From a virus, in IMG/VR virus record IMGVR_UViG_3300013119_000686, positions 1-61,627 of that record: a DNA stretch of 61,627 nt; one strand, given 5' to 3'. The position numbers and the translations under genes are program-made. The notes beneath the pieces are model-generated. The model was not told where the DNA came from and made no database searches. It was given only the letters and a program-made list of their open reading frames with translations. Positions 1-61,627 of the stretch are shown piece after piece (the first letter of the stretch is position 1; each line of letters begins with the position of its first letter).

Positions 1-2
1 TA

Positions 3-1553
3 CCTCTTGAAAATTTTTCAGGATCACAAATATCAAAATATGATCCAAGACCGTTTAGAGGCCCAGGACTATGGACACATAAAGATAGATTTATTACAGA
101 GACATCTGCTGAAACATCAATACCCTCTACAGACGTAAGAATAGCTACATATCAATCTGGAAACATTCAAATGAAAACACCGTATCTTTTGTTTCCAGAA
201 GATGAGCTAGTTTTTGGCCTTGAGGCGTGTATTGGTCTGTCTCCGTTACAAGACTTTCATACAGTAACCGGTAGCAGGATGAACATATGCACACCCCAGC
301 TACACAGCAACATTCGAGAGGTAAACGGAGGCCGTGCAAGTATAACGATGTTTGGTTCCCTTGTCAGGGAAGGCAAGGAGTATCATGAGACGCTAAACCA
401 GAATCTTACATCTAATGCAATACATGAGGCAATACTAGGTGAGCCTGTTGTTGATCAGTATGATATCGCAACCAGAGATGAGATGATAGGAACATATGTT
501 GACAACTATGTTGTTGGAAATATTCATGCAACAGGTACAACAAATGGTACAAAAGGCATTAGAGAAGATGGAGGAAAGCTACTAAGAGAACAGCTTGATT
601 TTACTAGAACAGTAATGGGAAGTTTTTCATCCGGCACAGCGAATCCTAAGGGCAGCTCCGGAACAAAGACATATTATGGCAGTGGATCTATGCAGAGATT
701 TGTTAGATTATCTTCTAGAAGTGAGAGATATTATGATACTTTTCTTCCAGACATATATGAGTATCTTGTAACATATGGGGGTGCAGGTACACCAAGAATT
801 GGAAATTCTATTTCTGTTGGATATGATGGAATGGTTGGAAACATGCTTCTTGTAACTGGATCAGTTGTTCTACAGCTGAATGGAAATAGAATGAAATTAC
901 CCTTTGACAACAACATAGAGCGATATCCCGAAAGCTGGGGAGAAATATTCAACTCAGCAACACCACTACCAGATTCAACGTTATCACCAGAACAACCTCC
1001 ATCCGCAGCGGCAGAGTTACAGGGAATTTTTCTTGCTGGTGAGAATATTATTAATATTACGACAGGACTTTTTATCAATGCCATAGCTGCCAAGAGAATG
1101 CTATTTGAAACAGGAAAGGGAAGTGTTTTAACAGACTTTAATGATCAACAGGCTGTAACACCAATGACAGACGTAGATAGTGGAATATCAGGTTCAGCAA
1201 GAGGCTTTAGCTATGGAATACAAAATATAGATCCGCAGTTTTCAAGTGCGGTTTTTAGATGGAATAGATACGGACAGTTTAGAGATATGCTTGAGCAACG
1301 TCAAGATGGTAAGTTCTACATCATGGAAACAGCATCAGAAGATGAGGAGTCAGAGCAATCACCAGGCCTCCAGCCAGCTGTCGTCAAGGTTGATTTTGTC
1401 AAGGAGTCATCAGCAGAGACCGTTATTCCTGGTGATACACAGTGTTCTAATCTTAGCTTTGAGTGCACATCATCTGTTCCTTACTATGACGGTATGTTTA
1501 GAAATAGGTCTAAAGAGATGGATGTAGAAGAGGAATATGTCGCTCTAATTTAA
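3..1553 (+). CDS. Large virion structural protein, 5'-truncated by window
   Basis: The frame is open from the first bases of the window, and the reading frame upstream of the first internal ATG (171) translates as ordinary protein (for example PFRGPGLWTHKDRF). The gene therefore starts before the window; 516 residues are visible. I do not recognise a named family. It is rich in Gly, Ser and Thr, has no signal peptide or membrane segment, and ends with acidic residues (EMDVEEEYVALI). It is followed after 31 bases by another structural gene in the same direction, so a virion role (baseplate or fibre region) is inferred from context only. Confidence 0.75.
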   Translation, partial: PLENFSGSQISKYDPRPFRGPGLWTHKDRFITETSAETSIPSTDVRIATYQSGNIQMKTPYLLFPEDELVFGLEACIGLSPLQDFHTVTGSRMNICTPQLHSNIREVNGGRASITMFGSLVREGKEYHETLNQNLTSNAIHEAILGEPVVDQYDIATRDEMIGTYVDNYVVGNIHATGTTNGTKGIREDGGKLLREQLDFTRTVMGSFSSGTANPKGSSGTKTYYGSGSMQRFVRLSSRSERYYDTFLPDIYEYLVTYGGAGTPRIGNSISVGYDGMVGNMLLVTGSVVLQLNGNRMKLPFDNNIERYPESWGEIFNSATPLPDSTLSPEQPPSAAAELQGIFLAGENIINITTGLFINAIAAKRMLFETGKGSVLTDFNDQQAVTPMTDVDSGISGSARGFSYGIQNIDPQFSSAVFRWNRYGQFRDMLEQRQDGKFYIMETASEDEESEQSPGLQPAVVKVDFVKESSAETVIPGDTQCSNLSFECTSSVPYYDGMFRNRSKEMDVEEEYVALI

Positions 1554-1584
1554 TAAGGGGGATAGTTATCATTACGAGGGTCAG

Positions 1585-2703
1585 ATGGCAGGAATCTTAG
1601 ATAATAAGTCTAGAATAATGGATGTTCTTGTGACTGAGATAGGTCGACGTCAAATGGCAAGCGGTAAGATGAGAATAGAGTTCGCATCATTTACTGACTC
1701 ATCAACATTCTATAGGCCTGACATAGCAAGTGGATCAGCCGATGCGACCCAGAGGATCTATTTTGAGGCAACCAATCAGCATCAGGACATGATAACATTT
1801 GAGACTGATGATAGTGGTGATCTACTTGGTTATGAGATCGACTCTCATACATCTCTCGTGGGAGACAGCGTGTTTGATAAGTCGTCCACAGGTGAGAATC
1901 TAGCTGATTATCTGTTCGTGTCAGGTGGAAAGGGTGACTTTGCAAGCCTGTCTGCAGGAATTGTTAGCTCGTCTGCAGATCACTTTGACGATCTATACTC
2001 AATAGGGTCTAGGGCAACATTTGAGTTAGATAAGAAGCTAAAGCTTAATACAGAGAGGCTAAGCTTCACAATTGACAACTCAAGGCCTTTCTCATCAGGT
2101 GACGTAACTGAGGCAGATGTCGACACCATTGAACCGTTTTTTTTAGACAAGAGGTTGTCACATCTTGATCAATTTAAGTTTCTTCCGCCTGTTGTGCCGG
2201 GCTCAGGTCCGTTTGACTCTAGAAGGCTTGGGAGGTTTGAGAATTTAAATCAGGCTGATGACATGTCGTATTTCGATCTGATGATGGAACTAGAGAAGTC
2301 AGAGACTAGTGTGATAGATCAAGAAACGGCTATAAATGAAATGTCTAATGAGACAGAAGGATCTACAGGCGGATCAGGATTACAATATCATAAACAGCTG
2401 ATGCAAGATGTTGCCATGGAGAATCTTTCTGTCTCACTAACAACTGAAGCATCTTCTCGAGAGAGAAAAGATATCGTGTTTGAAAAGACGTCAGATCAAA
2501 ATAACATTGTCATGCAGATGTTTGAGGTTGCAGGAAGCAAGTTTACAAAGCTAGACGTGATCGACTTTGGTGAATTTAACATAGCAAGGACTCCGTTTCC
2601 AGGATTTAGGTCTAATAAGCGTGTATTTTTTATTGGAAAGGTATTTCTTAACACAGCAAGGATACCAACGTTTGTGAATATCTTTACGATGGTGATTGAC
2701 TGA
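1585..2703 (+). CDS. Virion structural protein with GILDN/GRR N-terminal module
   Basis: 372 residues. The ATG is preceded by a good Shine-Dalgarno (ACGAGGG, 4 bases away). The first 45 residues (MAGILDNKSRIMDVLVTEIG, then RRQMASGKMRIEFASFTD) match in pattern the start of the product of the gene at 11881: a short Gly-x-Leu-Asp opening, a Thr-x-x-Gly-Arg motif and a Phe-Ala/Phe-x-x-x-Asp strand. This suggests a shared attachment module. The rest is not recognised. Its stop overlaps the next ATG by one base (TGATG), which implies translational coupling. Virion role is inferred from its neighbours. Confidence 0.75.
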   Translation: MAGILDNKSRIMDVLVTEIGRRQMASGKMRIEFASFTDSSTFYRPDIASGSADATQRIYFEATNQHQDMITFETDDSGDLLGYEIDSHTSLVGDSVFDKSSTGENLADYLFVSGGKGDFASLSAGIVSSSADHFDDLYSIGSRATFELDKKLKLNTERLSFTIDNSRPFSSGDVTEADVDTIEPFFLDKRLSHLDQFKFLPPVVPGSGPFDSRRLGRFENLNQADDMSYFDLMMELEKSETSVIDQETAINEMSNETEGSTGGSGLQYHKQLMQDVAMENLSVSLTTEASSRERKDIVFEKTSDQNNIVMQMFEVAGSKFTKLDVIDFGEFNIARTPFPGFRSNKRVFFIGKVFLNTARIPTFVNIFTMVID

Positions 2704-5273
2704 TGATTATCAAGGATGTAGCATCAAGCTTTTTTGTTAAAAATGACACAGGCAGGGCTGAAATTGAATCAATCAGCTCGGATGAGAACGATATTCAATT
2801 TTTTAACTATGTTGTGACGTTTAAGGTTGATGCAAGAAACATAATACAGGGTGGAATCACAACGGCAAGGATGTCGATTAAAAATAACAAGACAGAGACA
2901 GCAGCCGGAATGTTTGACGGTGTCGACGGCCAGGACACGTCGGCTGTCATCGATGCTGTTCTTAATTCATCATCAGACACAAAGAAAGAGATATTAACAA
3001 ATAGTGATAAGGATGTTCTTCTAAGGAAGAATGTTGATCTTACAACAATTGTGAGCAATTCTGTCGCTGGAAACCTTCACATGTTTAGTGACGAGGAGGC
3101 GTTTGGAACGAAGAGATCATCATCTCTTAGAACACCGTCATCATTGTTAAATTCGAGCAACTATCCCGCCATACAAAGGGTCCTAAGTAACGGCGTAGAG
3201 GAAAGGATAAACGGTTCTGGTCACTCTTTAAACCTAGACAATCTTAGTCTTGTTAAGGATCAATCTTTTTCTAGAAGCTTTAAGATGATGCTAAATGCAG
3301 GAGTTGATCCAGGGTCATCCTTAAATAAAAAGGCTAGAATATCTACGATTGAAAATTCAATGGAAGGAACATCTCGCGTTACAAGATCCTCAACGGGAAG
3401 ATACTATATTGACCAGCTTCGAACAGCGATGATCACAAGTCTTGAAGGAAGTCACTCAAATAGAAATAGCGCTGCTGACTATGCAAGCGATCATGAGATA
3501 CCGATCTTAACGGTATCTAATAAAAGAATAAAGGATCTAAATATCAAGTTTTCTCTGTCAAGCTGGCAGATAAACTCCTCTGCACTATTAAATGTTTCAG
3601 TTGATATGATAAATAGCAAGAACATCACGCTTGAAACAAAGGAGTTTGAGCTACAGCCTAAACAGCATTCACTAGACTTTACTATAACTGAATCTGATCC
3701 AGTTCTAAGATCATCAACATCTGAAAACGGAAGCGATGTTGTAAAGATTGCAGTTAATGATGTGAATGCAAGCGGTATGATGTTATTTGTGAGAAATATA
3801 AGTGAGACAGGATCCCTTCTTGATAGCGGATACGTTGCTAAATTAACGATTTCATCTGACGATGAAAGACCTCTTCATCCTTCTGTATATACGTCTACAC
3901 AGGTGTCCGGAAAGGGAAACAGGTCAGGTATGTCTGTCTACAGGGCAGTTCAGAAGCTACCAGACGGTATGATTTTAGGAAATTTTTCCTCAAGATCAAT
4001 ATCAAGAGGAAGATTTTTAAGATATCACTGTACGATATATACGACATGCACTAACGATAGCATCTTTGTGTCTGTAAGGGACATTCCTGAGACAGTTTCA
4101 TCGATTGAGATAATGAGAAGAGACCTGACAGTCAATCAAAGAACATATGAAAGCATCTATCAGCGTGACCTTCTCTTAGAGAAAGGCTTGGGAAATACGC
4201 CTGGTGTGTTTAATACCTCAGATAGAATTTCTATGAGTGACAATCTTGTCAAAGCAGATCGAACATATGAGTATCGCTGCATGCTTAGATATCGAAATGG
4301 GATTGAACAGCTCTCATCATCATCAAGAACTCAAAAATACACAAGACCCACTGGGCTAGCAACTGTTGGTATAACAGACGTAACAACATCGCAGGATAAT
4401 GGATCAGCTAGCCATAGTGTTTCGTTTACCGTCTCAGGTCAGCAAATTGACTCTGCAACAGACTTTCTCGTAGAGGCAATTCAAAGTGCAGGACTGTCAG
4501 ATCTCTTTCAAGATGACGTAGAGAAGATCAAAGATAGCCTCAAGAATGTTATCGTGTTTAATGTAGAGAGGTTTGATCAGACGTCAGGTGAGACAGTTAA
4601 CTTAGGCGTATTTCTCGGAGGAAATGTAACTGATAACGATGCAGAGATAGGTCCTTCCTCTGGTAGAAAATACACGTATCGAGCAACGGCATTAATGAGG
4701 TCACCTCTTGAGCTAATTGAGGAGATAAAGTCATCACTTTCTGAATCAGAGATGACGCAGTCAGAGATAGATAATCCAGCAGCCAGGCTATCTATGTCAT
4801 CAGATGAGGAGATTGATCCCAACTTTTCTGGTAAGTTCTATAGCAGGATCTCATTCAAGAGAGGAACCTTGGCATACGGATCAGCTCTTAGTGAGTCGAC
4901 AGCACAAGATAGATTTGAAAAGGATTCGACCGGTGACTTTTTTGAGATTGATGTCGATCTGTCTGGAGGGATTTCTGTTGTTAGTTCACCGATGGCCACA
5001 CAGGTGGGACAGAAAGGTGTGTTAGTTGAGTGGTCTGTTAGTGGAAATAGCAACATGATAGACTGCTTTATTGTCGTGTCAGTGAGACCTGACGGTAGAT
5101 TTATCGCAGGAGCTTGTCATAACGTAAATAACAACGGTTCATATGTATTTATTGATAGAGACATGAAGGGATATGAGGGAACTGTTCACTATGAGGTGAG
5201 ACCTGTGATGTTAGATGGAAGAGTTGGAGACATAGCGACATCAACTCCGATAACAGTAAGGATTGAGAGATAG
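2703..5273 (+). CDS. Large virion protein with fibronectin-III-like regions
   Basis: 856 residues, starting on an ATG that overlaps the previous stop. The family is not recognised by name. The segment from about residue 460 to 560 and the C-terminal 90 residues (GVLVEWSVSG, then VHYEVRPVMLDGRVG) have the alternating hydrophobic pattern and Trp/Tyr positions of fibronectin type III or Ig-like beta sandwiches, common in phage tail and baseplate proteins. The protein is Ser/Asp/Thr rich with no membrane segment. It lies in a row with other structural genes, and the next ATG is only 2 bases downstream. A baseplate or fibre role is inferred. Confidence 0.7.
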   Translation: MIIKDVASSFFVKNDTGRAEIESISSDENDIQFFNYVVTFKVDARNIIQGGITTARMSIKNNKTETAAGMFDGVDGQDTSAVIDAVLNSSSDTKKEILTNSDKDVLLRKNVDLTTIVSNSVAGNLHMFSDEEAFGTKRSSSLRTPSSLLNSSNYPAIQRVLSNGVEERINGSGHSLNLDNLSLVKDQSFSRSFKMMLNAGVDPGSSLNKKARISTIENSMEGTSRVTRSSTGRYYIDQLRTAMITSLEGSHSNRNSAADYASDHEIPILTVSNKRIKDLNIKFSLSSWQINSSALLNVSVDMINSKNITLETKEFELQPKQHSLDFTITESDPVLRSSTSENGSDVVKIAVNDVNASGMMLFVRNISETGSLLDSGYVAKLTISSDDERPLHPSVYTSTQVSGKGNRSGMSVYRAVQKLPDGMILGNFSSRSISRGRFLRYHCTIYTTCTNDSIFVSVRDIPETVSSIEIMRRDLTVNQRTYESIYQRDLLLEKGLGNTPGVFNTSDRISMSDNLVKADRTYEYRCMLRYRNGIEQLSSSSRTQKYTRPTGLATVGITDVTTSQDNGSASHSVSFTVSGQQIDSATDFLVEAIQSAGLSDLFQDDVEKIKDSLKNVIVFNVERFDQTSGETVNLGVFLGGNVTDNDAEIGPSSGRKYTYRATALMRSPLELIEEIKSSLSESEMTQSEIDNPAARLSMSSDEEIDPNFSGKFYSRISFKRGTLAYGSALSESTAQDRFEKDSTGDFFEIDVDLSGGISVVSSPMATQVGQKGVLVEWSVSGNSNMIDCFIVVSVRPDGRFIAGACHNVNNNGSYVFIDRDMKGYEGTVHYEVRPVMLDGRVGDIATSTPITVRIER

Positions 5274-5275
5274 AC

Positions 5276-8200
5276 ATGCCACCACTTCCAGGACCATTTG
5301 GAAACATGAACATACACCAGCAGAGCTCGTCAACTACTACGTCTACGACTAGCACATCTACAACGCAGACAAACACAGAAATACTTAACGGCCCCCTGGG
5401 CAATCAGTCAGCATCTTCTTCTACATCGCAGACTTCATCTACGTCTACATCACAGACTAACTCAAACATCTTTAATCTTTCGCAACAGTTGCAACAGGAC
5501 AATCAGTCAGAATCTACAGGCGGCGGCTTTTCTGGAATAGGGGCCACTGTGCACGCCGCCATGACTGAAGGCGGTGGAAATATAATAACAGAAGAATTGT
5601 CTACAGGAGGAATAGGGGCCACTGTGCACGCCGCCATGACTGAAGGCGGTGGAAATATAGAGTTTTCTGCAATGACGCAAGGGGCAGGAGCATCTCTTTT
5701 AAACAATGCAGGCACTGGTTTGCTTTTAAGCGGTCCATCCGTCGGAGCTTCAATAGCTGAAGGTCCCGGTGCGATAACTGAGCAGCCACAGCAGTCTAAT
5801 GCAGGTGCAGAGGGAACCTACTCTGGCATAGGAAATATATTTAGTGCCCTTGGCGGTGCAACTATTGGTTCTAATGTTCCTCAAAATATACAGACGGTAT
5901 CTCACGAGACTGCTCCCGGTGGTGACACAGAGGTGACAACAGATCCACCAAGGCAGGGATTTTTACCAACTGCAGGAATTAGCTATAGCACGCCTGTCAT
6001 CCTAGGGTCGTTTGAATTCATGCCGCCGTGGAAGACGGCACACAGATATGAAGGAAGTCATCTCTCCTCAGCAGGAAAGCTAATAGATCTTCAAAATATC
6101 CTAAAGCAGGCAAGAAATAACTCAATTAATGAAATTTTTCATAATTTTTTTGGAGTTTGGCCAAGCTCCACGGGCGGCGAACCTCTGAGGGTGACCGCAG
6201 CAGCGCCACAAGATGTTCAAAATTCTGTATTTGACGAGGCTAACAGGCTACCTTCTGTTAGAGATACGACAAGTGAGGAGTTAAATCAATATCTCGAAAT
6301 TTTTTTGGCACTTGAGGAAATATCTCTATCATTAAACGTAAAGAGAAATTCTAACAAATATAGACAGATCTCTAATAGCACTGATCTTGTTAGTCATTTT
6401 GATAGATACGATGGATTTGGCGTTAGCATTGCTCAAAACACTAAGGCTCTTTATTCCTTTTTTCTTGAAACACTTAAATATTCACATGATTTTTGGAGCA
6501 CATCTACAAAGACTGTTCTTGTTATGCAGCTATTTGCTGATCTTAGGGCTAGCATTTTACATTCTAGTCTTAATCTGTGGAATGACACAAGAACGATGCC
6601 TTCTCATGCAACAACAGTCGCAGGCTATGGTGGAACAAAGTCAAAAGTTAGATATGAGGCCCACAAAAGTTTAGGCAAGATAGAGTTTAGTGGATGGGAT
6701 CCCGCAGTAAGTACATCACTGAGTCTAAGTAGTCAGTATTTTACCCAGGCTGATGCAAATAGCGTATTCAACACGCCTTCAACAGTGACATGGATAAACA
6801 AGGCCTCAGCAAATCTCCACTATGCAACCCGTGATTACTATCTCAGACTTGCGCTCAGTCACGGAACTGTTAGAAGTAAGTCTGCACAGCTTGGTCATCT
6901 AATTAGCCCAGGTAGTGCAGGAAGAGTTTCTTCACTAGTGGCAGCTCAAAAGATGTCTGACGTCTTTGACACGATCTTTGGTCCGATAGGCGGCCCCGAA
7001 AGCTCACAGATCCTAAACGCTGACCGAAACTCATCAAGTATCTTTACCGCTATATCACCAAATGTAGATGTAGCGACACCTGACCCGCCTGGAATTACAA
7101 GACAAATGCCGCTTCTCTCACACGATCGTCAGTCACTTATGCCAGGCGTGTCTCAGAGATTTATGGGTGGAAAAGACTGGTTTGTTGATTCTCAGCTCAC
7201 ATCAGATGACGGTGAAAGGTTAAGTCCTGCTAGATTTACAGGCTATGTTGATGATATATCAGATAAGATTGACACGTTGCAAGAGATGATTCTTCCAGTC
7301 ATAACTGCCGGTCACATTGCAAATACAACATTTTTTAAAAAGATCATCCAGAGGTTGAAATACTTTATTGAAGATAAGGGTGAGTTAACAGTAGATAGAG
7401 GGCAAGGATTGACTGAGTCTAAACTATATCAGATAGGCTCCTTATGGATGTTCATGCTTGCAAATGATAACACTTACCTATTTCAGTTAATTTTAAAAAT
7501 GATAATGTATAGAAAGGAGTATCAGCAGTATAGCAGTAGCAATAGACCCGCTACACTAGTAAGCAAATATAATCAAGCAAAGCAGGATCTTGCAGAGAGT
7601 ATCTGGTCGCACTACAGTGATCGAGAAGTAAACTATGATAATAAGATGATAATGACTACGACTGATGCAAAGAGGGTCGGAAGAACATATTTGTCAAGAG
7701 GTCTTGTTTCAATACTTGCTGCTCCAGGTGAACGTGATAACCTTTATGTTTTAGATGCTGATGCTCCTTCTGGACAGCGTAGTCTTGAGGGAATGATCGG
7801 AACGGGCACATCGTCGTTTAAAATTTGGGACATGCCACTAGAGGCAGCAAGAAAATTTCAGATAGAGGCAGAACAGGATGCTAATGTTAATTTAGGAAGT
7901 TCTGATGACCCTGGAACTCAAAAATCAGATTCAAAAAACTTCAATACAGTTACAGGTGATCTTGGCGTCGGATATTACGGAAGAGTGGCAGTTGCAATGA
8001 AGGTTATGATGGAGATGCTATGTGATAGCTTGTTTGTAAACTTTTCATCATCTACCGCAGATGTTAATGCAAGTGTAGGTAATGATGGTGGCGGAGGCCA
8101 AGGACATCAGGCATATACATATCAAGCTGCGTCATTTGGATATAATTTTTTGAATGCAATTGCATTTTCTGAGGCTCTGGATGCCTGGTCAGATGCAGGA

Positions 8201-9754
8201 AAAACCGGTGATTACAGTAGTCAGTTGAAAGATAGCTTAAGAAACAGGCTAGACGGTGAACAGCTAAGGGTTGAGCCAACAAGCTTCAGCTCAGACATGG
8301 CTAGTCTAAGAGATGATCAAGTTCAAGAAGCGATATCTGATGCATTAAGAGTTTTTTCTAATATGTCTGACATTAAGATAAATCTTTTTAATGAGGATGT
8401 GCATATATTTAACATTCTTCACTATCTGCAAAAAATAAAGGACGTGCTAAATACGACATCGACATCAGTTCAGAATAGCTTAAATCATAGCAGTGGTCCC
8501 TACGCAAATACTTTGACTAATTTGAATACTGAAAGCGGCAGGTTTTTATGTCAAAACCTAACAAGAGATCAGCTGTCTTTAAGCGGAGCGCTATATCATT
8601 CTCTTCTTAGTCCGTCTCGTGAGTATCCCGCATTTCCTGCCGGCAAGACGATTCACTCTAAGCAGGTTCTAAACATGCTATCCTGGATGACACAAGACGT
8701 TTTCAGCCCAGATGCAATTCAAGTTGGCGGACGACCAAGAATAATGACTGTAGGTCTTCCGGCCGGATTATTAGAGTATCTTAGGGATGCATCAGAAAGT
8801 CAGACAGGTGACTCGTACTACGGTGATGCGACAACTATTAAGATAGTTGTTCACAGGCAAAATCTCGTTAGTGATAGTGAGAATCCAGGGCCTCTTGTAT
8901 ATTATTTTGACACAGCTAATCACATAGTAGAGGGAATCGAAGGACAGGATGACATGATAAGTCTCGCACCTAGTGATCCCTCACCCTATGGTACAGCAAG
9001 CATGCTAAATGATGCAAATATCAGGTCATTTCACATCTTAAACAAGCATGACGAAGTTGAAACAAAGGTATTGACACCCAATCCTGTTGACTTAGGTAAG
9101 TACGGTACATCAACTAATCTTAAAGATCATATAAGAAACAATCACTTGTCAGATCACTATCTAAAAATTTATCTTAAGACAGTGATGGGAATAGACATCT
9201 ATGAGGATGTATTTCAACATGATACCGCTAGCACATTACGATCTGGACCAGACTCTGTGTCTCTTGGAACATCAGTTGCTAAGGAAGCCATTGTTGCTAA
9301 TACATCACAGACATACGAGAAGGCAATGACGAGTGCGCTTCAAAATCTTAGTCAGTTTACGGTAAAGACGACAGAGGAGGCAATTGAATTTAGCAGATTG
9401 TCAAGTGAGATAGCAAGATCTTTACCCTTTAGCAAGCAAAAATATGCAAATAGGGTCCTCCAGGCTAAAAAATTTGATAGAGTTTTTTGCCTTCTTGTTC
9501 ACGAACAGAACCCTTCGTTTATGTCTGGAGATGCTAACGACCAGACGCCGACAGGTGTACCTGTGATGATGGCCGAAGGTGCAATAAGACCTATCACAAA
9601 TCAATCTAACACATCAGGTGACACAAGTAGCAGTTCTAATTTTGGAAATACGGGAAGTGATTCAAGTGAGATGTGGGGTGTTGATGATCCAAGCTATTAT
9701 AACTTCTTTGTAACAGTAGAGCTTGCACAAAAGCCTTTAAGCCTTCATAGGTGA
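5276..9754 (+). CDS. Giant virion structural protein with Ser/Thr/Gln-rich head
   Basis: 1492 residues and the longest uninterrupted structural gene here. Residues 1 to about 80 are a low-complexity Ser/Thr/Gln/Asn stretch, probably a flexible linker. Next comes a 25-residue near-repeat (GIGATVHAAMTEGGGNI twice) encoded by a perfect 51-base direct repeat. The remaining roughly 1300 residues look globular and partly helical and are not recognised. There is no signal peptide or membrane segment. Its position between two fibronectin-like structural genes argues for a baseplate, fibre or tail component. No enzymatic motif was found. Confidence 0.7.
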   Translation: MPPLPGPFGNMNIHQQSSSTTTSTTSTSTTQTNTEILNGPLGNQSASSSTSQTSSTSTSQTNSNIFNLSQQLQQDNQSESTGGGFSGIGATVHAAMTEGGGNIITEELSTGGIGATVHAAMTEGGGNIEFSAMTQGAGASLLNNAGTGLLLSGPSVGASIAEGPGAITEQPQQSNAGAEGTYSGIGNIFSALGGATIGSNVPQNIQTVSHETAPGGDTEVTTDPPRQGFLPTAGISYSTPVILGSFEFMPPWKTAHRYEGSHLSSAGKLIDLQNILKQARNNSINEIFHNFFGVWPSSTGGEPLRVTAAAPQDVQNSVFDEANRLPSVRDTTSEELNQYLEIFLALEEISLSLNVKRNSNKYRQISNSTDLVSHFDRYDGFGVSIAQNTKALYSFFLETLKYSHDFWSTSTKTVLVMQLFADLRASILHSSLNLWNDTRTMPSHATTVAGYGGTKSKVRYEAHKSLGKIEFSGWDPAVSTSLSLSSQYFTQADANSVFNTPSTVTWINKASANLHYATRDYYLRLALSHGTVRSKSAQLGHLISPGSAGRVSSLVAAQKMSDVFDTIFGPIGGPESSQILNADRNSSSIFTAISPNVDVATPDPPGITRQMPLLSHDRQSLMPGVSQRFMGGKDWFVDSQLTSDDGERLSPARFTGYVDDISDKIDTLQEMILPVITAGHIANTTFFKKIIQRLKYFIEDKGELTVDRGQGLTESKLYQIGSLWMFMLANDNTYLFQLILKMIMYRKEYQQYSSSNRPATLVSKYNQAKQDLAESIWSHYSDREVNYDNKMIMTTTDAKRVGRTYLSRGLVSILAAPGERDNLYVLDADAPSGQRSLEGMIGTGTSSFKIWDMPLEAARKFQIEAEQDANVNLGSSDDPGTQKSDSKNFNTVTGDLGVGYYGRVAVAMKVMMEMLCDSLFVNFSSSTADVNASVGNDGGGGQGHQAYTYQAASFGYNFLNAIAFSEALDAWSDAGKTGDYSSQLKDSLRNRLDGEQLRVEPTSFSSDMASLRDDQVQEAISDALRVFSNMSDIKINLFNEDVHIFNILHYLQKIKDVLNTTSTSVQNSLNHSSGPYANTLTNLNTESGRFLCQNLTRDQLSLSGALYHSLLSPSREYPAFPAGKTIHSKQVLNMLSWMTQDVFSPDAIQVGGRPRIMTVGLPAGLLEYLRDASESQTGDSYYGDATTIKIVVHRQNLVSDSENPGPLVYYFDTANHIVEGIEGQDDMISLAPSDPSPYGTASMLNDANIRSFHILNKHDEVETKVLTPNPVDLGKYGTSTNLKDHIRNNHLSDHYLKIYLKTVMGIDIYEDVFQHDTASTLRSGPDSVSLGTSVAKEAIVANTSQTYEKAMTSALQNLSQFTVKTTEEAIEFSRLSSEIARSLPFSKQKYANRVLQAKKFDRVFCLLVHEQNPSFMSGDANDQTPTGVPVMMAEGAIRPITNQSNTSGDTSSSSNFGNTGSDSSEMWGVDDPSYYNFFVTVELAQKPLSLHR
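5534..5659 (+). repeat. 51-bp perfect direct repeat, two copies, period 75
   Basis: Positions 5534-5584 and 5609-5659 are identical (beginning GGAATAGGGGCCACTG and ending GGTGGAAATATA). The 75-base period is 25 codons, so the reading frame is kept and the protein repeats GIGATVHAAMTEGGGNI. Identity at synonymous positions suggests a recent duplication or continuing recombination. Confidence 0.95.
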
Positions 9755-9790
9755 TTAAACGATATAGACAGAATATCACGGACAAAAGAT

Positions 9791-11785
9791 ATGACAACAC
9801 AGGAATTTTATAACAATACCTACAAGGGTATAACTCCAACAGATGGTGTTGAAGGTGTCGATTCAATTAGCAATAGCACGCTTCCCTCGTCATATCCTTC
9901 AAAGCCGGTAACACAGATCGACATACCAGAGGTGTCACAGCTAAATGCAGAGTTTAATTACGTTTATTTTATGCCTGATGAAAAAACAAATCAAAGCTCT
10001 AAACAGATAAACATATCAATTAACGATACAACAAGAGATGAGCTAGAGTTTTTGGCCGGCACAGATAGGGTTCCTCGATTTGTTAGGATCACATTTTCTC
10101 CTCCCTCGTTCAACACACTTGCTAGTGAACAAGGAGGAAATCTGTCATCTGCAGCGATGAATACGATATTTGAGAATGTCAAGGTGTCTGAGAATGTTAG
10201 TAATATAATGTTCGAAGATGCGATATCAAATACGTCATTTAGCAGTGTAAATCTAATGGATACAGGTGTTGATAGAAAATTTTATACATCTCTTAGCTCG
10301 TCAGCGGCGCTTTCAGGCTTTTCATCTCCGACAGCTCAGATGCCAAACAGTGTAACGTCTGTTGATCCTTTTTCTGTTCGATCTGTTCTTGGAAATCTAC
10401 AGTCAAAAGGTGTAACATATTCTAAGACTGATATAAAGGAATCTGTTGTATCTGATCCTCTCTTACATGTTAGAAGTCTTCAGCTTGACTTCAATGCTAA
10501 CAATCTGGTGTTTGGAACAATAGTTAGCGGTTCAATCATCGATAATATAAACGTATATGCAGATGAGCTAAGTGGAATACTACAGTCTGCTGAGTTTGTA
10601 CAAAATGCGACAATTAATAGTGCAAATCCCACACAGGTGTCAGAGACAGATTATGAACCTGTTGTTATTCCGATTGATCAGGAGCTAGTCAATGCATCCG
10701 CTCAAGGAGGGACAAATGCCAACGAAGGGTCTGTTTTAATCGGATTTTTAATTCAAAAGTTTGAGATAAAGGGTGACGGAAGCCTGTCAAAAATGAGATC
10801 AATACCTGTTGATTCAGCAGATATTACATCAGTTATCGATACTGAGGTCATGTATGGAGGAGAATATCTGTATAAGGTTCATGCGATATCATTGTCTAGA
10901 TTTGAAGCAAGAAGAATATCTACGTCGACAGCTGATCAGGTTGTTATGGCCAGCACACTAATAGCGTCATCTGGAATAAGCACAACTGTGATGTGCAAGG
11001 AAGACATGCCACCGCCACCACCAGTTGATGTGAGATTTAAGTATGATTTTAAGAAAGGGGGCCTGATAATATTCTGGGAGTTTCCAATAAACCCACAGAG
11101 AGACATTAAGAGATTTCAAATATTTAGACGAGGAAATATAAGACACCCATTTACCCTGATTAGAGAGTATAATTTTGACAATTCGACATCAATAACACAG
11201 CCTCTTGAGAGAGCACCGGCATCGATATCACAGAGAATGAAGCATCCTAAGAAGTCATTTAGAGATGCATATTTTACAAAAAGCTCAAAGTACGTCTATA
11301 CGCTGGCTTCAATTGATGCAAGAGGTCTATCATCAAATTATTCTATGCAGCTTGAGGTGTCATTTGATAAATTAAAAAATAAGCTAAATGTCAAGATGAT
11401 ATCACGATCTGGTGCACCTAAATCTTATCCAAATTTATATCTAGATGGTGATGTGTTTGTCGATACAATGAAAGATTCAGGCCACAGTAGAATAAAAATA
11501 TATTCTGATCCCGAATTTCTCAAGGTATATAAGAGAGAGGTGTTACAGACGCAGTCAGGAGGCTGGGATACGAAGAGCAATGATTTATCTTTAATTCGTG
11601 GACTTGATGAGTCAGAACCGTCTTATCCTGCATACAAGCTGCAGATTCTTAATACAGATCTTCAAAGTGCAAAAACAGTTGACATATATCTAAGTAATGT
11701 TAGAACAGAACCGCAGTCAGTTGCAGAGTCTTCAGCAAACGTTACAACGCTTGCAATGTTAGGAAATTCAGGTCAGGGTAGCTGA
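9791..11785 (+). CDS. Virion structural protein with fibronectin-III-like domain
   Basis: 664 residues. A proline run (PPPPPVDVRF, near residue 407) opens a region with a typical fibronectin type III pattern: GLIIFWEFP, then RFQIFRRG, then YVYTLASIDARG-SSNYS. The rest is beta-rich, Ser/Asn-rich and not recognised. The start follows a 36-base gap, with only a weak purine-rich ribosome site. It sits inside the structural cluster, so a baseplate or fibre-attachment role is inferred. It is the third protein in this block with FN3-like character. Confidence 0.7.
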   Translation: MTTQEFYNNTYKGITPTDGVEGVDSISNSTLPSSYPSKPVTQIDIPEVSQLNAEFNYVYFMPDEKTNQSSKQINISINDTTRDELEFLAGTDRVPRFVRITFSPPSFNTLASEQGGNLSSAAMNTIFENVKVSENVSNIMFEDAISNTSFSSVNLMDTGVDRKFYTSLSSSAALSGFSSPTAQMPNSVTSVDPFSVRSVLGNLQSKGVTYSKTDIKESVVSDPLLHVRSLQLDFNANNLVFGTIVSGSIIDNINVYADELSGILQSAEFVQNATINSANPTQVSETDYEPVVIPIDQELVNASAQGGTNANEGSVLIGFLIQKFEIKGDGSLSKMRSIPVDSADITSVIDTEVMYGGEYLYKVHAISLSRFEARRISTSTADQVVMASTLIASSGISTTVMCKEDMPPPPPVDVRFKYDFKKGGLIIFWEFPINPQRDIKRFQIFRRGNIRHPFTLIREYNFDNSTSITQPLERAPASISQRMKHPKKSFRDAYFTKSSKYVYTLASIDARGLSSNYSMQLEVSFDKLKNKLNVKMISRSGAPKSYPNLYLDGDVFVDTMKDSGHSRIKIYSDPEFLKVYKREVLQTQSGGWDTKSNDLSLIRGLDESEPSYPAYKLQILNTDLQSAKTVDIYLSNVRTEPQSVAESSANVTTLAMLGNSGQGS

Positions 11786-11880
11786 AGATAGATAAATAAT
11801 TCTATTTACTGTGAATAATTAAGATTTGTATAATTATTGATAGAAGTTCAGGCACGGCCTGTTGAAAAAAGAGGTGTATC

Positions 11881-12582
11881 ATCGGGTATCTTGATCATTC
11901 GACTAACAACATTATTCTCGACGCTGTTTTAACAGATGTCGGTCGTCAATTTCTAGCGAGAAATGACGGATCATTTTCTATTGTTAAATTTGCACTAGGG
12001 GATGATGAGATAGACTATTCAATTATTAAAAAGTTTGGTAGAACCGTCGGCAAGGAAAAGATTGAAAAGAACACACCAGTTCTTGAAGCGTTAACTAGGG
12101 GAAATCTTGGACAAAAGTACAGGCTGGTAAGCATTAGCAATCCAAATTTGACAAAGCTTCCTAACTTAACGCTCACAGGTGTGTCAGATAGCACGCTTTC
12201 ACTCACAAGGTCAACAACTGCAGGTGACATATCAAAGAAGGTGACTGTTGAGCAAGCTGTGTCAGGTGGAGGTGTCTTGGCACCAGAGCTAACAGATGCT
12301 TCGTTTAAGGTGACAATAGATAATCTATTTTTGTCAATTCCCGGCGTAGGAGGTCCTGACTCTGTTAACGCTGATAACATTGCAACATACATTATACCTG
12401 CTGATCCCATAACAAACACATCAAACTTAGGCGCCTTAACCATGACAGTCCAGGCAAAATCTGTGTCAAATTCAGTTCACACGACATATAAGCAGAAAGG
12501 CGGCTCAGTTGTAGAAAAGGTTGTAGAGATATCTGGCATGAATTCAGGTGCATTTACAAGCTTCAAAGTTCAGATTTCGTAG
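11881..12582 (+). CDS. Virion structural protein, apparent AUC start codon
   Basis: 233 residues if started at 11881. The first canonical in-frame ATG is only at 12148, but the frame upstream reads as well-formed protein (IGYLDHSTNNIILDAV, TDVGRQFLARNDGSF, KFALGDDEIDYS). That block has the same pattern as the N-terminus of the gene at 1585 and is familiar from large-phage structural proteins that begin MGYLD. An in-frame TGA lies at 11863-11865, and no ATG, GTG or TTG stands between it and the conserved block. A GAGG ribosome site (11871-11874) sits 6 bases before the ATC at 11881, which falls exactly where the Met should be. The start is therefore either a true AUC start or a base error for ATG. 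The function beyond a virion role is unknown. Confidence 0.75.
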   Translation: MGYLDHSTNNIILDAVLTDVGRQFLARNDGSFSIVKFALGDDEIDYSIIKKFGRTVGKEKIEKNTPVLEALTRGNLGQKYRLVSISNPNLTKLPNLTLTGVSDSTLSLTRSTTAGDISKKVTVEQAVSGGGVLAPELTDASFKVTIDNLFLSIPGVGGPDSVNADNIATYIIPADPITNTSNLGALTMTVQAKSVSNSVHTTYKQKGGSVVEKVVEISGMNSGAFTSFKVQIS

Positions 12583-12597
12583 GTTGGAGTTCTTTAA

Positions 12598-13869
12598 GTG
12601 GCTACATTTAAACAAATAGCAGCATCAGACATTAAGACAAGTAGATCATTTCTAAATCAACTTGTTGATGTGATCCAGGAAGATATATCTGGGTCTACAA
12701 CAAGAAAAAAATATCAGGTATTTGTTACAGGCGGAATAGGTCCAGGTGTAACGTCGTCACTATTCCAAACAGTGCATGATCAAGATTTCACATTACAAAC
12801 ATCAAATCCGGTATTTGATATAACGATGGGCCTCTATAGCGGCAGTGCAACAGTTACAGGATCTGCGACAGGGCAGGATTCAGCAGGAAAGCTGCTATTC
12901 CCATCTCAGTCAGTGATGATGAGAGAGAAAGTTGACATCTACAGGCAGCATGCAAAGCTTCTTCTTGGTGATGCAAGCGCACGATTTACAGCACCAATTA
13001 GCAACGCTGGATCTGAAGACGGAATAGATGAGGCGATGTTTATTAACTTTAAGCGTCTGTTTACAAGAGATCAGATAAAGCGTGAGAGCTTTGCTATGAG
13101 ATTCTTTGCAACTGCTTGCATTGATACCGAGGATACAACAGCTAGAAATGGATCTGTTGCAGGACCGGCGTATACGAATCTCAACAGAACGACGATAAGC
13201 GGATCAAAGATATTTGCAGACATTGGGGCAGCATCAAATCAAGAGACTACATTTGGAGGATCAGCTGGAAATATTGTTAATGCTGCTAATACTGCAGAGT
13301 CAGTCGGTGTGCTGTTTTATCAGCAAGGAACAGCCATATTTGACATGAAGAAGATCTTGTCTGGCGGACAGCATGTCTCTGGTGCAATTTCAGCGATGAA
13401 TGAGAATAATCCGGGATCTGTCGGAACAGGAAAGATGGTTATCGGAGGAGGAACACAGGGAGGAACAGCAGATCTAAGCGGAAATGCTGATGCCAAGTTC
13501 ATTCCAGATCTAGTGGTGTCGGCATCGATTGATGATATTGTCAATCATATCTGTGGCTGTAGATTCAGCTCAGGATCACAGACAGCAATAACATTCCAAA
13601 ATATTACAAACATTAACTCTACGTTGATATTCTGTCGTGCTACAGCTGACGAGTTCAACTACTCAGCAAATCCAACCTATGTTGACTCTAGCAATGACAT
13701 ACAGGTGATCGAGGCAGGACAGGAGAGCACACAGAAGTCATTCTCATTCTTTACATCTGTTGGGCTGTATGATGCCAATGATAACTTGCTAGCTGTGGCT
13801 AAGCTTAGCCGACCAATTGAGAAAAATAATGAGAAAGATCTGACAATTAGAGTTAGACTTGATTTTTAA
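12598..13869 (+). CDS. Virion structural protein (KQIAASDIKTSR family)
   Basis: 423 residues with a GTG start preceded by GGAG about 9 bases upstream. It opens MATFKQIAASDIKTSRSFLN, a start I associate with conserved large-phage structural proteins of unknown exact role. The C-terminal 35 residues (VGLYDANDNLLAVAKLSRP, then a basic/acidic turn, then TIRVRLDF) resemble the C-terminus of the next gene product. This suggests a common attachment or oligomerisation tail. There is no enzymatic motif. A baseplate or wedge-type role is inferred from context. Confidence 0.75.
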   Translation: MATFKQIAASDIKTSRSFLNQLVDVIQEDISGSTTRKKYQVFVTGGIGPGVTSSLFQTVHDQDFTLQTSNPVFDITMGLYSGSATVTGSATGQDSAGKLLFPSQSVMMREKVDIYRQHAKLLLGDASARFTAPISNAGSEDGIDEAMFINFKRLFTRDQIKRESFAMRFFATACIDTEDTTARNGSVAGPAYTNLNRTTISGSKIFADIGAASNQETTFGGSAGNIVNAANTAESVGVLFYQQGTAIFDMKKILSGGQHVSGAISAMNENNPGSVGTGKMVIGGGTQGGTADLSGNADAKFIPDLVVSASIDDIVNHICGCRFSSGSQTAITFQNITNINSTLIFCRATADEFNYSANPTYVDSSNDIQVIEAGQESTQKSFSFFTSVGLYDANDNLLAVAKLSRPIEKNNEKDLTIRVRLDF

Positions 13870-13888
13870 TTTCTAATTGTGAGGTCAT

Positions 13889-16735
13889 GTGTCTCTTATA
13901 AAGATACTATCAGAATTCTTTGAGAATACGTCTTTAACCTTACATCCAGATGTTACTTTTGTTTCGTCGTCAAAGGCAAGTGATCGCTCAAATAATGCAC
14001 ACACAGTGCCCAGTCAGATGTCTGGGTCTGTTAGCGTGTCTGCTAGACCTAGTCCATTTATCAAGGATGTCAAGGATTTTTCTATATCTGCAGAAAACAA
14101 AAACGCGTTTAGCTCACAGGGTCTAGGAGGATTTGCAGCAGAGGATGACCTTGTCGGAGCGTCAAGGCAGGTTTTAAGTGCGACCAGACAGCAACAGAGC
14201 GTCAATATTTCGTCTGTTATTGATGAATATATGTCATACGTTCATAGCGGTAATGTTCTCCCTAGAAATAGAAAGATGATCCCTATAAGAAGATATGGTG
14301 AAAATGATTTCTATTATGAGGTTAGAAATGCTAATTCTGACATGGCTTACGCATATGAGCAGTCCGCGATGTCTACAGGATCAATGATCAAGTCTACGAT
14401 CAAGAATTCACTGATGCCATTTTATCGTTCAAAGTATGATTCCTGTGAGTACTCATATACAAACTATCACTCATTAAACTTTTTTACAGCATCAAATGTT
14501 CCTAGTGATTCTGCACTGATATATCCAAATTCAGGTGCGTTGAGAGGGTATAGCACCGTGACATCTCTCAGCCCAGGATTTGCCCATACCTTTGGACCGT
14601 ATAGATCAGGGTATCTTAGAAAGCAGCTAGATCCAAGAGGTGGATCAGACAACCCAGATAATATGGTTCCGTACAGGTGGGCAGTATTTTCTAGCGCTGT
14701 ACCGATTTTTAGTACAATTCCTCCATATACACTTAGTGGTTCATTTACATTTGACTTCTATATAAATCCAAGATATCATAATGGTGCATCAGATCAGGAT
14801 TTCAAGCCTGGAACCATCATGCATCTTCCAAACAACTATGCTATATCTCTTGTGTCAGGGTCAGAGCGTGATGAAAATGGTCTGACAAAAGGATACAGGA
14901 TACTGCTTCAGTTGGCAGAAAGCTGTGAACACTGGGAGCCGTCACAGATTCCCGTTGAGGTATCATCATCAAATTCAAAATATAAAAATCAGGTAGCGAT
15001 GGCTGCACCACAGTCTAGTGAGTCTGGACTGATGTTTATCACACCAGATAACTCACTGCAGAGAAATCACTGGCATCATATATCGATTAGATGGGGAACG
15101 AATTTATTTAATAATGGTGAGGGAAGCATAAGGGTTGATGATGCATCATATCCATTTACAATAAACTCATCATCAATACAGCCTGGCGCTGGTTCGACAG
15201 CATTTAAAACAGCTGGTGCCTTATTTATTGGAAACTATTATAGCGGATCAGATGTAATTGATCAAAATGACAATGAGGCAGGGGCAAATTCAGCTAAATT
15301 TTTTAATTCGACGGCGGCGTCAAATGAGGGAGTTGTTGACCTGGGCTTCAAAGGAGACCCAACAGGATCAAAAGGCGATTCAGGATTCGAGCTAAACCAT
15401 CCGTTAAATGCTGAGATCCATGACGTAAAGATATTTACAGAGTATGTTGATGATAACATCGTTCACAGCGCATCTATTATCGGGCAGACGTCAACAGGAA
15501 GCATGCTGTTTTATCTTCCACCATACTTTGTTAAGGAAAGTCGTCCGAGAAAAATACTTAAGACACCGTTTTTTGATAAAACTGCACAGACAAATACTCC
15601 ATTTAACGTCACAGCGTCTCTTGCAGTCGGCGGTCATGTCTTAAACCTTGAAAACTTTGTTAGAGATTTCATCACAAACAATCACCCACGCCTATACAGG
15701 TTAACCGGTTCAACAGGCCCGACAACCACAAACAACGTAGGAAGCGATGTCGGCGTTGCCAGATCGCACAGCGATAATACAGAGTGGTCATTTAATGAGT
15801 ATTTTTATGCAAGCTCAACAGGATCTCTAGCTGTTTCTAATTCAAAGTGGGAAGACGTTCTCCGCGGATCAGCTAGAAAGAGAAATCTAACTGTCTTACC
15901 GTGTGATAACGGTCTATTCTTTCCTGATTATGAGATCCTTAGAAGTGGCACGCTGCCTGAGTCTCTTATTAGCGGGCCTATGTCACGGTTTAAAGGTGAT
16001 CTTGGAGATCTTAATCTAAGCGTAATTAACATAGATAAACTGATAGCGTCTGGTGGAAATCCAAGATTGTGGTATGACGGCATGGCAGTGCCCAGTAATG
16101 CATTTGCAAAAACTTTGCTCGGTGCAACACCTGAAAAGGCATCAGGAGCGCCTGAAATAGCAAGCCTTGCTGTTGCACAGAGAACTAGAGACGTTAGCTC
16201 TAATGAGATAGTGATATTTGACATATCAAATCTATACTATGGAAACAGAATACTCCCTGGAAGCTTCAAGATAGAGGACTACGATGTCACCGGATCTAGT
16301 GGTGCCGTCAAGATGACATTAAGTGACAATGGAAAAGGAAGCATTTACAGGTCTGATTCCCTGACGCCGCACCCTAAGTGGGCCAGCGTAGGAAATATTT
16401 TCTATGATGAAGGGATAGTTCTTATAAAATCTCCAAACATTCCGTTCTTTGGAAAAGATCAGTATAAGGTTAGTTTTAAGGGAGAGCAAAGCTCTCACAT
16501 ATTAACGATAAATGTACCGTGTGACGTAGGTCTTCATAATTCATCATCAAACCCGCAGTATCAGGTTGTGTCAGCGTCATTTGATGCAAATGATCATGAT
16601 CCAAAGTTTGTATATATCGACGGAATAAACTTTCACGATGATAATTTAAATGTTATAATGAAGGTAAAGCTGGCACAGCCTGTTAAAAAGCGACGCTCAG
16701 ATGAGATGCTCTTTAAGATAAGGGAAGATTTTTAA
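13889..16735 (+). CDS. Large virion protein with LamG-like domain
   Basis: 948 residues with a GTG start 4 bases after GAGG. Residues about 284-450 look like a concanavalin/LamG sandwich: GSFTFDFYINPRYHNG, later NHWHHISIRWGTNL and GALFIGNYYSG, the usual strand pattern of carbohydrate-binding LamG domains. The C-terminus (DDNLNVIMKVKLAQPVKK, ending KIREDF) parallels the end of the preceding gene product. This is consistent with a tail-fibre or baseplate protein that could contact surface glycans; receptor binding is only inferred. The next gene starts 5 bases after the stop. Confidence 0.7.
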   Translation: MSLIKILSEFFENTSLTLHPDVTFVSSSKASDRSNNAHTVPSQMSGSVSVSARPSPFIKDVKDFSISAENKNAFSSQGLGGFAAEDDLVGASRQVLSATRQQQSVNISSVIDEYMSYVHSGNVLPRNRKMIPIRRYGENDFYYEVRNANSDMAYAYEQSAMSTGSMIKSTIKNSLMPFYRSKYDSCEYSYTNYHSLNFFTASNVPSDSALIYPNSGALRGYSTVTSLSPGFAHTFGPYRSGYLRKQLDPRGGSDNPDNMVPYRWAVFSSAVPIFSTIPPYTLSGSFTFDFYINPRYHNGASDQDFKPGTIMHLPNNYAISLVSGSERDENGLTKGYRILLQLAESCEHWEPSQIPVEVSSSNSKYKNQVAMAAPQSSESGLMFITPDNSLQRNHWHHISIRWGTNLFNNGEGSIRVDDASYPFTINSSSIQPGAGSTAFKTAGALFIGNYYSGSDVIDQNDNEAGANSAKFFNSTAASNEGVVDLGFKGDPTGSKGDSGFELNHPLNAEIHDVKIFTEYVDDNIVHSASIIGQTSTGSMLFYLPPYFVKESRPRKILKTPFFDKTAQTNTPFNVTASLAVGGHVLNLENFVRDFITNNHPRLYRLTGSTGPTTTNNVGSDVGVARSHSDNTEWSFNEYFYASSTGSLAVSNSKWEDVLRGSARKRNLTVLPCDNGLFFPDYEILRSGTLPESLISGPMSRFKGDLGDLNLSVINIDKLIASGGNPRLWYDGMAVPSNAFAKTLLGATPEKASGAPEIASLAVAQRTRDVSSNEIVIFDISNLYYGNRILPGSFKIEDYDVTGSSGAVKMTLSDNGKGSIYRSDSLTPHPKWASVGNIFYDEGIVLIKSPNIPFFGKDQYKVSFKGEQSSHILTINVPCDVGLHNSSSNPQYQVVSASFDANDHDPKFVYIDGINFHDDNLNVIMKVKLAQPVKKRRSDEMLFKIREDF

Positions 16736-16740
16736 TTAAA

Positions 16741-17283
16741 ATGATACTTGGCCTCGATGTTTCAACAAGTTGTACAGGCTGGTGTGTTATTGATTATGAC
16801 GGATCTCTTGTCGATATTGGGTTTATCTCTTTAAAAAAGATAGACGAAATGTATGATAAGGCATCAAGGGTTGCCGACGATCTGTCAGATGTTTTTAAAA
16901 AACACGCGATACAAAAAATCTTAATTGAAGAAAACTTACAGGCATTTAGACCTGGGCTATCATCAGCTAAGACATTAATGACTCTTGCCAGATTTAATGG
17001 AATTATATCGTATATCTGCTACGACAGGTTTAACATGAAGCCTGACCACATTAATGTCAACGTTGCTAGAAAGTCTGTCGGGCTAAAGCTTGATAGAAAA
17101 TCTGATAAGACGACAAAGGAACAGATTCTTGAGTGGGTATCATCAAAAATTCCTGATCATATCTGGGAGACGAGAGTGCTAAAAAGCGGACCGAGAAAGG
17201 GGCAGACTGTTGTGTCAGAGGGGTGCTTTGATTCAGCAGATGCGTATGTCATCGCTAGTGCATATTCACATATGAACACGTGA
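16741..17283 (+). CDS. RuvC-like Holliday junction resolvase
   Basis: 180 residues with an RNase H-fold, RuvC-type pattern: LGLDVSTSCTGW at the N-terminus (Asp6), a glutamate pair in KILIEENL (Glu63/64), and a C-terminal acidic pair in FDSADAYVIA (Asp164, Asp167). These four acidic positions would bind the metal ions that cleave four-way junctions. Resolution of branched DNA before packaging is the expected role, the one T4 gives to the unrelated endonuclease VII. It opens a short DNA-metabolism island within the structural genes and is followed by primase. Length is normal for phage RuvC-like nucleases. Confidence 0.85.
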   Translation: MILGLDVSTSCTGWCVIDYDGSLVDIGFISLKKIDEMYDKASRVADDLSDVFKKHAIQKILIEENLQAFRPGLSSAKTLMTLARFNGIISYICYDRFNMKPDHINVNVARKSVGLKLDRKSDKTTKEQILEWVSSKIPDHIWETRVLKSGPRKGQTVVSEGCFDSADAYVIASAYSHMNT

Positions 17284-17313
17284 AGAAATAATTGTATATT
17301 TTTAAAGTTATAC

Positions 17314-18285
17314 ATGAAAAGCATAAGTGAAAAAATTCGATTTGTTAAAAGGGTGTTTGGTCCTGCAATACTAGCAAGAGATGGAAAAAATATAGCTGTG
17401 ATGTGTCCTGCGTGTGCATCTAACAGTAGACAGGTGAGAAAGAAAAAGCTTTCGATAAACCTAGAGACGTGGCAGTTTCACTGTTGGGTGTGTGGTACAA
17501 AGGGAAAGACTCTCGAAAATATAATAAAGAGATACATAGATGTCTCTCTTGCAAGACAATACGCGTCAGAGTTTTTAGGAAAAAGCCTGGAACCTACACA
17601 TGAAGACGACATAGAGGAGAGTGTAAGGTTACCAGATGACTTTGTCTTGCTCGCTGATAGTCTTGATAGTAACGATCCTGACATAAAGGCTTGTATCAGC
17701 TATGTCTATGGCAGGGGTCTAAAAGATAGAGACTTTTGGTATTTTAAGTTTGGAACAGCCAGGTCCGGCGAGCACAGAAGAAGGATAATAGTACCATCAT
17801 TTGATGAATTTGGTGATCTTAACTACTTTTCTTCTAGAACCATTGATAATAAGGTAAGGCCAAAGTATCTAAATTCAAAGCTAGACAAGACATCTATTGT
17901 GTTTAATGAGATAAACATAAGATGGAATGATGAACTAACGATCGTCGAAGGCCCGTTTGATCTTGTAAAGTGTAATTCAAATGCAACATGTCTTTTAGGA
18001 TCGTCACTTAGTGAAAAATCAATGCTATTCAAAAGAATCATAGCCAATAGCACTCCAGTTCTATTAGCGCTAGACTCAGACATGGTGATCAAGACAGACA
18101 GATATGCAAGGCTATTGTCAGAATACTGCTGTCATGTTAGAATGGTAAGCCTTGATGAAGACACAGACGTGGGTGATATGAGCAAGAAAGACTTTTTAGC
18201 TAAGAGGGATGAGGCAGTTGAGTGGAATATGTCTGATTTTCTTTTAAGGAAAATAGGAAGGCTACAGAGTGGATCATCATTTTAA
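17314..18285 (+). CDS. DNA primase (zinc-finger plus TOPRIM)
   Basis: 323 residues. The N-terminal zinc-binding domain has CPAC (Cys31, Cys34) and CWVC (Cys57, Cys60), as in DnaG/T7/T4 gp61-type primases. The TOPRIM domain shows IVEGPFDLVK (Glu212) and LALDSDM (Asp254, Asp256), the metal-binding acidic residues that support RNA primer synthesis. No helicase domain is fused and no helicase gene is visible in the window. It is short but complete for a phage primase. It follows the resolvase by 30 bases and has only a weak ribosome site. Confidence 0.88.
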   Translation: MKSISEKIRFVKRVFGPAILARDGKNIAVMCPACASNSRQVRKKKLSINLETWQFHCWVCGTKGKTLENIIKRYIDVSLARQYASEFLGKSLEPTHEDDIEESVRLPDDFVLLADSLDSNDPDIKACISYVYGRGLKDRDFWYFKFGTARSGEHRRRIIVPSFDEFGDLNYFSSRTIDNKVRPKYLNSKLDKTSIVFNEINIRWNDELTIVEGPFDLVKCNSNATCLLGSSLSEKSMLFKRIIANSTPVLLALDSDMVIKTDRYARLLSEYCCHVRMVSLDEDTDVGDMSKKDFLAKRDEAVEWNMSDFLLRKIGRLQSGSSF

Positions 18286-18309
18286 GATTATTTATTAGAT
18301 GAGATGTTT

Positions 18310-18339
18310 TTGTAAATACCAGTACAGGTTGTGTAATAT
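18310..18339 (+). promoter_or_regulatory. Weak sigma70-like promoter candidate
   Basis: TTGTAA (18310-18315) and TAATAT (18334-18339) are separated by 18 bases in the 81-base gap upstream of the Mre11-Rad50 gene. This is a match by eye only, and AT-rich spacers give such matches by chance. Confidence 0.25.
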
Positions 18340-18366
18340 TATTGGACTTGTGCAAAATTTGAGTAT

Positions 18367-21300
18367 ATGAAAGTCATACATTTAGGAGATATTCACTGGC
18401 GTGGACTTTCACGCCACGACGAGTATCGAGAGTCATTTGCAGCCTTTTTTAAGATTGCTACAGAATTAAATCCAGATGTCATCTACGTCGGCGGTGATAT
18501 TGTTCATTCAAAGACGCAAGGGATATCTCCAGAGCTGATAGACAACATCTGTTGGTGGTTTAGGGAGCTGTCGTCGATCGCACCTGTCCATGTGATTCTT
18601 GGAAATCATGACGGCCTTCTTTTGAATAAGTCTAGACAGGATGCGATATCACCGATACTGTCAGCATTAAATGATCCAAACATATATCTTTATAAGGATT
18701 CAGGAACATATCCCATAGTAGATCATCCTGGATTTAGCTGGAACGTATTTTCATGCTTTGATGAGCCAGGCTGGAAAGATGTCAAACCGACTGACGATGA
18801 TGTAAATATAGCACTATTTCACGGATGTGTTCAGGGTTCTAAGACTGATTCAAATTGGGAGCTTGAAGGTGAGATAACAGCAAACTTTTTTGATGATTAT
18901 GACTATGCTCTTTTAGCTGACATTCACTATGTTCAATTCTTAACTGATGATAAAAAGATAGCCTATTGCGGGTCACAAATTCAGCAAAATTACGGTGAGT
19001 CGGTCGGCAAGGGGTTTTTATTTTGGGATATCAGGGGAAAGGATGACTTCGATGTTTCTTTTCATGAGATACCACACAGTAAGCCATTTATAACGATTGA
19101 CTGGAAGGGAAGCGTTAAAAAGACATTAATAGAATCTGCAAAGTATCCAAACGGTTCCAGGTTCAGGATACGATCTGACCAAAGTATGACACAGGCAACA
19201 TCAAGACAGGTTCAAAATGAGCTGTTAACGTTTAAGTCTGCATCTGAGGTCGTGTTTAAGTCTGAAACAACATTTAATTCATCAGAAATTAACAATAAAA
19301 AAAGTGTAAGTGGTGATAATTTAAGAGATGCAAAAGCTCAAAAAAGGCTGATTAGAGAATATTATGATAACATTAGCCATAGAAAAGGAACATTTGATAA
19401 ATTTGATAATCTAATTGACAAATATCTATCTCAAATAGTGTTAGAGGATGAGAGGCTAAGAAACGTAAGGTGGCAAATTAATAATTTTAAGTTTAATAAT
19501 ACGTTTGCATACGGTTCTGGAAATATGGTAAATTTTGATAATCTTCCTGGAATAACTGGAATCTTTGGAAAAAATACAAAAGGAAAGTCATCGATAATTG
19601 GATCATTGATGTATGGTTTATTTAACACTACAGACAGAGGTCCGATAAAAAACATTCATGTAATCAATAATAGAAAGAATAGTTGTAGCTCAACAATTGA
19701 ATTTAGCATGAATGGAAAAAAGTTTAGAATAAAGAGAAAGACTGTCAAAAATACAACAAAAAAAAATGACACATATGCAACAACGAGCCTCTACCTATAT
19801 GAGATTGATGACGCGGGCGACATAGTATCAGACCTATCAGGTGAGCAACGAAGAAACACTGAAAAGATTGTTAGAAATATGATAGGAACATCAGAAGATT
19901 TCTTAATGACATCTCTTGCGTCACAGGGACAGATGAATACGTTCATTAGAGAAAAGGCAACTGCAAGAAAAATGATATTGACAAACTTTCTTGATCTAGA
20001 CATATTTGATAAGCTTCATGATTTTGCAAAAAATGACTCATCTGATACACGATCAAAAGCCAGACTGATGAAACATGAGGACTGGGACTCGTTAATTGAT
20101 GATCAAACATCAATCATTGAAAAAAATAAAGAAAGTCTTGTGAATACTGAGAGTACGATAAAGACAAAAAGAGAAATCCTTGAGAGGCTAAGCATTGAGC
20201 TAGCAACAACAGGCGGAATTGATATTGTTACACCGTCTGACGTCAAAGACCACAGGGAGAAGGTTAACAAAAATAAAGATGAGCTAGAGTGTTATGAAAG
20301 AGACCTAAGAGTCTTAAGTGACAATCTAAAGAAAGAAAATGAAAGAATGCTAAGAATTAAGTGTGTAAAGAATGACTTTCCGATCAAGAAGCTTAGAGAG
20401 AGTTTGGCATCACAGACGTCTCTTGAAAAATCTTTGCTCTCACTTGAGCACGAGTGCGAGGTTCAAAAAAACATACTCAGTCGTCAGAAACGATCTGTTA
20501 AAAAGCTACTAGATGTTCCGTGTGGTGATGAGTTTTCATCATGTAAGTTCATTAAAGACTCTCACAAGGATAAAAAGAGCATTGAGTCACAAAAGCTTGC
20601 TGTCTCTAGTATGTCTAAAAATTTAACCAAGGCAACAAAAGCATTTGAAAAAATAAAGCTAGAGAACGTAGAAGATAAGATTAAAAAGTTTGATAAGATT
20701 TCTGAAAAGGAGGCCGAGATTCTTCGAAAAATTTCGAGCTTTGAAGTTGAAAGGGGCGAGTTGCAATCTAAGATATCAAATTCAGAAAGGATCGTTGATG
20801 AAAATTTAAAAATCTTAGATGACATGCTTATAAGGGTAGTTGACGAAGAGTCATCATCAGAGTGCATCAAACTTAAAAGCAACATTTCATCACTAAGGGA
20901 TGAGATAGAGCGCCTAGATGAAAAAAGGCTGTCGTGTTCTAATGAGATAGCCCGTGCCAACGTTGAGATAACGAGGCTAAAGAGCGAAAAGAGTGAATTT
21001 AATAAGATACGAAGGGATCTCAAGATGTATGATATGTTTATACAGGCAATGTCAAAAAAGGGAATCCCACTCCAGATAATGATGTCCCAGCTTCCCCTAA
21101 TAAATGATGAGATATTAAAGATACTCCAGGGTGTTACAGGTTTTACAGTTGAGTTAGTTGCAGATCCTGCATCTAATGCAATGGATATCTTTATTGACTA
21201 TGGTGACTCAAAGAGGATAATTGAGCTAGCATCTGGAATGGAAAAGATGATGGCATCACTTGCAATGAGAGTTGCACTGATCAACGTTAGCTCTCTTCCA

Positions 21301-21504
21301 AAGACAAATATGCTAATTATTGATGAGGGGTTCGGTGCGCTTGATGAGACAAGCATTGAGGCCTGTAGCAGATTACTTGAGTCTCTTAAGAAGTGGTTCA
21401 AGAATATCATAGTTATATCACACGTTGATGCGATAAAAGATGCTGTTGATAACTCTCTTGAGATACTGAAAAATGAAAAGGATACGATGGTGTTCCATGA
21501 ATGA
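18367..21504 (+). CDS. Fused Mre11-Rad50 (SbcD-SbcC, T4 gp47-gp46) recombination nuclease
   Basis: 1045 residues in one open frame. Residues 1 to about 330 form the Mre11/SbcD metallophosphoesterase: GDIHW (Asp8, His10), GGDIVH (Asp44), GNHDG (Asn80, His81, Asp82). From about 360 on it is Rad50/SbcC: Walker A GKNTKGKSS (Gly401-Ser409), long coiled coils, a Cys-x6-Cys at 719-726 at the expected zinc-hook position, the signature region ELASGMEKMMASLA, and Walker B MLIIDEGFGALDE (Asp986, Glu987). T4 encodes the two subunits in separate genes. The complex resects DNA ends for recombination-dependent replication. Both halves look intact, so this is a true fusion rather than decay. Confidence 0.92.
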   Translation: MKVIHLGDIHWRGLSRHDEYRESFAAFFKIATELNPDVIYVGGDIVHSKTQGISPELIDNICWWFRELSSIAPVHVILGNHDGLLLNKSRQDAISPILSALNDPNIYLYKDSGTYPIVDHPGFSWNVFSCFDEPGWKDVKPTDDDVNIALFHGCVQGSKTDSNWELEGEITANFFDDYDYALLADIHYVQFLTDDKKIAYCGSQIQQNYGESVGKGFLFWDIRGKDDFDVSFHEIPHSKPFITIDWKGSVKKTLIESAKYPNGSRFRIRSDQSMTQATSRQVQNELLTFKSASEVVFKSETTFNSSEINNKKSVSGDNLRDAKAQKRLIREYYDNISHRKGTFDKFDNLIDKYLSQIVLEDERLRNVRWQINNFKFNNTFAYGSGNMVNFDNLPGITGIFGKNTKGKSSIIGSLMYGLFNTTDRGPIKNIHVINNRKNSCSSTIEFSMNGKKFRIKRKTVKNTTKKNDTYATTSLYLYEIDDAGDIVSDLSGEQRRNTEKIVRNMIGTSEDFLMTSLASQGQMNTFIREKATARKMILTNFLDLDIFDKLHDFAKNDSSDTRSKARLMKHEDWDSLIDDQTSIIEKNKESLVNTESTIKTKREILERLSIELATTGGIDIVTPSDVKDHREKVNKNKDELECYERDLRVLSDNLKKENERMLRIKCVKNDFPIKKLRESLASQTSLEKSLLSLEHECEVQKNILSRQKRSVKKLLDVPCGDEFSSCKFIKDSHKDKKSIESQKLAVSSMSKNLTKATKAFEKIKLENVEDKIKKFDKISEKEAEILRKISSFEVERGELQSKISNSERIVDENLKILDDMLIRVVDEESSSECIKLKSNISSLRDEIERLDEKRLSCSNEIARANVEITRLKSEKSEFNKIRRDLKMYDMFIQAMSKKGIPLQIMMSQLPLINDEILKILQGVTGFTVELVADPASNAMDIFIDYGDSKRIIELASGMEKMMASLAMRVALINVSSLPKTNMLIIDEGFGALDETSIEACSRLLESLKKWFKNIIVISHVDAIKDAVDNSLEILKNEKDTMVFHE

Positions 21505-21751
21505 TGAAATTATCATCATTAACGGAAGAGAGTCAGACATAACCCCTTTATTCTGTCCTGTATGCAGATTTGTGATGAATAACTCTGATGACGATGTCTA
21601 TTACACTAGATATAAATGTTGTTCAGACTGTGCTATCAAGTGGGCCGAACCAAATAGAGATCGCTGGATCGCAGGCTGGAGGCCGTTAGAGCGTGATCTA
21701 GATGTGGAAATTAAAAAAAGAAAGCTAATTCCTCCTAGTTTTCAAATCTAG
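21497..21751 (+). CDS. Small zinc-ribbon protein
   Basis: 84 residues from the ATG at 21497, which overlaps the end of the Mre11-Rad50 gene. An upstream ATG at 21473 is possible but lies deeper in that gene. CPVC (Cys20, Cys23) and CCSDC (Cys41/42, Cys45) form a plausible four-cysteine zinc site, followed by a Trp/Arg-rich C-terminal segment (DRWIAGWRP). Function is unknown. The overlap implies coupled expression with the recombination protein. Confidence 0.65.
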   Translation: MNDEIIIINGRESDITPLFCPVCRFVMNNSDDDVYYTRYKCCSDCAIKWAEPNRDRWIAGWRPLERDLDVEIKKRKLIPPSFQI

Positions 21752-21782
21752 ACTTGATAAATACTTATATTGGGTGATAATA

Positions 21783-22163
21783 ATGCTAAACTTTGAAGAA
21801 ACTAATTGTATTGGACAAATTTTAAACGACACATTTGGCAAGAGCTCAACTGTAAAGTCTCCAACCATGTCAATTAAAGGGTCGCTCGCCGGAGAAGTAC
21901 TAACACTAAAATATACCACAGTTGTTCATCTAGCATCTGAAAGAAATCTGAGAGATCAGGTTAAGGTTTTTGAGGAAGAATCTGTTAAGTTAATCAAGGA
22001 ATACATCAAAAATATTAAAAAAGAATTCAAAAATGATGTAAGTAGATCTCTTAAGCTAAAAGAGCTGGATACAGATGACAGTGTCGAGATGATTACAACA
22101 TCTCCTTACACACCAAGGAAGGTCGCCTATTACAGAAGGTCAACAAGGTTTCTCTGTGAATAA
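21783..22163 (+). CDS. Conserved hypothetical protein upstream of terminase
   Basis: 126 residues from the ATG at 21783; a GTG three codons earlier is an alternative. It has a mixed N-terminal part with a strand-like TLKYTTVVHLAS and then a charged helix (about residues 58-90, Lys/Glu rich). There is no catalytic motif. It abuts the large terminase gene with a one-base overlap (TAATG), so it is probably translated with it. It is not obviously a small terminase, because no helix-turn-helix is evident. Its role is unknown. Confidence 0.6.
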   Translation: MLNFEETNCIGQILNDTFGKSSTVKSPTMSIKGSLAGEVLTLKYTTVVHLASERNLRDQVKVFEEESVKLIKEYIKNIKKEFKNDVSRSLKLKELDTDDSVEMITTSPYTPRKVAYYRRSTRFLCE

Positions 22164-23788
22164 TGACAAAAATAAACAAGACAAATCAGATAAAGGAGAT
22201 CGTTAAGTCTGGTAAAGATCCTGTATACTTCTTTAACAACTATTTAAAAATACAGCATCCTGTTCGCGGTCTAATACAGTTTGACACATACCCGTTTCAG
22301 GATGACTGTGTTGAAACATTTATTGATGAGAGATTTTCAATAATCCTTAAGTCTAGACAGCTAGGAATGTCAACTCTTGTGGCAGCCTACTCTGTGTGGC
22401 TGGCATTATTTCAGAAAGATAAGAATGTTTTAATTATCGCAACAAAATTATCAGTTGCTCAAAATTTTATTAGCAAGGTAAAGACGATGATTAGAAGTCT
22501 GCCTAAGTGGTTAGTCTTACCTGAGATCGTCACAAACAATAAGCAGCTGATAGAGTTTAGTCACGGATCATCGATCAAGGCGATACCGACATCTGACGAT
22601 GCCGGTCGATCTGAGGCGCTATCTCTTCTCATCATCGACGAGGCAGCATTCGTTAGAAATTTTGATGAGCTGTGGATGGGATTATATCCCACGATCTCTA
22701 CAGGTGGTCGAGTCATCATACTATCAACACCCAATGGCGTTGGTGGTCAGTATTATAAGCTATACACTGATGCCGAGGCAGGATTAAACGAGTTCAGGTC
22801 GATAAAGCTTCCATGGAACATCCACCCAGAGAGAGATGAGACGTGGTTTAATGAGACAACTAAAAACCTATCGCAGAGACAGATCTCTCAGGAGTATCTC
22901 TGTGACTTCGCATCATCGGGTGAGACATTCCTGTCAGACAGTGAGATAGACTGGATAAGATTAGAGTGCAAGCCTCCCATAGATAGGGCAGGCAATGATA
23001 TGAATGTGTGGATATGGAGATATCCGCTATCAGAGCATCAGTATGTCATATCTGCAGACGTCTCAAGAGGTGACTCAAGAGACTATTCGACATTTCACGT
23101 GATAGACGTTACAGAAGGTGAGTGTGTTGCAGAATATAAGGGAAAGATACCCCCAGATAAGTTTGCAGAGCTTTTACACGAGTTCGGCCACAGATATAAT
23201 AAGGCATTACTATGCCCTGAAAATAACAGCTATGGGTACGCAACTGTTTTAAAGCTAAAAGAAATGCAATATCCTAATCTTTATCACAAGAGAAGAAAGG
23301 CAGTGTATGTCGGGGACTATGTGCCCAGCAAGGATAGTGATATCGCAGGATTCACAACCTCAGGAAAGAGTAGAAATCTAATTCTTGCAAAACTCGAAGA
23401 GGTAATAAGGAATAAGCAGATAAAGATCTACTCAACGAGATTTTATGACGAGCTAAAGACGTTCGTGTGGAAGGGTCAAAAGGCACAGGCGATGAAGGGG
23501 TACAATGACGATCTAGTTATGAGCATGGCCATCGCGATGTGGCTATATGATGCATCTTCAGAGTACAGTCAGACAGCATCGTCTCTTAACAGCGCAATGC
23601 TAAAGGCAATGTCTGTGTCAAGAAACACATACGACGACATGCCCGGTGCGATCACAGAAGGGAGGCCATATAGCTCTGCAACAAGAGATCCAAAGGTGCA
23701 GCCAGATGACTTCAAAAAGAGCAAGCTGTCAGGTGAGTGGAATAAGAAACTAAACATTCTCTCAGAGTGGGAATGGGTGTATAAGTAG
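22163..23788 (+). CDS. Terminase large subunit (TerL, T4 gp17-like)
   Basis: 541 residues. The N-terminal ATPase has a Walker A-like SRQLGMST (residues 64-71) and Walker B LLIIDEAAF (Asp159, Glu160). The C-terminal RNase H-fold nuclease shows ISADVSRGDSRDYS (Asp299), LCPENNSYGYA and YNDDLVMSMAIAMW, the acidic metal-binding positions of T4 gp17. The protein drives DNA into the prohead through the portal and cuts headful lengths. It is intact, with no intein. It is followed by the portal gene, as expected. Confidence 0.95.
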   Translation: MTKINKTNQIKEIVKSGKDPVYFFNNYLKIQHPVRGLIQFDTYPFQDDCVETFIDERFSIILKSRQLGMSTLVAAYSVWLALFQKDKNVLIIATKLSVAQNFISKVKTMIRSLPKWLVLPEIVTNNKQLIEFSHGSSIKAIPTSDDAGRSEALSLLIIDEAAFVRNFDELWMGLYPTISTGGRVIILSTPNGVGGQYYKLYTDAEAGLNEFRSIKLPWNIHPERDETWFNETTKNLSQRQISQEYLCDFASSGETFLSDSEIDWIRLECKPPIDRAGNDMNVWIWRYPLSEHQYVISADVSRGDSRDYSTFHVIDVTEGECVAEYKGKIPPDKFAELLHEFGHRYNKALLCPENNSYGYATVLKLKEMQYPNLYHKRRKAVYVGDYVPSKDSDIAGFTTSGKSRNLILAKLEEVIRNKQIKIYSTRFYDELKTFVWKGQKAQAMKGYNDDLVMSMAIAMWLYDASSEYSQTASSLNSAMLKAMSVSRNTYDDMPGAITEGRPYSSATRDPKVQPDDFKKSKLSGEWNKKLNILSEWEWVYK

Positions 23789-23802
23789 AGAGAGGGACAT
23801 AG

Positions 23803-26800
23803 ATGGCTGATAAAAATTCACAGAGTCTATTTAGAAGGCTAACACTTCTATTTAGAAGCGGCCCTGTAATCAAGAGAAGGGTGAAGGACTTTGAAAGCGG
23901 AAGCGGCACCTCGTCAGCATTTGACATGTTTCGAAGAAATCAGAGTCACGTGTACAGCACTGCAATGTCTGCGTATGGCACGTATGATAGAATGGCGAGG
24001 TATTCGGATTTTTGTTTGACTGGTGATACTTTAATAGCAACAAATACTGAAGAAGGTGTAATCTCTATTCGAGATATTGTATCTAAGTTTGAAAATGGAG
24101 AAACAGTATGTGTCTTTTCATATGATAAAGAAACAGATTCAACTGTATTAGCTCCTGTAGAAAATGCCTGGCAAACCGTAGAAGATGAAATATACGAAAT
24201 AACGTTTGATAATGGTACTACACTTAGATGTACGGGAAATCATCCGATTATGCTTCGTAATGGTGAGTATTGTCGAACAGATGCGATCCAGCCCAATACA
24301 GCTGTTATGCCATTCTACAGGAAGAAGTTTGATTCTAAAAGAACTGGTGGAAATTATCGCTGGGTTTACGGTTTTTCAAGGGGGTGGAAGCCAGAGCACG
24401 TATTGGTTGCAGAATATTCAAATAATCGTTCAATAGAAAAGGCCGATGGATTACATGTTCATCATAAGAATTTTATAAAAGAAGACAATAGAATAGAGAA
24501 TCTTGAGCTAATGGATGCTAAGGAACACCTAGCATTGCATGCAAGAATCAACAATAAAAGATTTGAAGATCCGAAAGAAAGAGAAAAGCAATCTAGCCAT
24601 ATGACACTAAGATGGTCTCTTGAAGGAGATCTTCGTAAAAATCAAAAAGAAAATCTTGCGAAAAGAAAGCTAACTGACGGTTATAGAAAAAATGTTGCAG
24701 AAACGATCCTTAGAAATAAAACAAACCCCCCCGGTACAGGAAACAAAGGCAGGCAAGATCAAAAAGCGTTACAAAATGCAAATGCAGATAGATCTTTTAC
24801 AGCTCAAAATATTTATGATGAATATGTTTCTGGTGATACACTGACGGTTTTGTCTAAAAAGCTTAACCAATCTAAGTATAAAGTTTTAAATAGATTAAAA
24901 TGGGAAGGATATAAGTCATTTGATGATTTTGAATCATTGTATGTTAATCATAAGATCATAAATGTAGTTAATACACACATAGTAGAGCCGGTATTTGACA
25001 TAACTGTAACAAAAACACACAATTTTGCTGTCTGTGACACAAGTACAAAAAAGGAGATGTGTTTTGTTTCAAACAGCGAAATGGAGTACACACCGGAGGT
25101 GAGTTCAGCTCTGGATATCTACTCTGAGGAGTCAATTGCTGCAGATGAACATGGAAACGTTCTACACATCCACTCAGACAACCAGACGATTAAGAAGCTA
25201 CTACATGAGCTGTTCTACGATACTTTGAATGTTGAGTTTAACATGACGTCATGGGTTAGGAGCCTTGTCAAGTACGGTGACTTCTTTCTCTTTAATGACG
25301 TGTCACCTGAGCACGGTGTTATCAACGCATATCCGATGCCTGTGAATGAGGTCGAGAGGGAGGAGGGATATGATCCTGATGACCCACTAGCTGTCAGATT
25401 CAGGTGGATAACCCAGGGAAACCAGGCGCTGGAGAACTGGCAGGTCTCACACATGAGACTATTAGGAAATGATGCATTTCTTCCTTACGGGTCGTCTGTT
25501 TTAGAGTCTGCAAGAAGGATCTGGAGACAGCTAATTCTTGTTGAGGATGCGATGCTCGTGTACAGGATCGTTAGGTCTCCTGAGAGAAGAGTCTTCTACG
25601 TTGATGTTGGAAATGTCCCACCAGAGGATATTCCCACATACATGGAGCAGGTGCAGTCGACACTAAAGAAGGCGTCTGTTGTGGACAAGGACACAGGGCG
25701 CGTCGATTTGCGCTACAACCCGCTTTGTAACTCATTGAACACACTTCTATTCCTGCAAGATGGACGAAACATTACTCTTGGAGATCTAATTGAAGAAAGA
25801 AGTAACGGCCAAAAAGATCAATGGGTATATTCTATTGATCGCGATGGAAAGAAATTAGCTCCTGGCCGCGTAATGTGGGCGGGGATAACAAAAGAAAATG
25901 CAAAATTAGTAAGGGTTCATTTAGATAACAATAAATGGCTTGATGTAACTCCTGATCATAAATTCATGCTTCGTAATGGAGAATACTGTGAAGCACAGAA
26001 TCTAAGCGAAAATGATGCATTGATGCCACTATACAAGCGCTGGTCAAAGAAAGGTGATGATAAGCGAGTAATTGATGGATATGAAATGATCTATGATCCA
26101 TATTCACAAAATTATGTTTATACACATCGAGCAAATATAATAGCTGAATCTGGTTTTGAAGCAATTAAAGGAAAAGTTGTTCATCATGTAGATTTCGATA
26201 AAACAAATAACTCTCCTAATAACTTGCATCCATGCACATGGAAAGAACATCACAAGATTCACGGAGATTACTGCGTAGAGAGAAACAAGTCGTCCGCTGG
26301 AAGAAAAGCATCTAGAAAAAACATGATCAATCTTTGGGAAGCTGGAAAGCTAAATCCAGAAATTTATACAAAGATGTGGCAAAATAGTGAAATAAGAGAA
26401 AAAAGAGTAAATGCTCTAACTCTTAAAACAAATTCTGAATTAATTCACCATGTAATCCAAGCATTAAATGAACTAACAACGTCTGCTAGAGAATATGAGG
26501 TAAGAACCTGGTTAAATAATGACAATAATTTTACTTCTTATCTTAGGTCTCTGAATGAAAATTTTGAAAATGGATTTAATGATAAATTGTCAAAAGGTCA
26601 ATTCATACAGCAACTTAGAAAAAATGGGTTCAAGAATCTAAGAGAAGTAAAAGATTATTATGCTTCATTACGTGCCCCTTGGAAAGAAATAGAAATATAT
26701 GCTAGTAACAGTATAAACATTTCTAGAAATGACATAATCAGGCATTTTGGAATAAGTCGATATGATTTTATGAGAATACTGCAGTCGCACGGGTATACTG

Positions 26801-28767
26801 GTAAATCATTTGATACAACCTATCTATCTGGCGGAAAATTTAATAAGCCAAATTCTGCATGCCGGGGCTGTGATACAGATATAAAGAGCTATAAAACATT
26901 TTGCTCACAAGATTGTTACTGGACGTGGATGTCTGGAAAAACACGATCTGAGATGAAACAAGCTGCTTCGTATGCTAATCATAAAGTTGTATGTGTAGAG
27001 GTTCTAGATCATACTGAGAATGTAGGTGCAGTAACAATTGAAGGTTACCATAACTTTGCAACTCCGGGCGATTCTAGATGCTTTTCTGATGATCAGAGAA
27101 TAGAATCTGGGGTTTTTATTAAGAATTCGGTCGATGAGGATTATTATCTTCCCGTTCGCGGCGGAGAGTCAGGCACCAAGATCGATACACTTGCCGGCGG
27201 GGCAAATGCAACAGCTATCGAGGACGTCGAATACATCCAGAAGAAGCTATTTGCAGCGTTAAAGATTCCTAAGGCATATCTAGGCTATGATGAAGGCCTG
27301 GGTGCAAAGGCAACACTATGCCTGAGAGGAAATACAGAAATATGCCTTGTTGACGGAAGAAAACTTTCTATTCTGGATATTGTAAATGAATTTAATGATG
27401 GCAAAAAGTTAAAAGTTTATTCATATGATCATGATAATAAGAGAACAACATTCGGAAATATCACAAACGCGTGGGCTACAAAAGAGGTCACTGAGCTTTA
27501 TAGAGTTACACTCGACAATGGCAAAATTGTTGAATGCACAGATAATCACCCGTTTTTAATGAAAGATGGTCTATACACAAATGCAGAGGACTTAAGTATT
27601 GGTGAAAGCCCGATGACACATTGTGAAGACAATTTATTAGAAGATAACATTAATTCCAACCATAAGATTGCAAATATTGAGATAGTAAAGCTAGATGAGC
27701 CAGAGTTGGTTTATGACATAACTGTTGACACACATCATAACTTTGCTCTCGCTGCAGAAATATTTGTTCATAACTCTCAAGAAGACATACGTTTTTCAAG
27801 AACCATTGCAAGAATCCAGAGAACAATAATTGCAGAGATGAATAAGATAGCTATCATTCACCTGTTCTGCAATGGGTTTGAGGGTGAGGATCTTCTAGAT
27901 TTCACATTACAGCTATCTAACCCAAGCACTATCGCACAGCAGCAGAAGCTAGAGCTGTTTAGGTCAAGATTCGAGATCGCAGGGTCAGCATCCGGAATAG
28001 AAGGGCTTGTTGACAGAGAGTGGTTAAGAAGAAACATCTTTAACATGACAGACGATGAGATAGATAAGATCTCCAAGGGAAGGTTCGGTGACAGGCTGAT
28101 GGATCTCAAGGTCGAGGCTGTCCACCTACCTGGTGATGAGCCAGAGGGAGCAGATGAGCTAGCAATGGGTCCAGAATCTGAGGAGCCTGAAGATGAGGAG
28201 CCTGCCGTAGCTGATCTAGCCCTTGCGGGAGATGACAGAAATAGCTCTGGACTTGACCTTCTAACATCTTCTGGAGTCAGGGAGTTCGACGAGATTGATC
28301 TTGGCTCTCTATCAATTAGGGATGAGACATCTCCGATAACAGCACAGGGAACGGTTGATAGGCTCTCTGAGGTTGTTGATGACGATGATGACGACGACGA
28401 TAAGACACCGGCTGAAGTTGAGGATGAGAAGAGAAAACGTAGAAGAGGTAGAAACAATAATGACACAGATCATTCTCGGATCGTTTCACATGACAGAAAT
28501 AACGCATCTGACTCAATCACACACCCATTTGGGATGAAACAAAAGAGATATCAAGACAGATCAGACCTCAGAGGACTTGTGAGGGTTTCAATTCCCACCC
28601 TGTCTGAGATGGATGATGCAGAGTTTATGGACATGATAGATGATAAGATAGAAACGCAGAATAAAATGACATCAGACGTAAGGTCGTCATTAAAATCTCT
28701 TGGGAACACCATAAGTAATCGTAGAAGGGTGATCTCTGAGAACGATAATTCATCAGAGGAGGATTGA
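23803..28767 (+). CDS. Portal protein precursor (T4 gp20-like) with three inteins
   Basis: 1654 codons in one frame. Removing the three inserted inteins (residues 71-424, 642-1108 and 1173-1324) leaves a 681-residue portal of the gp20 type. Rejoined extein motifs read naturally: YSDF-SEMEYTP before SSALDIYSEES, RYNPL-SVDEDYYLPVRGG before GTKIDTLAGGANA, and GLGAKATL-SQEDIRFSRTI. Twelve subunits form the DNA entry channel and head-tail vertex. The mature C-terminus is long, acidic, then basic (an Asp run near 28378-28402, then KRKRRRGR) and probably flexible. The ATG follows GAGGG. Without splicing at all three sites the protein cannot fold as a portal, so expression depends on splicing. Confidence 0.93.
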   Translation: MADKNSQSLFRRLTLLFRSGPVIKRRVKDFESGSGTSSAFDMFRRNQSHVYSTAMSAYGTYDRMARYSDFCLTGDTLIATNTEEGVISIRDIVSKFENGETVCVFSYDKETDSTVLAPVENAWQTVEDEIYEITFDNGTTLRCTGNHPIMLRNGEYCRTDAIQPNTAVMPFYRKKFDSKRTGGNYRWVYGFSRGWKPEHVLVAEYSNNRSIEKADGLHVHHKNFIKEDNRIENLELMDAKEHLALHARINNKRFEDPKEREKQSSHMTLRWSLEGDLRKNQKENLAKRKLTDGYRKNVAETILRNKTNPPGTGNKGRQDQKALQNANADRSFTAQNIYDEYVSGDTLTVLSKKLNQSKYKVLNRLKWEGYKSFDDFESLYVNHKIINVVNTHIVEPVFDITVTKTHNFAVCDTSTKKEMCFVSNSEMEYTPEVSSALDIYSEESIAADEHGNVLHIHSDNQTIKKLLHELFYDTLNVEFNMTSWVRSLVKYGDFFLFNDVSPEHGVINAYPMPVNEVEREEGYDPDDPLAVRFRWITQGNQALENWQVSHMRLLGNDAFLPYGSSVLESARRIWRQLILVEDAMLVYRIVRSPERRVFYVDVGNVPPEDIPTYMEQVQSTLKKASVVDKDTGRVDLRYNPLCNSLNTLLFLQDGRNITLGDLIEERSNGQKDQWVYSIDRDGKKLAPGRVMWAGITKENAKLVRVHLDNNKWLDVTPDHKFMLRNGEYCEAQNLSENDALMPLYKRWSKKGDDKRVIDGYEMIYDPYSQNYVYTHRANIIAESGFEAIKGKVVHHVDFDKTNNSPNNLHPCTWKEHHKIHGDYCVERNKSSAGRKASRKNMINLWEAGKLNPEIYTKMWQNSEIREKRVNALTLKTNSELIHHVIQALNELTTSAREYEVRTWLNNDNNFTSYLRSLNENFENGFNDKLSKGQFIQQLRKNGFKNLREVKDYYASLRAPWKEIEIYASNSINISRNDIIRHFGISRYDFMRILQSHGYTGKSFDTTYLSGGKFNKPNSACRGCDTDIKSYKTFCSQDCYWTWMSGKTRSEMKQAASYANHKVVCVEVLDHTENVGAVTIEGYHNFATPGDSRCFSDDQRIESGVFIKNSVDEDYYLPVRGGESGTKIDTLAGGANATAIEDVEYIQKKLFAALKIPKAYLGYDEGLGAKATLCLRGNTEICLVDGRKLSILDIVNEFNDGKKLKVYSYDHDNKRTTFGNITNAWATKEVTELYRVTLDNGKIVECTDNHPFLMKDGLYTNAEDLSIGESPMTHCEDNLLEDNINSNHKIANIEIVKLDEPELVYDITVDTHHNFALAAEIFVHNSQEDIRFSRTIARIQRTIIAEMNKIAIIHLFCNGFEGEDLLDFTLQLSNPSTIAQQQKLELFRSRFEIAGSASGIEGLVDREWLRRNIFNMTDDEIDKISKGRFGDRLMDLKVEAVHLPGDEPEGADELAMGPESEEPEDEEPAVADLALAGDDRNSSGLDLLTSSGVREFDEIDLGSLSIRDETSPITAQGTVDRLSEVVDDDDDDDDKTPAEVEDEKRKRRRGRNNNDTDHSRIVSHDRNNASDSITHPFGMKQKRYQDRSDLRGLVRVSIPTLSEMDDAEFMDMIDDKIETQNKMTSDVRSSLKSLGNTISNRRRVISENDNSSEED
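24013..25074 (+). mobile_element. Intein 1 in portal, HNH endonuclease type
   Basis: 354 residues (codons 71-424 of the portal precursor). It starts at Cys in CLTGDTLIAT (block A), has a block B CTGNHPI with the T-x-x-H pattern, and a block F-like VFDITVTKTHNFAV. It ends CFVSN before Ser+1. The insert carries an HNH homing endonuclease core (HVHHKNFIKEDNRIENLEL, then HLALHA). The penultimate residue is Ser rather than His. An extra segment separates HNFAV from the terminal Asn. Base use appears more AT-rich than the flanking portal sequence, in keeping with mobility. Confidence 0.9.
25726..27126 (+). mobile_element. Intein 2 in portal, HNH endonuclease type, divergent block A
   Basis: 467 residues (codons 642-1108). 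It begins CNSLNTLLFLQDGRN, an atypical block A that keeps only Cys1. Block B is VTPDHKFMLRNG, with T-x-x-H. It ends GYHNFATPG, then GVFIKN before Ser+1; the penultimate residue is Lys. The middle contains an HNH motif (VVHHVDFDKTNNSPNNLHP, then HHKIHG) and a C-terminal CRGC/CSQDC zinc-like cluster. LRNGEYC followed by an MP-x-Y segment is shared with intein 1, so the two are related. The extein junction RYNPL-SVDEDYY restores a conserved portal motif. Confidence 0.88.
27319..27774 (+). mobile_element. Intein 3 in portal, mini-intein without endonuclease
   Basis: 152 residues (codons 1173-1324). It starts CLRGNTEICLVDGRKLS, has block B ECTDNHPFLMKDG and block F/G VYDITVDTHHNFALAAE, ending FVHN before Ser+1. 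This one keeps the standard penultimate His. There is no room for a homing endonuclease. Its N-terminal 110 residues align by eye with intein 1 (NAWATKEVTELYRVTLDNG against NAWQTVEDEIYEITFDNG), so it may be a derivative that lost its endonuclease. Excision joins GAKATL to SQEDIRF, a typical gp20 motif. Confidence 0.92.
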
Positions 28768-28774
28768 TTCCAAA

Positions 28775-29635
28775 ATGGCAAGATCTCATAATAAGAAGAG
28801 AAACATCGGAATAATATATGAGCTTCTTCTCAGAAACATATCTGACTCACTGATCAGAGGCGACAAGGCAGCGGCAAAGACGGCCCTTGATATAATTGAG
28901 AGAAGGTTCCACAAGTCAACGGAGCTATATAAGGAATTCAGGCTGTTTAACGCGCTTGCAAAGACGACTGTTAGTGACACACCTGTTGCAGCAAGCATCC
29001 TAACAGAGGCCAAGTATGCTGCAAGAAGATGCAACACTAAGCGTCTTGATCGTGAGAAGTCAATGCTCATAAGGGATATCAATCACACGTTAGACGATAA
29101 GAGCTTCTATCACAGGAGAATTCCAGAGTATACGACGTATGCCACAATTCAGACGTTATTAAATGAGTGGAGGAAAAGCGATAGATCAGATCTGTCAAAG
29201 GTTGTTCAATTTGAGTCAAAGGTTGTTGAGTGGCTGTTGTCAGAAAAGGTCGAGAAGTCAATTGAGGAAAATATTAATAACGATGTGGATGAGCTAGTTA
29301 TTAAGCTGATGACAGAAAAGTTCAACAAGAGATACGGCGGCTCTTTAAGTAACGATCAGAAGACATTGATTAGGTCATATGTGTTTTCATCTGAGAGCGG
29401 GTGGAACGGTATGTCAATAAGTGAGACGCTATTAGAGATTAAAAGCAACACGATTAGTGAGCTTGATAGGCTTAAGCGTAGCACAGATAATAATACAATC
29501 CTTGAAAAGATCGATGCAGTTAGTGATAAGGTTAGTTCTGAACAGACAGAATCTGTTTCTGATGAGGTGATATCTAGATTCCTAGTCATATCACAGCTAA
29601 AGAATGAGATAGTAGAGGAATTAAATGGAAAATAA
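28775..29635 (+). CDS. Conserved head-module protein between portal and protease
   Basis: 286 residues, strongly helical and charged (opening MARSHNKKRNIGIIYELLLR). There is no membrane segment and no catalytic motif. Genes in this position in T4-like phages encode prohead core components, but this product is larger than T4 gp67/gp68 and I do not see clear homology. Its last 11 bases overlap the start of the protease gene, implying translational coupling. A role in prohead assembly is inferred from location only. Confidence 0.7.
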   Translation: MARSHNKKRNIGIIYELLLRNISDSLIRGDKAAAKTALDIIERRFHKSTELYKEFRLFNALAKTTVSDTPVAASILTEAKYAARRCNTKRLDREKSMLIRDINHTLDDKSFYHRRIPEYTTYATIQTLLNEWRKSDRSDLSKVVQFESKVVEWLLSEKVEKSIEENINNDVDELVIKLMTEKFNKRYGGSLSNDQKTLIRSYVFSSESGWNGMSISETLLEIKSNTISELDRLKRSTDNNTILEKIDAVSDKVSSEQTESVSDEVISRFLVISQLKNEIVEELNGK

Positions 29636-31295
29636 GCTACAGCTTCTTACTGAGTGGACTCCGCTACAGTATAGTGCACAGACAATTAAAGAGTCAAGAG
29701 ATAGAAATGGCGGAAAGGTTGTTTTAAAGGGCGTTTTGCAACGTGCAAATACGGTAAACCAAAACGGAAGGATATATCCTATATCGATTCTTGAGAGAGA
29801 GATTCTTAATTATCAAAAATTTATTAAGGAAAATAGGGCCTTGGGTGAGTGCGTCGATGAAGAGACTCAAATTTTTACAAAGAGAGGCTGGTTAAACTTC
29901 AAAGACCTAAGACCAGATGATAGAGTATTTACATTAAATACAGAAACAAATGAGCTAAAAGAACAAGAGATACTTCACATTACAAATAAGCACTATAGTG
30001 GAAAAATGCTTCATTTTTACAATGCTAGATCTCTTGATATGAAGTTAACGCCTGACCACAAGGTGCTGTTATATGACAGGAACAATAAGCCGACGTATAT
30101 GACAGCACAGTCAGTTTATGATCTGTATAATGAGGAATCAAGCTGGTTATCACACTGCGGTTTAAGCTTCAGGTCAGAATGGGTTGGAGAAACTCCAGAG
30201 ATATATAACATACCTGGAACTGACTTAAATGTCGATCCTCACGTCTGGGCGGGCTTTATGGGAATATACATTTCTGAAGGCTGTGCAGCTGGAACAAAGA
30301 GTGGTTATTCTTCTTCTAATAAGGTGCAGATAACACAAAAGAAGGCAGAGAACGTAAAGATGATTCGTGATCTTCTTAGGGATATGCCGCTAGAGTGGAG
30401 AGAATGTGCTAGAGCAGACGGTGAAACAATTGACTTTACATGCTCTCATAAAGGCTTGCACAGCTATCTTTATGAGCTAGGGCATAGTTCACAAAAGAGA
30501 ATACCGGATGAGATTCTAGAGTGGTCTAAAGAGCATCTTGAAACATTGATGACGTGGCTTTTGATAGGTGATGGAAGAAATAGAGTAATTAGAGGAAGGC
30601 TTGTTAGAGAGTATTGCACTACATCTCCTGAGCTTGCTCAAGATGTGAGTGAGTTATTTATGAAGCTTGGAGTTGGAAGCAACACGAGATCATATTTACA
30701 AAAAGATAGAGAGATTGAGCCTGGAAGGATGATTCTTGCTGAGAATTCAAAGCCAATGTGGCTGATATCTGAAAATCATGCAAAGCACATTGGTCTAGAC
30801 CTAAGATTCATGAAAATTGATGAAGTTGATCATGATAGCAATGTTTACTGTGTTACAACACCTAATGGAAACTGGATGGCACGAAGAAACGGCAAGCAAT
30901 TTTGGACAGGTAACTGTGATCATCCAGAACATAGTGTTGTTGAGTTAAAAAATGCATCTCACATTATTCGTGAGGCAAGGATGGAAGGTGACGCCGTTGT
31001 TGGATCAATTGAGCTACTTAACACACCCAGTGGAAAGATCTTACAGAGCCTGGTTGAATCTGGCGTGACTCTGGGTATTTCATCTAGAGGTGTAGGGTCT
31101 ACAAGACAGCAAGGAGATAGCCAGATCGTCCAGGAAGATTTTCAATTAATCTGCTTTGATATGGTATCTGAGCCAAGCACGCCCGGTGCTTTCATGCTTC
31201 GTGAATCAAGAAAGATAGATCAAAAAGATCTAGATAGGATTTTTACTAAGACGGATAAGATTGATAGAATTTTTAATGAAATTTTATCCTGGTAG
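29625..31295 (+). CDS. Prohead core protease precursor (T4 gp21-like) with intein
   Basis: 556 codons; removal of the intein (residues 76-430) leaves a 201-residue protease, close to T4 gp21 in size. The rejoined sequence reads RALGE-CDHPEHSVVELK, placing the probable catalytic His (precursor His433) in the family's DHPE motif. A serine in LGISSRGVGS (486/487) is the likely nucleophile. The N-terminus NTVNQNGRIYPISILE is typical of this family. It matures the head by cutting scaffold, capsid protein and internal proteins after L/I-x-E. The start has GAGG 7 bases upstream and lies inside the preceding gene. Confidence 0.92.
   Translation: MENKLQLLTEWTPLQYSAQTIKESRDRNGGKVVLKGVLQRANTVNQNGRIYPISILEREILNYQKFIKENRALGECVDEETQIFTKRGWLNFKDLRPDDRVFTLNTETNELKEQEILHITNKHYSGKMLHFYNARSLDMKLTPDHKVLLYDRNNKPTYMTAQSVYDLYNEESSWLSHCGLSFRSEWVGETPEIYNIPGTDLNVDPHVWAGFMGIYISEGCAAGTKSGYSSSNKVQITQKKAENVKMIRDLLRDMPLEWRECARADGETIDFTCSHKGLHSYLYELGHSSQKRIPDEILEWSKEHLETLMTWLLIGDGRNRVIRGRLVREYCTTSPELAQDVSELFMKLGVGSNTRSYLQKDREIEPGRMILAENSKPMWLISENHAKHIGLDLRFMKIDEVDHDSNVYCVTTPNGNWMARRNGKQFWTGNCDHPEHSVVELKNASHIIREARMEGDAVVGSIELLNTPSGKILQSLVESGVTLGISSRGVGSTRQQGDSQIVQEDFQLICFDMVSEPSTPGAFMLRESRKIDQKDLDRIFTKTDKIDRIFNEILSW
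29850..30914 (+). mobile_element. Intein in prohead protease, LAGLIDADG type
   Basis: 355 residues (codons 76-430). It starts CVDEETQIFTKRGWLNFKDL (block A), has block B LTPDHKVLLYD with T-x-x-H, and ends NVYCVTTPNGNWMARRNGK followed by FWTGN before Cys+1. The middle holds two LAGLIDADG-like helices (GFMGIYISEGCA and TWLLIGDGRN), so this is a dodecapeptide homing endonuclease, unlike the HNH type in the portal inteins. The penultimate residue is Gly. Insertion is right beside the catalytic His motif, so the unspliced enzyme should be inactive. Confidence 0.93.
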
Positions 31296-31300
31296 AAAAG

Positions 31301-31756
31301 ATGAGTAAAAGATTAAGCAAGGGTGACTTAAAGGGAATCGTCAAGGAATGTCTTGTTGAAATATTGCAAGAAGGTCTTAGCGGGACATCAATCATCCAGA
31401 CATCACGTGTTGAAGATCGTTCACAGATGACAACGATAAAAGAGCCCAAGGTGTCAGGTCGGTCACAGTCACTTGATAGAATAGAGTGGGGTCAAAATAG
31501 AGACGACAGCCAGGATGAGTCAGTCCTTGCTGAATCAGCGGCAGCAGCGATGACATCTGATCCTGTCATGGCGTCAATATTTAAAGATACAGCTCTTACA
31601 ACTCTCCAGGAGCAGGCATCGTCAACGAGAACTGGTCCGACAAGCGACAGGGCCTCGATGATTGCAGCACAGAGTGATCCCCTCGATCTGTTTAGTGAGT
31701 CAGCTGGAAACTGGGCGGCACTAGCATTTTCAGATAGCACAAATAAGTCACGGTAG
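31301..31756 (+). CDS. Small head-module protein with L-Q-E/G N-terminal site
   Basis: 151 residues. The N-terminus (SKGDLKGIVKECLVEILQE, then GLSG) is an amphipathic helix ending in an L-x-E-G sequence, which matches the cleavage preference of T4 gp21-type proteases. The rest is Ser/Asp-rich and looks disordered. It follows the protease by 5 bases. A processed prohead core or internal protein is a reasonable inference; no family is recognised. Confidence 0.65.
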   Translation: MSKRLSKGDLKGIVKECLVEILQEGLSGTSIIQTSRVEDRSQMTTIKEPKVSGRSQSLDRIEWGQNRDDSQDESVLAESAAAAMTSDPVMASIFKDTALTTLQEQASSTRTGPTSDRASMIAAQSDPLDLFSESAGNWAALAFSDSTNKSR

Positions 31757-31814
31757 ACATAATAGTTTTTAAATTCTAGAATATGTATTTCATGCATATA
31801 TTAGGAGAATTATC

Positions 31815-32078
31815 ATGTCAACTGTAAAGAAGCTAACATCTGATCTTTTAAAGCAGATGGTTCTTGATGAAAAGAGAAAGTTAGAAGAGTCTGGGCTTCC
31901 TGGCGCATCATCTGACGATGCAAAAGAGGTCGATGCTGATTCTCTTGCAGGAACACTATCTCACAAGATTGACCATGCCAAAAAGCTAGGATTGGCTGAG
32001 GCGAGATTAATCAAAAACTTAAAGCGTGTCAGGCGAATTCGAAATGCGATCAAGTCGCAGATCATGAAGGATCTATAA
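31815..32078 (+). CDS. Small helical head-module protein
   Basis: 87 residues with AGGAG 8 bases before the ATG. It is almost entirely charged helix, with a C-terminal basic segment (KNLKRVRRIRNAIKSQIMK). It may be a prohead core component like the small T4 core proteins, but homology is not visible. The next gene starts one base after its stop. Confidence 0.6.
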   Translation: MSTVKKLTSDLLKQMVLDEKRKLEESGLPGASSDDAKEVDADSLAGTLSHKIDHAKKLGLAEARLIKNLKRVRRIRNAIKSQIMKDL

Positions 32079-32079
32079 G

Positions 32080-32583
32080 ATGCCTGAGGTTAAGCAGATA
32101 ACAGTTGAGGCAGCCCCTGCATCAAAGAGCCCGCTAGGTGCCAGAAATGAGAATAACTTGCAGAAGTCATTTTCGTCATCACCTATTTACAGCGGTGACC
32201 TCACCGATGACGAGAGAAGAGAGGAATATGAAAGCCTGGCATTGAATGGTGAGGTGCTAAACGGCCTCGGAACAAATTCATTTAACAGGGACTTCATTGG
32301 AACATCAAATGATCCAACTCCTGTTCTTAGTGATGTCAAGACAGGCGGCGGCGGACTTCCTTCGTCACCGTATGTTCCAAACATCACATCCCCTGGTCCA
32401 GGTAGTGTATTTCCAAACGATCAGGCGCCTTTTGAAGGTGACCTGCCTGAGAGCGGTGTTGAATTTGGATCTGGTCTTGGTGGCCAGACGTCACCTTCTG
32501 ATACATCTGGAAGAATAGCGTCACAAAAAATCGGACAGTATATTTCTGGAAGGTCATATCAGGGCTCAGACGGCAAGGGCTGA
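32080..32583 (+). CDS. Gly/Ser/Pro-rich hypothetical protein
   Basis: 167 residues of low-complexity Gly/Ser/Pro/Asp composition (for example TGGGGLPSSPYVPNITSP), predicted largely unstructured, with no motif recognised. It starts one base after the previous stop and shares its last base with the start of the next gene (TGATG). Its place between protease and scaffold suggests a head-assembly or internal protein, which is inference only. Confidence 0.6.
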   Translation: MPEVKQITVEAAPASKSPLGARNENNLQKSFSSSPIYSGDLTDDERREEYESLALNGEVLNGLGTNSFNRDFIGTSNDPTPVLSDVKTGGGGLPSSPYVPNITSPGPGSVFPNDQAPFEGDLPESGVEFGSGLGGQTSPSDTSGRIASQKIGQYISGRSYQGSDGKG

Positions 32584-33212
32584 TGCCTAAACAGAGCTAT
32601 TATAATCCTGGAAACTATGACTCAAGACAGGGCCACGGTTACGGCAAGTCTCAGTCTAAGATCCCGAGCATGGGAACCGGACTGGGATCTGAAAGACCGA
32701 TATCTGGAGAAAGCGGAATCTATGTCGAACCTCCGAGATATGAGTTTGATGATGACGAGGAGGATGAGTTCTTTGATGAGATGTTTGATGATCTAGACGA
32801 TGTCGATGACTTCGTATCAAAGATAAATCAAGTCCATGTCAGGGCCGATCCTAGCAGAAGGGCTGATAGAGCATCATTTGCAACCAATCAGAGATTTGAT
32901 CTTGCACCCCTTGCAGAAAAGGGAATGCCAAAGGCGTCATCTGGAATAGCTCCGTTCTCTCATAACGTTTTATATCCTAAAGGCTTCAGCGGCCCGCCAA
33001 TCGGAACAGGCGGTTCAGGTCAGGCATTTAGAACAACAGGCCCACCAAAAAGAACTGGCACTGTATATGGAACATCAAGAGCACCAGTGAATGATCCTGT
33101 TGATGATGACATAAGTGCATTTGAAATATCTGACATCTTGAGTGATGATGAGAGATCATTAATAAAACAACACATTAGAATACTGATGCTTCTAGATGAT
33201 GAAGATGAGTAA
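32583..33212 (+). CDS. Acidic hypothetical head-module protein
   Basis: 209 residues. It has a Gly/Ser/Tyr-rich start (QSYYNPGNYDSRQGHGYG), a very acidic centre (DDDEEDEFFDEMFDDLDDVD, near residues 57-78), a Gly/Pro stretch and an acidic helical end. No family is recognised. It is translationally coupled to the gene before it by overlapping stop and start. The acidic character is like that of scaffold or core proteins. Confidence 0.6.
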   Translation: MPKQSYYNPGNYDSRQGHGYGKSQSKIPSMGTGLGSERPISGESGIYVEPPRYEFDDDEEDEFFDEMFDDLDDVDDFVSKINQVHVRADPSRRADRASFATNQRFDLAPLAEKGMPKASSGIAPFSHNVLYPKGFSGPPIGTGGSGQAFRTTGPPKRTGTVYGTSRAPVNDPVDDDISAFEISDILSDDERSLIKQHIRILMLLDDEDE

Positions 33213-33255
33213 TTTTATTAATTTGCATAATAATTAAGTAATGACGAGGGAAAAA

Positions 33256-34659
33256 ATGTCAAAGTCACTTTACGATGAGGCAATAGCTGAGGCAAGAATG
33301 CTCCGTGAGACAGCGGAACAAAATGCAAAAAATGCTATTATCGAGGCTGTTACACCAAAAATTAGAAAGTTCATAGAGGAACAGCTTGTTAGTGAGAACA
33401 GTGATTCTGATGATGATGACAGCCATGTTCTTACAGGCTCATCTGACGATGATGACGACTCTATTGAAAATCCAGGCGGCGGAGACGATGTTGATGAGAT
33501 AACAAGGCCTCTTCCTGTGTATGAGGATGATCTAGATGAGGTTTCTCTTGATGAGACGGCCTTGATGTCCTTAGTTGAGTTGTTAGGTGGCAATGAGGCC
33601 GCAGAGGCAATGTCTTCTGATGTGACGGAAGATGCAATGAGATCTGCTGTTAATGAGACATTTGACTGCTTATGCGATGATGAGAAAAAGAAGCTATTAG
33701 CTATTGCTAATAAATTTAATGAAAATGCTGACCTTTTTAACAGTGAAGTAATAAATATTCAAGACGATTCACAAATGGAGAATCAAGATATGTCTAAAAA
33801 TGACGATGTCCTTTATGAAATTGACCTAAACGCTCTTGAGAAGGAGTTTAACCTAACAGAAAACAGCTTAGACGAGGTGAGCCTTGAGCTAGACCTTGGT
33901 GATGTTGAGCTGTCTGATGATCTTCGTGATGCATTATCAACAGCAAGTGTAAGTGTTGTTGAGGATGAGGAAGGAGAGGATGGTGATGTTGAATCAGTTG
34001 AAGAACCTGAAGATGTGGAAGGAGAGGAGGATGATCTACCTGACCTACCTGACCTACCTGATCTTGAGGAAGAGGATGATGTCTTATATGAGATCGATGA
34101 AGGTGCTCTTCGATCTGAGCTAAAGAAATTACGTGACCAGCTCTCTGAGGGCGAGGCCAAGGCAATGGCCCATCACTTCGGCGGCGGCAAAGCCGGCAAG
34201 GATGCACTCGAGCTAGGTGACAAGGATATTAACGTTCTAAAAGAGATGCGAAAATTAAAGCGCAGTCTTAGCAATGAGAGCCGTCAGAATCGAGCTCTTA
34301 AAAATAAGCTCAACGAATACAGAAGTGCCGTTGAAACACTTCGTGAGCAGTTGACAGATCTGAATTTGTTTAACGCAAAGCTTCTTTACGTAAATAAGCT
34401 TCTTCAAAATCCAAATGTCTCATCGACACAGAGGAAATCAATCATCGAGTCTCTTGATGATGCGAGAAGCTTAAGAGAGGTGAAGCTGCTATACAAGAGC
34501 CTGACGGAATCACTTTCAAAAGGCAAGTCAGAGAATCTATCAGAATCAACAGCAAGAAGAACACTTGGTGCTTCCTCAAGGCCGACGAAACGAGCATCAG
34601 CTCAGCTATCAGAGGCAACAGAGGTTTCACGATGGGCTAAGCTTGCTGGGTTAAAGTAA
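33256..34659 (+). CDS. Prohead scaffold protein (T4 gp22-like position)
   Basis: 467 residues from the ATG at 33256. I chose it over the ATG at 33241 because ACGAGGG lies at the right distance upstream of it. The protein is extremely acidic (Asp/Glu tracts around residues 55-90 and 240-280) with a long C-terminal coiled coil, and it directly precedes the capsid gene, as gp22 does. The opening MSKSLYDEAIAEAR carries I-A-E/A, the same kind of site as in T4 internal-protein targeting sequences. DDVLYEID-x-x-ALxxE occurs twice (DNA near 33802 and 34075). The scaffold would be degraded by the prohead protease. Confidence 0.82.
   Translation: MSKSLYDEAIAEARMLRETAEQNAKNAIIEAVTPKIRKFIEEQLVSENSDSDDDDSHVLTGSSDDDDDSIENPGGGDDVDEITRPLPVYEDDLDEVSLDETALMSLVELLGGNEAAEAMSSDVTEDAMRSAVNETFDCLCDDEKKKLLAIANKFNENADLFNSEVINIQDDSQMENQDMSKNDDVLYEIDLNALEKEFNLTENSLDEVSLELDLGDVELSDDLRDALSTASVSVVEDEEGEDGDVESVEEPEDVEGEEDDLPDLPDLPDLEEEDDVLYEIDEGALRSELKKLRDQLSEGEAKAMAHHFGGGKAGKDALELGDKDINVLKEMRKLKRSLSNESRQNRALKNKLNEYRSAVETLREQLTDLNLFNAKLLYVNKLLQNPNVSSTQRKSIIESLDDARSLREVKLLYKSLTESLSKGKSENLSESTARRTLGASSRPTKRASAQLSEATEVSRWAKLAGLK
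34036..34062 (+). repeat. Three tandem 9-bp units in scaffold gene
   Basis: CTACCTGAC at 34036-34044 and 34045-34053, then CTACCTGAT at 34054-34062, encoding LPD LPD LPD in an acidic linker of the scaffold. This is a small in-frame tandem array that may vary in copy number. Confidence 0.9.
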
Positions 34660-34703
34660 AATAACAGGTAAATAACTTAACAACTGCTTAACAAGGAAAG
34701 ATA

Positions 34704-36635
34704 ATGGCAAAATCATTTACACTAGAACAGTTGACAGAAGGCATCAGGCAGAGAAATGTCGGTGCTGAAGGTCAACGACTGATTGAAAAGTGGTCTAGAA
34801 CAGGTCTTCTTCGTGGTCTCGCTGATCACAATAGAGAGATCATGTCTCGACTTCTTGAGAATCAGGCTGCACAGCTGTTAAGAGAGCAAAACTCTCTGTC
34901 AACAGGCGCAGCAAACATGACAACATCTGGCGATCTTCGTGGTTTCACAAACATCGCCTTCCCGATCGTCCGCAGGGTCTTCGGTGGTCTCGTATCTAAT
35001 GAGTTGGTATCAATTCAGCCTATGAGCCTTCCCTCTGGTCTGCTCTTCTATCTGGATTACACATATGGAACCCGCATCGGCGGTGATTCAAATCTCCAGA
35101 CAGGTGCCGCAGGTGCAGCAAATGCGCAGACATACGGTAAGGGTCAGTCGATCTACAACAACCCCACAGGCAAGGGTGTCCAAAGCGGATCTTTGGCTGT
35201 CGGTGGTCAGTATGATCTAGTTGGAACATCGTATACCAAGGTTCACAGCTCATCTATTGTTCAGACATCAAACGTCTTGGCATCAGGTGCCTTCCAGGGT
35301 AACTCAACGTTACAAGATGGTCGCGTCTGTGCATCAACGGGTACTGACGGTCGACTTCTACAGTTCGATCCACAGCTAACAAACCTCATTGACGATGACA
35401 CAGCACAGAACACAACTGGTGAGTTCCAGTTCGTGATTCTTGATCTAGCCTCCTCAGTGTTCAACTCTATGGATACAACACAGGCTAAGGATGTCTCACT
35501 GTTCACAGATGCTGACCTCGGTTCAGATCAAGGCGGAGGCGGAAACGGTCTTTCAGCCGTACCTGAGTCAGTTCAGGGTGGCAAGAACCTTGTTAACGTC
35601 AGACGTCTGAACCAGGTGGGAACATATGCTAACGGTCAGTTCACGTCAGATCCTCTCATTGGAAGAACGTCTGCAAATGCCGCTCTTCTTGTTGTTGTTA
35701 CAGGATCTCACAAGGCCCATCCGGCTGGTGTTGCTAACCTAACTGCATCATACGCATTGGCTGCGTCACTTGACATCGATACATCTGACGGCTCTGCTCT
35801 CACGATTCCATCGTTTGAGTCTGATTTCGCGTCATCGCCCTCCCCGGCGATCCCTGAGATCGACATCAAGATCGAGTCAATCGCTGTAACAGCTCAGACA
35901 CGCAAGCTACGTGCTCGCTGGTCACCAGAGCTCGCACAGGATCTTAACGCCTACCACAGCATGGATGCTGAGGTCGAGCTAACACAGATCCTCTCTGAGC
36001 AGGTAGCTCTTGAGATCGACCGTGAGATCCTAAACGATCTCCTGGTCGAGGCAGCAGGTGCTAACTACTACTGGTCACGCATGCCAGGTAAGTTCGTTAA
36101 CAAGACAAACGGTACAGAGGCTACTCTTTCTAGCACTCTAGCTTCCGGTCCTAGCTTCACAGGTACGGTCCGTGAGTGGTATGAGACGCTAGTTGAGACG
36201 ATCATCGATGTCGCTAATGAGATTCACCGTAAGACTCTTCGCGGTTCTGCAAACTTCATCGTTTGCTCACCTGAGGTGTCAACGGTATTCGAGGCATCAG
36301 TTCTTTACAAGCCTAACTACAGTCTTGACGGCGACGGTCAGGTTGGTAATCCGTTCACACTCGGTGCAGCTCCGGTCGGTACGCTGAGCAACCGTTTCAC
36401 GGTCTATAAGGACCCCTACTTCCCACGCAACAAGGTTCTTGTTGGTTATAAGGGCGGTAGCTACCTTGAGACAGGATACGTTTACGCTCCGTACGTACCA
36501 TTAATTGTCACACCGACGATCTTTGCTCCAGAGGATTTCACGCCTCGCAAGGGAGTGATGACTCGATACGGCAAAAAGATGGTTCGTGCTGACTTCTACG
36601 GCACTGTGACGGTGCTTGATCTCAATGTGATCTAG
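34704..36635 (+). CDS. Major capsid protein (T4 gp23-like)
   Basis: 643 residues with an HK97-fold T4-type capsid pattern. A helical N-terminal region comes before NIAFPIVRRVFGGLVSNELVSIQPM, and later come RARWSPELAQDLNAYHSMDAE and FTPRKGVMTRYGKKMVRADF. The N-terminal 61 residues are charged and helical, ending AAQLLRE before QNSLSTG. An L-x-E site at residue 61 sits at nearly the same place as the T4 gp23 cleavage (residue 65), so processing there is likely. Codon use is richer in C-ending codons than in its neighbours, as expected of a highly expressed gene. AAGGA precedes the ATG and a strong terminator follows. Confidence 0.95.
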   Translation: MAKSFTLEQLTEGIRQRNVGAEGQRLIEKWSRTGLLRGLADHNREIMSRLLENQAAQLLREQNSLSTGAANMTTSGDLRGFTNIAFPIVRRVFGGLVSNELVSIQPMSLPSGLLFYLDYTYGTRIGGDSNLQTGAAGAANAQTYGKGQSIYNNPTGKGVQSGSLAVGGQYDLVGTSYTKVHSSSIVQTSNVLASGAFQGNSTLQDGRVCASTGTDGRLLQFDPQLTNLIDDDTAQNTTGEFQFVILDLASSVFNSMDTTQAKDVSLFTDADLGSDQGGGGNGLSAVPESVQGGKNLVNVRRLNQVGTYANGQFTSDPLIGRTSANAALLVVVTGSHKAHPAGVANLTASYALAASLDIDTSDGSALTIPSFESDFASSPSPAIPEIDIKIESIAVTAQTRKLRARWSPELAQDLNAYHSMDAEVELTQILSEQVALEIDREILNDLLVEAAGANYYWSRMPGKFVNKTNGTEATLSSTLASGPSFTGTVREWYETLVETIIDVANEIHRKTLRGSANFIVCSPEVSTVFEASVLYKPNYSLDGDGQVGNPFTLGAAPVGTLSNRFTVYKDPYFPRNKVLVGYKGGSYLETGYVYAPYVPLIVTPTIFAPEDFTPRKGVMTRYGKKMVRADFYGTVTVLDLNVI

Positions 36636-36657
36636 AAAAAGTTCATCTAATGAACGG

Positions 36658-36686
36658 GGAGGGAGCTTTTGCTCCCTCCTTTTTTA
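36658..36686 (+). terminator. Intrinsic terminator after major capsid gene
   Basis: A nine-pair stem (GGAGGGAGC, loop TTTT, GCTCCCTCC) is followed by TTTTTTATTTT, 23 bases after the capsid stop. It separates the head transcripts from the accessory region. Confidence 0.9.
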
Positions 36687-36696
36687 TTTTAAGTAG

Positions 36697-36725
36697 TTTA
36701 CAAAAATCTATTCATACTATATTAT
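36697..36725 (+). promoter_or_regulatory. Sigma70-type promoter for the gene at 36744
   Basis: TTTACA (36697-36702) and TATTAT (36720-36725) are separated by exactly 17 bases, each differing from consensus at one position. It lies just downstream of the capsid terminator and 18 bases before the next ATG, so the downstream gene has its own host-type promoter. Confidence 0.6.
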
Positions 36726-36743
36726 TACTATGTAGAGGTAAAT

Positions 36744-37298
36744 ATGGTAGAAAAAGTAAAGTGTGAATACTGCGATAAACTGCTAAGCAATACAAAAAGA
36801 TCAATAGGGTCGCATATCGGTTATTGGCATAAGGATATTGCAGAAAAGCTATATGACAAGAGTGTTGAGTTTAAATTGTCTTGTAATATCTGCAATAAAC
36901 GAGTTGCAAATACAAACAATGTTCTCGCAAGACACGTAAGAAAAGAACATCAGGTAGAGTTTGTAGACTATATTGTTAAGTTTAATCACGATGGCAAATG
37001 GCCCGTGTGCAAGTGTGGCTGCGGAGAGAAAGTAAGATATAACAAAGGAGGTTTCGCGAAATACGTTTCAGGCCACTCATCAATAGGTAAAAATAACGGC
37101 ATGTATGGCAAAAAAGGAATTAATTCTCCAAACTATGGAAAGGTTAGAACTGCCACACATAGAGAAAACTATAGCCGAGCTGCAAAAAAGAGATGGAAGG
37201 ATAACTATGATGAGAGATGTGCCACACTTAGAACACCAGAATATAGAGAAAAGCAAAGAATCGCGGGCATTAAAACATCGCAGAGACAAGATGTATAA
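36744..37298 (+). CDS. Truncated homing-endonuclease-like protein (zinc fingers, NUMOD3-like)
   Basis: 184 residues. There are two C2H2-like fingers (CEYC with HIGYWH; CNIC with HVRKEH), a CKCGCGEKVRYNKGGF-x-GH element, and then NUMOD3-like motifs (KNNGMYGKKG, SPNYGK) with a basic helix. The same order of a C2H2 finger, a CGCEE-to-GH element and DNA-binding repeats opens the antisense endonuclease at 50781-52436. Here the protein stops before any nuclease domain. It is probably a homing-endonuclease remnant or a stand-alone DNA-binding protein. GAGG precedes the ATG, and the gene has its own promoter and lies just upstream of a large RNA. Confidence 0.65.
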   Translation: MVEKVKCEYCDKLLSNTKRSIGSHIGYWHKDIAEKLYDKSVEFKLSCNICNKRVANTNNVLARHVRKEHQVEFVDYIVKFNHDGKWPVCKCGCGEKVRYNKGGFAKYVSGHSSIGKNNGMYGKKGINSPNYGKVRTATHRENYSRAAKKRWKDNYDERCATLRTPEYREKQRIAGIKTSQRQDV

Positions 37299-37300
37299 TT

Positions 37301-37329
37301 TTGTACAACAGAAGTAGAAGGTATATACT
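37301..37329 (+). promoter_or_regulatory. Candidate promoter for large structured RNA
   Basis: TTGTAC (37301-37306), 17 bases, then TATACT (37324-37329). The -10 is good and the -35 is weak. It begins just after the stop of the preceding gene and would start transcription near 37336, where the structured region begins. A hairpin (TAGAAG/CTTCTA, 37315-37333) overlaps it. Confidence 0.45.
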
Positions 37330-37335
37330 TCTATA

Positions 37336-38034
37336 GTTCTTTGAAAATTTATGTGACCCATGTTCTCGGGTCCAAAAATCCAGGTGGAGTTACTGGCTCC
37401 TGGATCTAATATCTTTTGGTATTAGGATAGAGAAAACTCCGATGGAGAAGGTGACGTTCTTACGTCATGCCGCTTCACTAAGAGGAGGGACGAGTTAAGG
37501 AAGGTGGAACTTTCGAAGTCGTTCAGTGGCCTAAGGTATGAGTCCCTATTCCGCTAGGGAAGTGCTACCGAGGGTATCCATGGACTTGTAGGTTCATCGT
37601 GGAAACGGGACAAGGGCAATCCAAGAAGCCGAAAGGCTATGATGTCTTGGGAAGAAGGGTTAACTCTCTTCAGAATCTAACTGTCGGTGACAGAAGTCTC
37701 TCTGGTGGAATTGGCAACAAGACCACCGTCCCGAAAGGGGTCCTGTGGATATGCTCCCAAGGTTTGGAAGCAGGGCGCGCGATCACGAGGTGAAGTGTAC
37801 AGCTCACTCAAGAGAACGCAGAATGTCATGGCGATAGTAGGGCGTGCTGTTCCGTAGGTATTACAGCCTAAGAACAGGGAGAAAGCTCGTGAACGGCTTT
37901 ACAGGTCGGTGTGTGCACCTCTAACCAAAAGGGACAGCTTCGAATTCAAGCGGAGTTGAGGGTCACGAGAATGAAAAGCGAGGTATGCTGCGCTTTTCCC
38001 CCATCTAGGGCCGGTCTTTCGACCGGCCCTTTTT
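37336..38034 (+). ncRNA. Large structured non-coding RNA, about 700 nt, class not identified
   Basis: This 775-base stretch has no credible gene but many strong hairpins in order: 37378-37405 (ATCCAGG/CCTGGAT), 37406-37425, 37451-37468 (UCUU loop), 37543-37560 (TCCCTA/TAGGGA), 37621-37650 with inner AGCC-GAAA-GGCT, 37681-37693, 37704-37727 (GGTGG/CCACC), 37730-37739 (GAAA loop), 37847-37877 (CTGTTC/GAACAG around TAGG/CCTA), 37882-37900 and 37973-37998 (GAAAAGCG/CGCTTTTC), and then a terminator. GNRA loops and higher GC than the neighbours point to a folded RNA. Large ornate phage RNAs such as GOLLD and ROOL are of similar size, but I cannot confirm membership. Hallmarks of RNase P, tmRNA and group I/II introns were not seen. 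The 5' end is inferred from the promoter candidate. Confidence 0.85.
38008..38034 (+). terminator. Intrinsic terminator of the large RNA
   Basis: A perfect nine-pair stem (GGGCCGGTC, loop TTTC, GACCGGCCC) followed by TTTTTATAT. It is the strongest terminator in the window. Confidence 0.95.
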
Positions 38035-38073
38035 ATATCTTAGTGAAATAGTTATAAAATAAAAGGTAAAATT

Positions 38074-38301
38074 TTGTTTAAACATTTAAAAGATACGGAC
38101 ATGACATATCTAGGACACTTCTACAGATCTTTTGGATTTGCTGTGTGGTCAGCAATGATGCTTTTTGTTAGCGTGATTCACGCAATAGTTCCATTTCTGT
38201 TTACAGAAACATTTTCTACTAATGTTATAAGGCTAGCAGACAGGCTTGAAGAAGAAAAAATAAACTTTTTTAATAAAAAATTGAATGAAAGGCAGCCCTA
38301 A
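38074..38301 (+). CDS. Small membrane protein, DUF6356-like
   Basis: 75 residues from a TTG start 6 bases after AAAGG. The pattern HLKDTDMTYLGHFYRSFGFA, followed by one or two hydrophobic helices (WSAMMLFVSVIHAIVPFLFT) and a short charged tail, resembles the bacterial DUF6356 family, whose function is unknown. It lies directly after the RNA terminator. It is probably an accessory protein in the host membrane; the family match is by memory of the pattern only. Confidence 0.6.
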   Translation: MFKHLKDTDMTYLGHFYRSFGFAVWSAMMLFVSVIHAIVPFLFTETFSTNVIRLADRLEEEKINFFNKKLNERQP

Positions 38302-38341
38302 AGCTTATAATATATGTAAGCATCATATATAGGAGTTTAAC

Positions 38342-38665
38342 ATGAAGTTTATGCTATTAGCTGCCCTTAGTTTTTTTGGAACTAGCTGTTCAGCACACGC
38401 TCACACATCAGCTAGAAGTGGAGTTTCAGTCAGCGTTCAATCCGGGTGGATCTGGGTTCCTGGTTACTGGTCATATCTAAAATACGGTGTAGGAAAAAAC
38501 ACTATCGTTAGAAAATATAGATGGAACGGGGGCTATTGGAATCACAAGTCACTTGGTAAATCATATAGAACACATAAGCAGGGTCCGCCAGCTAATCGAC
38601 ATTATCACAGACAGGGACACAACCACCACAGGCAGGGACATAGTCATCACAGACACACACGATAA
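38342..38665 (+). CDS. Secreted WxxGxW, His-rich protein
   Basis: 107 residues with AGGAG before the ATG. Residues 1-20 look like a signal peptide (MKFMLLAALSFFGTSCSAHA, cut after AHA). Two WxxGxW-type repeats follow (IWVPGYWSY and YRWNGGYWN), and the C-terminus is His/Arg-rich (HRQGHNHHRQGHSHHRH), made of short repeats and likely metal binding. WxxGxW repeat proteins are usually exported bacterial envelope proteins, so this may be an acquired host-like gene. Its function in the phage is unknown. Confidence 0.65.
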   Translation: MKFMLLAALSFFGTSCSAHAHTSARSGVSVSVQSGWIWVPGYWSYLKYGVGKNTIVRKYRWNGGYWNHKSLGKSYRTHKQGPPANRHYHRQGHNHHRQGHSHHRHTR

Positions 38666-38831
38666 AAAAGTTGATAGTGAGTCTCTATTTGCAGCTGTTC
38701 TTGGTACAATACTTTTCATATCGTGGGCTGTCACAATCACTAGCTGTATAATGGTACAATAAGCATATTGACATCATATTATTTCATTGTGAAGTAAATA
38801 GTTATATCTGAATTACTTTTTGGAGATAGCT

Positions 38832-39239
38832 GTGAGAGTCACAAAAAATGAACTTAGGAAAATCATTCTAGAGGCATTTGAAGAAATAGAGAGTGAAGAG
38901 GTCGCAGGTGAGTCTGAAAGTGCTAGTATATTTGATGCACCAGAACCTGAAGCGATACGATCACTAGAAAGACGAGAAGAAGAAAAACGATCCAGAGAAA
39001 AATGGGGAGCGCTATCTGATGAAGCTTTTAATGTAACTATGAACATTCTTCAGTCAGAGGCTAGAAGCTCAATTGATCCAATAGCGAGGGCATATATGAA
39101 GGTCAGACATATTGTTCACTCATCAAGTACTGGTGAAGAATCATGGCCTAGAGAAATAGAGATACAAGAGGGATTCGACACAGCGCTCAGTAGCATGATT
39201 CATAGAACCGTACTAGGGTATGATGAGGGAGAAATATAA
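38832..39239 (+). CDS. Small acidic protein with MRVTK...ILE N-terminal motif
   Basis: 135 residues from the GTG at 38832, chosen because GGAG stands 7 bases upstream and the product then begins MRVTKNELRKIILEAFEE. This N-terminus matches the next two gene products and ends in I-L-E/A, a plausible prohead-protease site. The remainder is acidic and helical. It is the first of three adjacent genes with this motif; I infer a packaged internal head protein. No enzyme motif is seen. Confidence 0.65.
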   Translation: MRVTKNELRKIILEAFEEIESEEVAGESESASIFDAPEPEAIRSLERREEEKRSREKWGALSDEAFNVTMNILQSEARSSIDPIARAYMKVRHIVHSSSTGEESWPREIEIQEGFDTALSSMIHRTVLGYDEGEI

Positions 39240-39246
39240 TCATATC

Positions 39247-39534
39247 ATGAAAGTCTCACAAAAAATGCTTCAAAGAATCATTAAAGAGGTTTATGAGGAT
39301 TCGGATAAAGAATATGAAATCCTTCAGGCATCTGAGAATCTCGCATCAACGTTATCATCTGAGTGGAGCAAAGAAGAGGCATATAAGATTATAGTTTATG
39401 CTGCTGATATACTTAATCCCGGGTCATATAGACCAAGCGAAGAAGAAAAAGAAGAATTTGTAACAGAGCCTTTTCCAGGATCAAGAAAAATTCCTGGTGG
39501 ATCATTAAGCTGGAGAGATCGTGAGAATAACTAA
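39247..39534 (+). CDS. Small acidic protein with MKVSQ...IIKE N-terminal motif
   Basis: 95 residues from the ATG at 39247, giving MKVSQKMLQRIIKEVYED; a start 9 codons earlier overlaps the previous gene and lacks the motif at its N-terminus. The rest is acidic, with a helix-rich centre and a Pro/Gly end. It overlaps the following gene by 14 bases. It has the same N-terminal pattern as its neighbours, so a shared targeting function is inferred. Confidence 0.6.
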   Translation: MKVSQKMLQRIIKEVYEDSDKEYEILQASENLASTLSSEWSKEEAYKIIVYAADILNPGSYRPSEEEKEEFVTEPFPGSRKIPGGSLSWRDRENN

Positions 39535-40033
39535 AAGACAGTTCAAAAATCTAATACTGAACGAAGTTAATAATATCTTGATAGAGATGTGCGGACCTTG
39601 TGCAGCTGGAGCTGAAGACCCTGGACATGGTGAGGTCAGTCTTATGTCTAGAGTTTCACCAGATGTGCTACCTGATGATGGACCTGGATCACCACTTACT
39701 AGACAAGAGGCGCTTAAGGCTGTCATGGCTATAGCAAATGATACGTCTTGTCCAGCTACTAGATCTGCTCTTGAAGGTGTTGTTGATAGTCTTTCTGGTG
39801 AGCAAGAATATGAAGATTATGATAATGATACTGGGATGGAAGTACTTCACAGCGATCATGAAGGACAATCATGCGATGAAGCACACCCTCGTGAGTCTCA
39901 TGATAGCTGGAAAGCTACAGGTCAAATAAGCATTTCTGATTTGGGAAGCATAGATCCGCACGCAGCATTTGGTCTCGGACACAGTGTGGGCTCAGGTAAG
40001 AAAGAAGAACAACCTCAGGTTCATTGGAATTGA
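39521..40033 (+). CDS. Small protein with MRITK...LNE N-terminal motif
   Basis: 170 residues from a GTG inside the end of the previous gene. It begins MRITKRQFKNLILNEVNN, the third copy of the motif, and continues with an unusual CGPCAAGAEDPGHGEV segment and acidic stretches. MKITKRQLRRII-type N-termini recur on many small phage proteins of unknown role. Its C-terminus overlaps the lysA-like fragment in another frame, so its last 20 or so residues may be a by-product of that insertion. Confidence 0.6.
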   Translation: MRITKRQFKNLILNEVNNILIEMCGPCAAGAEDPGHGEVSLMSRVSPDVLPDDGPGSPLTRQEALKAVMAIANDTSCPATRSALEGVVDSLSGEQEYEDYDNDTGMEVLHSDHEGQSCDEAHPRESHDSWKATGQISISDLGSIDPHAAFGLGHSVGSGKKEEQPQVHWN

Positions 40034-40304
40034 TGCCGGCATGCACACGCTCATCCGCCCAGCGATGTATGAGGCGCATCACGAGATCTTTAACCTGTCA
40101 AGGCTCAATGATGAACCTGCCAGCAGATATCAGATCGTTGGTCCCATATGTGAGAGCGGAGATGTGATGGGATTTAATAGATTGATGCCTGAGACAAGGC
40201 CCGGAGATGTCATCCTGATTGAGAATGCAGGTGCCTACGGTGCAGTTATGTCGATGGAGAGATATAATATGAGAGACAAGGTGAGAGAGATCGTAATTCA
40301 CTAA
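39969..40304 (+). pseudogene. C-terminal fragment of diaminopimelate decarboxylase (lysA-like)
   Basis: From about 40008 the frame reads RFIGIDAGMHTLIRPAMYEA, then HHEI, IVGPICESGDVMG, LPETRPGDVILI and ENAGAYGAVMS, ending EIVIH. These are the conserved C-terminal motifs of LysA, including the catalytic-Cys segment CESGD and the cofactor-contacting GAYG. The roughly 300-residue PLP barrel and the last 20-25 residues are missing, so it cannot be an active decarboxylase alone. Only a TTG at 39969 and a GTG at 39984, without a ribosome site, could start it. GC is visibly higher than in the neighbours, suggesting capture of a bacterial gene piece. Confidence 0.8.
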
Positions 40305-40398
40305 TATTTTATTAAAGTGGTATCCTCTACTGATCAGTTTGCCAATATCTGTATATTTATATTTGATGAAATAATCTCAATAGAGTGAGGATGTTAAG

Positions 40399-40686
40399 AT
40401 GGGCATTAGGGCCATAAGAAAGGTATTTGGTAAGGTTACAAAGGTTGACAAGAATGGAATGCCGGTAAAGAATGATGTCTCTGCGGATGAAAAGCCAAGA
40501 ACTGTTGTTCAAGAGTTGAAGCAAGATGCTCCTGAGGTAAAGGTTGTGAAACCTGTCGCGAAGCCGACGCCCGCAAAACCTGTCTCACAAAAGAGGTCTG
40601 TTGTAGCTGAAAAACCTAAGAAGAAATCAGTTAGTGATATGTTGGGTAGCGTCACCTCAAAAAATAAGAAAAATAAAAGGAATTAA
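40399..40686 (+). CDS. Small basic Lys/Pro/Val-rich protein
   Basis: 95 residues, strongly basic, with Ala/Pro/Lys repeats (KVVKPVAKPTPAKPV) and a C-terminal Lys/Asn tail. It is probably unstructured and may bind DNA by charge. GAGG precedes the ATG. It could be an internal head or histone-like protein; nothing specific is recognised. It is followed after 5 bases by the candidate decoration protein. Confidence 0.6.
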   Translation: MGIRAIRKVFGKVTKVDKNGMPVKNDVSADEKPRTVVQELKQDAPEVKVVKPVAKPTPAKPVSQKRSVVAEKPKKKSVSDMLGSVTSKNKKNKRN

Positions 40687-40691
40687 TTATC

Positions 40692-41147
40692 ATGCCTAAG
40701 GTTAAAGTAACAAATAGCAAAGGTTTGGTCCAAGAGCCAGGGTCAGGAATAGAATTTGCAGAGGCTCCCGTCTATGACGTAACGTCACTAACAGCAAATG
40801 CCACAGTATCTAGAGGTGGTGTTTATACATTTAACTCAACATCACCACTAACTGCAACACTGCCAAAGGCAGCTGATGTACCAGGCTCACTGTGGACGTT
40901 TAGGTCACTCACAAGCCCAGTTCACAGTTTAACTGGCTCTGATGTCGATGGAAGGTCAATTTTCTGCGCCTCAGGGCTTGGAGCCAGAGAGGGTAGCGGA
41001 AGTCTTCCTGACCATCGTCTAGATGGTGGTCAGTTAAAGCTAACAGGAACTGTTGGTGCAGCAGTTACACTGCTATGTGACGGTCGTCAGTATCAGGTTC
41101 TAGCATCTAGCGGAACACTGACATTCGTCAATACAGCAGCAAACTAA
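40692..41147 (+). CDS. Candidate capsid decoration or fibre-type beta protein
   Basis: 151 residues, beta-rich with regular Thr/Ser/Gly/Val strands (VSRGGVYTFNSTSPLTATLP, later LKLTGTVGAAVTLLCDGRQY). The pattern is like that of small phage capsid decoration proteins and trimeric fibre domains. AAGGA lies upstream. A terminator-like hairpin follows, so the gene ends the accessory unit. Decoration is inferred from fold pattern and position after the capsid gene; no direct homologue is recalled. Confidence 0.5.
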   Translation: MPKVKVTNSKGLVQEPGSGIEFAEAPVYDVTSLTANATVSRGGVYTFNSTSPLTATLPKAADVPGSLWTFRSLTSPVHSLTGSDVDGRSIFCASGLGAREGSGSLPDHRLDGGQLKLTGTVGAAVTLLCDGRQYQVLASSGTLTFVNTAAN

Positions 41148-41239
41148 TATTTATGTAGATTTAACACAGATCTACCTTAATAGCAAAGCAATGGTTTACA
41201 TCAGATATTAGTTGTGGTGATAAACAGAAGCTGACTGAG

Positions 41240-41270
41240 AGCTCGGAATGATAACGTCCGAGCTTTCTTT
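41240..41270 (+). terminator. Probable intrinsic terminator before the neck genes
   Basis: An eight-pair stem AGCTCGGA/TCCGAGCT with a 9-base loop is followed by TTCTTTG, so the U tract is imperfect. It lies in the 222-base gap 41148-41369. A second, weaker hairpin GTAGAT/ATCTAC lies at 41155-41175. Otherwise I see no gene in the gap. Confidence 0.65.
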
Positions 41271-41369
41271 GCGTTAAGTTTTTAGTAAATGACCACGCTG
41301 TTTTAGGAATCGTTCATGTCGTGTAGATAATTAATAATAGAAGTGCGTTCATCAATAGAGAGCTAAAAA

Positions 41370-42545
41370 GTGGCAACATTTTCACAAACATCAAATCCTA
41401 CTCCTTTTGGTTTCTTTGATAGTGAGTCAGACTTCCAGACGGAAGCTGACAGTGTTGTAACATTTGTAAAGAGAAAGCTGGGTGATGATGTTCTTAGTGT
41501 CGAGCTAACGAAGAAGCAGATATGGGGAAATCTTGAGGAGTCTCTGCTAGAGTATGGATCAATATTAAATCAGTATCAGGCTAAGTCACAGCTTGTTCAA
41601 TTTCTTGGAATGCCAACAGGCAGCATTATGTCTGGATCTGAGCAAAAATACCCAAGGGAAAATCTTGACTATCTGACAAGATTCGCAGAGCCATACTCGT
41701 TTGAGGCAGGCGTCGGAGGATCATATAATATGCTATCTGGGTCTATCGACCTTGAGAAAGGTCGCCAAGACTATGACATCTATGATGAGCTAAAGGATTA
41801 TGCCGGAAACCTAGTATTTTCATCTAGCATGAACTCTAGCCCTAGAAGTAAGGTCCAGATAAGTGAGGTGTTTCATGTATCTCCCCAGGCAGCATATAGA
41901 TTTTTTGATACAACATCAGCGATAAACTATCTCAATAATGAGTTTTCATTTGAATCGTTCACACCTGAGACTATATTTTATGTTCTTCCTGTTTTTGAAG
42001 ATATTCTTCGTGCTGGACAGCTAGATCTATCTAACAGGGTTAGAAGGTCAAATTACTCATATGAGGTGATTGGAACAAAGATAAGAATTTTTCCAAAACC
42101 AACAAAGGATGATCCTAAGAAGCTATTTCTACGAGTTAGATTCTTTTCTGATCCCCTCAATCCTGCGTATAAAGATGAAACCATAGACGGAGTGTCTAAT
42201 CTTGGAGACATTCCGTTTGGAAATTTAAGGTATGACAATATCAACAGCATAGGAAGACAGTGGATAAGACAGTTTGCTCTTGCATTAAGCAGAGAACAAT
42301 TAGGACTAATTAGATCAAAGTTCGGATCAATCCCAGTCCCAGGATCAGATCTAAAATTAAATGGAGAAGGCTTAGTTTCACAAGGAAGAGAAGATAAGGA
42401 TAAGTTAAAGACACAATTAAGAGAGATGCTTGATACGATGACGTATGATAAGCTAATGGAAGTTGCTGCAGCACGTGCAGAGGCCATTCAGAAACAGTTG
42501 AAGTATGTTCCTATGCCAAACGGTTTAGCAATTTTTATGGGGTAA
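41370..42545 (+). CDS. Neck protein (T4 gp13-like position)
   Basis: 391 residues from a GTG start. The N-terminal region TFVKRKLGDDVLSVELTKK, then QIWGNLEESLLEYGSILNQ, is the helical pattern of head-completion adaptor proteins that sit under the portal in T4-like phages. The rest is mixed alpha/beta. It opens the neck and tail cluster directly before a gp14-like gene and the tail sheath genes, matching the order 13-14-15-18. No catalytic motif is seen. Confidence 0.7.
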   Translation: MATFSQTSNPTPFGFFDSESDFQTEADSVVTFVKRKLGDDVLSVELTKKQIWGNLEESLLEYGSILNQYQAKSQLVQFLGMPTGSIMSGSEQKYPRENLDYLTRFAEPYSFEAGVGGSYNMLSGSIDLEKGRQDYDIYDELKDYAGNLVFSSSMNSSPRSKVQISEVFHVSPQAAYRFFDTTSAINYLNNEFSFESFTPETIFYVLPVFEDILRAGQLDLSNRVRRSNYSYEVIGTKIRIFPKPTKDDPKKLFLRVRFFSDPLNPAYKDETIDGVSNLGDIPFGNLRYDNINSIGRQWIRQFALALSREQLGLIRSKFGSIPVPGSDLKLNGEGLVSQGREDKDKLKTQLREMLDTMTYDKLMEVAAARAEAIQKQLKYVPMPNGLAIFMG

Positions 42546-42548
42546 TAG

Positions 42549-43214
42549 ATGTCTAGGCTATTCATAACAAAAAGAGAGATAGATTTTATAAATGACATTG
42601 GAAAAGAGATTGTCAAGGATGTGATCGGTCAAAAGATATACTTTTTTCCAATCTCTAAGATCAAGTCTGATGTTCATGACGTCTATGAGGAGTCTCCAAA
42701 CAAGGTGTTTGACAATCCAATTGAGATAGAGGCTGTTGTAAAGTATCAGCCGCAAGATATTAGATCAAATATTTTTGGTAGCGAGGAATATTATACCATT
42801 GAGGCATACATTCAAAAGAAGGATCTAAACGATAAAGGGATTCAGATACGAGAGGGTGACTTTTTTAGCTACGGATCAGTATTTTTTGAAGTGGTTCAGG
42901 TGCCAGACTCTAGCACAATATATGGAGAGATCGAATTTAAGTCATATGTCACGATAACAGGTAAGCAGTCAAGAAAGGGACAGTTCATTTCAAAGGTGTT
43001 TGGACCAACAGACGAGATGAATTCAGATTCAGATGCCATTCAAAATACATTTGTTCAGCAACGAGGACTCCCATCTAATAGATTAGGCGAGACTGCTGAC
43101 TCTAGAGACTTACAGAAAAAGGGTGTTCTTGAAAAGCCAATCTCAGGTCCGTCAGAGGTCTCATCTAAGGGAGACAGCACTGGAGCTGGATCGTCATTTT
43201 ACGATGAGAGTTAA
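42549..43214 (+). CDS. Neck protein (T4 gp14-like position)
   Basis: 221 residues starting 3 bases after the previous stop. It begins MSRLFITKREIDFINDIGKE, then a beta domain with EIEAVVKYQPQD and DFFSYGSVFFEVVQV, resembling head-tail joining proteins, and a disordered Ser/Gly-rich tail ending SSFYDES. Its position between the gp13-like and gp15-like genes supports the neck assignment. It overlaps the next ATG by one base. Confidence 0.65.
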   Translation: MSRLFITKREIDFINDIGKEIVKDVIGQKIYFFPISKIKSDVHDVYEESPNKVFDNPIEIEAVVKYQPQDIRSNIFGSEEYYTIEAYIQKKDLNDKGIQIREGDFFSYGSVFFEVVQVPDSSTIYGEIEFKSYVTITGKQSRKGQFISKVFGPTDEMNSDSDAIQNTFVQQRGLPSNRLGETADSRDLQKKGVLEKPISGPSEVSSKGDSTGAGSSFYDES

Positions 43215-44431
43215 TGATGTCTAATGATGTGAAATCACGCTCTGGAATTGCTGACCCATATGAAGGTACGAGTGTACCTGAAGATTTCTTAATTCCTCCT
43301 GTTGGAATTGAAGATGCTGATAGAGCTCTATTTCATCTGTTTGATAAGCGCCTGTCATTTGAAATTGAGGTTGACAATCAGGCAACGCGCGTTCCTGTCG
43401 TATTCTCAACAGGTGAAAGATTTGCATTAACTAGAAGAAATCAGCCGATAAGAGACAAGAATAACGCAATAATTTTACCAATAATATCAATTAAGAGAAC
43501 AAGCATATCACATGATCCATCACAGTCAGGATATGGAACACCTATCTCACATAAGGATCAACAGAGCTATATTGTTAAAAGAAGGTTGAGCAAGAATGAT
43601 AGAGATTATCAGAATATTATTAATAAGCTAGGTCTTCTAAACCAAAAAAACGTTGCATCAAAAAATAATTTTGAAAATATCTCATCGTTTCCACACAGCG
43701 GAAGCATTGAAGGAAGGGTTGCATCTCGAAGAAGTAAATCAAATAGTGCAATTAAAAATTCTAAGGGTGATCTTCTTGCAGAGAAAATAGGGGATAATAT
43801 TTTTGAGGTGATAACTGTTCCATATCCTACGTTTGTCACTTTGGAGTATGATATAACATTCTGGACACAATATATGACTCAGATGAATCAGATCATTGAG
43901 TCGATGATGGCAAGATTTACAGGACAGGGTCATGATTTTCTAATTGAAACAGACTCGGGTTATCAGTTTGTTGCTTACTTGAAGTCACCTCTAGGGACAG
44001 CAGACAACTTTTCAGATTTTTCATCAGATGAGAGAATTGTCAGATATACGTTTAAGATGGTTGTACCTGCATATATTTTAGCCCCACAGCACCCTGGGCT
44101 GTCTAGTCCGTTTAGAAGGACTCTATCTGCTCCCCAGATAGATTTTGGAATTTATGAGTCAAAGTCACCCGTAGTCTTAAGGTCTAAAGGTGGCAATTCA
44201 GATGGAGATATCAATAAATTTACCCTTAGCGATACTAGCCTTCTTGATAAGTCAGGTGATGAGCAGAGTAGAAGGGGACAGTCAAATGTCCAGATAATTG
44301 AGACGATAAATGATCCATTTACAGGTAAGGAAATTCAGAAAACTGTTCCAGTTCTTATGCGCAATCAGAGAAAAGGAGAGACCGTTGCAAATTCGAGGGT
44401 AATAATTGAGCTAATCAGAGAATTTGAGTAA
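43214..44431 (+). CDS. Tail completion/sheath stabiliser (T4 gp15-like position)
   Basis: 405 residues. The central motif VPYPTFVTLEYDITFWTQYM, then TQMNQIIESMM, and the following strands (FLIETDSGYQFVAYL, IVRYTFKMVVPAYI) look like tail terminator proteins that cap the tube and sheath. It lies directly upstream of the sheath genes, as gene 15 does in T4-like phages. Either of two consecutive ATG codons could be the start. The last third is polar and probably flexible. Confidence 0.6.
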   Translation: MMSNDVKSRSGIADPYEGTSVPEDFLIPPVGIEDADRALFHLFDKRLSFEIEVDNQATRVPVVFSTGERFALTRRNQPIRDKNNAIILPIISIKRTSISHDPSQSGYGTPISHKDQQSYIVKRRLSKNDRDYQNIINKLGLLNQKNVASKNNFENISSFPHSGSIEGRVASRRSKSNSAIKNSKGDLLAEKIGDNIFEVITVPYPTFVTLEYDITFWTQYMTQMNQIIESMMARFTGQGHDFLIETDSGYQFVAYLKSPLGTADNFSDFSSDERIVRYTFKMVVPAYILAPQHPGLSSPFRRTLSAPQIDFGIYESKSPVVLRSKGGNSDGDINKFTLSDTSLLDKSGDEQSRRGQSNVQIIETINDPFTGKEIQKTVPVLMRNQRKGETVANSRVIIELIREFE

Positions 44432-44494
44432 GGTCTTTTAGGTTTTTGAATGATATTTATAAACTGTAGTGATTTGTGCATGGGAGAATAATTA

Positions 44495-47400
44495 ATGGCT
44501 GAGCAGATCTTTAAGTCGCCCGGATTCTTTGAACGCGAAGTCGATCTATCCCAGAGGGAAGCGGAGACAGTCGGTGTTCCTGCCGGTGTTGCAGGTACGT
44601 CAGAGATGGGTCCGGCATTTGTCCCTGTAACAGTTGGTTCATTTAGTGATTTTAAGTCACGTTTTGGAACACTTGATCATAAAAAGTTTGGACCGTATGC
44701 TGTTAGAGAATTTCTAAAGAATAGAAGCGCATTGACGTTTGTTAGAGTTCTTGGTGCTGGGTCTAACGATTCAACGACTGACATATACAAGACAGAGCAG
44801 CAGGGTGTAGTTAAGAACGCCGGATTTGTTATACAGGGTTCAGCGCTAGGTGGAACGCCCGGAGACACAAGGCATCAAGGTGCTGTTCAATTTTTGGTTG
44901 CAAGACATTTTGTTTCTGCATCAAGAGAAACAGTAGGCTTTCCTGTCTTTACAGACAACGATAGCTATGGAATTAGTAGCGGTGATGACTATGTCTATCT
45001 AGTTCGTGGAATGATAATGTGTGCCACAGGTACAAGAATCCAGGTTCTACATGCGACTTCGTCATATTCAACTGCAGAGGCTTTTGCAGATACAGCTACA
45101 GTATATAGCGGAACCGGAGACAGCAGATTTAAGACGTTCAAGATAGCGATATCATCGTCAGCAACACAGTTTGCCAATCACGATGGATCACCAGGCGTAA
45201 AGATGTTAACTGCATCGCTAGATCCGTCTCTACCTAGCTATATTTCAAATGTCCTAAATACAGATCCAGAGAGATTCCAGGAAGAACAACACCTTCTATA
45301 CTCTCACTTTCCTGTTGAAGATGAGATTGCACCTGTTTCAGATCACAGATACTCTGTAGCAGTTGTATCTGGTACAGCCGCTGTTTCATCAGACAATCCC
45401 GCAAATCAGGGCTTTAGAGATGCATTTGGAAGATTTGACACAAGATATTCAACTCCAAGAACAACAATGTTCATCTCACAGCCATATGGTGAGAAGGAAT
45501 ATGATCTATTTCATTTTGAAACTTTATCTGACGGAGCATCTGCAAATACAAAATTCAAGGTATCGATCTCTAATATTAGAAAATCTACAGACTCTAAAAA
45601 TAAGAATGGAACTTTCACAGTAGAGGTAAGATCATTTAGTGATACAGATACAAATCCGTCAGTCTTAGAACAGTACCCTCTATGTACGCTAGATCCCAGT
45701 GATGAAAATTATGTTGCTAAAAAGATAGGTGATCTAAAGGTGTCGTATAACTTTGATGCAGAGACATCAGATGAGCGTCGACTTTTGATGTCTGGAAAGT
45801 ATGCAAACGTGTCATCTAGAGTTCGAATCGTGATGCATGTAGATGCTGAGAATGGAAATGTACCTGTAGATGCTTTGCCCTTTGGGTTTAGAGGGTTTCC
45901 GTCACTAAAGACAACTGAGACGCTAGCAGATAATTCTGTTACAGGGTTGACATCGTCACTGGGTCAGAATCTTGGAAATCCTGGGTCAAGACTGGCATTC
46001 ACTCCTAGAAAATCATCTGGAAGCAGTGTTGCTGCTGCAGGTGCAGAGTCTCTCTTGTCAGGATCAATTTTACCTCCTGTCCCATATAGGTTCAAGGTGA
46101 CTCGTGGAAATGTTGCGACATCTGGTCTTGCTGGATCACCAGGAAATAGTGAGAGAGTTGATGCAAGATTCTACTGGGGAACTAAGTTTGAGATAGTTCC
46201 TAGAAGCTCATCGCTTGATGAGTCAATTCTCAATGCTAATGTGTCAAGCACGCCAAACCCGCTTATTGAAAATTATGCCAAGCTTCTTGGAATCTCCAAG
46301 ATGGATCTTGTTGTAACTGGTGCAGGTGCTGATGAGTTTAATAATAATAAATTTACACTGGCTCGTGTAGCATTAGGAAATGTTATATCTGATGCATTGA
46401 CAGGAAGCGGAAGACCTGGCCTAAATCAGACGGTCGAAAGCCAGATAACAGGAACGGCAAAAGATCACATGCTTGAGGCATGTTATATTAGAAACGGCGT
46501 GCCAAAAGGGACAACATACGTTGTATCTGATGGAACAGCAAATGATAGGCTGACATTTGCGTCACTCATTTCACTGACAGGATCTACGCACTTTAATAAG
46601 TTTACCAACTATGCTAAATTTACAAACTTCTTCTACGGTGGGTTTGACGGTGTCAATATTCTTGATAGAGATATGTCACGATTAAACGACAGAGCAAGCT
46701 CATCAGATAGCACAGGAAAGGCGTCAGAATCTAATCTATCAAGCACTGATGGAAATCCATTGAACATTGGCTTGTCAACAAATATGACAGTGGGCTCAGG
46801 TAAGGACAATAGCACAGTTAGATCATATAGGGCTGCAGCTGAGATTTTGACAGATGAGATGTCATCACGAGTTAACATTATTGTCATTCCTGGAATAAGA
46901 GATAGTCATGTTACAGATTATGTCACAGACCTAGTTGAAGACTACGGAAAGGCTATCTATATCATCGATACTCCTGCTTACGATGGCGATAATAACAGGC
47001 TATTCTATGATAGCACGGGAAGACCTGATGTTGAAAAGACAATAGAGAAATTTAGCGCTAGAGCGCTTGACAGTAATTATGTTGCAACATATTTCCCAGA
47101 TGTATCAATTAATGATCCTGTAAACAACAGGTCTGTTGAGGTGCCTGCAAGCATAGCAGCGCTAGGAGCGCTAGGGTTTAATGACAATGTAGCATACCCA
47201 TGGTTTGCTCCCGCAGGATTTAATAGGGCAGCTCTTGACTTTGTCGTGAATACAAAGGCTAGATTAAATGCAAGCGATAAGAATGACCTCTATGAGGCTA
47301 AGATAAATCCCATCGCAACATTCCCAAATGCAGGATTTGTTATTTTTGGTCAAAAAACCTTGCAGCAGGCAAAGACGTCTCTTGACAGGGTTAACGTTAG

Positions 47401-47698
47401 AAGAATGCTCCTAGAGGCAAAGAGAATAATATCTGACGTAGCAAGCAAGATAGTCTTTGAGCAAAACACGCCAGAGACAAGGGCAAGATTTGTCTCACAG
47501 GTGACACCGTTGCTATCTCTTATTCAGACACAGCAGGGAATTGATCAATTTAAGGTTGTAATGGATAGTTCTAATAATACAATTGAAGACGTGGAACAAA
47601 ATCGACTAAACGGTAGAATTGTTCTAGTTCCAACTAGAGCTGTTGAATTTATCGCAATAGACTTTATCATTACGTCAGCTGGGGTAAGTTTTGAGTAA
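44495..47698 (+). CDS. Tail sheath protein 1 (T4 gp18-like)
   Basis: 1067 residues, longer than T4 gp18 (659). The N-terminus (IFKSPGFFEREVDLSQR, then AGVAGTSEMGPAFVPVTV and FVRVLGAG) and the C-terminal half (YPWFAPAGFNRAAL, INPIATFPNAGFVIFGQKTL, LDRVNVRRMLLEAKR, EFIAIDFIITSAG) are classic contractile sheath motifs. The extra length is in the middle, where surface-exposed domains are usual. It polymerises around the tube and contracts at infection. GGGAG precedes the ATG. It is followed by a full-length paralogue. Confidence 0.93.
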   Translation: MAEQIFKSPGFFEREVDLSQREAETVGVPAGVAGTSEMGPAFVPVTVGSFSDFKSRFGTLDHKKFGPYAVREFLKNRSALTFVRVLGAGSNDSTTDIYKTEQQGVVKNAGFVIQGSALGGTPGDTRHQGAVQFLVARHFVSASRETVGFPVFTDNDSYGISSGDDYVYLVRGMIMCATGTRIQVLHATSSYSTAEAFADTATVYSGTGDSRFKTFKIAISSSATQFANHDGSPGVKMLTASLDPSLPSYISNVLNTDPERFQEEQHLLYSHFPVEDEIAPVSDHRYSVAVVSGTAAVSSDNPANQGFRDAFGRFDTRYSTPRTTMFISQPYGEKEYDLFHFETLSDGASANTKFKVSISNIRKSTDSKNKNGTFTVEVRSFSDTDTNPSVLEQYPLCTLDPSDENYVAKKIGDLKVSYNFDAETSDERRLLMSGKYANVSSRVRIVMHVDAENGNVPVDALPFGFRGFPSLKTTETLADNSVTGLTSSLGQNLGNPGSRLAFTPRKSSGSSVAAAGAESLLSGSILPPVPYRFKVTRGNVATSGLAGSPGNSERVDARFYWGTKFEIVPRSSSLDESILNANVSSTPNPLIENYAKLLGISKMDLVVTGAGADEFNNNKFTLARVALGNVISDALTGSGRPGLNQTVESQITGTAKDHMLEACYIRNGVPKGTTYVVSDGTANDRLTFASLISLTGSTHFNKFTNYAKFTNFFYGGFDGVNILDRDMSRLNDRASSSDSTGKASESNLSSTDGNPLNIGLSTNMTVGSGKDNSTVRSYRAAAEILTDEMSSRVNIIVIPGIRDSHVTDYVTDLVEDYGKAIYIIDTPAYDGDNNRLFYDSTGRPDVEKTIEKFSARALDSNYVATYFPDVSINDPVNNRSVEVPASIAALGALGFNDNVAYPWFAPAGFNRAALDFVVNTKARLNASDKNDLYEAKINPIATFPNAGFVIFGQKTLQQAKTSLDRVNVRRMLLEAKRIISDVASKIVFEQNTPETRARFVSQVTPLLSLIQTQQGIDQFKVVMDSSNNTIEDVEQNRLNGRIVLVPTRAVEFIAIDFIITSAGVSFE

Positions 47699-47733
47699 GA
47701 AATATTTATCTATGATTTGTGGAGAAACTCTAA

Positions 47734-50700
47734 ATGGCTGAAATAGTTTTTAGAAGCGCAGGAGTAAGCACACGAGAAATCGATGTGTCTAGTCGTAAGA
47801 CATCTACAGGACCTATTGGCATACCTGCCGGTGTAGTTGGAACAGCAGAAGATGGTCCAGCATTTGTTCCTGTAACAGTTGCTAGCTATAAAGATTTTGC
47901 AAGCGTGTTTGGAAACACAGACGGTGAAAGATTTGGTCCGCTGGCGGTAAATGAATGGTTAAAGGCTGCACAGGCATTAACATATATTAGAGTCTTAGGT
48001 GTTGGAGACGGAAAAAAGAAAAATTCTACGACGGGCAAGGTGACAAATGCAGGATTTGTTGTCGGACAAAAGCTCCCACAGACAAATGGAAATGTAGGTG
48101 TTAACACATATGCAGTTCCAAACGGTGATCTTGGAAGAACGCACTTTTTCGGATGCTACATGTCTGAATCAGCCGGTTCAACAGTGTTTAGTGATGCAGG
48201 TCTGTCTCACTGGGCGATGTCGGCATCAAGCGCAGAATATGAGCTAAATGGAGATGGATGTATTCCAATTCTAAGGGGTATTTTGATGGCAGCATCGGGC
48301 GTAATACCTCTGCTGTCAGCATCTACAGAGCATGCAACGGGATCAAATAGCAAGCCATCAAATACGTCTCCTGCAATTGCAGGTAATCACGGTGCTAGCC
48401 TCCAGGGATGCATAACAGGTGCTGTTAATCTATCAAATCAGGAATTTGTGCTACTGTTAAACGGTCATAAAGATACTGATAGCTATCCAAACACGCTAAC
48501 CTGTTCATTTGATCTAAGATCATCTAATTATTTTGCTGATGTTCTTAACACAGACCCTTTTAAGATTGAGGAAAGCGGTCACTACTTATATTCTAGCTAT
48601 GACATTCATCCATCCTTAGCTGTAATTACAGGTGCTGGGTATGTATATCCTGGAAGCGGTACTCAGCTAGGCGGTACAGGAGGTCCAACACTTGAACCTG
48701 TCGCGTTTATTACGACAGGATCACACGGAAGAAATGCAGGAACTGCAGGAACTCCAGATTATGAAAGCTTTGAAACAAGATTTTCGACAGCAAAGTCTCC
48801 CTATGTAATATCACAGGATTTTGGTGGAACAAAGTATGATTTGTTTAGAGTTCATGCAACTGATGATGGTGCAGGAGTAAGCACAAGGTTTAAGATTTCA
48901 ATTGAGAATATACAGAAATCAACGTCAGATACAAGCTTTTTTGGATCATTTGACCTAATTGTAAGAGACTTTTATGACTCAGATGATGAGAAGGTCGTTC
49001 TTGAACAATATAGAGGATTAAGTCTCAACCCATCGTCTGATAGATTTATTGCCAGGGTTATAGGTGACCAGAGAACATTTTATGATTTTGATAGAAATGA
49101 TGGATCACAGCGACTTGTTGTTGAAGGAGATCATCCGGTTCAATCAAATCTTATTAGAATTGAACAAAGTAAAATTTTGAAAGATGGTGCTGTTCCTGAT
49201 GAGGCATTACCTCTCGGATCAAGAGGACATCATCATCTAGTAACATCTGGTAGTCAGCCGTTGCACGGTGTAGGCACAGCGACTCAGGGTCAGCTATGGG
49301 CCGGATCTACAGACTTGTTACATCATATTGTTGAGCCTCCTACTCCGCTAAGAGAATCAGTTAGTGTAGGTGTGTATCCAAATGATAGGGCAAAGTCATA
49401 TCTCTACTGGGGAGTTCAATTTACAAGAAAGGAAAGTATCACAGAACCAAACAAGATAGGTCTTCACGACAACACACTTGATAGCTTTGCCAAGTACTTC
49501 CCAACATTTAGAGATGATGTAAGAAATGTGTCAGTTGGAGACAATGCTGGGGCAGCAGACTCTAATGGAACCGTTCTTGATGCAGATAGATTTAACAATA
49601 ACATGTTTACTCTTGAAAGAGTCAAGGTTAGAACAGGATCGAATGGTCTGGCAGATCCCAGGCAGTGGGTGAGCGCATCATATGCCAGACAGGGTGGAAT
49701 TACAGCAAACGAAACAACAAAGACTAGAGCATTCAAGGTGGATGACCTTAAGAATAGCGGCAATAGAAACTTTGCTAAGTTTACATTCTTCCTCCAGGGT
49801 GGTTTTGACGGAGTAAATATCTTTAACAAGAGCAAGAGTGATCTGCTAAACAACTCATGTATGTGGGAAATGGATGACTCATCAAATCAAGGTGCAACTG
49901 ATGGTCCAACTGTTGCAGCATATAGAAAGGCAGTTGACATCATGGAAACAAAATCTGATGTCGACATTAAGCTTCTTGCAATTCCAGGAATAAGACATAG
50001 TTCAGTTACAGACTATGCAGTTGATGCAGTAGAGGATAGATTTGATGCGCTATATATCATGGACATTGAGGAAAGAGATAACACAGATCAGATAGTCACA
50101 GGATCTCTCCAGAATGTTAATGTGGGATACACAGTTGCAGCATTTAAGAATCGAGCTCTTGACACATCGTTTGCTGCAGCATACTTCCCTGATACGATTG
50201 TTAGAGATCCAACAACTTTGACAAATGTTCAGGTGCCACCTTCAGTTAGCGTTCTTGGAGCATTTGCTAAGAATGATAGAATTGGTCATCCGTGGTTTGC
50301 ACCGGCAGGATTTACGAGAGGCTCTCTTAGCGCAGAAAGATCTGCATTACCTTTAAAGAGGGCAAACCTTGATGAATTATATGATGCAGATATAAATCCC
50401 ATCACAACATTCCCAGGAACAGGGCTCGTTGTATGGGGTCAAAAGACGCTTTTATCATCACAGTCATCGCTTGATAGGGTAAATGTTAGACGTCTTTTGA
50501 TCGAGATAAGAAGGTCTGTCAGGGCAGTTGCAAATTCACTTCTGTTTGAACCGAATAGAAGTGAAACGCTTGATAGATTTAATGCTCTTGTAACTCCTAT
50601 TCTTCAAGGCATTCAGGAGAAGAGCGGTGTTGACAGGTACAAGGTTGTAATTGATACATCAACGACGACACAGGCTGACATCGAAAATAATACACTTAGA

Positions 50701-50784
50701 GGAAAAATATACGTTCAACCTACAAGAACAGCAGAGTTTGTTGCACTTGATTTCATGGTGTCGAATGCTGGTGCAGAAGTTTAA
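47734..50784 (+). CDS. Tail sheath protein 2 (T4 gp18-like paralogue)
   Basis: 1016 residues, with the same architecture as the gene before it: IFRSAGVSTREIDVSSRK, AGVVGTAEDGPAFVPVTV and YIRVLGVG at the start; HPWFAPAGFTRGSL, INPITTFPGTGLVVWGQKTL and LDRVNVRRLLIEIRR at the end. The middle domains differ substantially. Both copies look intact and both have GGAG-type ribosome sites. The 3' end overlaps the antisense endonuclease gene by 4 bases. Two sheath types may be mixed or used at different positions in the tail. Confidence 0.92.
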   Translation: MAEIVFRSAGVSTREIDVSSRKTSTGPIGIPAGVVGTAEDGPAFVPVTVASYKDFASVFGNTDGERFGPLAVNEWLKAAQALTYIRVLGVGDGKKKNSTTGKVTNAGFVVGQKLPQTNGNVGVNTYAVPNGDLGRTHFFGCYMSESAGSTVFSDAGLSHWAMSASSAEYELNGDGCIPILRGILMAASGVIPLLSASTEHATGSNSKPSNTSPAIAGNHGASLQGCITGAVNLSNQEFVLLLNGHKDTDSYPNTLTCSFDLRSSNYFADVLNTDPFKIEESGHYLYSSYDIHPSLAVITGAGYVYPGSGTQLGGTGGPTLEPVAFITTGSHGRNAGTAGTPDYESFETRFSTAKSPYVISQDFGGTKYDLFRVHATDDGAGVSTRFKISIENIQKSTSDTSFFGSFDLIVRDFYDSDDEKVVLEQYRGLSLNPSSDRFIARVIGDQRTFYDFDRNDGSQRLVVEGDHPVQSNLIRIEQSKILKDGAVPDEALPLGSRGHHHLVTSGSQPLHGVGTATQGQLWAGSTDLLHHIVEPPTPLRESVSVGVYPNDRAKSYLYWGVQFTRKESITEPNKIGLHDNTLDSFAKYFPTFRDDVRNVSVGDNAGAADSNGTVLDADRFNNNMFTLERVKVRTGSNGLADPRQWVSASYARQGGITANETTKTRAFKVDDLKNSGNRNFAKFTFFLQGGFDGVNIFNKSKSDLLNNSCMWEMDDSSNQGATDGPTVAAYRKAVDIMETKSDVDIKLLAIPGIRHSSVTDYAVDAVEDRFDALYIMDIEERDNTDQIVTGSLQNVNVGYTVAAFKNRALDTSFAAAYFPDTIVRDPTTLTNVQVPPSVSVLGAFAKNDRIGHPWFAPAGFTRGSLSAERSALPLKRANLDELYDADINPITTFPGTGLVVWGQKTLLSSQSSLDRVNVRRLLIEIRRSVRAVANSLLFEPNRSETLDRFNALVTPILQGIQEKSGVDRYKVVIDTSTTTQADIENNTLRGKIYVQPTRTAEFVALDFMVSNAGAEV

Positions 50785-52436
50785 ATATCAACTTCTAGTA
50801 TAATATTTGGACAGCCCCATATTTTAACAACACCAACTTCTTCTGATACCTCTTTTTCAGACATGTTTCTTGTTGGATCTGCTTTTATTTTAAACCTATT
50901 GATTCGTGTCTTACCGTCAGTCCACCAAAATCGATTAATTGTCTTTTGACGTATTAAAAATCCAGACTTTAAATATGATTCACCAAGACCATGTCTTAGG
51001 TCCACATACGTCATAATTTTTTGATATCTGTCTTTTTTGGCCCTAGCCTTTACATGCTTTATCAGCTTGCTTAGGCCGCCCTGAATAACAACGTCTATTT
51101 TATTTGCAAATCTAGCAATTTCTATGTATCCTTTATATTTTTTATGAAAGGGTTTTCTAACAGATATGCATGCAACAATCTCTTTATTATAAACAAGCCC
51201 TAGCGCCCAGCTTGATTTTGTGTCACCGTCTATGTGATTTTCATTAAAAAACTTTTTTCTATCGCTATAGGCAACATCTATAATTTTGCATTTTCTTGCA
51301 GGAATCTTTATCTTCGTCATTCCTAACCTGTGACGTATCATTGATTTAACAATGCTTCTTTTTTCTTCCCACTCATCTTCAAAGACATGTATTAGCTTGA
51401 TGTTCTGCTCGAGTGATAATTCTGACTTTCTCTTATGATAGTTTTTATCCTTAAACTCTTCACTGTGGAAATAAAGACCGTTATACTCTATTCCTAATCT
51501 ACACTCTTTGACAAGAATGTCTATCTCATATGGTCTTATTGTCGATCTGTCACACATAATAGTTTCTTTGCCTAAACTCCTTATAAAGTCATTTATTTCT
51601 ATCTGATGCTTTGACCCGTGTGGATCACAGTCTTCACATCTATTGCTCATAGCCTGAATCAGGCTCTTAGTTTGTTGTTTGTGGCAGTTTCGACATTCAA
51701 ATATAAGATTTTTTATTTTATCGCGCTTATAGCTGTCAATTTTAGATATTAACTTTAGCTTGGGTGCATTAATGTTTAGTCTTTTAATAACTTCATCTTC
51801 TGAAAGCCTTTTTTTAGAATCTAGCACATCTCTTATCTTTTTGTTATTTAGTGTTTCTGCAACATTAAGGGACATTTCTAGCACTCTGTTATCTGTTTCT
51901 TTTGTAAGGCCTTTTGCCCATGGGATCAATTCACCTGATCTATACTTGTCGCTTAATTTTTTTGATAATTTTAAAAGACGATCATCTGTTTCTTTTGTAA
52001 GACCTTTTGACCATGATGCTATTTCACCTCTTTTGCTTTTTGCCTGTAGCGTTGATTTTATCTTTTTAGATCTTCTTAAGATTCTATCGTCTGTTTCTTT
52101 TGTAAGTCCTTTTGACCATCCTTCCTTTCCCTTTAGCGATAAAGACCGTTTATTTGAAATCTCTTTTGCTCGCTTTTCATCGTAGATTGAGTATATTGAT
52201 CCATTGTGACCTAGCTTAAACTTAGATGAGTATCCTACATTCCAGCTTTCAAATTTTAACTCTTCTTCACAGCCACAAGCACAAGTTAAATTTTTTGATG
52301 TTTTTAATATAACTTTATTATATGCATCTTGAGTTGACAAAAAATTGTGGAAGTCTACAACATGAGTATTAAAGTCATTTTTTCTTCCACACGTAAATGA
52401 GCATATGGGACATTTATATCTTTTTGACGTTTTCAT
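50781..52436 (-). CDS. Free-standing homing endonuclease, Vsr-like (EDxHD) family
   Basis: 551 residues on the minus strand. The ATG at 52436 puts the C2H2 finger (YKCPICSFTCGRKNDF-x-H) at the N-terminus; a GTG at 52484 is an alternative. A CACGCEEEL-to-GH element follows, then three tandem W-S/A-KGLTKETD-D/N-R-x-L repeats (DNA spacing 105 and 93 bases), then a CxxC-CxxC ribbon. From about residue 270 comes the nuclease (HQIEINDFI, YEIDILV, LGIEYNGLYFHSEEF, LIHVFEDEW), as in the Vsr-related homing endonuclease family typified by I-Bth0305I. It is the only antisense gene in the window and sits between sheath and tube genes. Confidence 0.85.
   Translation of the reverse strand: MKTSKRYKCPICSFTCGRKNDFNTHVVDFHNFLSTQDAYNKVILKTSKNLTCACGCEEELKFESWNVGYSSKFKLGHNGSIYSIYDEKRAKEISNKRSLSLKGKEGWSKGLTKETDDRILRRSKKIKSTLQAKSKRGEIASWSKGLTKETDDRLLKLSKKLSDKYRSGELIPWAKGLTKETDNRVLEMSLNVAETLNNKKIRDVLDSKKRLSEDEVIKRLNINAPKLKLISKIDSYKRDKIKNLIFECRNCHKQQTKSLIQAMSNRCEDCDPHGSKHQIEINDFIRSLGKETIMCDRSTIRPYEIDILVKECRLGIEYNGLYFHSEEFKDKNYHKRKSELSLEQNIKLIHVFEDEWEEKRSIVKSMIRHRLGMTKIKIPARKCKIIDVAYSDRKKFFNENHIDGDTKSSWALGLVYNKEIVACISVRKPFHKKYKGYIEIARFANKIDVVIQGGLSKLIKHVKARAKKDRYQKIMTYVDLRHGLGESYLKSGFLIRQKTINRFWWTDGKTRINRFKIKADPTRNMSEKEVSEEVGVVKIWGCPNIILEVDI
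51892..52121 (-). repeat. Three related repeats in the homing endonuclease gene
   Basis: The plus-strand signature TCTGTTTCTTTTGTAAG recurs at about 51892, 51985 and 52090, each followed by CCTTTTG-x-CCAT. It encodes KGLTKETD repeats with a period of 31-35 residues, each followed by a basic helix, so probably a modular DNA-binding array like other NUMOD-type repeats. Confidence 0.85.
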
Positions 52437-52554
52437 TCTTAGAACCCAGCTAAACCTTAAATTACCTCTTAAACTATATATCACTTCTTTAAAAGAATAA
52501 ACTTAGTGCGAACATATTTAGTAAGTAAGCAGCAGCTTTATAAAGGAGAATATT

Positions 52555-53046
52555 ATGGCTGAGACACTATCTGTTACAGACATGTTACCAAATAAATTCG
52601 AACCCAAAAGACAATTTAGGTGGCTGTTTGCCATAGAAGGAGTTGACGCCTTTCTCATGAAGACGTCAGCCAGACCTCAGATGGCTATTGCAATGAAAGA
52701 AATTCCTTTTATCAATGCCAAGAGATATCTTGCTGGAAGAATGACATTTAGCGAAATGTCAATTACACTTCATGATCCCATTGCACCATCAGGGGCTCAG
52801 CAGGTAATGGAGTGGGTTAGAACACATTATGAGTCTGTGTCTGGTCGAGCAGGATATGCTGATTTCTATAAGAGAGATATCCAGTTAAAGCTTCTTGATC
52901 CTATTGGAACAGTTGTGGAGCTGTGGGATGTTAAGGGTGCATTTATTACGAATGCAAACTTTAATACTCTGACATATGAAAATGACACAGAGCCGGTAGA
53001 GATTTCACTATCGCTTAGATTTGATAATGCTGTACTTCAATTCTGA
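52555..53046 (+). CDS. Tail tube protein (T4 gp19-like)
   Basis: 163 residues, the same size as T4 gp19. The pattern PKRQFRWLFAIEGVDAFLMK, then TSARPQ, MTFSEMSITLHDPIAPSGAQ, VMEWVRTHYE and NTLTYENDTEPVEISLSLRF is that of Myoviridae tube proteins. Stacked hexamers form the inner tail tube. AAAGGAG lies at ideal distance. It is separated from the sheath genes by the inserted endonuclease. The 200-base gap after it holds no gene I can support. Confidence 0.93.
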   Translation: MAETLSVTDMLPNKFEPKRQFRWLFAIEGVDAFLMKTSARPQMAIAMKEIPFINAKRYLAGRMTFSEMSITLHDPIAPSGAQQVMEWVRTHYESVSGRAGYADFYKRDIQLKLLDPIGTVVELWDVKGAFITNANFNTLTYENDTEPVEISLSLRFDNAVLQF

Positions 53047-53246
53047 TTTTACAATTCGATAGCACAACATTAGCTTATAGTCGCCTTCATAGTGGTTAAA
53101 GTAGATATTCATTTGAAATATGGACAGAGAAGACGCATCAGTTTCTGTAGAATTCGCCCATAGCGTTCTCTGATATTCGCGAGATCTTTTGATTTACGCA
53201 TACATATTATATGTCTAAAATTCTTATGTGTGCAAGGAGATAGCAA

Positions 53247-54080
53247 GTGTCAGACAATTCTGAATTTTTTCAAGATTCACATCCAGAGATTCAGACAAGA
53301 AATGTAATGCAGGAAGATTTTAATTGGGAGGTTCCGGTTGAAGCCGTCCCAGTCCCGTCAGAGGGAAAGGTATATTCTGTCAATTCAGCATTGCATGGAA
53401 GGTCTATTCTCGAGATAAAGGCAATGACAGCACAGGAGGAAGATATCCTTACGTCTCGTGCGTTAATCAGGCAAGGATCTGTAATATCGCATCTTATTAA
53501 ATCGTGCTTAATTGATAAGTCGGTTAATGTTGATGAATTGCTATTAGGGGATAAAAATGCTCTAATGGTTGCAATAAGGGTGACAGGTTATGGATCAAGA
53601 TATAGTGCTGATGTTAGCTGTAGATCGTGCGGCAAGGGAAGCAATCATGATTTTGATCTAGCATCACTTGAAATACGACGTCTTGAGATTGATCCAGTGG
53701 CGCCGGGAGAAAATCTTTTCCACTTTAGACTACCTGTAACAAAGAAGGATATTCATTTTAAATTCCTAACAGGAAAGGATGAGTCGGAGATATCTGTGAT
53801 GTCTGAGAGAATGAAAAAGATGACTGATAGCTCAACTGACAACATGATAACAACACGTTTAGCATACCAGATAATGTCAATCGATGGTATAACTGATAAA
53901 AATAAGATCGGAATGTTTGTTAAAAGCATGCCTGCACAGGATTCTAGAAAGCTAAGAACATACATTGATCAGAATGAACCTGGGATTGATATGAGGGTGC
54001 AGATGAACTGTCAGCATTGCGGGACGAACTCGCGGGTGTCACTTCCCCTTGGGTCAGAGTTTTTTTGGCCCACGGAGTGA
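53247..54080 (+). CDS. Baseplate/tail assembly protein (T4 gp26-like), possible chaperone
   Basis: 277 residues from a GTG with a strong AAGGAG. The pattern EIKAMTAQEEDILTSRALIR, GDKNALMVAIRVTGYGSRY and a CRSC and CQHC pair (about residues 125-128 and 252-255) matches the T4 gp26-type baseplate protein family. It lies between tube and tape-measure genes, the usual site of tail assembly chaperones. Its last codons contain a run of seven T, and a second frame continues there as a conserved-looking domain. A frameshifted longer product is therefore likely. Confidence 0.75.
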   Translation: MSDNSEFFQDSHPEIQTRNVMQEDFNWEVPVEAVPVPSEGKVYSVNSALHGRSILEIKAMTAQEEDILTSRALIRQGSVISHLIKSCLIDKSVNVDELLLGDKNALMVAIRVTGYGSRYSADVSCRSCGKGSNHDFDLASLEIRRLEIDPVAPGENLFHFRLPVTKKDIHFKFLTGKDESEISVMSERMKKMTDSSTDNMITTRLAYQIMSIDGITDKNKIGMFVKSMPAQDSRKLRTYIDQNEPGIDMRVQMNCQHCGTNSRVSLPLGSEFFWPTE

Positions 54081-54303
54081 GTGGAGAGAGGCGTTTCTAG
54101 AGGAGGCCTTTCTACTGCAGAGACATCTCGGAATGAGCTATTCTGACGTGAGATCTCTTCCGATTCCATATAGGCGATGGTTTATAGATCGACTTGTTGA
54201 AGATTTCAAGAAGAAGAAGAAGTTGTCTGAAAATAGATCAACATCAAGGAGTGTTAGCAGGGATGTTCCAATGGGAGAAATAGGTCCCAAACGTTTCGGT
54301 TGA
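54049..54303 (+). CDS. Downstream chaperone domain, probably reached by frameshift
   Basis: Up to 84 residues. The core REAFLEEAFLLQRHLGMSYS, then DVRSLPIPYRRWFIDRLVED, looks like a real helical domain, but the frame opens only at a TTG (54049) with no ribosome site, inside the preceding gene. The next ATG lies in the middle of the core. Entry from the upstream frame at T7 (54060-54066) by a +1 or -2 shift gives a smooth join (SEFF-GPRSEW). It ends 42 bases before the tape-measure start. Confidence 0.65.
   Translation: MGQSFFGPRSEWREAFLEEAFLLQRHLGMSYSDVRSLPIPYRRWFIDRLVEDFKKKKKLSENRSTSRSVSRDVPMGEIGPKRFG
54060..54066 (+). promoter_or_regulatory. Candidate programmed frameshift site (T7 run)
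   Basis: The zero frame reads GAG TTT TTT TGG CCC and stops at 54078-54080. The +1 frame reads TTT TTT GGC CCA and runs on to 54303. Seven identical bases at the overlap, with no start signal for the second frame, are the features of tail-chaperone frameshift sites. A -2 shift is known from phage Mu and -1 from lambda. Confidence 0.5.
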
Positions 54304-54345
54304 TATCTGCGTTCTGAATACTTATTACGTGTGGAGTACGTGTAG

Positions 54346-56637
54346 ATGGCTGACTTTGGCGATCAAAATAAAACAACAAGAGAGATAAATGTAACTCTTG
54401 GCCAGATAAATCAAAAGCTAAGCACGCAGTTAGAGTATCAGCTTTTAATTGCTGAGGCGACTGGAAATAGCGTCGACGATATTAGAGAGCAAGCCAGAGG
54501 GTTGGGTGCATCATTAGATCGTGCTGAAAGATCTTCGGGTAGGATTGGATCAACAGTTGATTCTCTAGCAGGTTCTGCTGGAAAGGTATTTGATGTCCTT
54601 GGTAAGCCTCTAGGTATCGCATCAGATGCCATAGATGCAGTTGATACGTTAACTCGATATCATAGTGAGCAATTTCTTAAGATTCTTGATGACTTCGGTG
54701 GTGGAATAGACTTTATCAACAATGCTACGACGCTAGAGTCACAACAGATGGTTGACACAACACAGAGAATCATATCGCAGTTTTATGACTTTTCTGATGA
54801 GGCTGTGAAGATTCAAGGGTCTAGTCTGTTCACAATATTTGAAAATTCAGAACAGATGATGGAGAGCTTCTATAAGGCCGTGGCTGATAGAGGGACAGAG
54901 GCATATGATCTGCTTCGAAGCTCAAATGAAAATATCGCCCTTGACATGGCATTGACTCAGAAAGAATTGGGCTTTAACCAGCAACAGCTTGAGACTCTTA
55001 TCGCTAGAGAAGTCGATCTAACTGGTGAGGCTACAGGGCAGATGCTACGTGAGGTTGTTGCATTTTCTAATGCCGTCGGAAAGGAAACAGGAATAGCATC
55101 TAAGAGAATAGCTGGAAATATTGAGCTTATAATTCGTGATACAGAGAGGTTTGGAAATGTATCAACGTCTGAGGCATCAAGAATCAGTGCAGCTCTCATC
55201 GAGGTCGGAATAAGATATGAGGATCTGTCAGGAGCCGTTGGCAAGTTCCAGAGCTATGAGGATGCTGCAACTGCTGTTGGAAACCTCACGTCTGTGTTTG
55301 GAATTCACATGGATGCCATGGAGATGATGGAGCTGGCAAACACTGATCAGGAACAGTTCCTAGTCAGGATGAGAGAGCAGCTTCTTGGAGCAGGAAAAGA
55401 CTGGGAGTCAATGACGATAGCTGAGAAGAATCTTCTCAAGACTCAGCTAGGGTTCCAGGACATCGGTGCAGTTGAAAGATTCCTTGATCCAAGCAATGTT
55501 GTAACGTCATTTGAGGATCTCCAGGCAGCAAGTGATCCTAGCTTAATAAAGGACAATCTTTCTGAGATGGTTGAAAGCATCAGACCGATGGACAATGCAT
55601 CGAGAATTTTGGAAAGATTTAATGATAACCTCTTGAACATTGCGTCGAAAGATATGGCAAAGGGTCTTGCAGATACAAGGCTTGAGCTAGCTCGTATAGT
55701 AGGTGTAAGCACTGGAGAGCTAGTGAATGCAGGCTCTGAAGCCCTAGAAGAATATATGAGCAAGCAAGGCGGTCAATATGTATCTGAAACCGGTGAGCTT
55801 ATAGAGGAAAGATTGGCTGGGCTAACAGCAGCAGAGCTTGAGACAAGCTTAGATCATATTAAAAACCTAGCTGAGGCAGGTGAAGCAGCTGCAGCTGATG
55901 TTGAAAGAGCCAGGATAGACAGCATCATGGGCACCTCAGGTGCATTACAAAGGCTCCAGGGTGAGATAGGTGAGCTAGATGAGGAGAAGAGATCTCAATT
56001 TGATGACACGCTGAGGTATATTGAAGAAAGAACAAGAGAGGGGGTAAATGTTCAAGGGTCTGCAATTAGAGATGCAGCAATAACTCTTGCAGCACACGGT
56101 AGAGACGCACTTGATGATCTAATCTCTAGGTCTGATGACATTACATCATTTACAGAAGAACAGTTAGGAATTCTTGAAAGCTCTGATGCTGGAAGAAGAG
56201 CAAGGGCTATAAGAAGTCAGGCAGATTTCGCATCAGAGATGCTTGACATTTGGATCAGTGATCAGGTCAGGTTTGACCAGCTGAATGAGTCTGCGATAAA
56301 TGATATGATGGAGAAGACTGGGTTGACAAGAGAGGAAATATCATCAGCACTCGCTGGGCCTGATAGCGCTGAGACTGTTGTTGCAAGCTCTGTCGGCAGA
56401 AGAACACAGGCTCTTCTTGGAGCCGGTGAAGAGGCCGTGGATGTGGGTGAGTCTGAAATGCCCACACAGGGAACAACAGAGGTGATATCTAGAACAGCTG
56501 AGGCAGTTACGTCTGCAATGTCCGGGAGGCCAATAAATATCACTGTTGAGTTAGATTCTCGTATTTTGGCCGATGCAATAATACAAAACCCAGTTGGAAC
56601 TGACAATATTACAATTGTTACATCGCAGATATCATGA
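54346..56637 (+). CDS. Candidate tape measure protein
   Basis: 763 residues, almost entirely helical with Ala/Glu/Ser-rich heptads. It has a hydrophobic patch near residues 75-110 (SLAGSAGKVFDVLGKPLGIA) and a beta-like C-terminus (GRPINITVELDSRILADAII) typical of the ends of tape measure proteins. It follows the tube and chaperone pair directly, as tape-measure genes do. It is longer than T4 gp29 (590), suggesting a somewhat longer tail if residues scale with length. GGAG precedes the ATG. Confidence 0.75.
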   Translation: MADFGDQNKTTREINVTLGQINQKLSTQLEYQLLIAEATGNSVDDIREQARGLGASLDRAERSSGRIGSTVDSLAGSAGKVFDVLGKPLGIASDAIDAVDTLTRYHSEQFLKILDDFGGGIDFINNATTLESQQMVDTTQRIISQFYDFSDEAVKIQGSSLFTIFENSEQMMESFYKAVADRGTEAYDLLRSSNENIALDMALTQKELGFNQQQLETLIAREVDLTGEATGQMLREVVAFSNAVGKETGIASKRIAGNIELIIRDTERFGNVSTSEASRISAALIEVGIRYEDLSGAVGKFQSYEDAATAVGNLTSVFGIHMDAMEMMELANTDQEQFLVRMREQLLGAGKDWESMTIAEKNLLKTQLGFQDIGAVERFLDPSNVVTSFEDLQAASDPSLIKDNLSEMVESIRPMDNASRILERFNDNLLNIASKDMAKGLADTRLELARIVGVSTGELVNAGSEALEEYMSKQGGQYVSETGELIEERLAGLTAAELETSLDHIKNLAEAGEAAAADVERARIDSIMGTSGALQRLQGEIGELDEEKRSQFDDTLRYIEERTREGVNVQGSAIRDAAITLAAHGRDALDDLISRSDDITSFTEEQLGILESSDAGRRARAIRSQADFASEMLDIWISDQVRFDQLNESAINDMMEKTGLTREEISSALAGPDSAETVVASSVGRRTQALLGAGEEAVDVGESEMPTQGTTEVISRTAEAVTSAMSGRPINITVELDSRILADAIIQNPVGTDNITIVTSQIS

Positions 56638-56849
56638 CACTACTAGATAAGATTAAAAAAAATATGTTTTATGAGGATGCCTTGAGCGAGCTATCTGAAG
56701 ATGATAGGGCAAAAGTAGAGTCTGATGTCGAGTATTTTGTTATAAAGCTTCAAGAAATAAATGATAAGATCGGATCAGTTCTTTTAAGTGAGGAAAAAAG
56801 AGAAAAGTTTTTTGATGAGTTAAATGAAATGCTCTCGAAGGAGAAGTAG
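56634..56849 (+). CDS. Small coiled-coil protein after tape measure
   Basis: 71 residues, charged and helical (for example EYFVIKLQEINDKIGSVLLS). Its ATG overlaps the tape-measure stop (ATCATGAC), and its stop lies one base before the next GTG. No homologue is recognised. It is perhaps a baseplate hub assembly factor, by position only. Confidence 0.6.
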   Translation: MTLLDKIKKNMFYEDALSELSEDDRAKVESDVEYFVIKLQEINDKIGSVLLSEEKREKFFDELNEMLSKEK

Positions 56850-56850
56850 G

Positions 56851-59800
56851 GTGTCAAGAAAAACTTTAAAAGACTTTCTATCACAACAGGGCTCAGCAGA
56901 GACGTCTATATCATATACCATATCAGATAATGATGGAAACGGTTCAGTCGGTATCGGGGATGACTTAGGAGCTGATCCTGGAACACAGAAAGAGCTTCTG
57001 GACCTTGTCGATGAGACAAACGGTCTTCTGGGTGATTATCTAAGATTTATAGTCGATTTGTCAAGACCGCCTGTGTCATATAAGGTAAAAGGTGGAAATG
57101 TAGAGGCCGTGTCATCTAATAGGGGAGACGTAATTGTACCTGCAGATGATCAAGGAGTCGAGAACACATTTACTAGAAACGGGACAACTCTGGGTGCAGA
57201 GATGGAGAGATATTCAAATAGCGGTCAATTTGACGAGACATCAAATACACTATCTAGCTTAATTGATAAAACAGGTGCCTCGTCAGATTCACATGAAATG
57301 CTATCATCAATATCTGGAAAGGATGCAGATAAGACTGGGCTGACATTTCCAACACATCAACAGGATATATCAGGCATTGAGGATTCTGTCAGTCAGATTG
57401 TTGGAAAGAGAAATAGATTTAGCTCAAATCATGCAAATCAAAAGGCCTTTTCACCACCGCCAACAGCTACAAGTGATCTTGATGCCGGATCAGATGACCT
57501 CGGAACAACAACAGCACAAAGATCATTTGGAGAGTATGATAAGGAATCTACACGGGTAATAAACGATAATCTAAAAAATGTCGGCTTGTCTCTCCTGTTA
57601 AAGTCTGCAGGATGGGATGATTCGACGATACCGGGTGAAAGTCAGAGCCCAGGTAACATAGGTGAAGATTATTTTCTTAATGATAGAAACGATGATGTCT
57701 CTGATGGTGTTAGGGGTGTTGACCTTTCTCTGCTTAGATCGATGAATGCAAAAGGCGGACCGGAAATTTCTGAGGGAGAGCTTGAAGGTTACTCATATAG
57801 ACACGGTAGGGGCAGCTTTATATCACATGACAGTAGTAATAGTCGATCATATGGGTCAACATATACAGATTCCTCTATGTTTGACTCACGAGGGTCAAGA
57901 AAGATAGTCAAGGCTCAGGCAGCAGCAGCAATAGTTGCATTGCTAGAGGCATCAAAGATGCTAATGTCAATTATTGGTGAGAGTATATCAGACAATCTTG
58001 CGATGTATCCTGGACCGTATATGTCTGGAAAAGGTCCAAACCTTGCGTTAAATTCAAGATTTGAGCTACTTAAGCGTCTTGTAATAGTTCCAACTGACTA
58101 TCCTTATGATAAATGTGTTAATAGAGGAATTAGAGTTCTATTTACAGATGATAAAAGTCCGACATCTGACGGCGTGTTAGCATCTGACAAGTCAACAGTT
58201 GTCAAGCATCAGCATATTCAGGAGGCACCAGGCTTCTGGCTATCTATCGCAAGATCTGTTCTAAGGGCAGCAAATGAGATAGGTGATATTGGAGATGATG
58301 ATTCATCTGTTACATCAAGCTTATTTATGACTCTGGGTCGCAATAAGATTATTGGTTTCTTAAACGTCGCAGCGACAATTGGAAACATTAGCTTTAAGAT
58401 GACAGGTGGAAATTTAGAATTTGATTCAATTAATGACAGTGTTAACCCATGGAATGTTGATGAGCTTGAGGATGGTCCTGCAACAAGGGTATCTAAAAGT
58501 AGAAGCAACGATGGAAACACATCGATGTCACTAGCATGGAGAGGAAATTCAATTCCTTCTGCATATCTTGTTCCAGCTAATATAATCAATACTGCACTTG
58601 AAATGGGAACAATGTCAGACGGTACAAATCCTCTAAAGGGGATATTAGGGACATCTATTGCTACGAAAGCATATATTGATGAAAATATGGTAGGCGGGGA
58701 TTCTAGAATACCTGGAGCAGTGATTGAGAGGCTGGAGAACATGCTCGATTCAGAGTATGTTCCGTTTTATTTTCATGATTTAAGAACAAATGAAATAGTT
58801 GCATTTCATGCATTTGTCGAGACGCTGACAGATCGATACAGCCCGGGATATTCTGGAGATTCAAGCGGCTATGGTAGAATGGATGCTGTTAAGTCATATA
58901 GTGGAACTAGACGAACTGTGTCAACAACATTCTATGTTATCTCAACATCGAAAGAAGATTTTGATGAGATGTGGTGGAAAATAAATAAGCTAACAACATT
59001 AGTTTATCCAAAGTGGACACAGGGTGACAAGGTGTCTGTTGATGATAGTACGTTTATTCAGCCGTTTTCTCAAGTTCTTGGTGCATCTCCGATTATTCGA
59101 ATGAGAGTTGGTGATGTTATAAAGGGAAACTATTCAAAGTTTAATCTGGCAAGAATATTTGGAATTGGAGATACAGGCATAAGCCCAAAGGTTACAGGCG
59201 ATGGATTGTCAAGTATTAGTTCGACAGTTAATAGTGTAAACGATTCTGTTGCAAACATGTCTAAGTCAATGATAAAGGTGTTTTACTCTTTATTTGGTTC
59301 GCCGTTAGCATTATCATTAGGAAATCTTAGCTTGTCAAACATTGGTGGCGGTGCAGGTGTCGCAGCAAAGACATTTACATCTCAATTTTTAATCAATGGC
59401 TTTGCAAATCCTCTTGGGTTAGAGCTAATTCTTGATAGGATGAAAGACCCAGATAATCCAAAGAATTCAACATGGTCAGATACGTTGTCTGAGAAAATTT
59501 CTGAAACAGCATCAAAGATAGGAATTTCTGATCGCGGATGGTCAACAAAGGGATATAGGAAGTCTGAGATACACTATCTCAAGGCGTCACATAATGATGG
59601 ATACATAGTAGAGGATGATTCTGCTATTCGATTTAGAATAACGAGACCAATAAAGGTGTGGATTGATGGTCAGACGTCTGGTTCACCATCTTCGAAATCA
59701 AATAATAAGCTAGCAGGAACAAGAACAGTATCTTCACAGATACCCATAGGAAAAAATGGAGACAGCAGAACATTTTCTGGTCCATCGTCAAGCACAACAC

Positions 59801-60426
59801 GAACGAAGACAATTTACAGTGTTGTTATAATTGACTCAGGCGTAGACTTGAACATGATAGGAAAGAGACTGGCCGTTACCCATGCAGACATTATGCCAAA
59901 TCCATCGTACCTATTCAATTCAGCTGTTCTTTCGACTATAGGTTTAGGAGCACTCACAGCTCAGGCAGCCGCCGATGCTCTTGTAAAAGAGGCATCTTTA
60001 GCCCTTGGATTGCCTGCTGACATGATTAACATTTCACAAACATCTGCAGCCAGCTTTATGAATGAAAAAAATAATCCGATAGTTAAGTCATTTAACTCAT
60101 CCAAGGGCCGTGGGCTTGCAGGTGCAATTACATCATTAGACTTTAACTGGATGGAGTTTCCATGGGAGATTGACTGGAATGCCAGGGCTCCCATGGCGTG
60201 CAAGGTTACATTATCGCTTGATGTGATTCACGATCTACCTCCCGGTCTTGACCATGCTGGCTTCAACAGGGCTCCTATTTACAATGTTGGGGGTGCGATG
60301 GAGCACATAGCAGGAGATGTGTATGATGATGGAGGCGCATCGTCTCGACTTGAATATACAGGTGAAGGAAAAAAGGGAGCACTAGTTAGGGCAGCGGGAC
60401 GTGCAATCAAGTCAGCAAAGGATTAA
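56851..60426 (+). CDS. Large baseplate protein with tube-cap-like region
   Basis: 1191 residues from the GTG at 56851, chosen because AAGGAG stands 7 bases upstream and the product then begins MSRKTLKDFLSQQG. The first 350 residues are polar and probably extended. The segment near 645-735 (YFHDLRTNEIVAFHAFVETL, then YGRMDAVKSYSGTRR and MWWKINKLTTLVYP) and the C-terminus (FNWMEFPWEIDWNARAPMA, then DLPPGLDHAGFNRAPIYNVG) resemble baseplate and tube-cap proteins of T4-like and jumbo phages. It lies between the tape measure and a gp53-like LysM protein, consistent with a baseplate role. Confidence 0.7.
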   Translation: MSRKTLKDFLSQQGSAETSISYTISDNDGNGSVGIGDDLGADPGTQKELLDLVDETNGLLGDYLRFIVDLSRPPVSYKVKGGNVEAVSSNRGDVIVPADDQGVENTFTRNGTTLGAEMERYSNSGQFDETSNTLSSLIDKTGASSDSHEMLSSISGKDADKTGLTFPTHQQDISGIEDSVSQIVGKRNRFSSNHANQKAFSPPPTATSDLDAGSDDLGTTTAQRSFGEYDKESTRVINDNLKNVGLSLLLKSAGWDDSTIPGESQSPGNIGEDYFLNDRNDDVSDGVRGVDLSLLRSMNAKGGPEISEGELEGYSYRHGRGSFISHDSSNSRSYGSTYTDSSMFDSRGSRKIVKAQAAAAIVALLEASKMLMSIIGESISDNLAMYPGPYMSGKGPNLALNSRFELLKRLVIVPTDYPYDKCVNRGIRVLFTDDKSPTSDGVLASDKSTVVKHQHIQEAPGFWLSIARSVLRAANEIGDIGDDDSSVTSSLFMTLGRNKIIGFLNVAATIGNISFKMTGGNLEFDSINDSVNPWNVDELEDGPATRVSKSRSNDGNTSMSLAWRGNSIPSAYLVPANIINTALEMGTMSDGTNPLKGILGTSIATKAYIDENMVGGDSRIPGAVIERLENMLDSEYVPFYFHDLRTNEIVAFHAFVETLTDRYSPGYSGDSSGYGRMDAVKSYSGTRRTVSTTFYVISTSKEDFDEMWWKINKLTTLVYPKWTQGDKVSVDDSTFIQPFSQVLGASPIIRMRVGDVIKGNYSKFNLARIFGIGDTGISPKVTGDGLSSISSTVNSVNDSVANMSKSMIKVFYSLFGSPLALSLGNLSLSNIGGGAGVAAKTFTSQFLINGFANPLGLELILDRMKDPDNPKNSTWSDTLSEKISETASKIGISDRGWSTKGYRKSEIHYLKASHNDGYIVEDDSAIRFRITRPIKVWIDGQTSGSPSSKSNNKLAGTRTVSSQIPIGKNGDSRTFSGPSSSTTRTKTIYSVVIIDSGVDLNMIGKRLAVTHADIMPNPSYLFNSAVLSTIGLGALTAQAAADALVKEASLALGLPADMINISQTSAASFMNEKNNPIVKSFNSSKGRGLAGAITSLDFNWMEFPWEIDWNARAPMACKVTLSLDVIHDLPPGLDHAGFNRAPIYNVGGAMEHIAGDVYDDGGASSRLEYTGEGKKGALVRAAGRAIKSAKD

Positions 60427-60433
60427 TAGATAA

Positions 60434-60730
60434 ATGTCAACAGGAAGATATGCATTTACACCGAAGATTCTTGGTAGAAAGCTATATGCAACCAGCGTAT
60501 CATCATCTAGGATCTTTAAAGCAATTGAGTCTGGTGTCCTTGAGTTTACAACAACAACATTAAAGGAAGGCCAGAGGCTTGATCAGATATCAGGAAGAAT
60601 GTATGGGTCGTCTGATCTGTGGTGGGTTATTGCCGCGGCAAGTGGAATAGGATGGGGGTTGCAGGTTCCTCCTGGAACAATAATAAAAATTCCTACGAAT
60701 ATAAACGATGTATTTAGGCTGATAAGGTGA
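60434..60730 (+). CDS. LysM-like baseplate wedge protein (T4 gp53/tail X type)
   Basis: 98 residues. The C-terminal half EGQRLDQISGRMYGSSDLWW, then VIAAASGIGWG and VPPGTIIKIPTNIN, is the LysM-like pattern found in T4 gp53 and tail protein X. These are small baseplate components near the tube end. It starts 7 bases after the previous stop and is followed after 3 bases by another structural gene. Confidence 0.8.
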   Translation: MSTGRYAFTPKILGRKLYATSVSSSRIFKAIESGVLEFTTTTLKEGQRLDQISGRMYGSSDLWWVIAAASGIGWGLQVPPGTIIKIPTNINDVFRLIR

Positions 60731-60733
60731 TAA

Positions 60734-61627
60734 GTGGCAATAAGTTATTTAAGCGAAGCAACTGAGGGTCTTTTAAAGTATTTTGCCTCAACAGGAAGAG
60801 ATGACATCATATCTCTGATGACAAAAGGGTCTTCTTCAGATCAACAAGCTGCAGCAATTCTAAGCGCAGCAAATATAGCAACTGGAGGAACGTCAAATAT
60901 ATCACAAGCAGACACAGAATTAGTATCTCTGCTGCAGCAAGCCCTGTGTGATACAACTGAAGGCTCATTTTTTACAAAGGATATTCTTAATACAATCGGA
61001 GAGCAGCTAAATAGTGAAGACAGTGATATAGAAAATTTTATAAAGGTCTATTTTGAGAAAGGCGCAGCAAAAACACCAAAATCCTTTTTTATGGAGGGTG
61101 ATAATGATAGTGTTAAGAATATGACACGATCAGAAATCATAAGCACAGATGACGGCTTATCAAGCAATGAGACACAGCTGGGTGTGTCTGTCGTTAACAC
61201 ATCAACATCATCACCTGATAGATTTAAAAGTCCAACACTGTCAGCATTTGTATTTCCGAATCTTAGATTGGGAATACCCACAAGAAATACAGATAGCATC
61301 ACTTTATTTTCTAATGCTATTTCAACTGTTGAGATGTCAAGATGTGTTCCGTATATAAATCTTAGGTTTATGTCTGTTGTCCCTACAGCCTTGGGAGAAA
61401 GGACAAGACAGCTATCTCTCTTAAGATTTCTTGGAATGAATTCAAAAAATGATCCTAATGATTCAATTGGAATGAATAATTCGATTTTTGATGATGGTGC
61501 AAAAGATGAGTTCTTTGGAACAATTTCTGCCGGAGTTGCAGGAGATGATCTTGGAATAAACCCATCTGTATCGACGGCAGGAATGGAGCTATTTACGAGC
61601 CCGCAGACGTTAATCAATGCTGATATT
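60734..61627 (+). CDS. Virion (baseplate) structural protein, 3'-truncated by window
   Basis: 298 codons are open from a GTG at 60734 to the last base, with no stop, so the gene continues past the window. It begins MAISYLSEATEGLLKYFAST, with an AAGGTG ribosome site. The motif TLSAFVFPNLRLGIPTRNTD, then VEMSRCVPYINLRFMSVVP, reads like a conserved large-phage baseplate protein, though I cannot name it. It lies directly after the LysM-like wedge gene. An antisense frame over the same region is a shadow. Confidence 0.75.
   Translation, partial: MAISYLSEATEGLLKYFASTGRDDIISLMTKGSSSDQQAAAILSAANIATGGTSNISQADTELVSLLQQALCDTTEGSFFTKDILNTIGEQLNSEDSDIENFIKVYFEKGAAKTPKSFFMEGDNDSVKNMTRSEIISTDDGLSSNETQLGVSVVNTSTSSPDRFKSPTLSAFVFPNLRLGIPTRNTDSITLFSNAISTVEMSRCVPYINLRFMSVVPTALGERTRQLSLLRFLGMNSKNDPNDSIGMNNSIFDDGAKDEFFGTISAGVAGDDLGINPSVSTAGMELFTSPQTLINADI

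Follow-up and report, generated by a model that had tools for sequence, protein, structure and literature searches.

A conserved, elaborately folded non-coding RNA of large phages, very likely a new class, begins with a boxA-like motif

Just a few very large structured RNAs are known from bacteria or phages, and no function is known for those of phages. The closest described systems are GOLLD (RF02032) and ROOL (RF03087), phage RNAs that are often found near tRNA islands and that form RNA-only cages; some of their pairings, first seen as covariation, are between copies (PMC12286853). GOLLD also binds ribosomes in pull-downs (PMC12286853). The GOLLD cage is a 14-mer and the ROOL cage an 8-mer. 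Large non-coding transcripts of other large lytic phages are the ~800-nt abundant RNA of ICP1 (PMC7567579) and the lncRNAs of phage K (PMC9241854). The 11-nt boxA consensus GYTCTTTAANA opens the long untranslated transcripts of rRNA and CRISPR arrays (PMC5725501, PMC7862264). On rRNA, boxA recruits NusB/S10 and suppresses Rho-dependent termination, and CRISPR arrays use it too (PMC7862264).

The window analysed here is the full 61,627-nt stretch of the IMG/VR record IMGVR_UViG_3300013119_000686, and the RNA coordinates refer to it. Comparing homologous sequences, without transcript data, we find that 37336-38037 very likely encodes a non-coding RNA that is conserved and elaborately folded. The gene is flanked by an upstream ORF ending at 37298 and by a DUF6356 gene from 38101, and no ORF of ≥80 aa was found between 37361 and 38342. 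Stop codons occur in all six frames of all six homologous sequences, and the substitutions among them are spread evenly across the three codon phases. Therefore, a protein is not the explanation, and a protein-coding frame was ruled out. The G+C content of the RNA region is 46-53%, compared with 31-39% in the flanks. The minimum free energy of the window RNA was below that of dinucleotide shuffles (z = -4.0 with 20 shuffles; z = -5.3 with 25). Because four other members of the RNA family gave z values of -1.9 to -4.2, while four coding controls ranged from -0.1 to -2.7 with one at -2.7, we treat folding energy as only moderate evidence.

Other IMG/VR phage contigs yielded five distinct homologues with 73-93% nucleotide identity, and the genomic setting differs in four of them. 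Over the aligned parts, the identity to the window RNA is 93% for L295 (37-kb contig), 83% for L506 (69 kb), 76% for L375 (204 kb), 75% for L505 (293 kb), and 73% for L331 (185 kb). Each record holds a single copy, and the contig 3300009378_000005 carries an identical one. L295, L331, and L375 came from an IMG/VR pattern scan with a provisional motif, guessed to be a loop E. Covariation places some letters of that motif in long-range helices, and the three are true homologues despite the wrong structural guess. Using a second conserved block as the pattern, we obtained L505 and L506. Three exact 15-mer patterns returned only a near-identical contig plus chance matches, and a 17-mer core gave only chance matches in genome contigs. 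A 16-mer match in L500 was rejected as a homologue, being a chance match inside a repressor gene. With blastn, the RNA had no match among 50,697 phage records or among 72,556 plasmids; when four homologues were used as queries against the phages, any matches were short and either terminator-like or due to chance. The model R1, built from the core domain, matched nothing in 369 genomes of the class of genome G053 and nothing in 395 genomes of the phylum of genome G054, under strict filters and with no genome in either set known to match. In all, the RNA was found in six large-phage lineages; for four of these, the gp23 capsids were shown to fall into a single clade.

We regard covariation as the decisive evidence for a conserved RNA structure, which is very likely on this basis. 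RNAalifold on the six-sequence alignment gave 175 pairs, 64 with double-sided changes. From the covarying helices of the same alignment, we assembled a structure of 173 pairs in 32 helices. In this structure, 98.7% of the cells are paired, and 67 pairs changed on both sides with pairing kept (124 such cells). Shuffles averaged 89.7% paired, 35.1 double-changed pairs, and 45.0 cells, and none of 500 was as high in each. When the partners were slid by 1-3 columns, only 39-45% of cells were paired, with 6-13 double-changed pairs. Helices with at least three double changes numbered 18, against 0-2 in a column-permutation null. Two limits apply: the alignment used for choosing the structure is also the one on which it was scored, and the six sequences are few and related.

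Three pseudoknots (crossing pairings), one of them a kissing loop, show compensatory variation and are 100% paired in all six sequences. The kissing pair, GUGGAA/UUCCGC in the window, becomes GUGGUA/UACCAC in L331, L375, and L505; in the same three homologues, the 3′ pseudoknot changes from the GUGUGC/GUAUGC of the window to GUGCUU/AAGUGC. A pairing of the loop GUUCUC (37362-37367) with GAGAAC (37812-37817) was rejected, as it is not conserved among the homologues. The features are collected in Table 1.

Table 1. Predicted features of the RNA gene, in window coordinates
Feature	Coordinates	Strand	Evidence
-35-like hexamer TTGTAC	37301..37306	+	sequence; similar -35/-10 pairs upstream in homologues
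-10-like hexamer TATACT, 17-nt spacer	37324..37329	+	sequence
Non-coding RNA, ~700 nt	37336..38037	+	conserved block in six sequences, covariation, no protein signal, no Rfam family
boxA-like element GTTCTTTGAAA	37336..37346	+	10/11 match to GYTCTTTAANA (consensus PMC5725501)
Helix 37379-37384/37399-37404	37379..37404	+	double-sided changes in 6/6 pairs
Stem 37437-37440/37484-37487, 37443-37447/37473-37477, inner hairpin	37437..37487	+	covariation, helices 4-7
Hairpin, loop GUGGAA (37504-37509) in kissing pair	37488..37524	+	covariation, helices 8-10
Hairpin, loop UUCCGC (37549-37554) kissing 37504-37509	37529..37575	+	covariation, helices 10-13
Hairpin, loop 37589-37595 pairing with 37673-37679 (pseudoknot)	37577..37603	+	two double-sided changes, 100% paired, helices 14, 15
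Length-variable linker-like region	37618..37672	+	indels between homologues
Core domain, most conserved, closed by 37680-37692/37824-37838	37680..37838	+	covariation; basis of model R1
Hairpin with covarying upper stem 37855-37859/37866-37870	37847..37877	+	covariation, helix 26
3′ domain closed by CUCGUGA/UCACGAG, inner hairpins	37886..37969	+	covariation, helices 27, 28, 30, 31
Pseudoknot 37911-37916/37983-37988	37911..37988	+	three double-sided pairs, 100% paired, helix 29
Intrinsic terminator, perfect 10-bp stem 38007-38016/38021-38030 + T run	38007..38035	+	sequence

Most of what the original prediction had claimed for the locus itself held: a large structured RNA of ~700 nt (supported by covariation and the lack of a protein signal), its borders at 37336-38034 (the same as the conserved block), a gene-free stretch, and a G+C content above that of the neighbours. 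The candidate promoter TTGTAC-17-TATACT was confirmed in sequence at 37301-37329, and the perfect terminator, described as having nine pairs, proved to be a perfect 10-pair stem with a T run. The claim of at least eleven strong stems held in part, as some single-sequence stems fail; the hairpin predicted at 37406-37425, for example, falls in a length-variable region and does not survive comparison. Of the outcomes named as refuting the prediction, a conserved protein frame was looked for and not found in the six homologous sequences, and an absence of covariation across homologues is contradicted by the 67 double-changed pairs out of 173.

Promoter-like hexamers with 16-17-nt spacing stand ahead of the RNA, or of a tRNA-RNA unit, in all six loci. 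Singly they are weak evidence, their scores being reached by 1-13% of random windows. In L375, the only scoring site lies ahead of the tRNA; there, a TTGACT-17-TATATT site precedes tRNA-Lys, and the RNA follows ~6 nt after that gene. Intrinsic terminators were found in four of the six (window, L295, L506, and L331), and no obvious terminator was seen after the RNA in L375 and L505. We predict from these signals that transcription likely starts at a sigma70-type promoter, which serves the RNA alone or, in L375, a unit headed by tRNA-Lys, and that it stops at an intrinsic terminator in those four loci.

The first conserved letters of the RNA form a boxA-like island, and the letters on either side have diverged. 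L505 and L506 match the boxA consensus at 11/11 positions, the window, L295, and L331 at 10/11, and L375 at 9/11. The sequence criterion for a boxA leader, GYTCTTTAANA near a transcript start, is fulfilled, with the reservation that the start is predicted and not measured. Alternatively, the letters 37338-37343 may pair with 37611-37616, which has one covarying pair in its favour. New in this analysis is the observation that this RNA opens with a boxA-like antitermination motif of the rRNA type. The motif is the same as in the leaders of rRNA and CRISPR arrays; here a phage RNA starts with it, and its function is inferred. Whether it works in antitermination could go either way in our judgement; NusB/S10 binding and Rho blocking are inferred from sequence alone.

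Scanning the whole window with cmscan at the Rfam thresholds (Rfam 15), we obtained no family match, including GOLLD, ROOL, OLE, and the introns. A permissive scan of 36600-38400 (E ≤ 5) gave poor matches only, several of them on the terminator. The homologue loci matched tRNA and tmRNA families in their flanks and nothing credible within the RNA, and the OLE covariance model found no match in the window or the homologues. As a positive control on the same set-up, the GOLLD model recovered a GOLLD member (E = 4.5e-40); the profile of our RNA family did not match that member. Our RNA resembles GOLLD in being a large non-coding RNA of phages or prophages with tRNA genes often near, many helices, pseudoknots, and a less conserved part. 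Unlike GOLLD members, it has no covariance-model match even at E ≤ 5 and no profile similarity, and its family carries the boxA-like 5′ motif, which is absent from the one GOLLD locus examined. With ROOL it shares size (ROOL is ~520-660 nt), a phage setting near tRNA islands, kissing loops, and a variable linker, but again there is no covariance-model match, in this case without a ROOL positive control. The RNA region of Vibrio phage ICP1 (L532 20090-21115, minus strand) matches neither the profile of our RNA family nor the model R1, and the phage K lncRNAs were compared only through the blastn against the phage collection. The ICP1 region has itself no Rfam family above the cut-off and is possibly another unclassified large phage RNA.

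We found no earlier description in the open-access literature searched; preprints and subscription journals were mostly uncovered, so a prior report is possible. With this reservation, the RNA is very likely a new class, absent from Rfam and comparable in kind to GOLLD and ROOL. The likeness to these two suggested by the original prediction held for size, pseudoknots, and tRNA setting, whereas membership in either fails by covariance model. The possibility of a new class, which it had raised together with an Rfam scan as the check, is supported by the finding of no family.

In L331, L375, L505, and L506 (four of the six), tRNA genes flank the RNA on both sides within a few kb, and these records match the GOLLD description of a phage or prophage gene near tRNA genes. 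The tRNAs are clustered at the RNA, the majority of them in three whole records and half in the record G822. No tRNA was found in the 76-kb relative of the window or in the 37-kb contig of L295, and the tRNA setting is not universal. The gp23 capsids of three carriers share 69% (G820), 49% (G821), and 67% (G822) amino acid identity with that of the window, and the RNAs of the same phages have 73-76% nucleotide identity; in all three, the RNA lies tens of kilobases from the capsid genes. Capsid relatives of the window phage have other genes and no RNA at the corresponding place. A capsid-linked function was rejected, as RNA-capsid synteny is absent both there and in these three carriers. Because the adjacency is known only from the window's lineage, the capsid neighbourhood is not part of the biology of the RNA. 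The RNA thus belongs to large T4-like phages and usually lies in their tRNA region, and a place beside the capsid gene is known only in the window's lineage.

The ORF upstream of the RNA (36744-37298, + strand, 184 aa) has NUMOD3-like repeats and a weak zinc-finger match and is apparently truncated; the RNA starts right behind it. In further phages of the same clade, L072 and L077 among them, homologues of this ORF follow immediately after the capsid gene, and the L072 relative extends over at least 219 residues. The window and L295 are alike from about the -35 site onward, and the genes upstream differ. The truncation and this onset of similarity therefore indicate an apparent recombination joint, and the endonuclease-like remnant likely marks that joint and is not a partner of the RNA. 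Thus, two claims about the neighbourhood fared worse than those about the RNA: its place between capsid and tail genes, thought meaningful, is peculiar to the window's phage, and the relevance of the homing-endonuclease remnant is weakened.

Several other genes were noticed at these loci. Three of the six phages encode a small secreted His-rich protein close to the RNA (window 38342-38665, +; L506 5236-5535, -; L295 3174-3476, +); it is a recurrent protein neighbour, and the window and L506 versions match at BLASTP E = 7e-7. The DUF6356 protein is encoded immediately 3′ of the RNA (38101-38301, +). L506 has a full-length Hsp70/DnaK gene (7030-8919, -) beside its tRNA array, with an FKBP-type isomerase nearby, and the 204-kb contig of L375 has a tmRNA gene (346-766, +) with the tag ANNNYYFEESRLAA. 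The record G822 carries a tandem pair of gp23-type capsid genes (C1:176269-180147), each 67% identical to that of the window. On the opposite strand of the window, a 567-aa ORF (50781-52484, -) gave very weak MTES_1575 nuclease and HNH matches.

As a structured regulator or decoy, the RNA might target the translation or transcription apparatus of the host, for instance by titrating Nus factors, S10, or ribosomes, and form no assembly of its own. The boxA-like 5′ end, the position in tRNA arrays, and the ribosome pull-down by GOLLD (PMC12286853) speak for this. However, a decoy would not need a 700-nt fold that is conserved from end to end and of which the boxA-like motif makes up only a little, so we consider a decoy unlikely. 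A cis-acting element, serving as leader, processing signal, or packaging signal of neighbouring genes or of a tRNA operon, would suit L375, where the RNA closely follows tRNA-Lys, and L505, where it ends near an FKBP gene, both without a terminator. This is very unlikely, as the neighbours vary among the compared loci and four of the six copies have their own terminator.

That the RNA is a far-diverged GOLLD or ROOL is suggested by size, pseudoknots, the tRNA-cluster setting, and the variable linker-like region. We hold this also to be very improbable: no covariance model matched at E ≤ 5 although the GOLLD control worked, and the family profile did not match the control GOLLD; for ROOL there was no such control. 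The truncated ORF adjoining the RNA, and the homologous ORFs that follow the capsid gene in related phages, prompted a further reading, in which the RNA is a mobile ribozyme (such as a group I or II intron) tied to the NUMOD3-like endonuclease gene. This is extremely unlikely, on evidence that is indirect as to splicing. No group I or II covariance model matched, no split exon is visible, and the gene after the RNA encodes DUF6356 and not an endonuclease C-terminus; moreover, the endonuclease-like ORF was not seen beside the other five copies, and the RNA has its own promoter-like site and terminator.

The best explanation overall is that the RNA is a stable structural RNA, perhaps oligomeric, to which we give a probability of roughly 0.65; this function is inferred and not shown. 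It is our best guess because size, setting, crossing loop contacts, and the variable stretch 37618-37672 are shared with GOLLD and ROOL. In the mechanism that we propose, the boxA-like 5′ motif would recruit the host NusB/S10 antitermination complex, which would let RNA polymerase reach the end of a long transcript that is not translated, unhindered by Rho, as happens on rRNA. The RNA would fold co-transcriptionally, accumulate, and act as a structural scaffold, probably via loop-loop contacts, maybe between copies as in GOLLD and ROOL. This role would belong to the part of the phage programme that deals with tRNAs and translation. The oligomer or scaffold step is an analogy with GOLLD and ROOL without oligomer data, and we put it slightly short of an even chance. 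The kissing loops could also lie within one molecule.

A bolder reading, which we hold to be less likely than not, is that the RNA is a third class of phage RNA-only cage or scaffold, unrelated in sequence to GOLLD and ROOL, tied to tRNA arrays, and made by rRNA-like boxA antitermination. If true, large RNA assemblies would have evolved convergently for a shared need of tRNA-carrying phages. For the structural RNA that we favour, the covarying loop-loop contacts are direct predictions for cryo-EM, and the boxA-like start suggests a means by which phages may make such RNAs full-length. A further, unrelated class of the same size and in the same tRNA-array setting hints at a common job.
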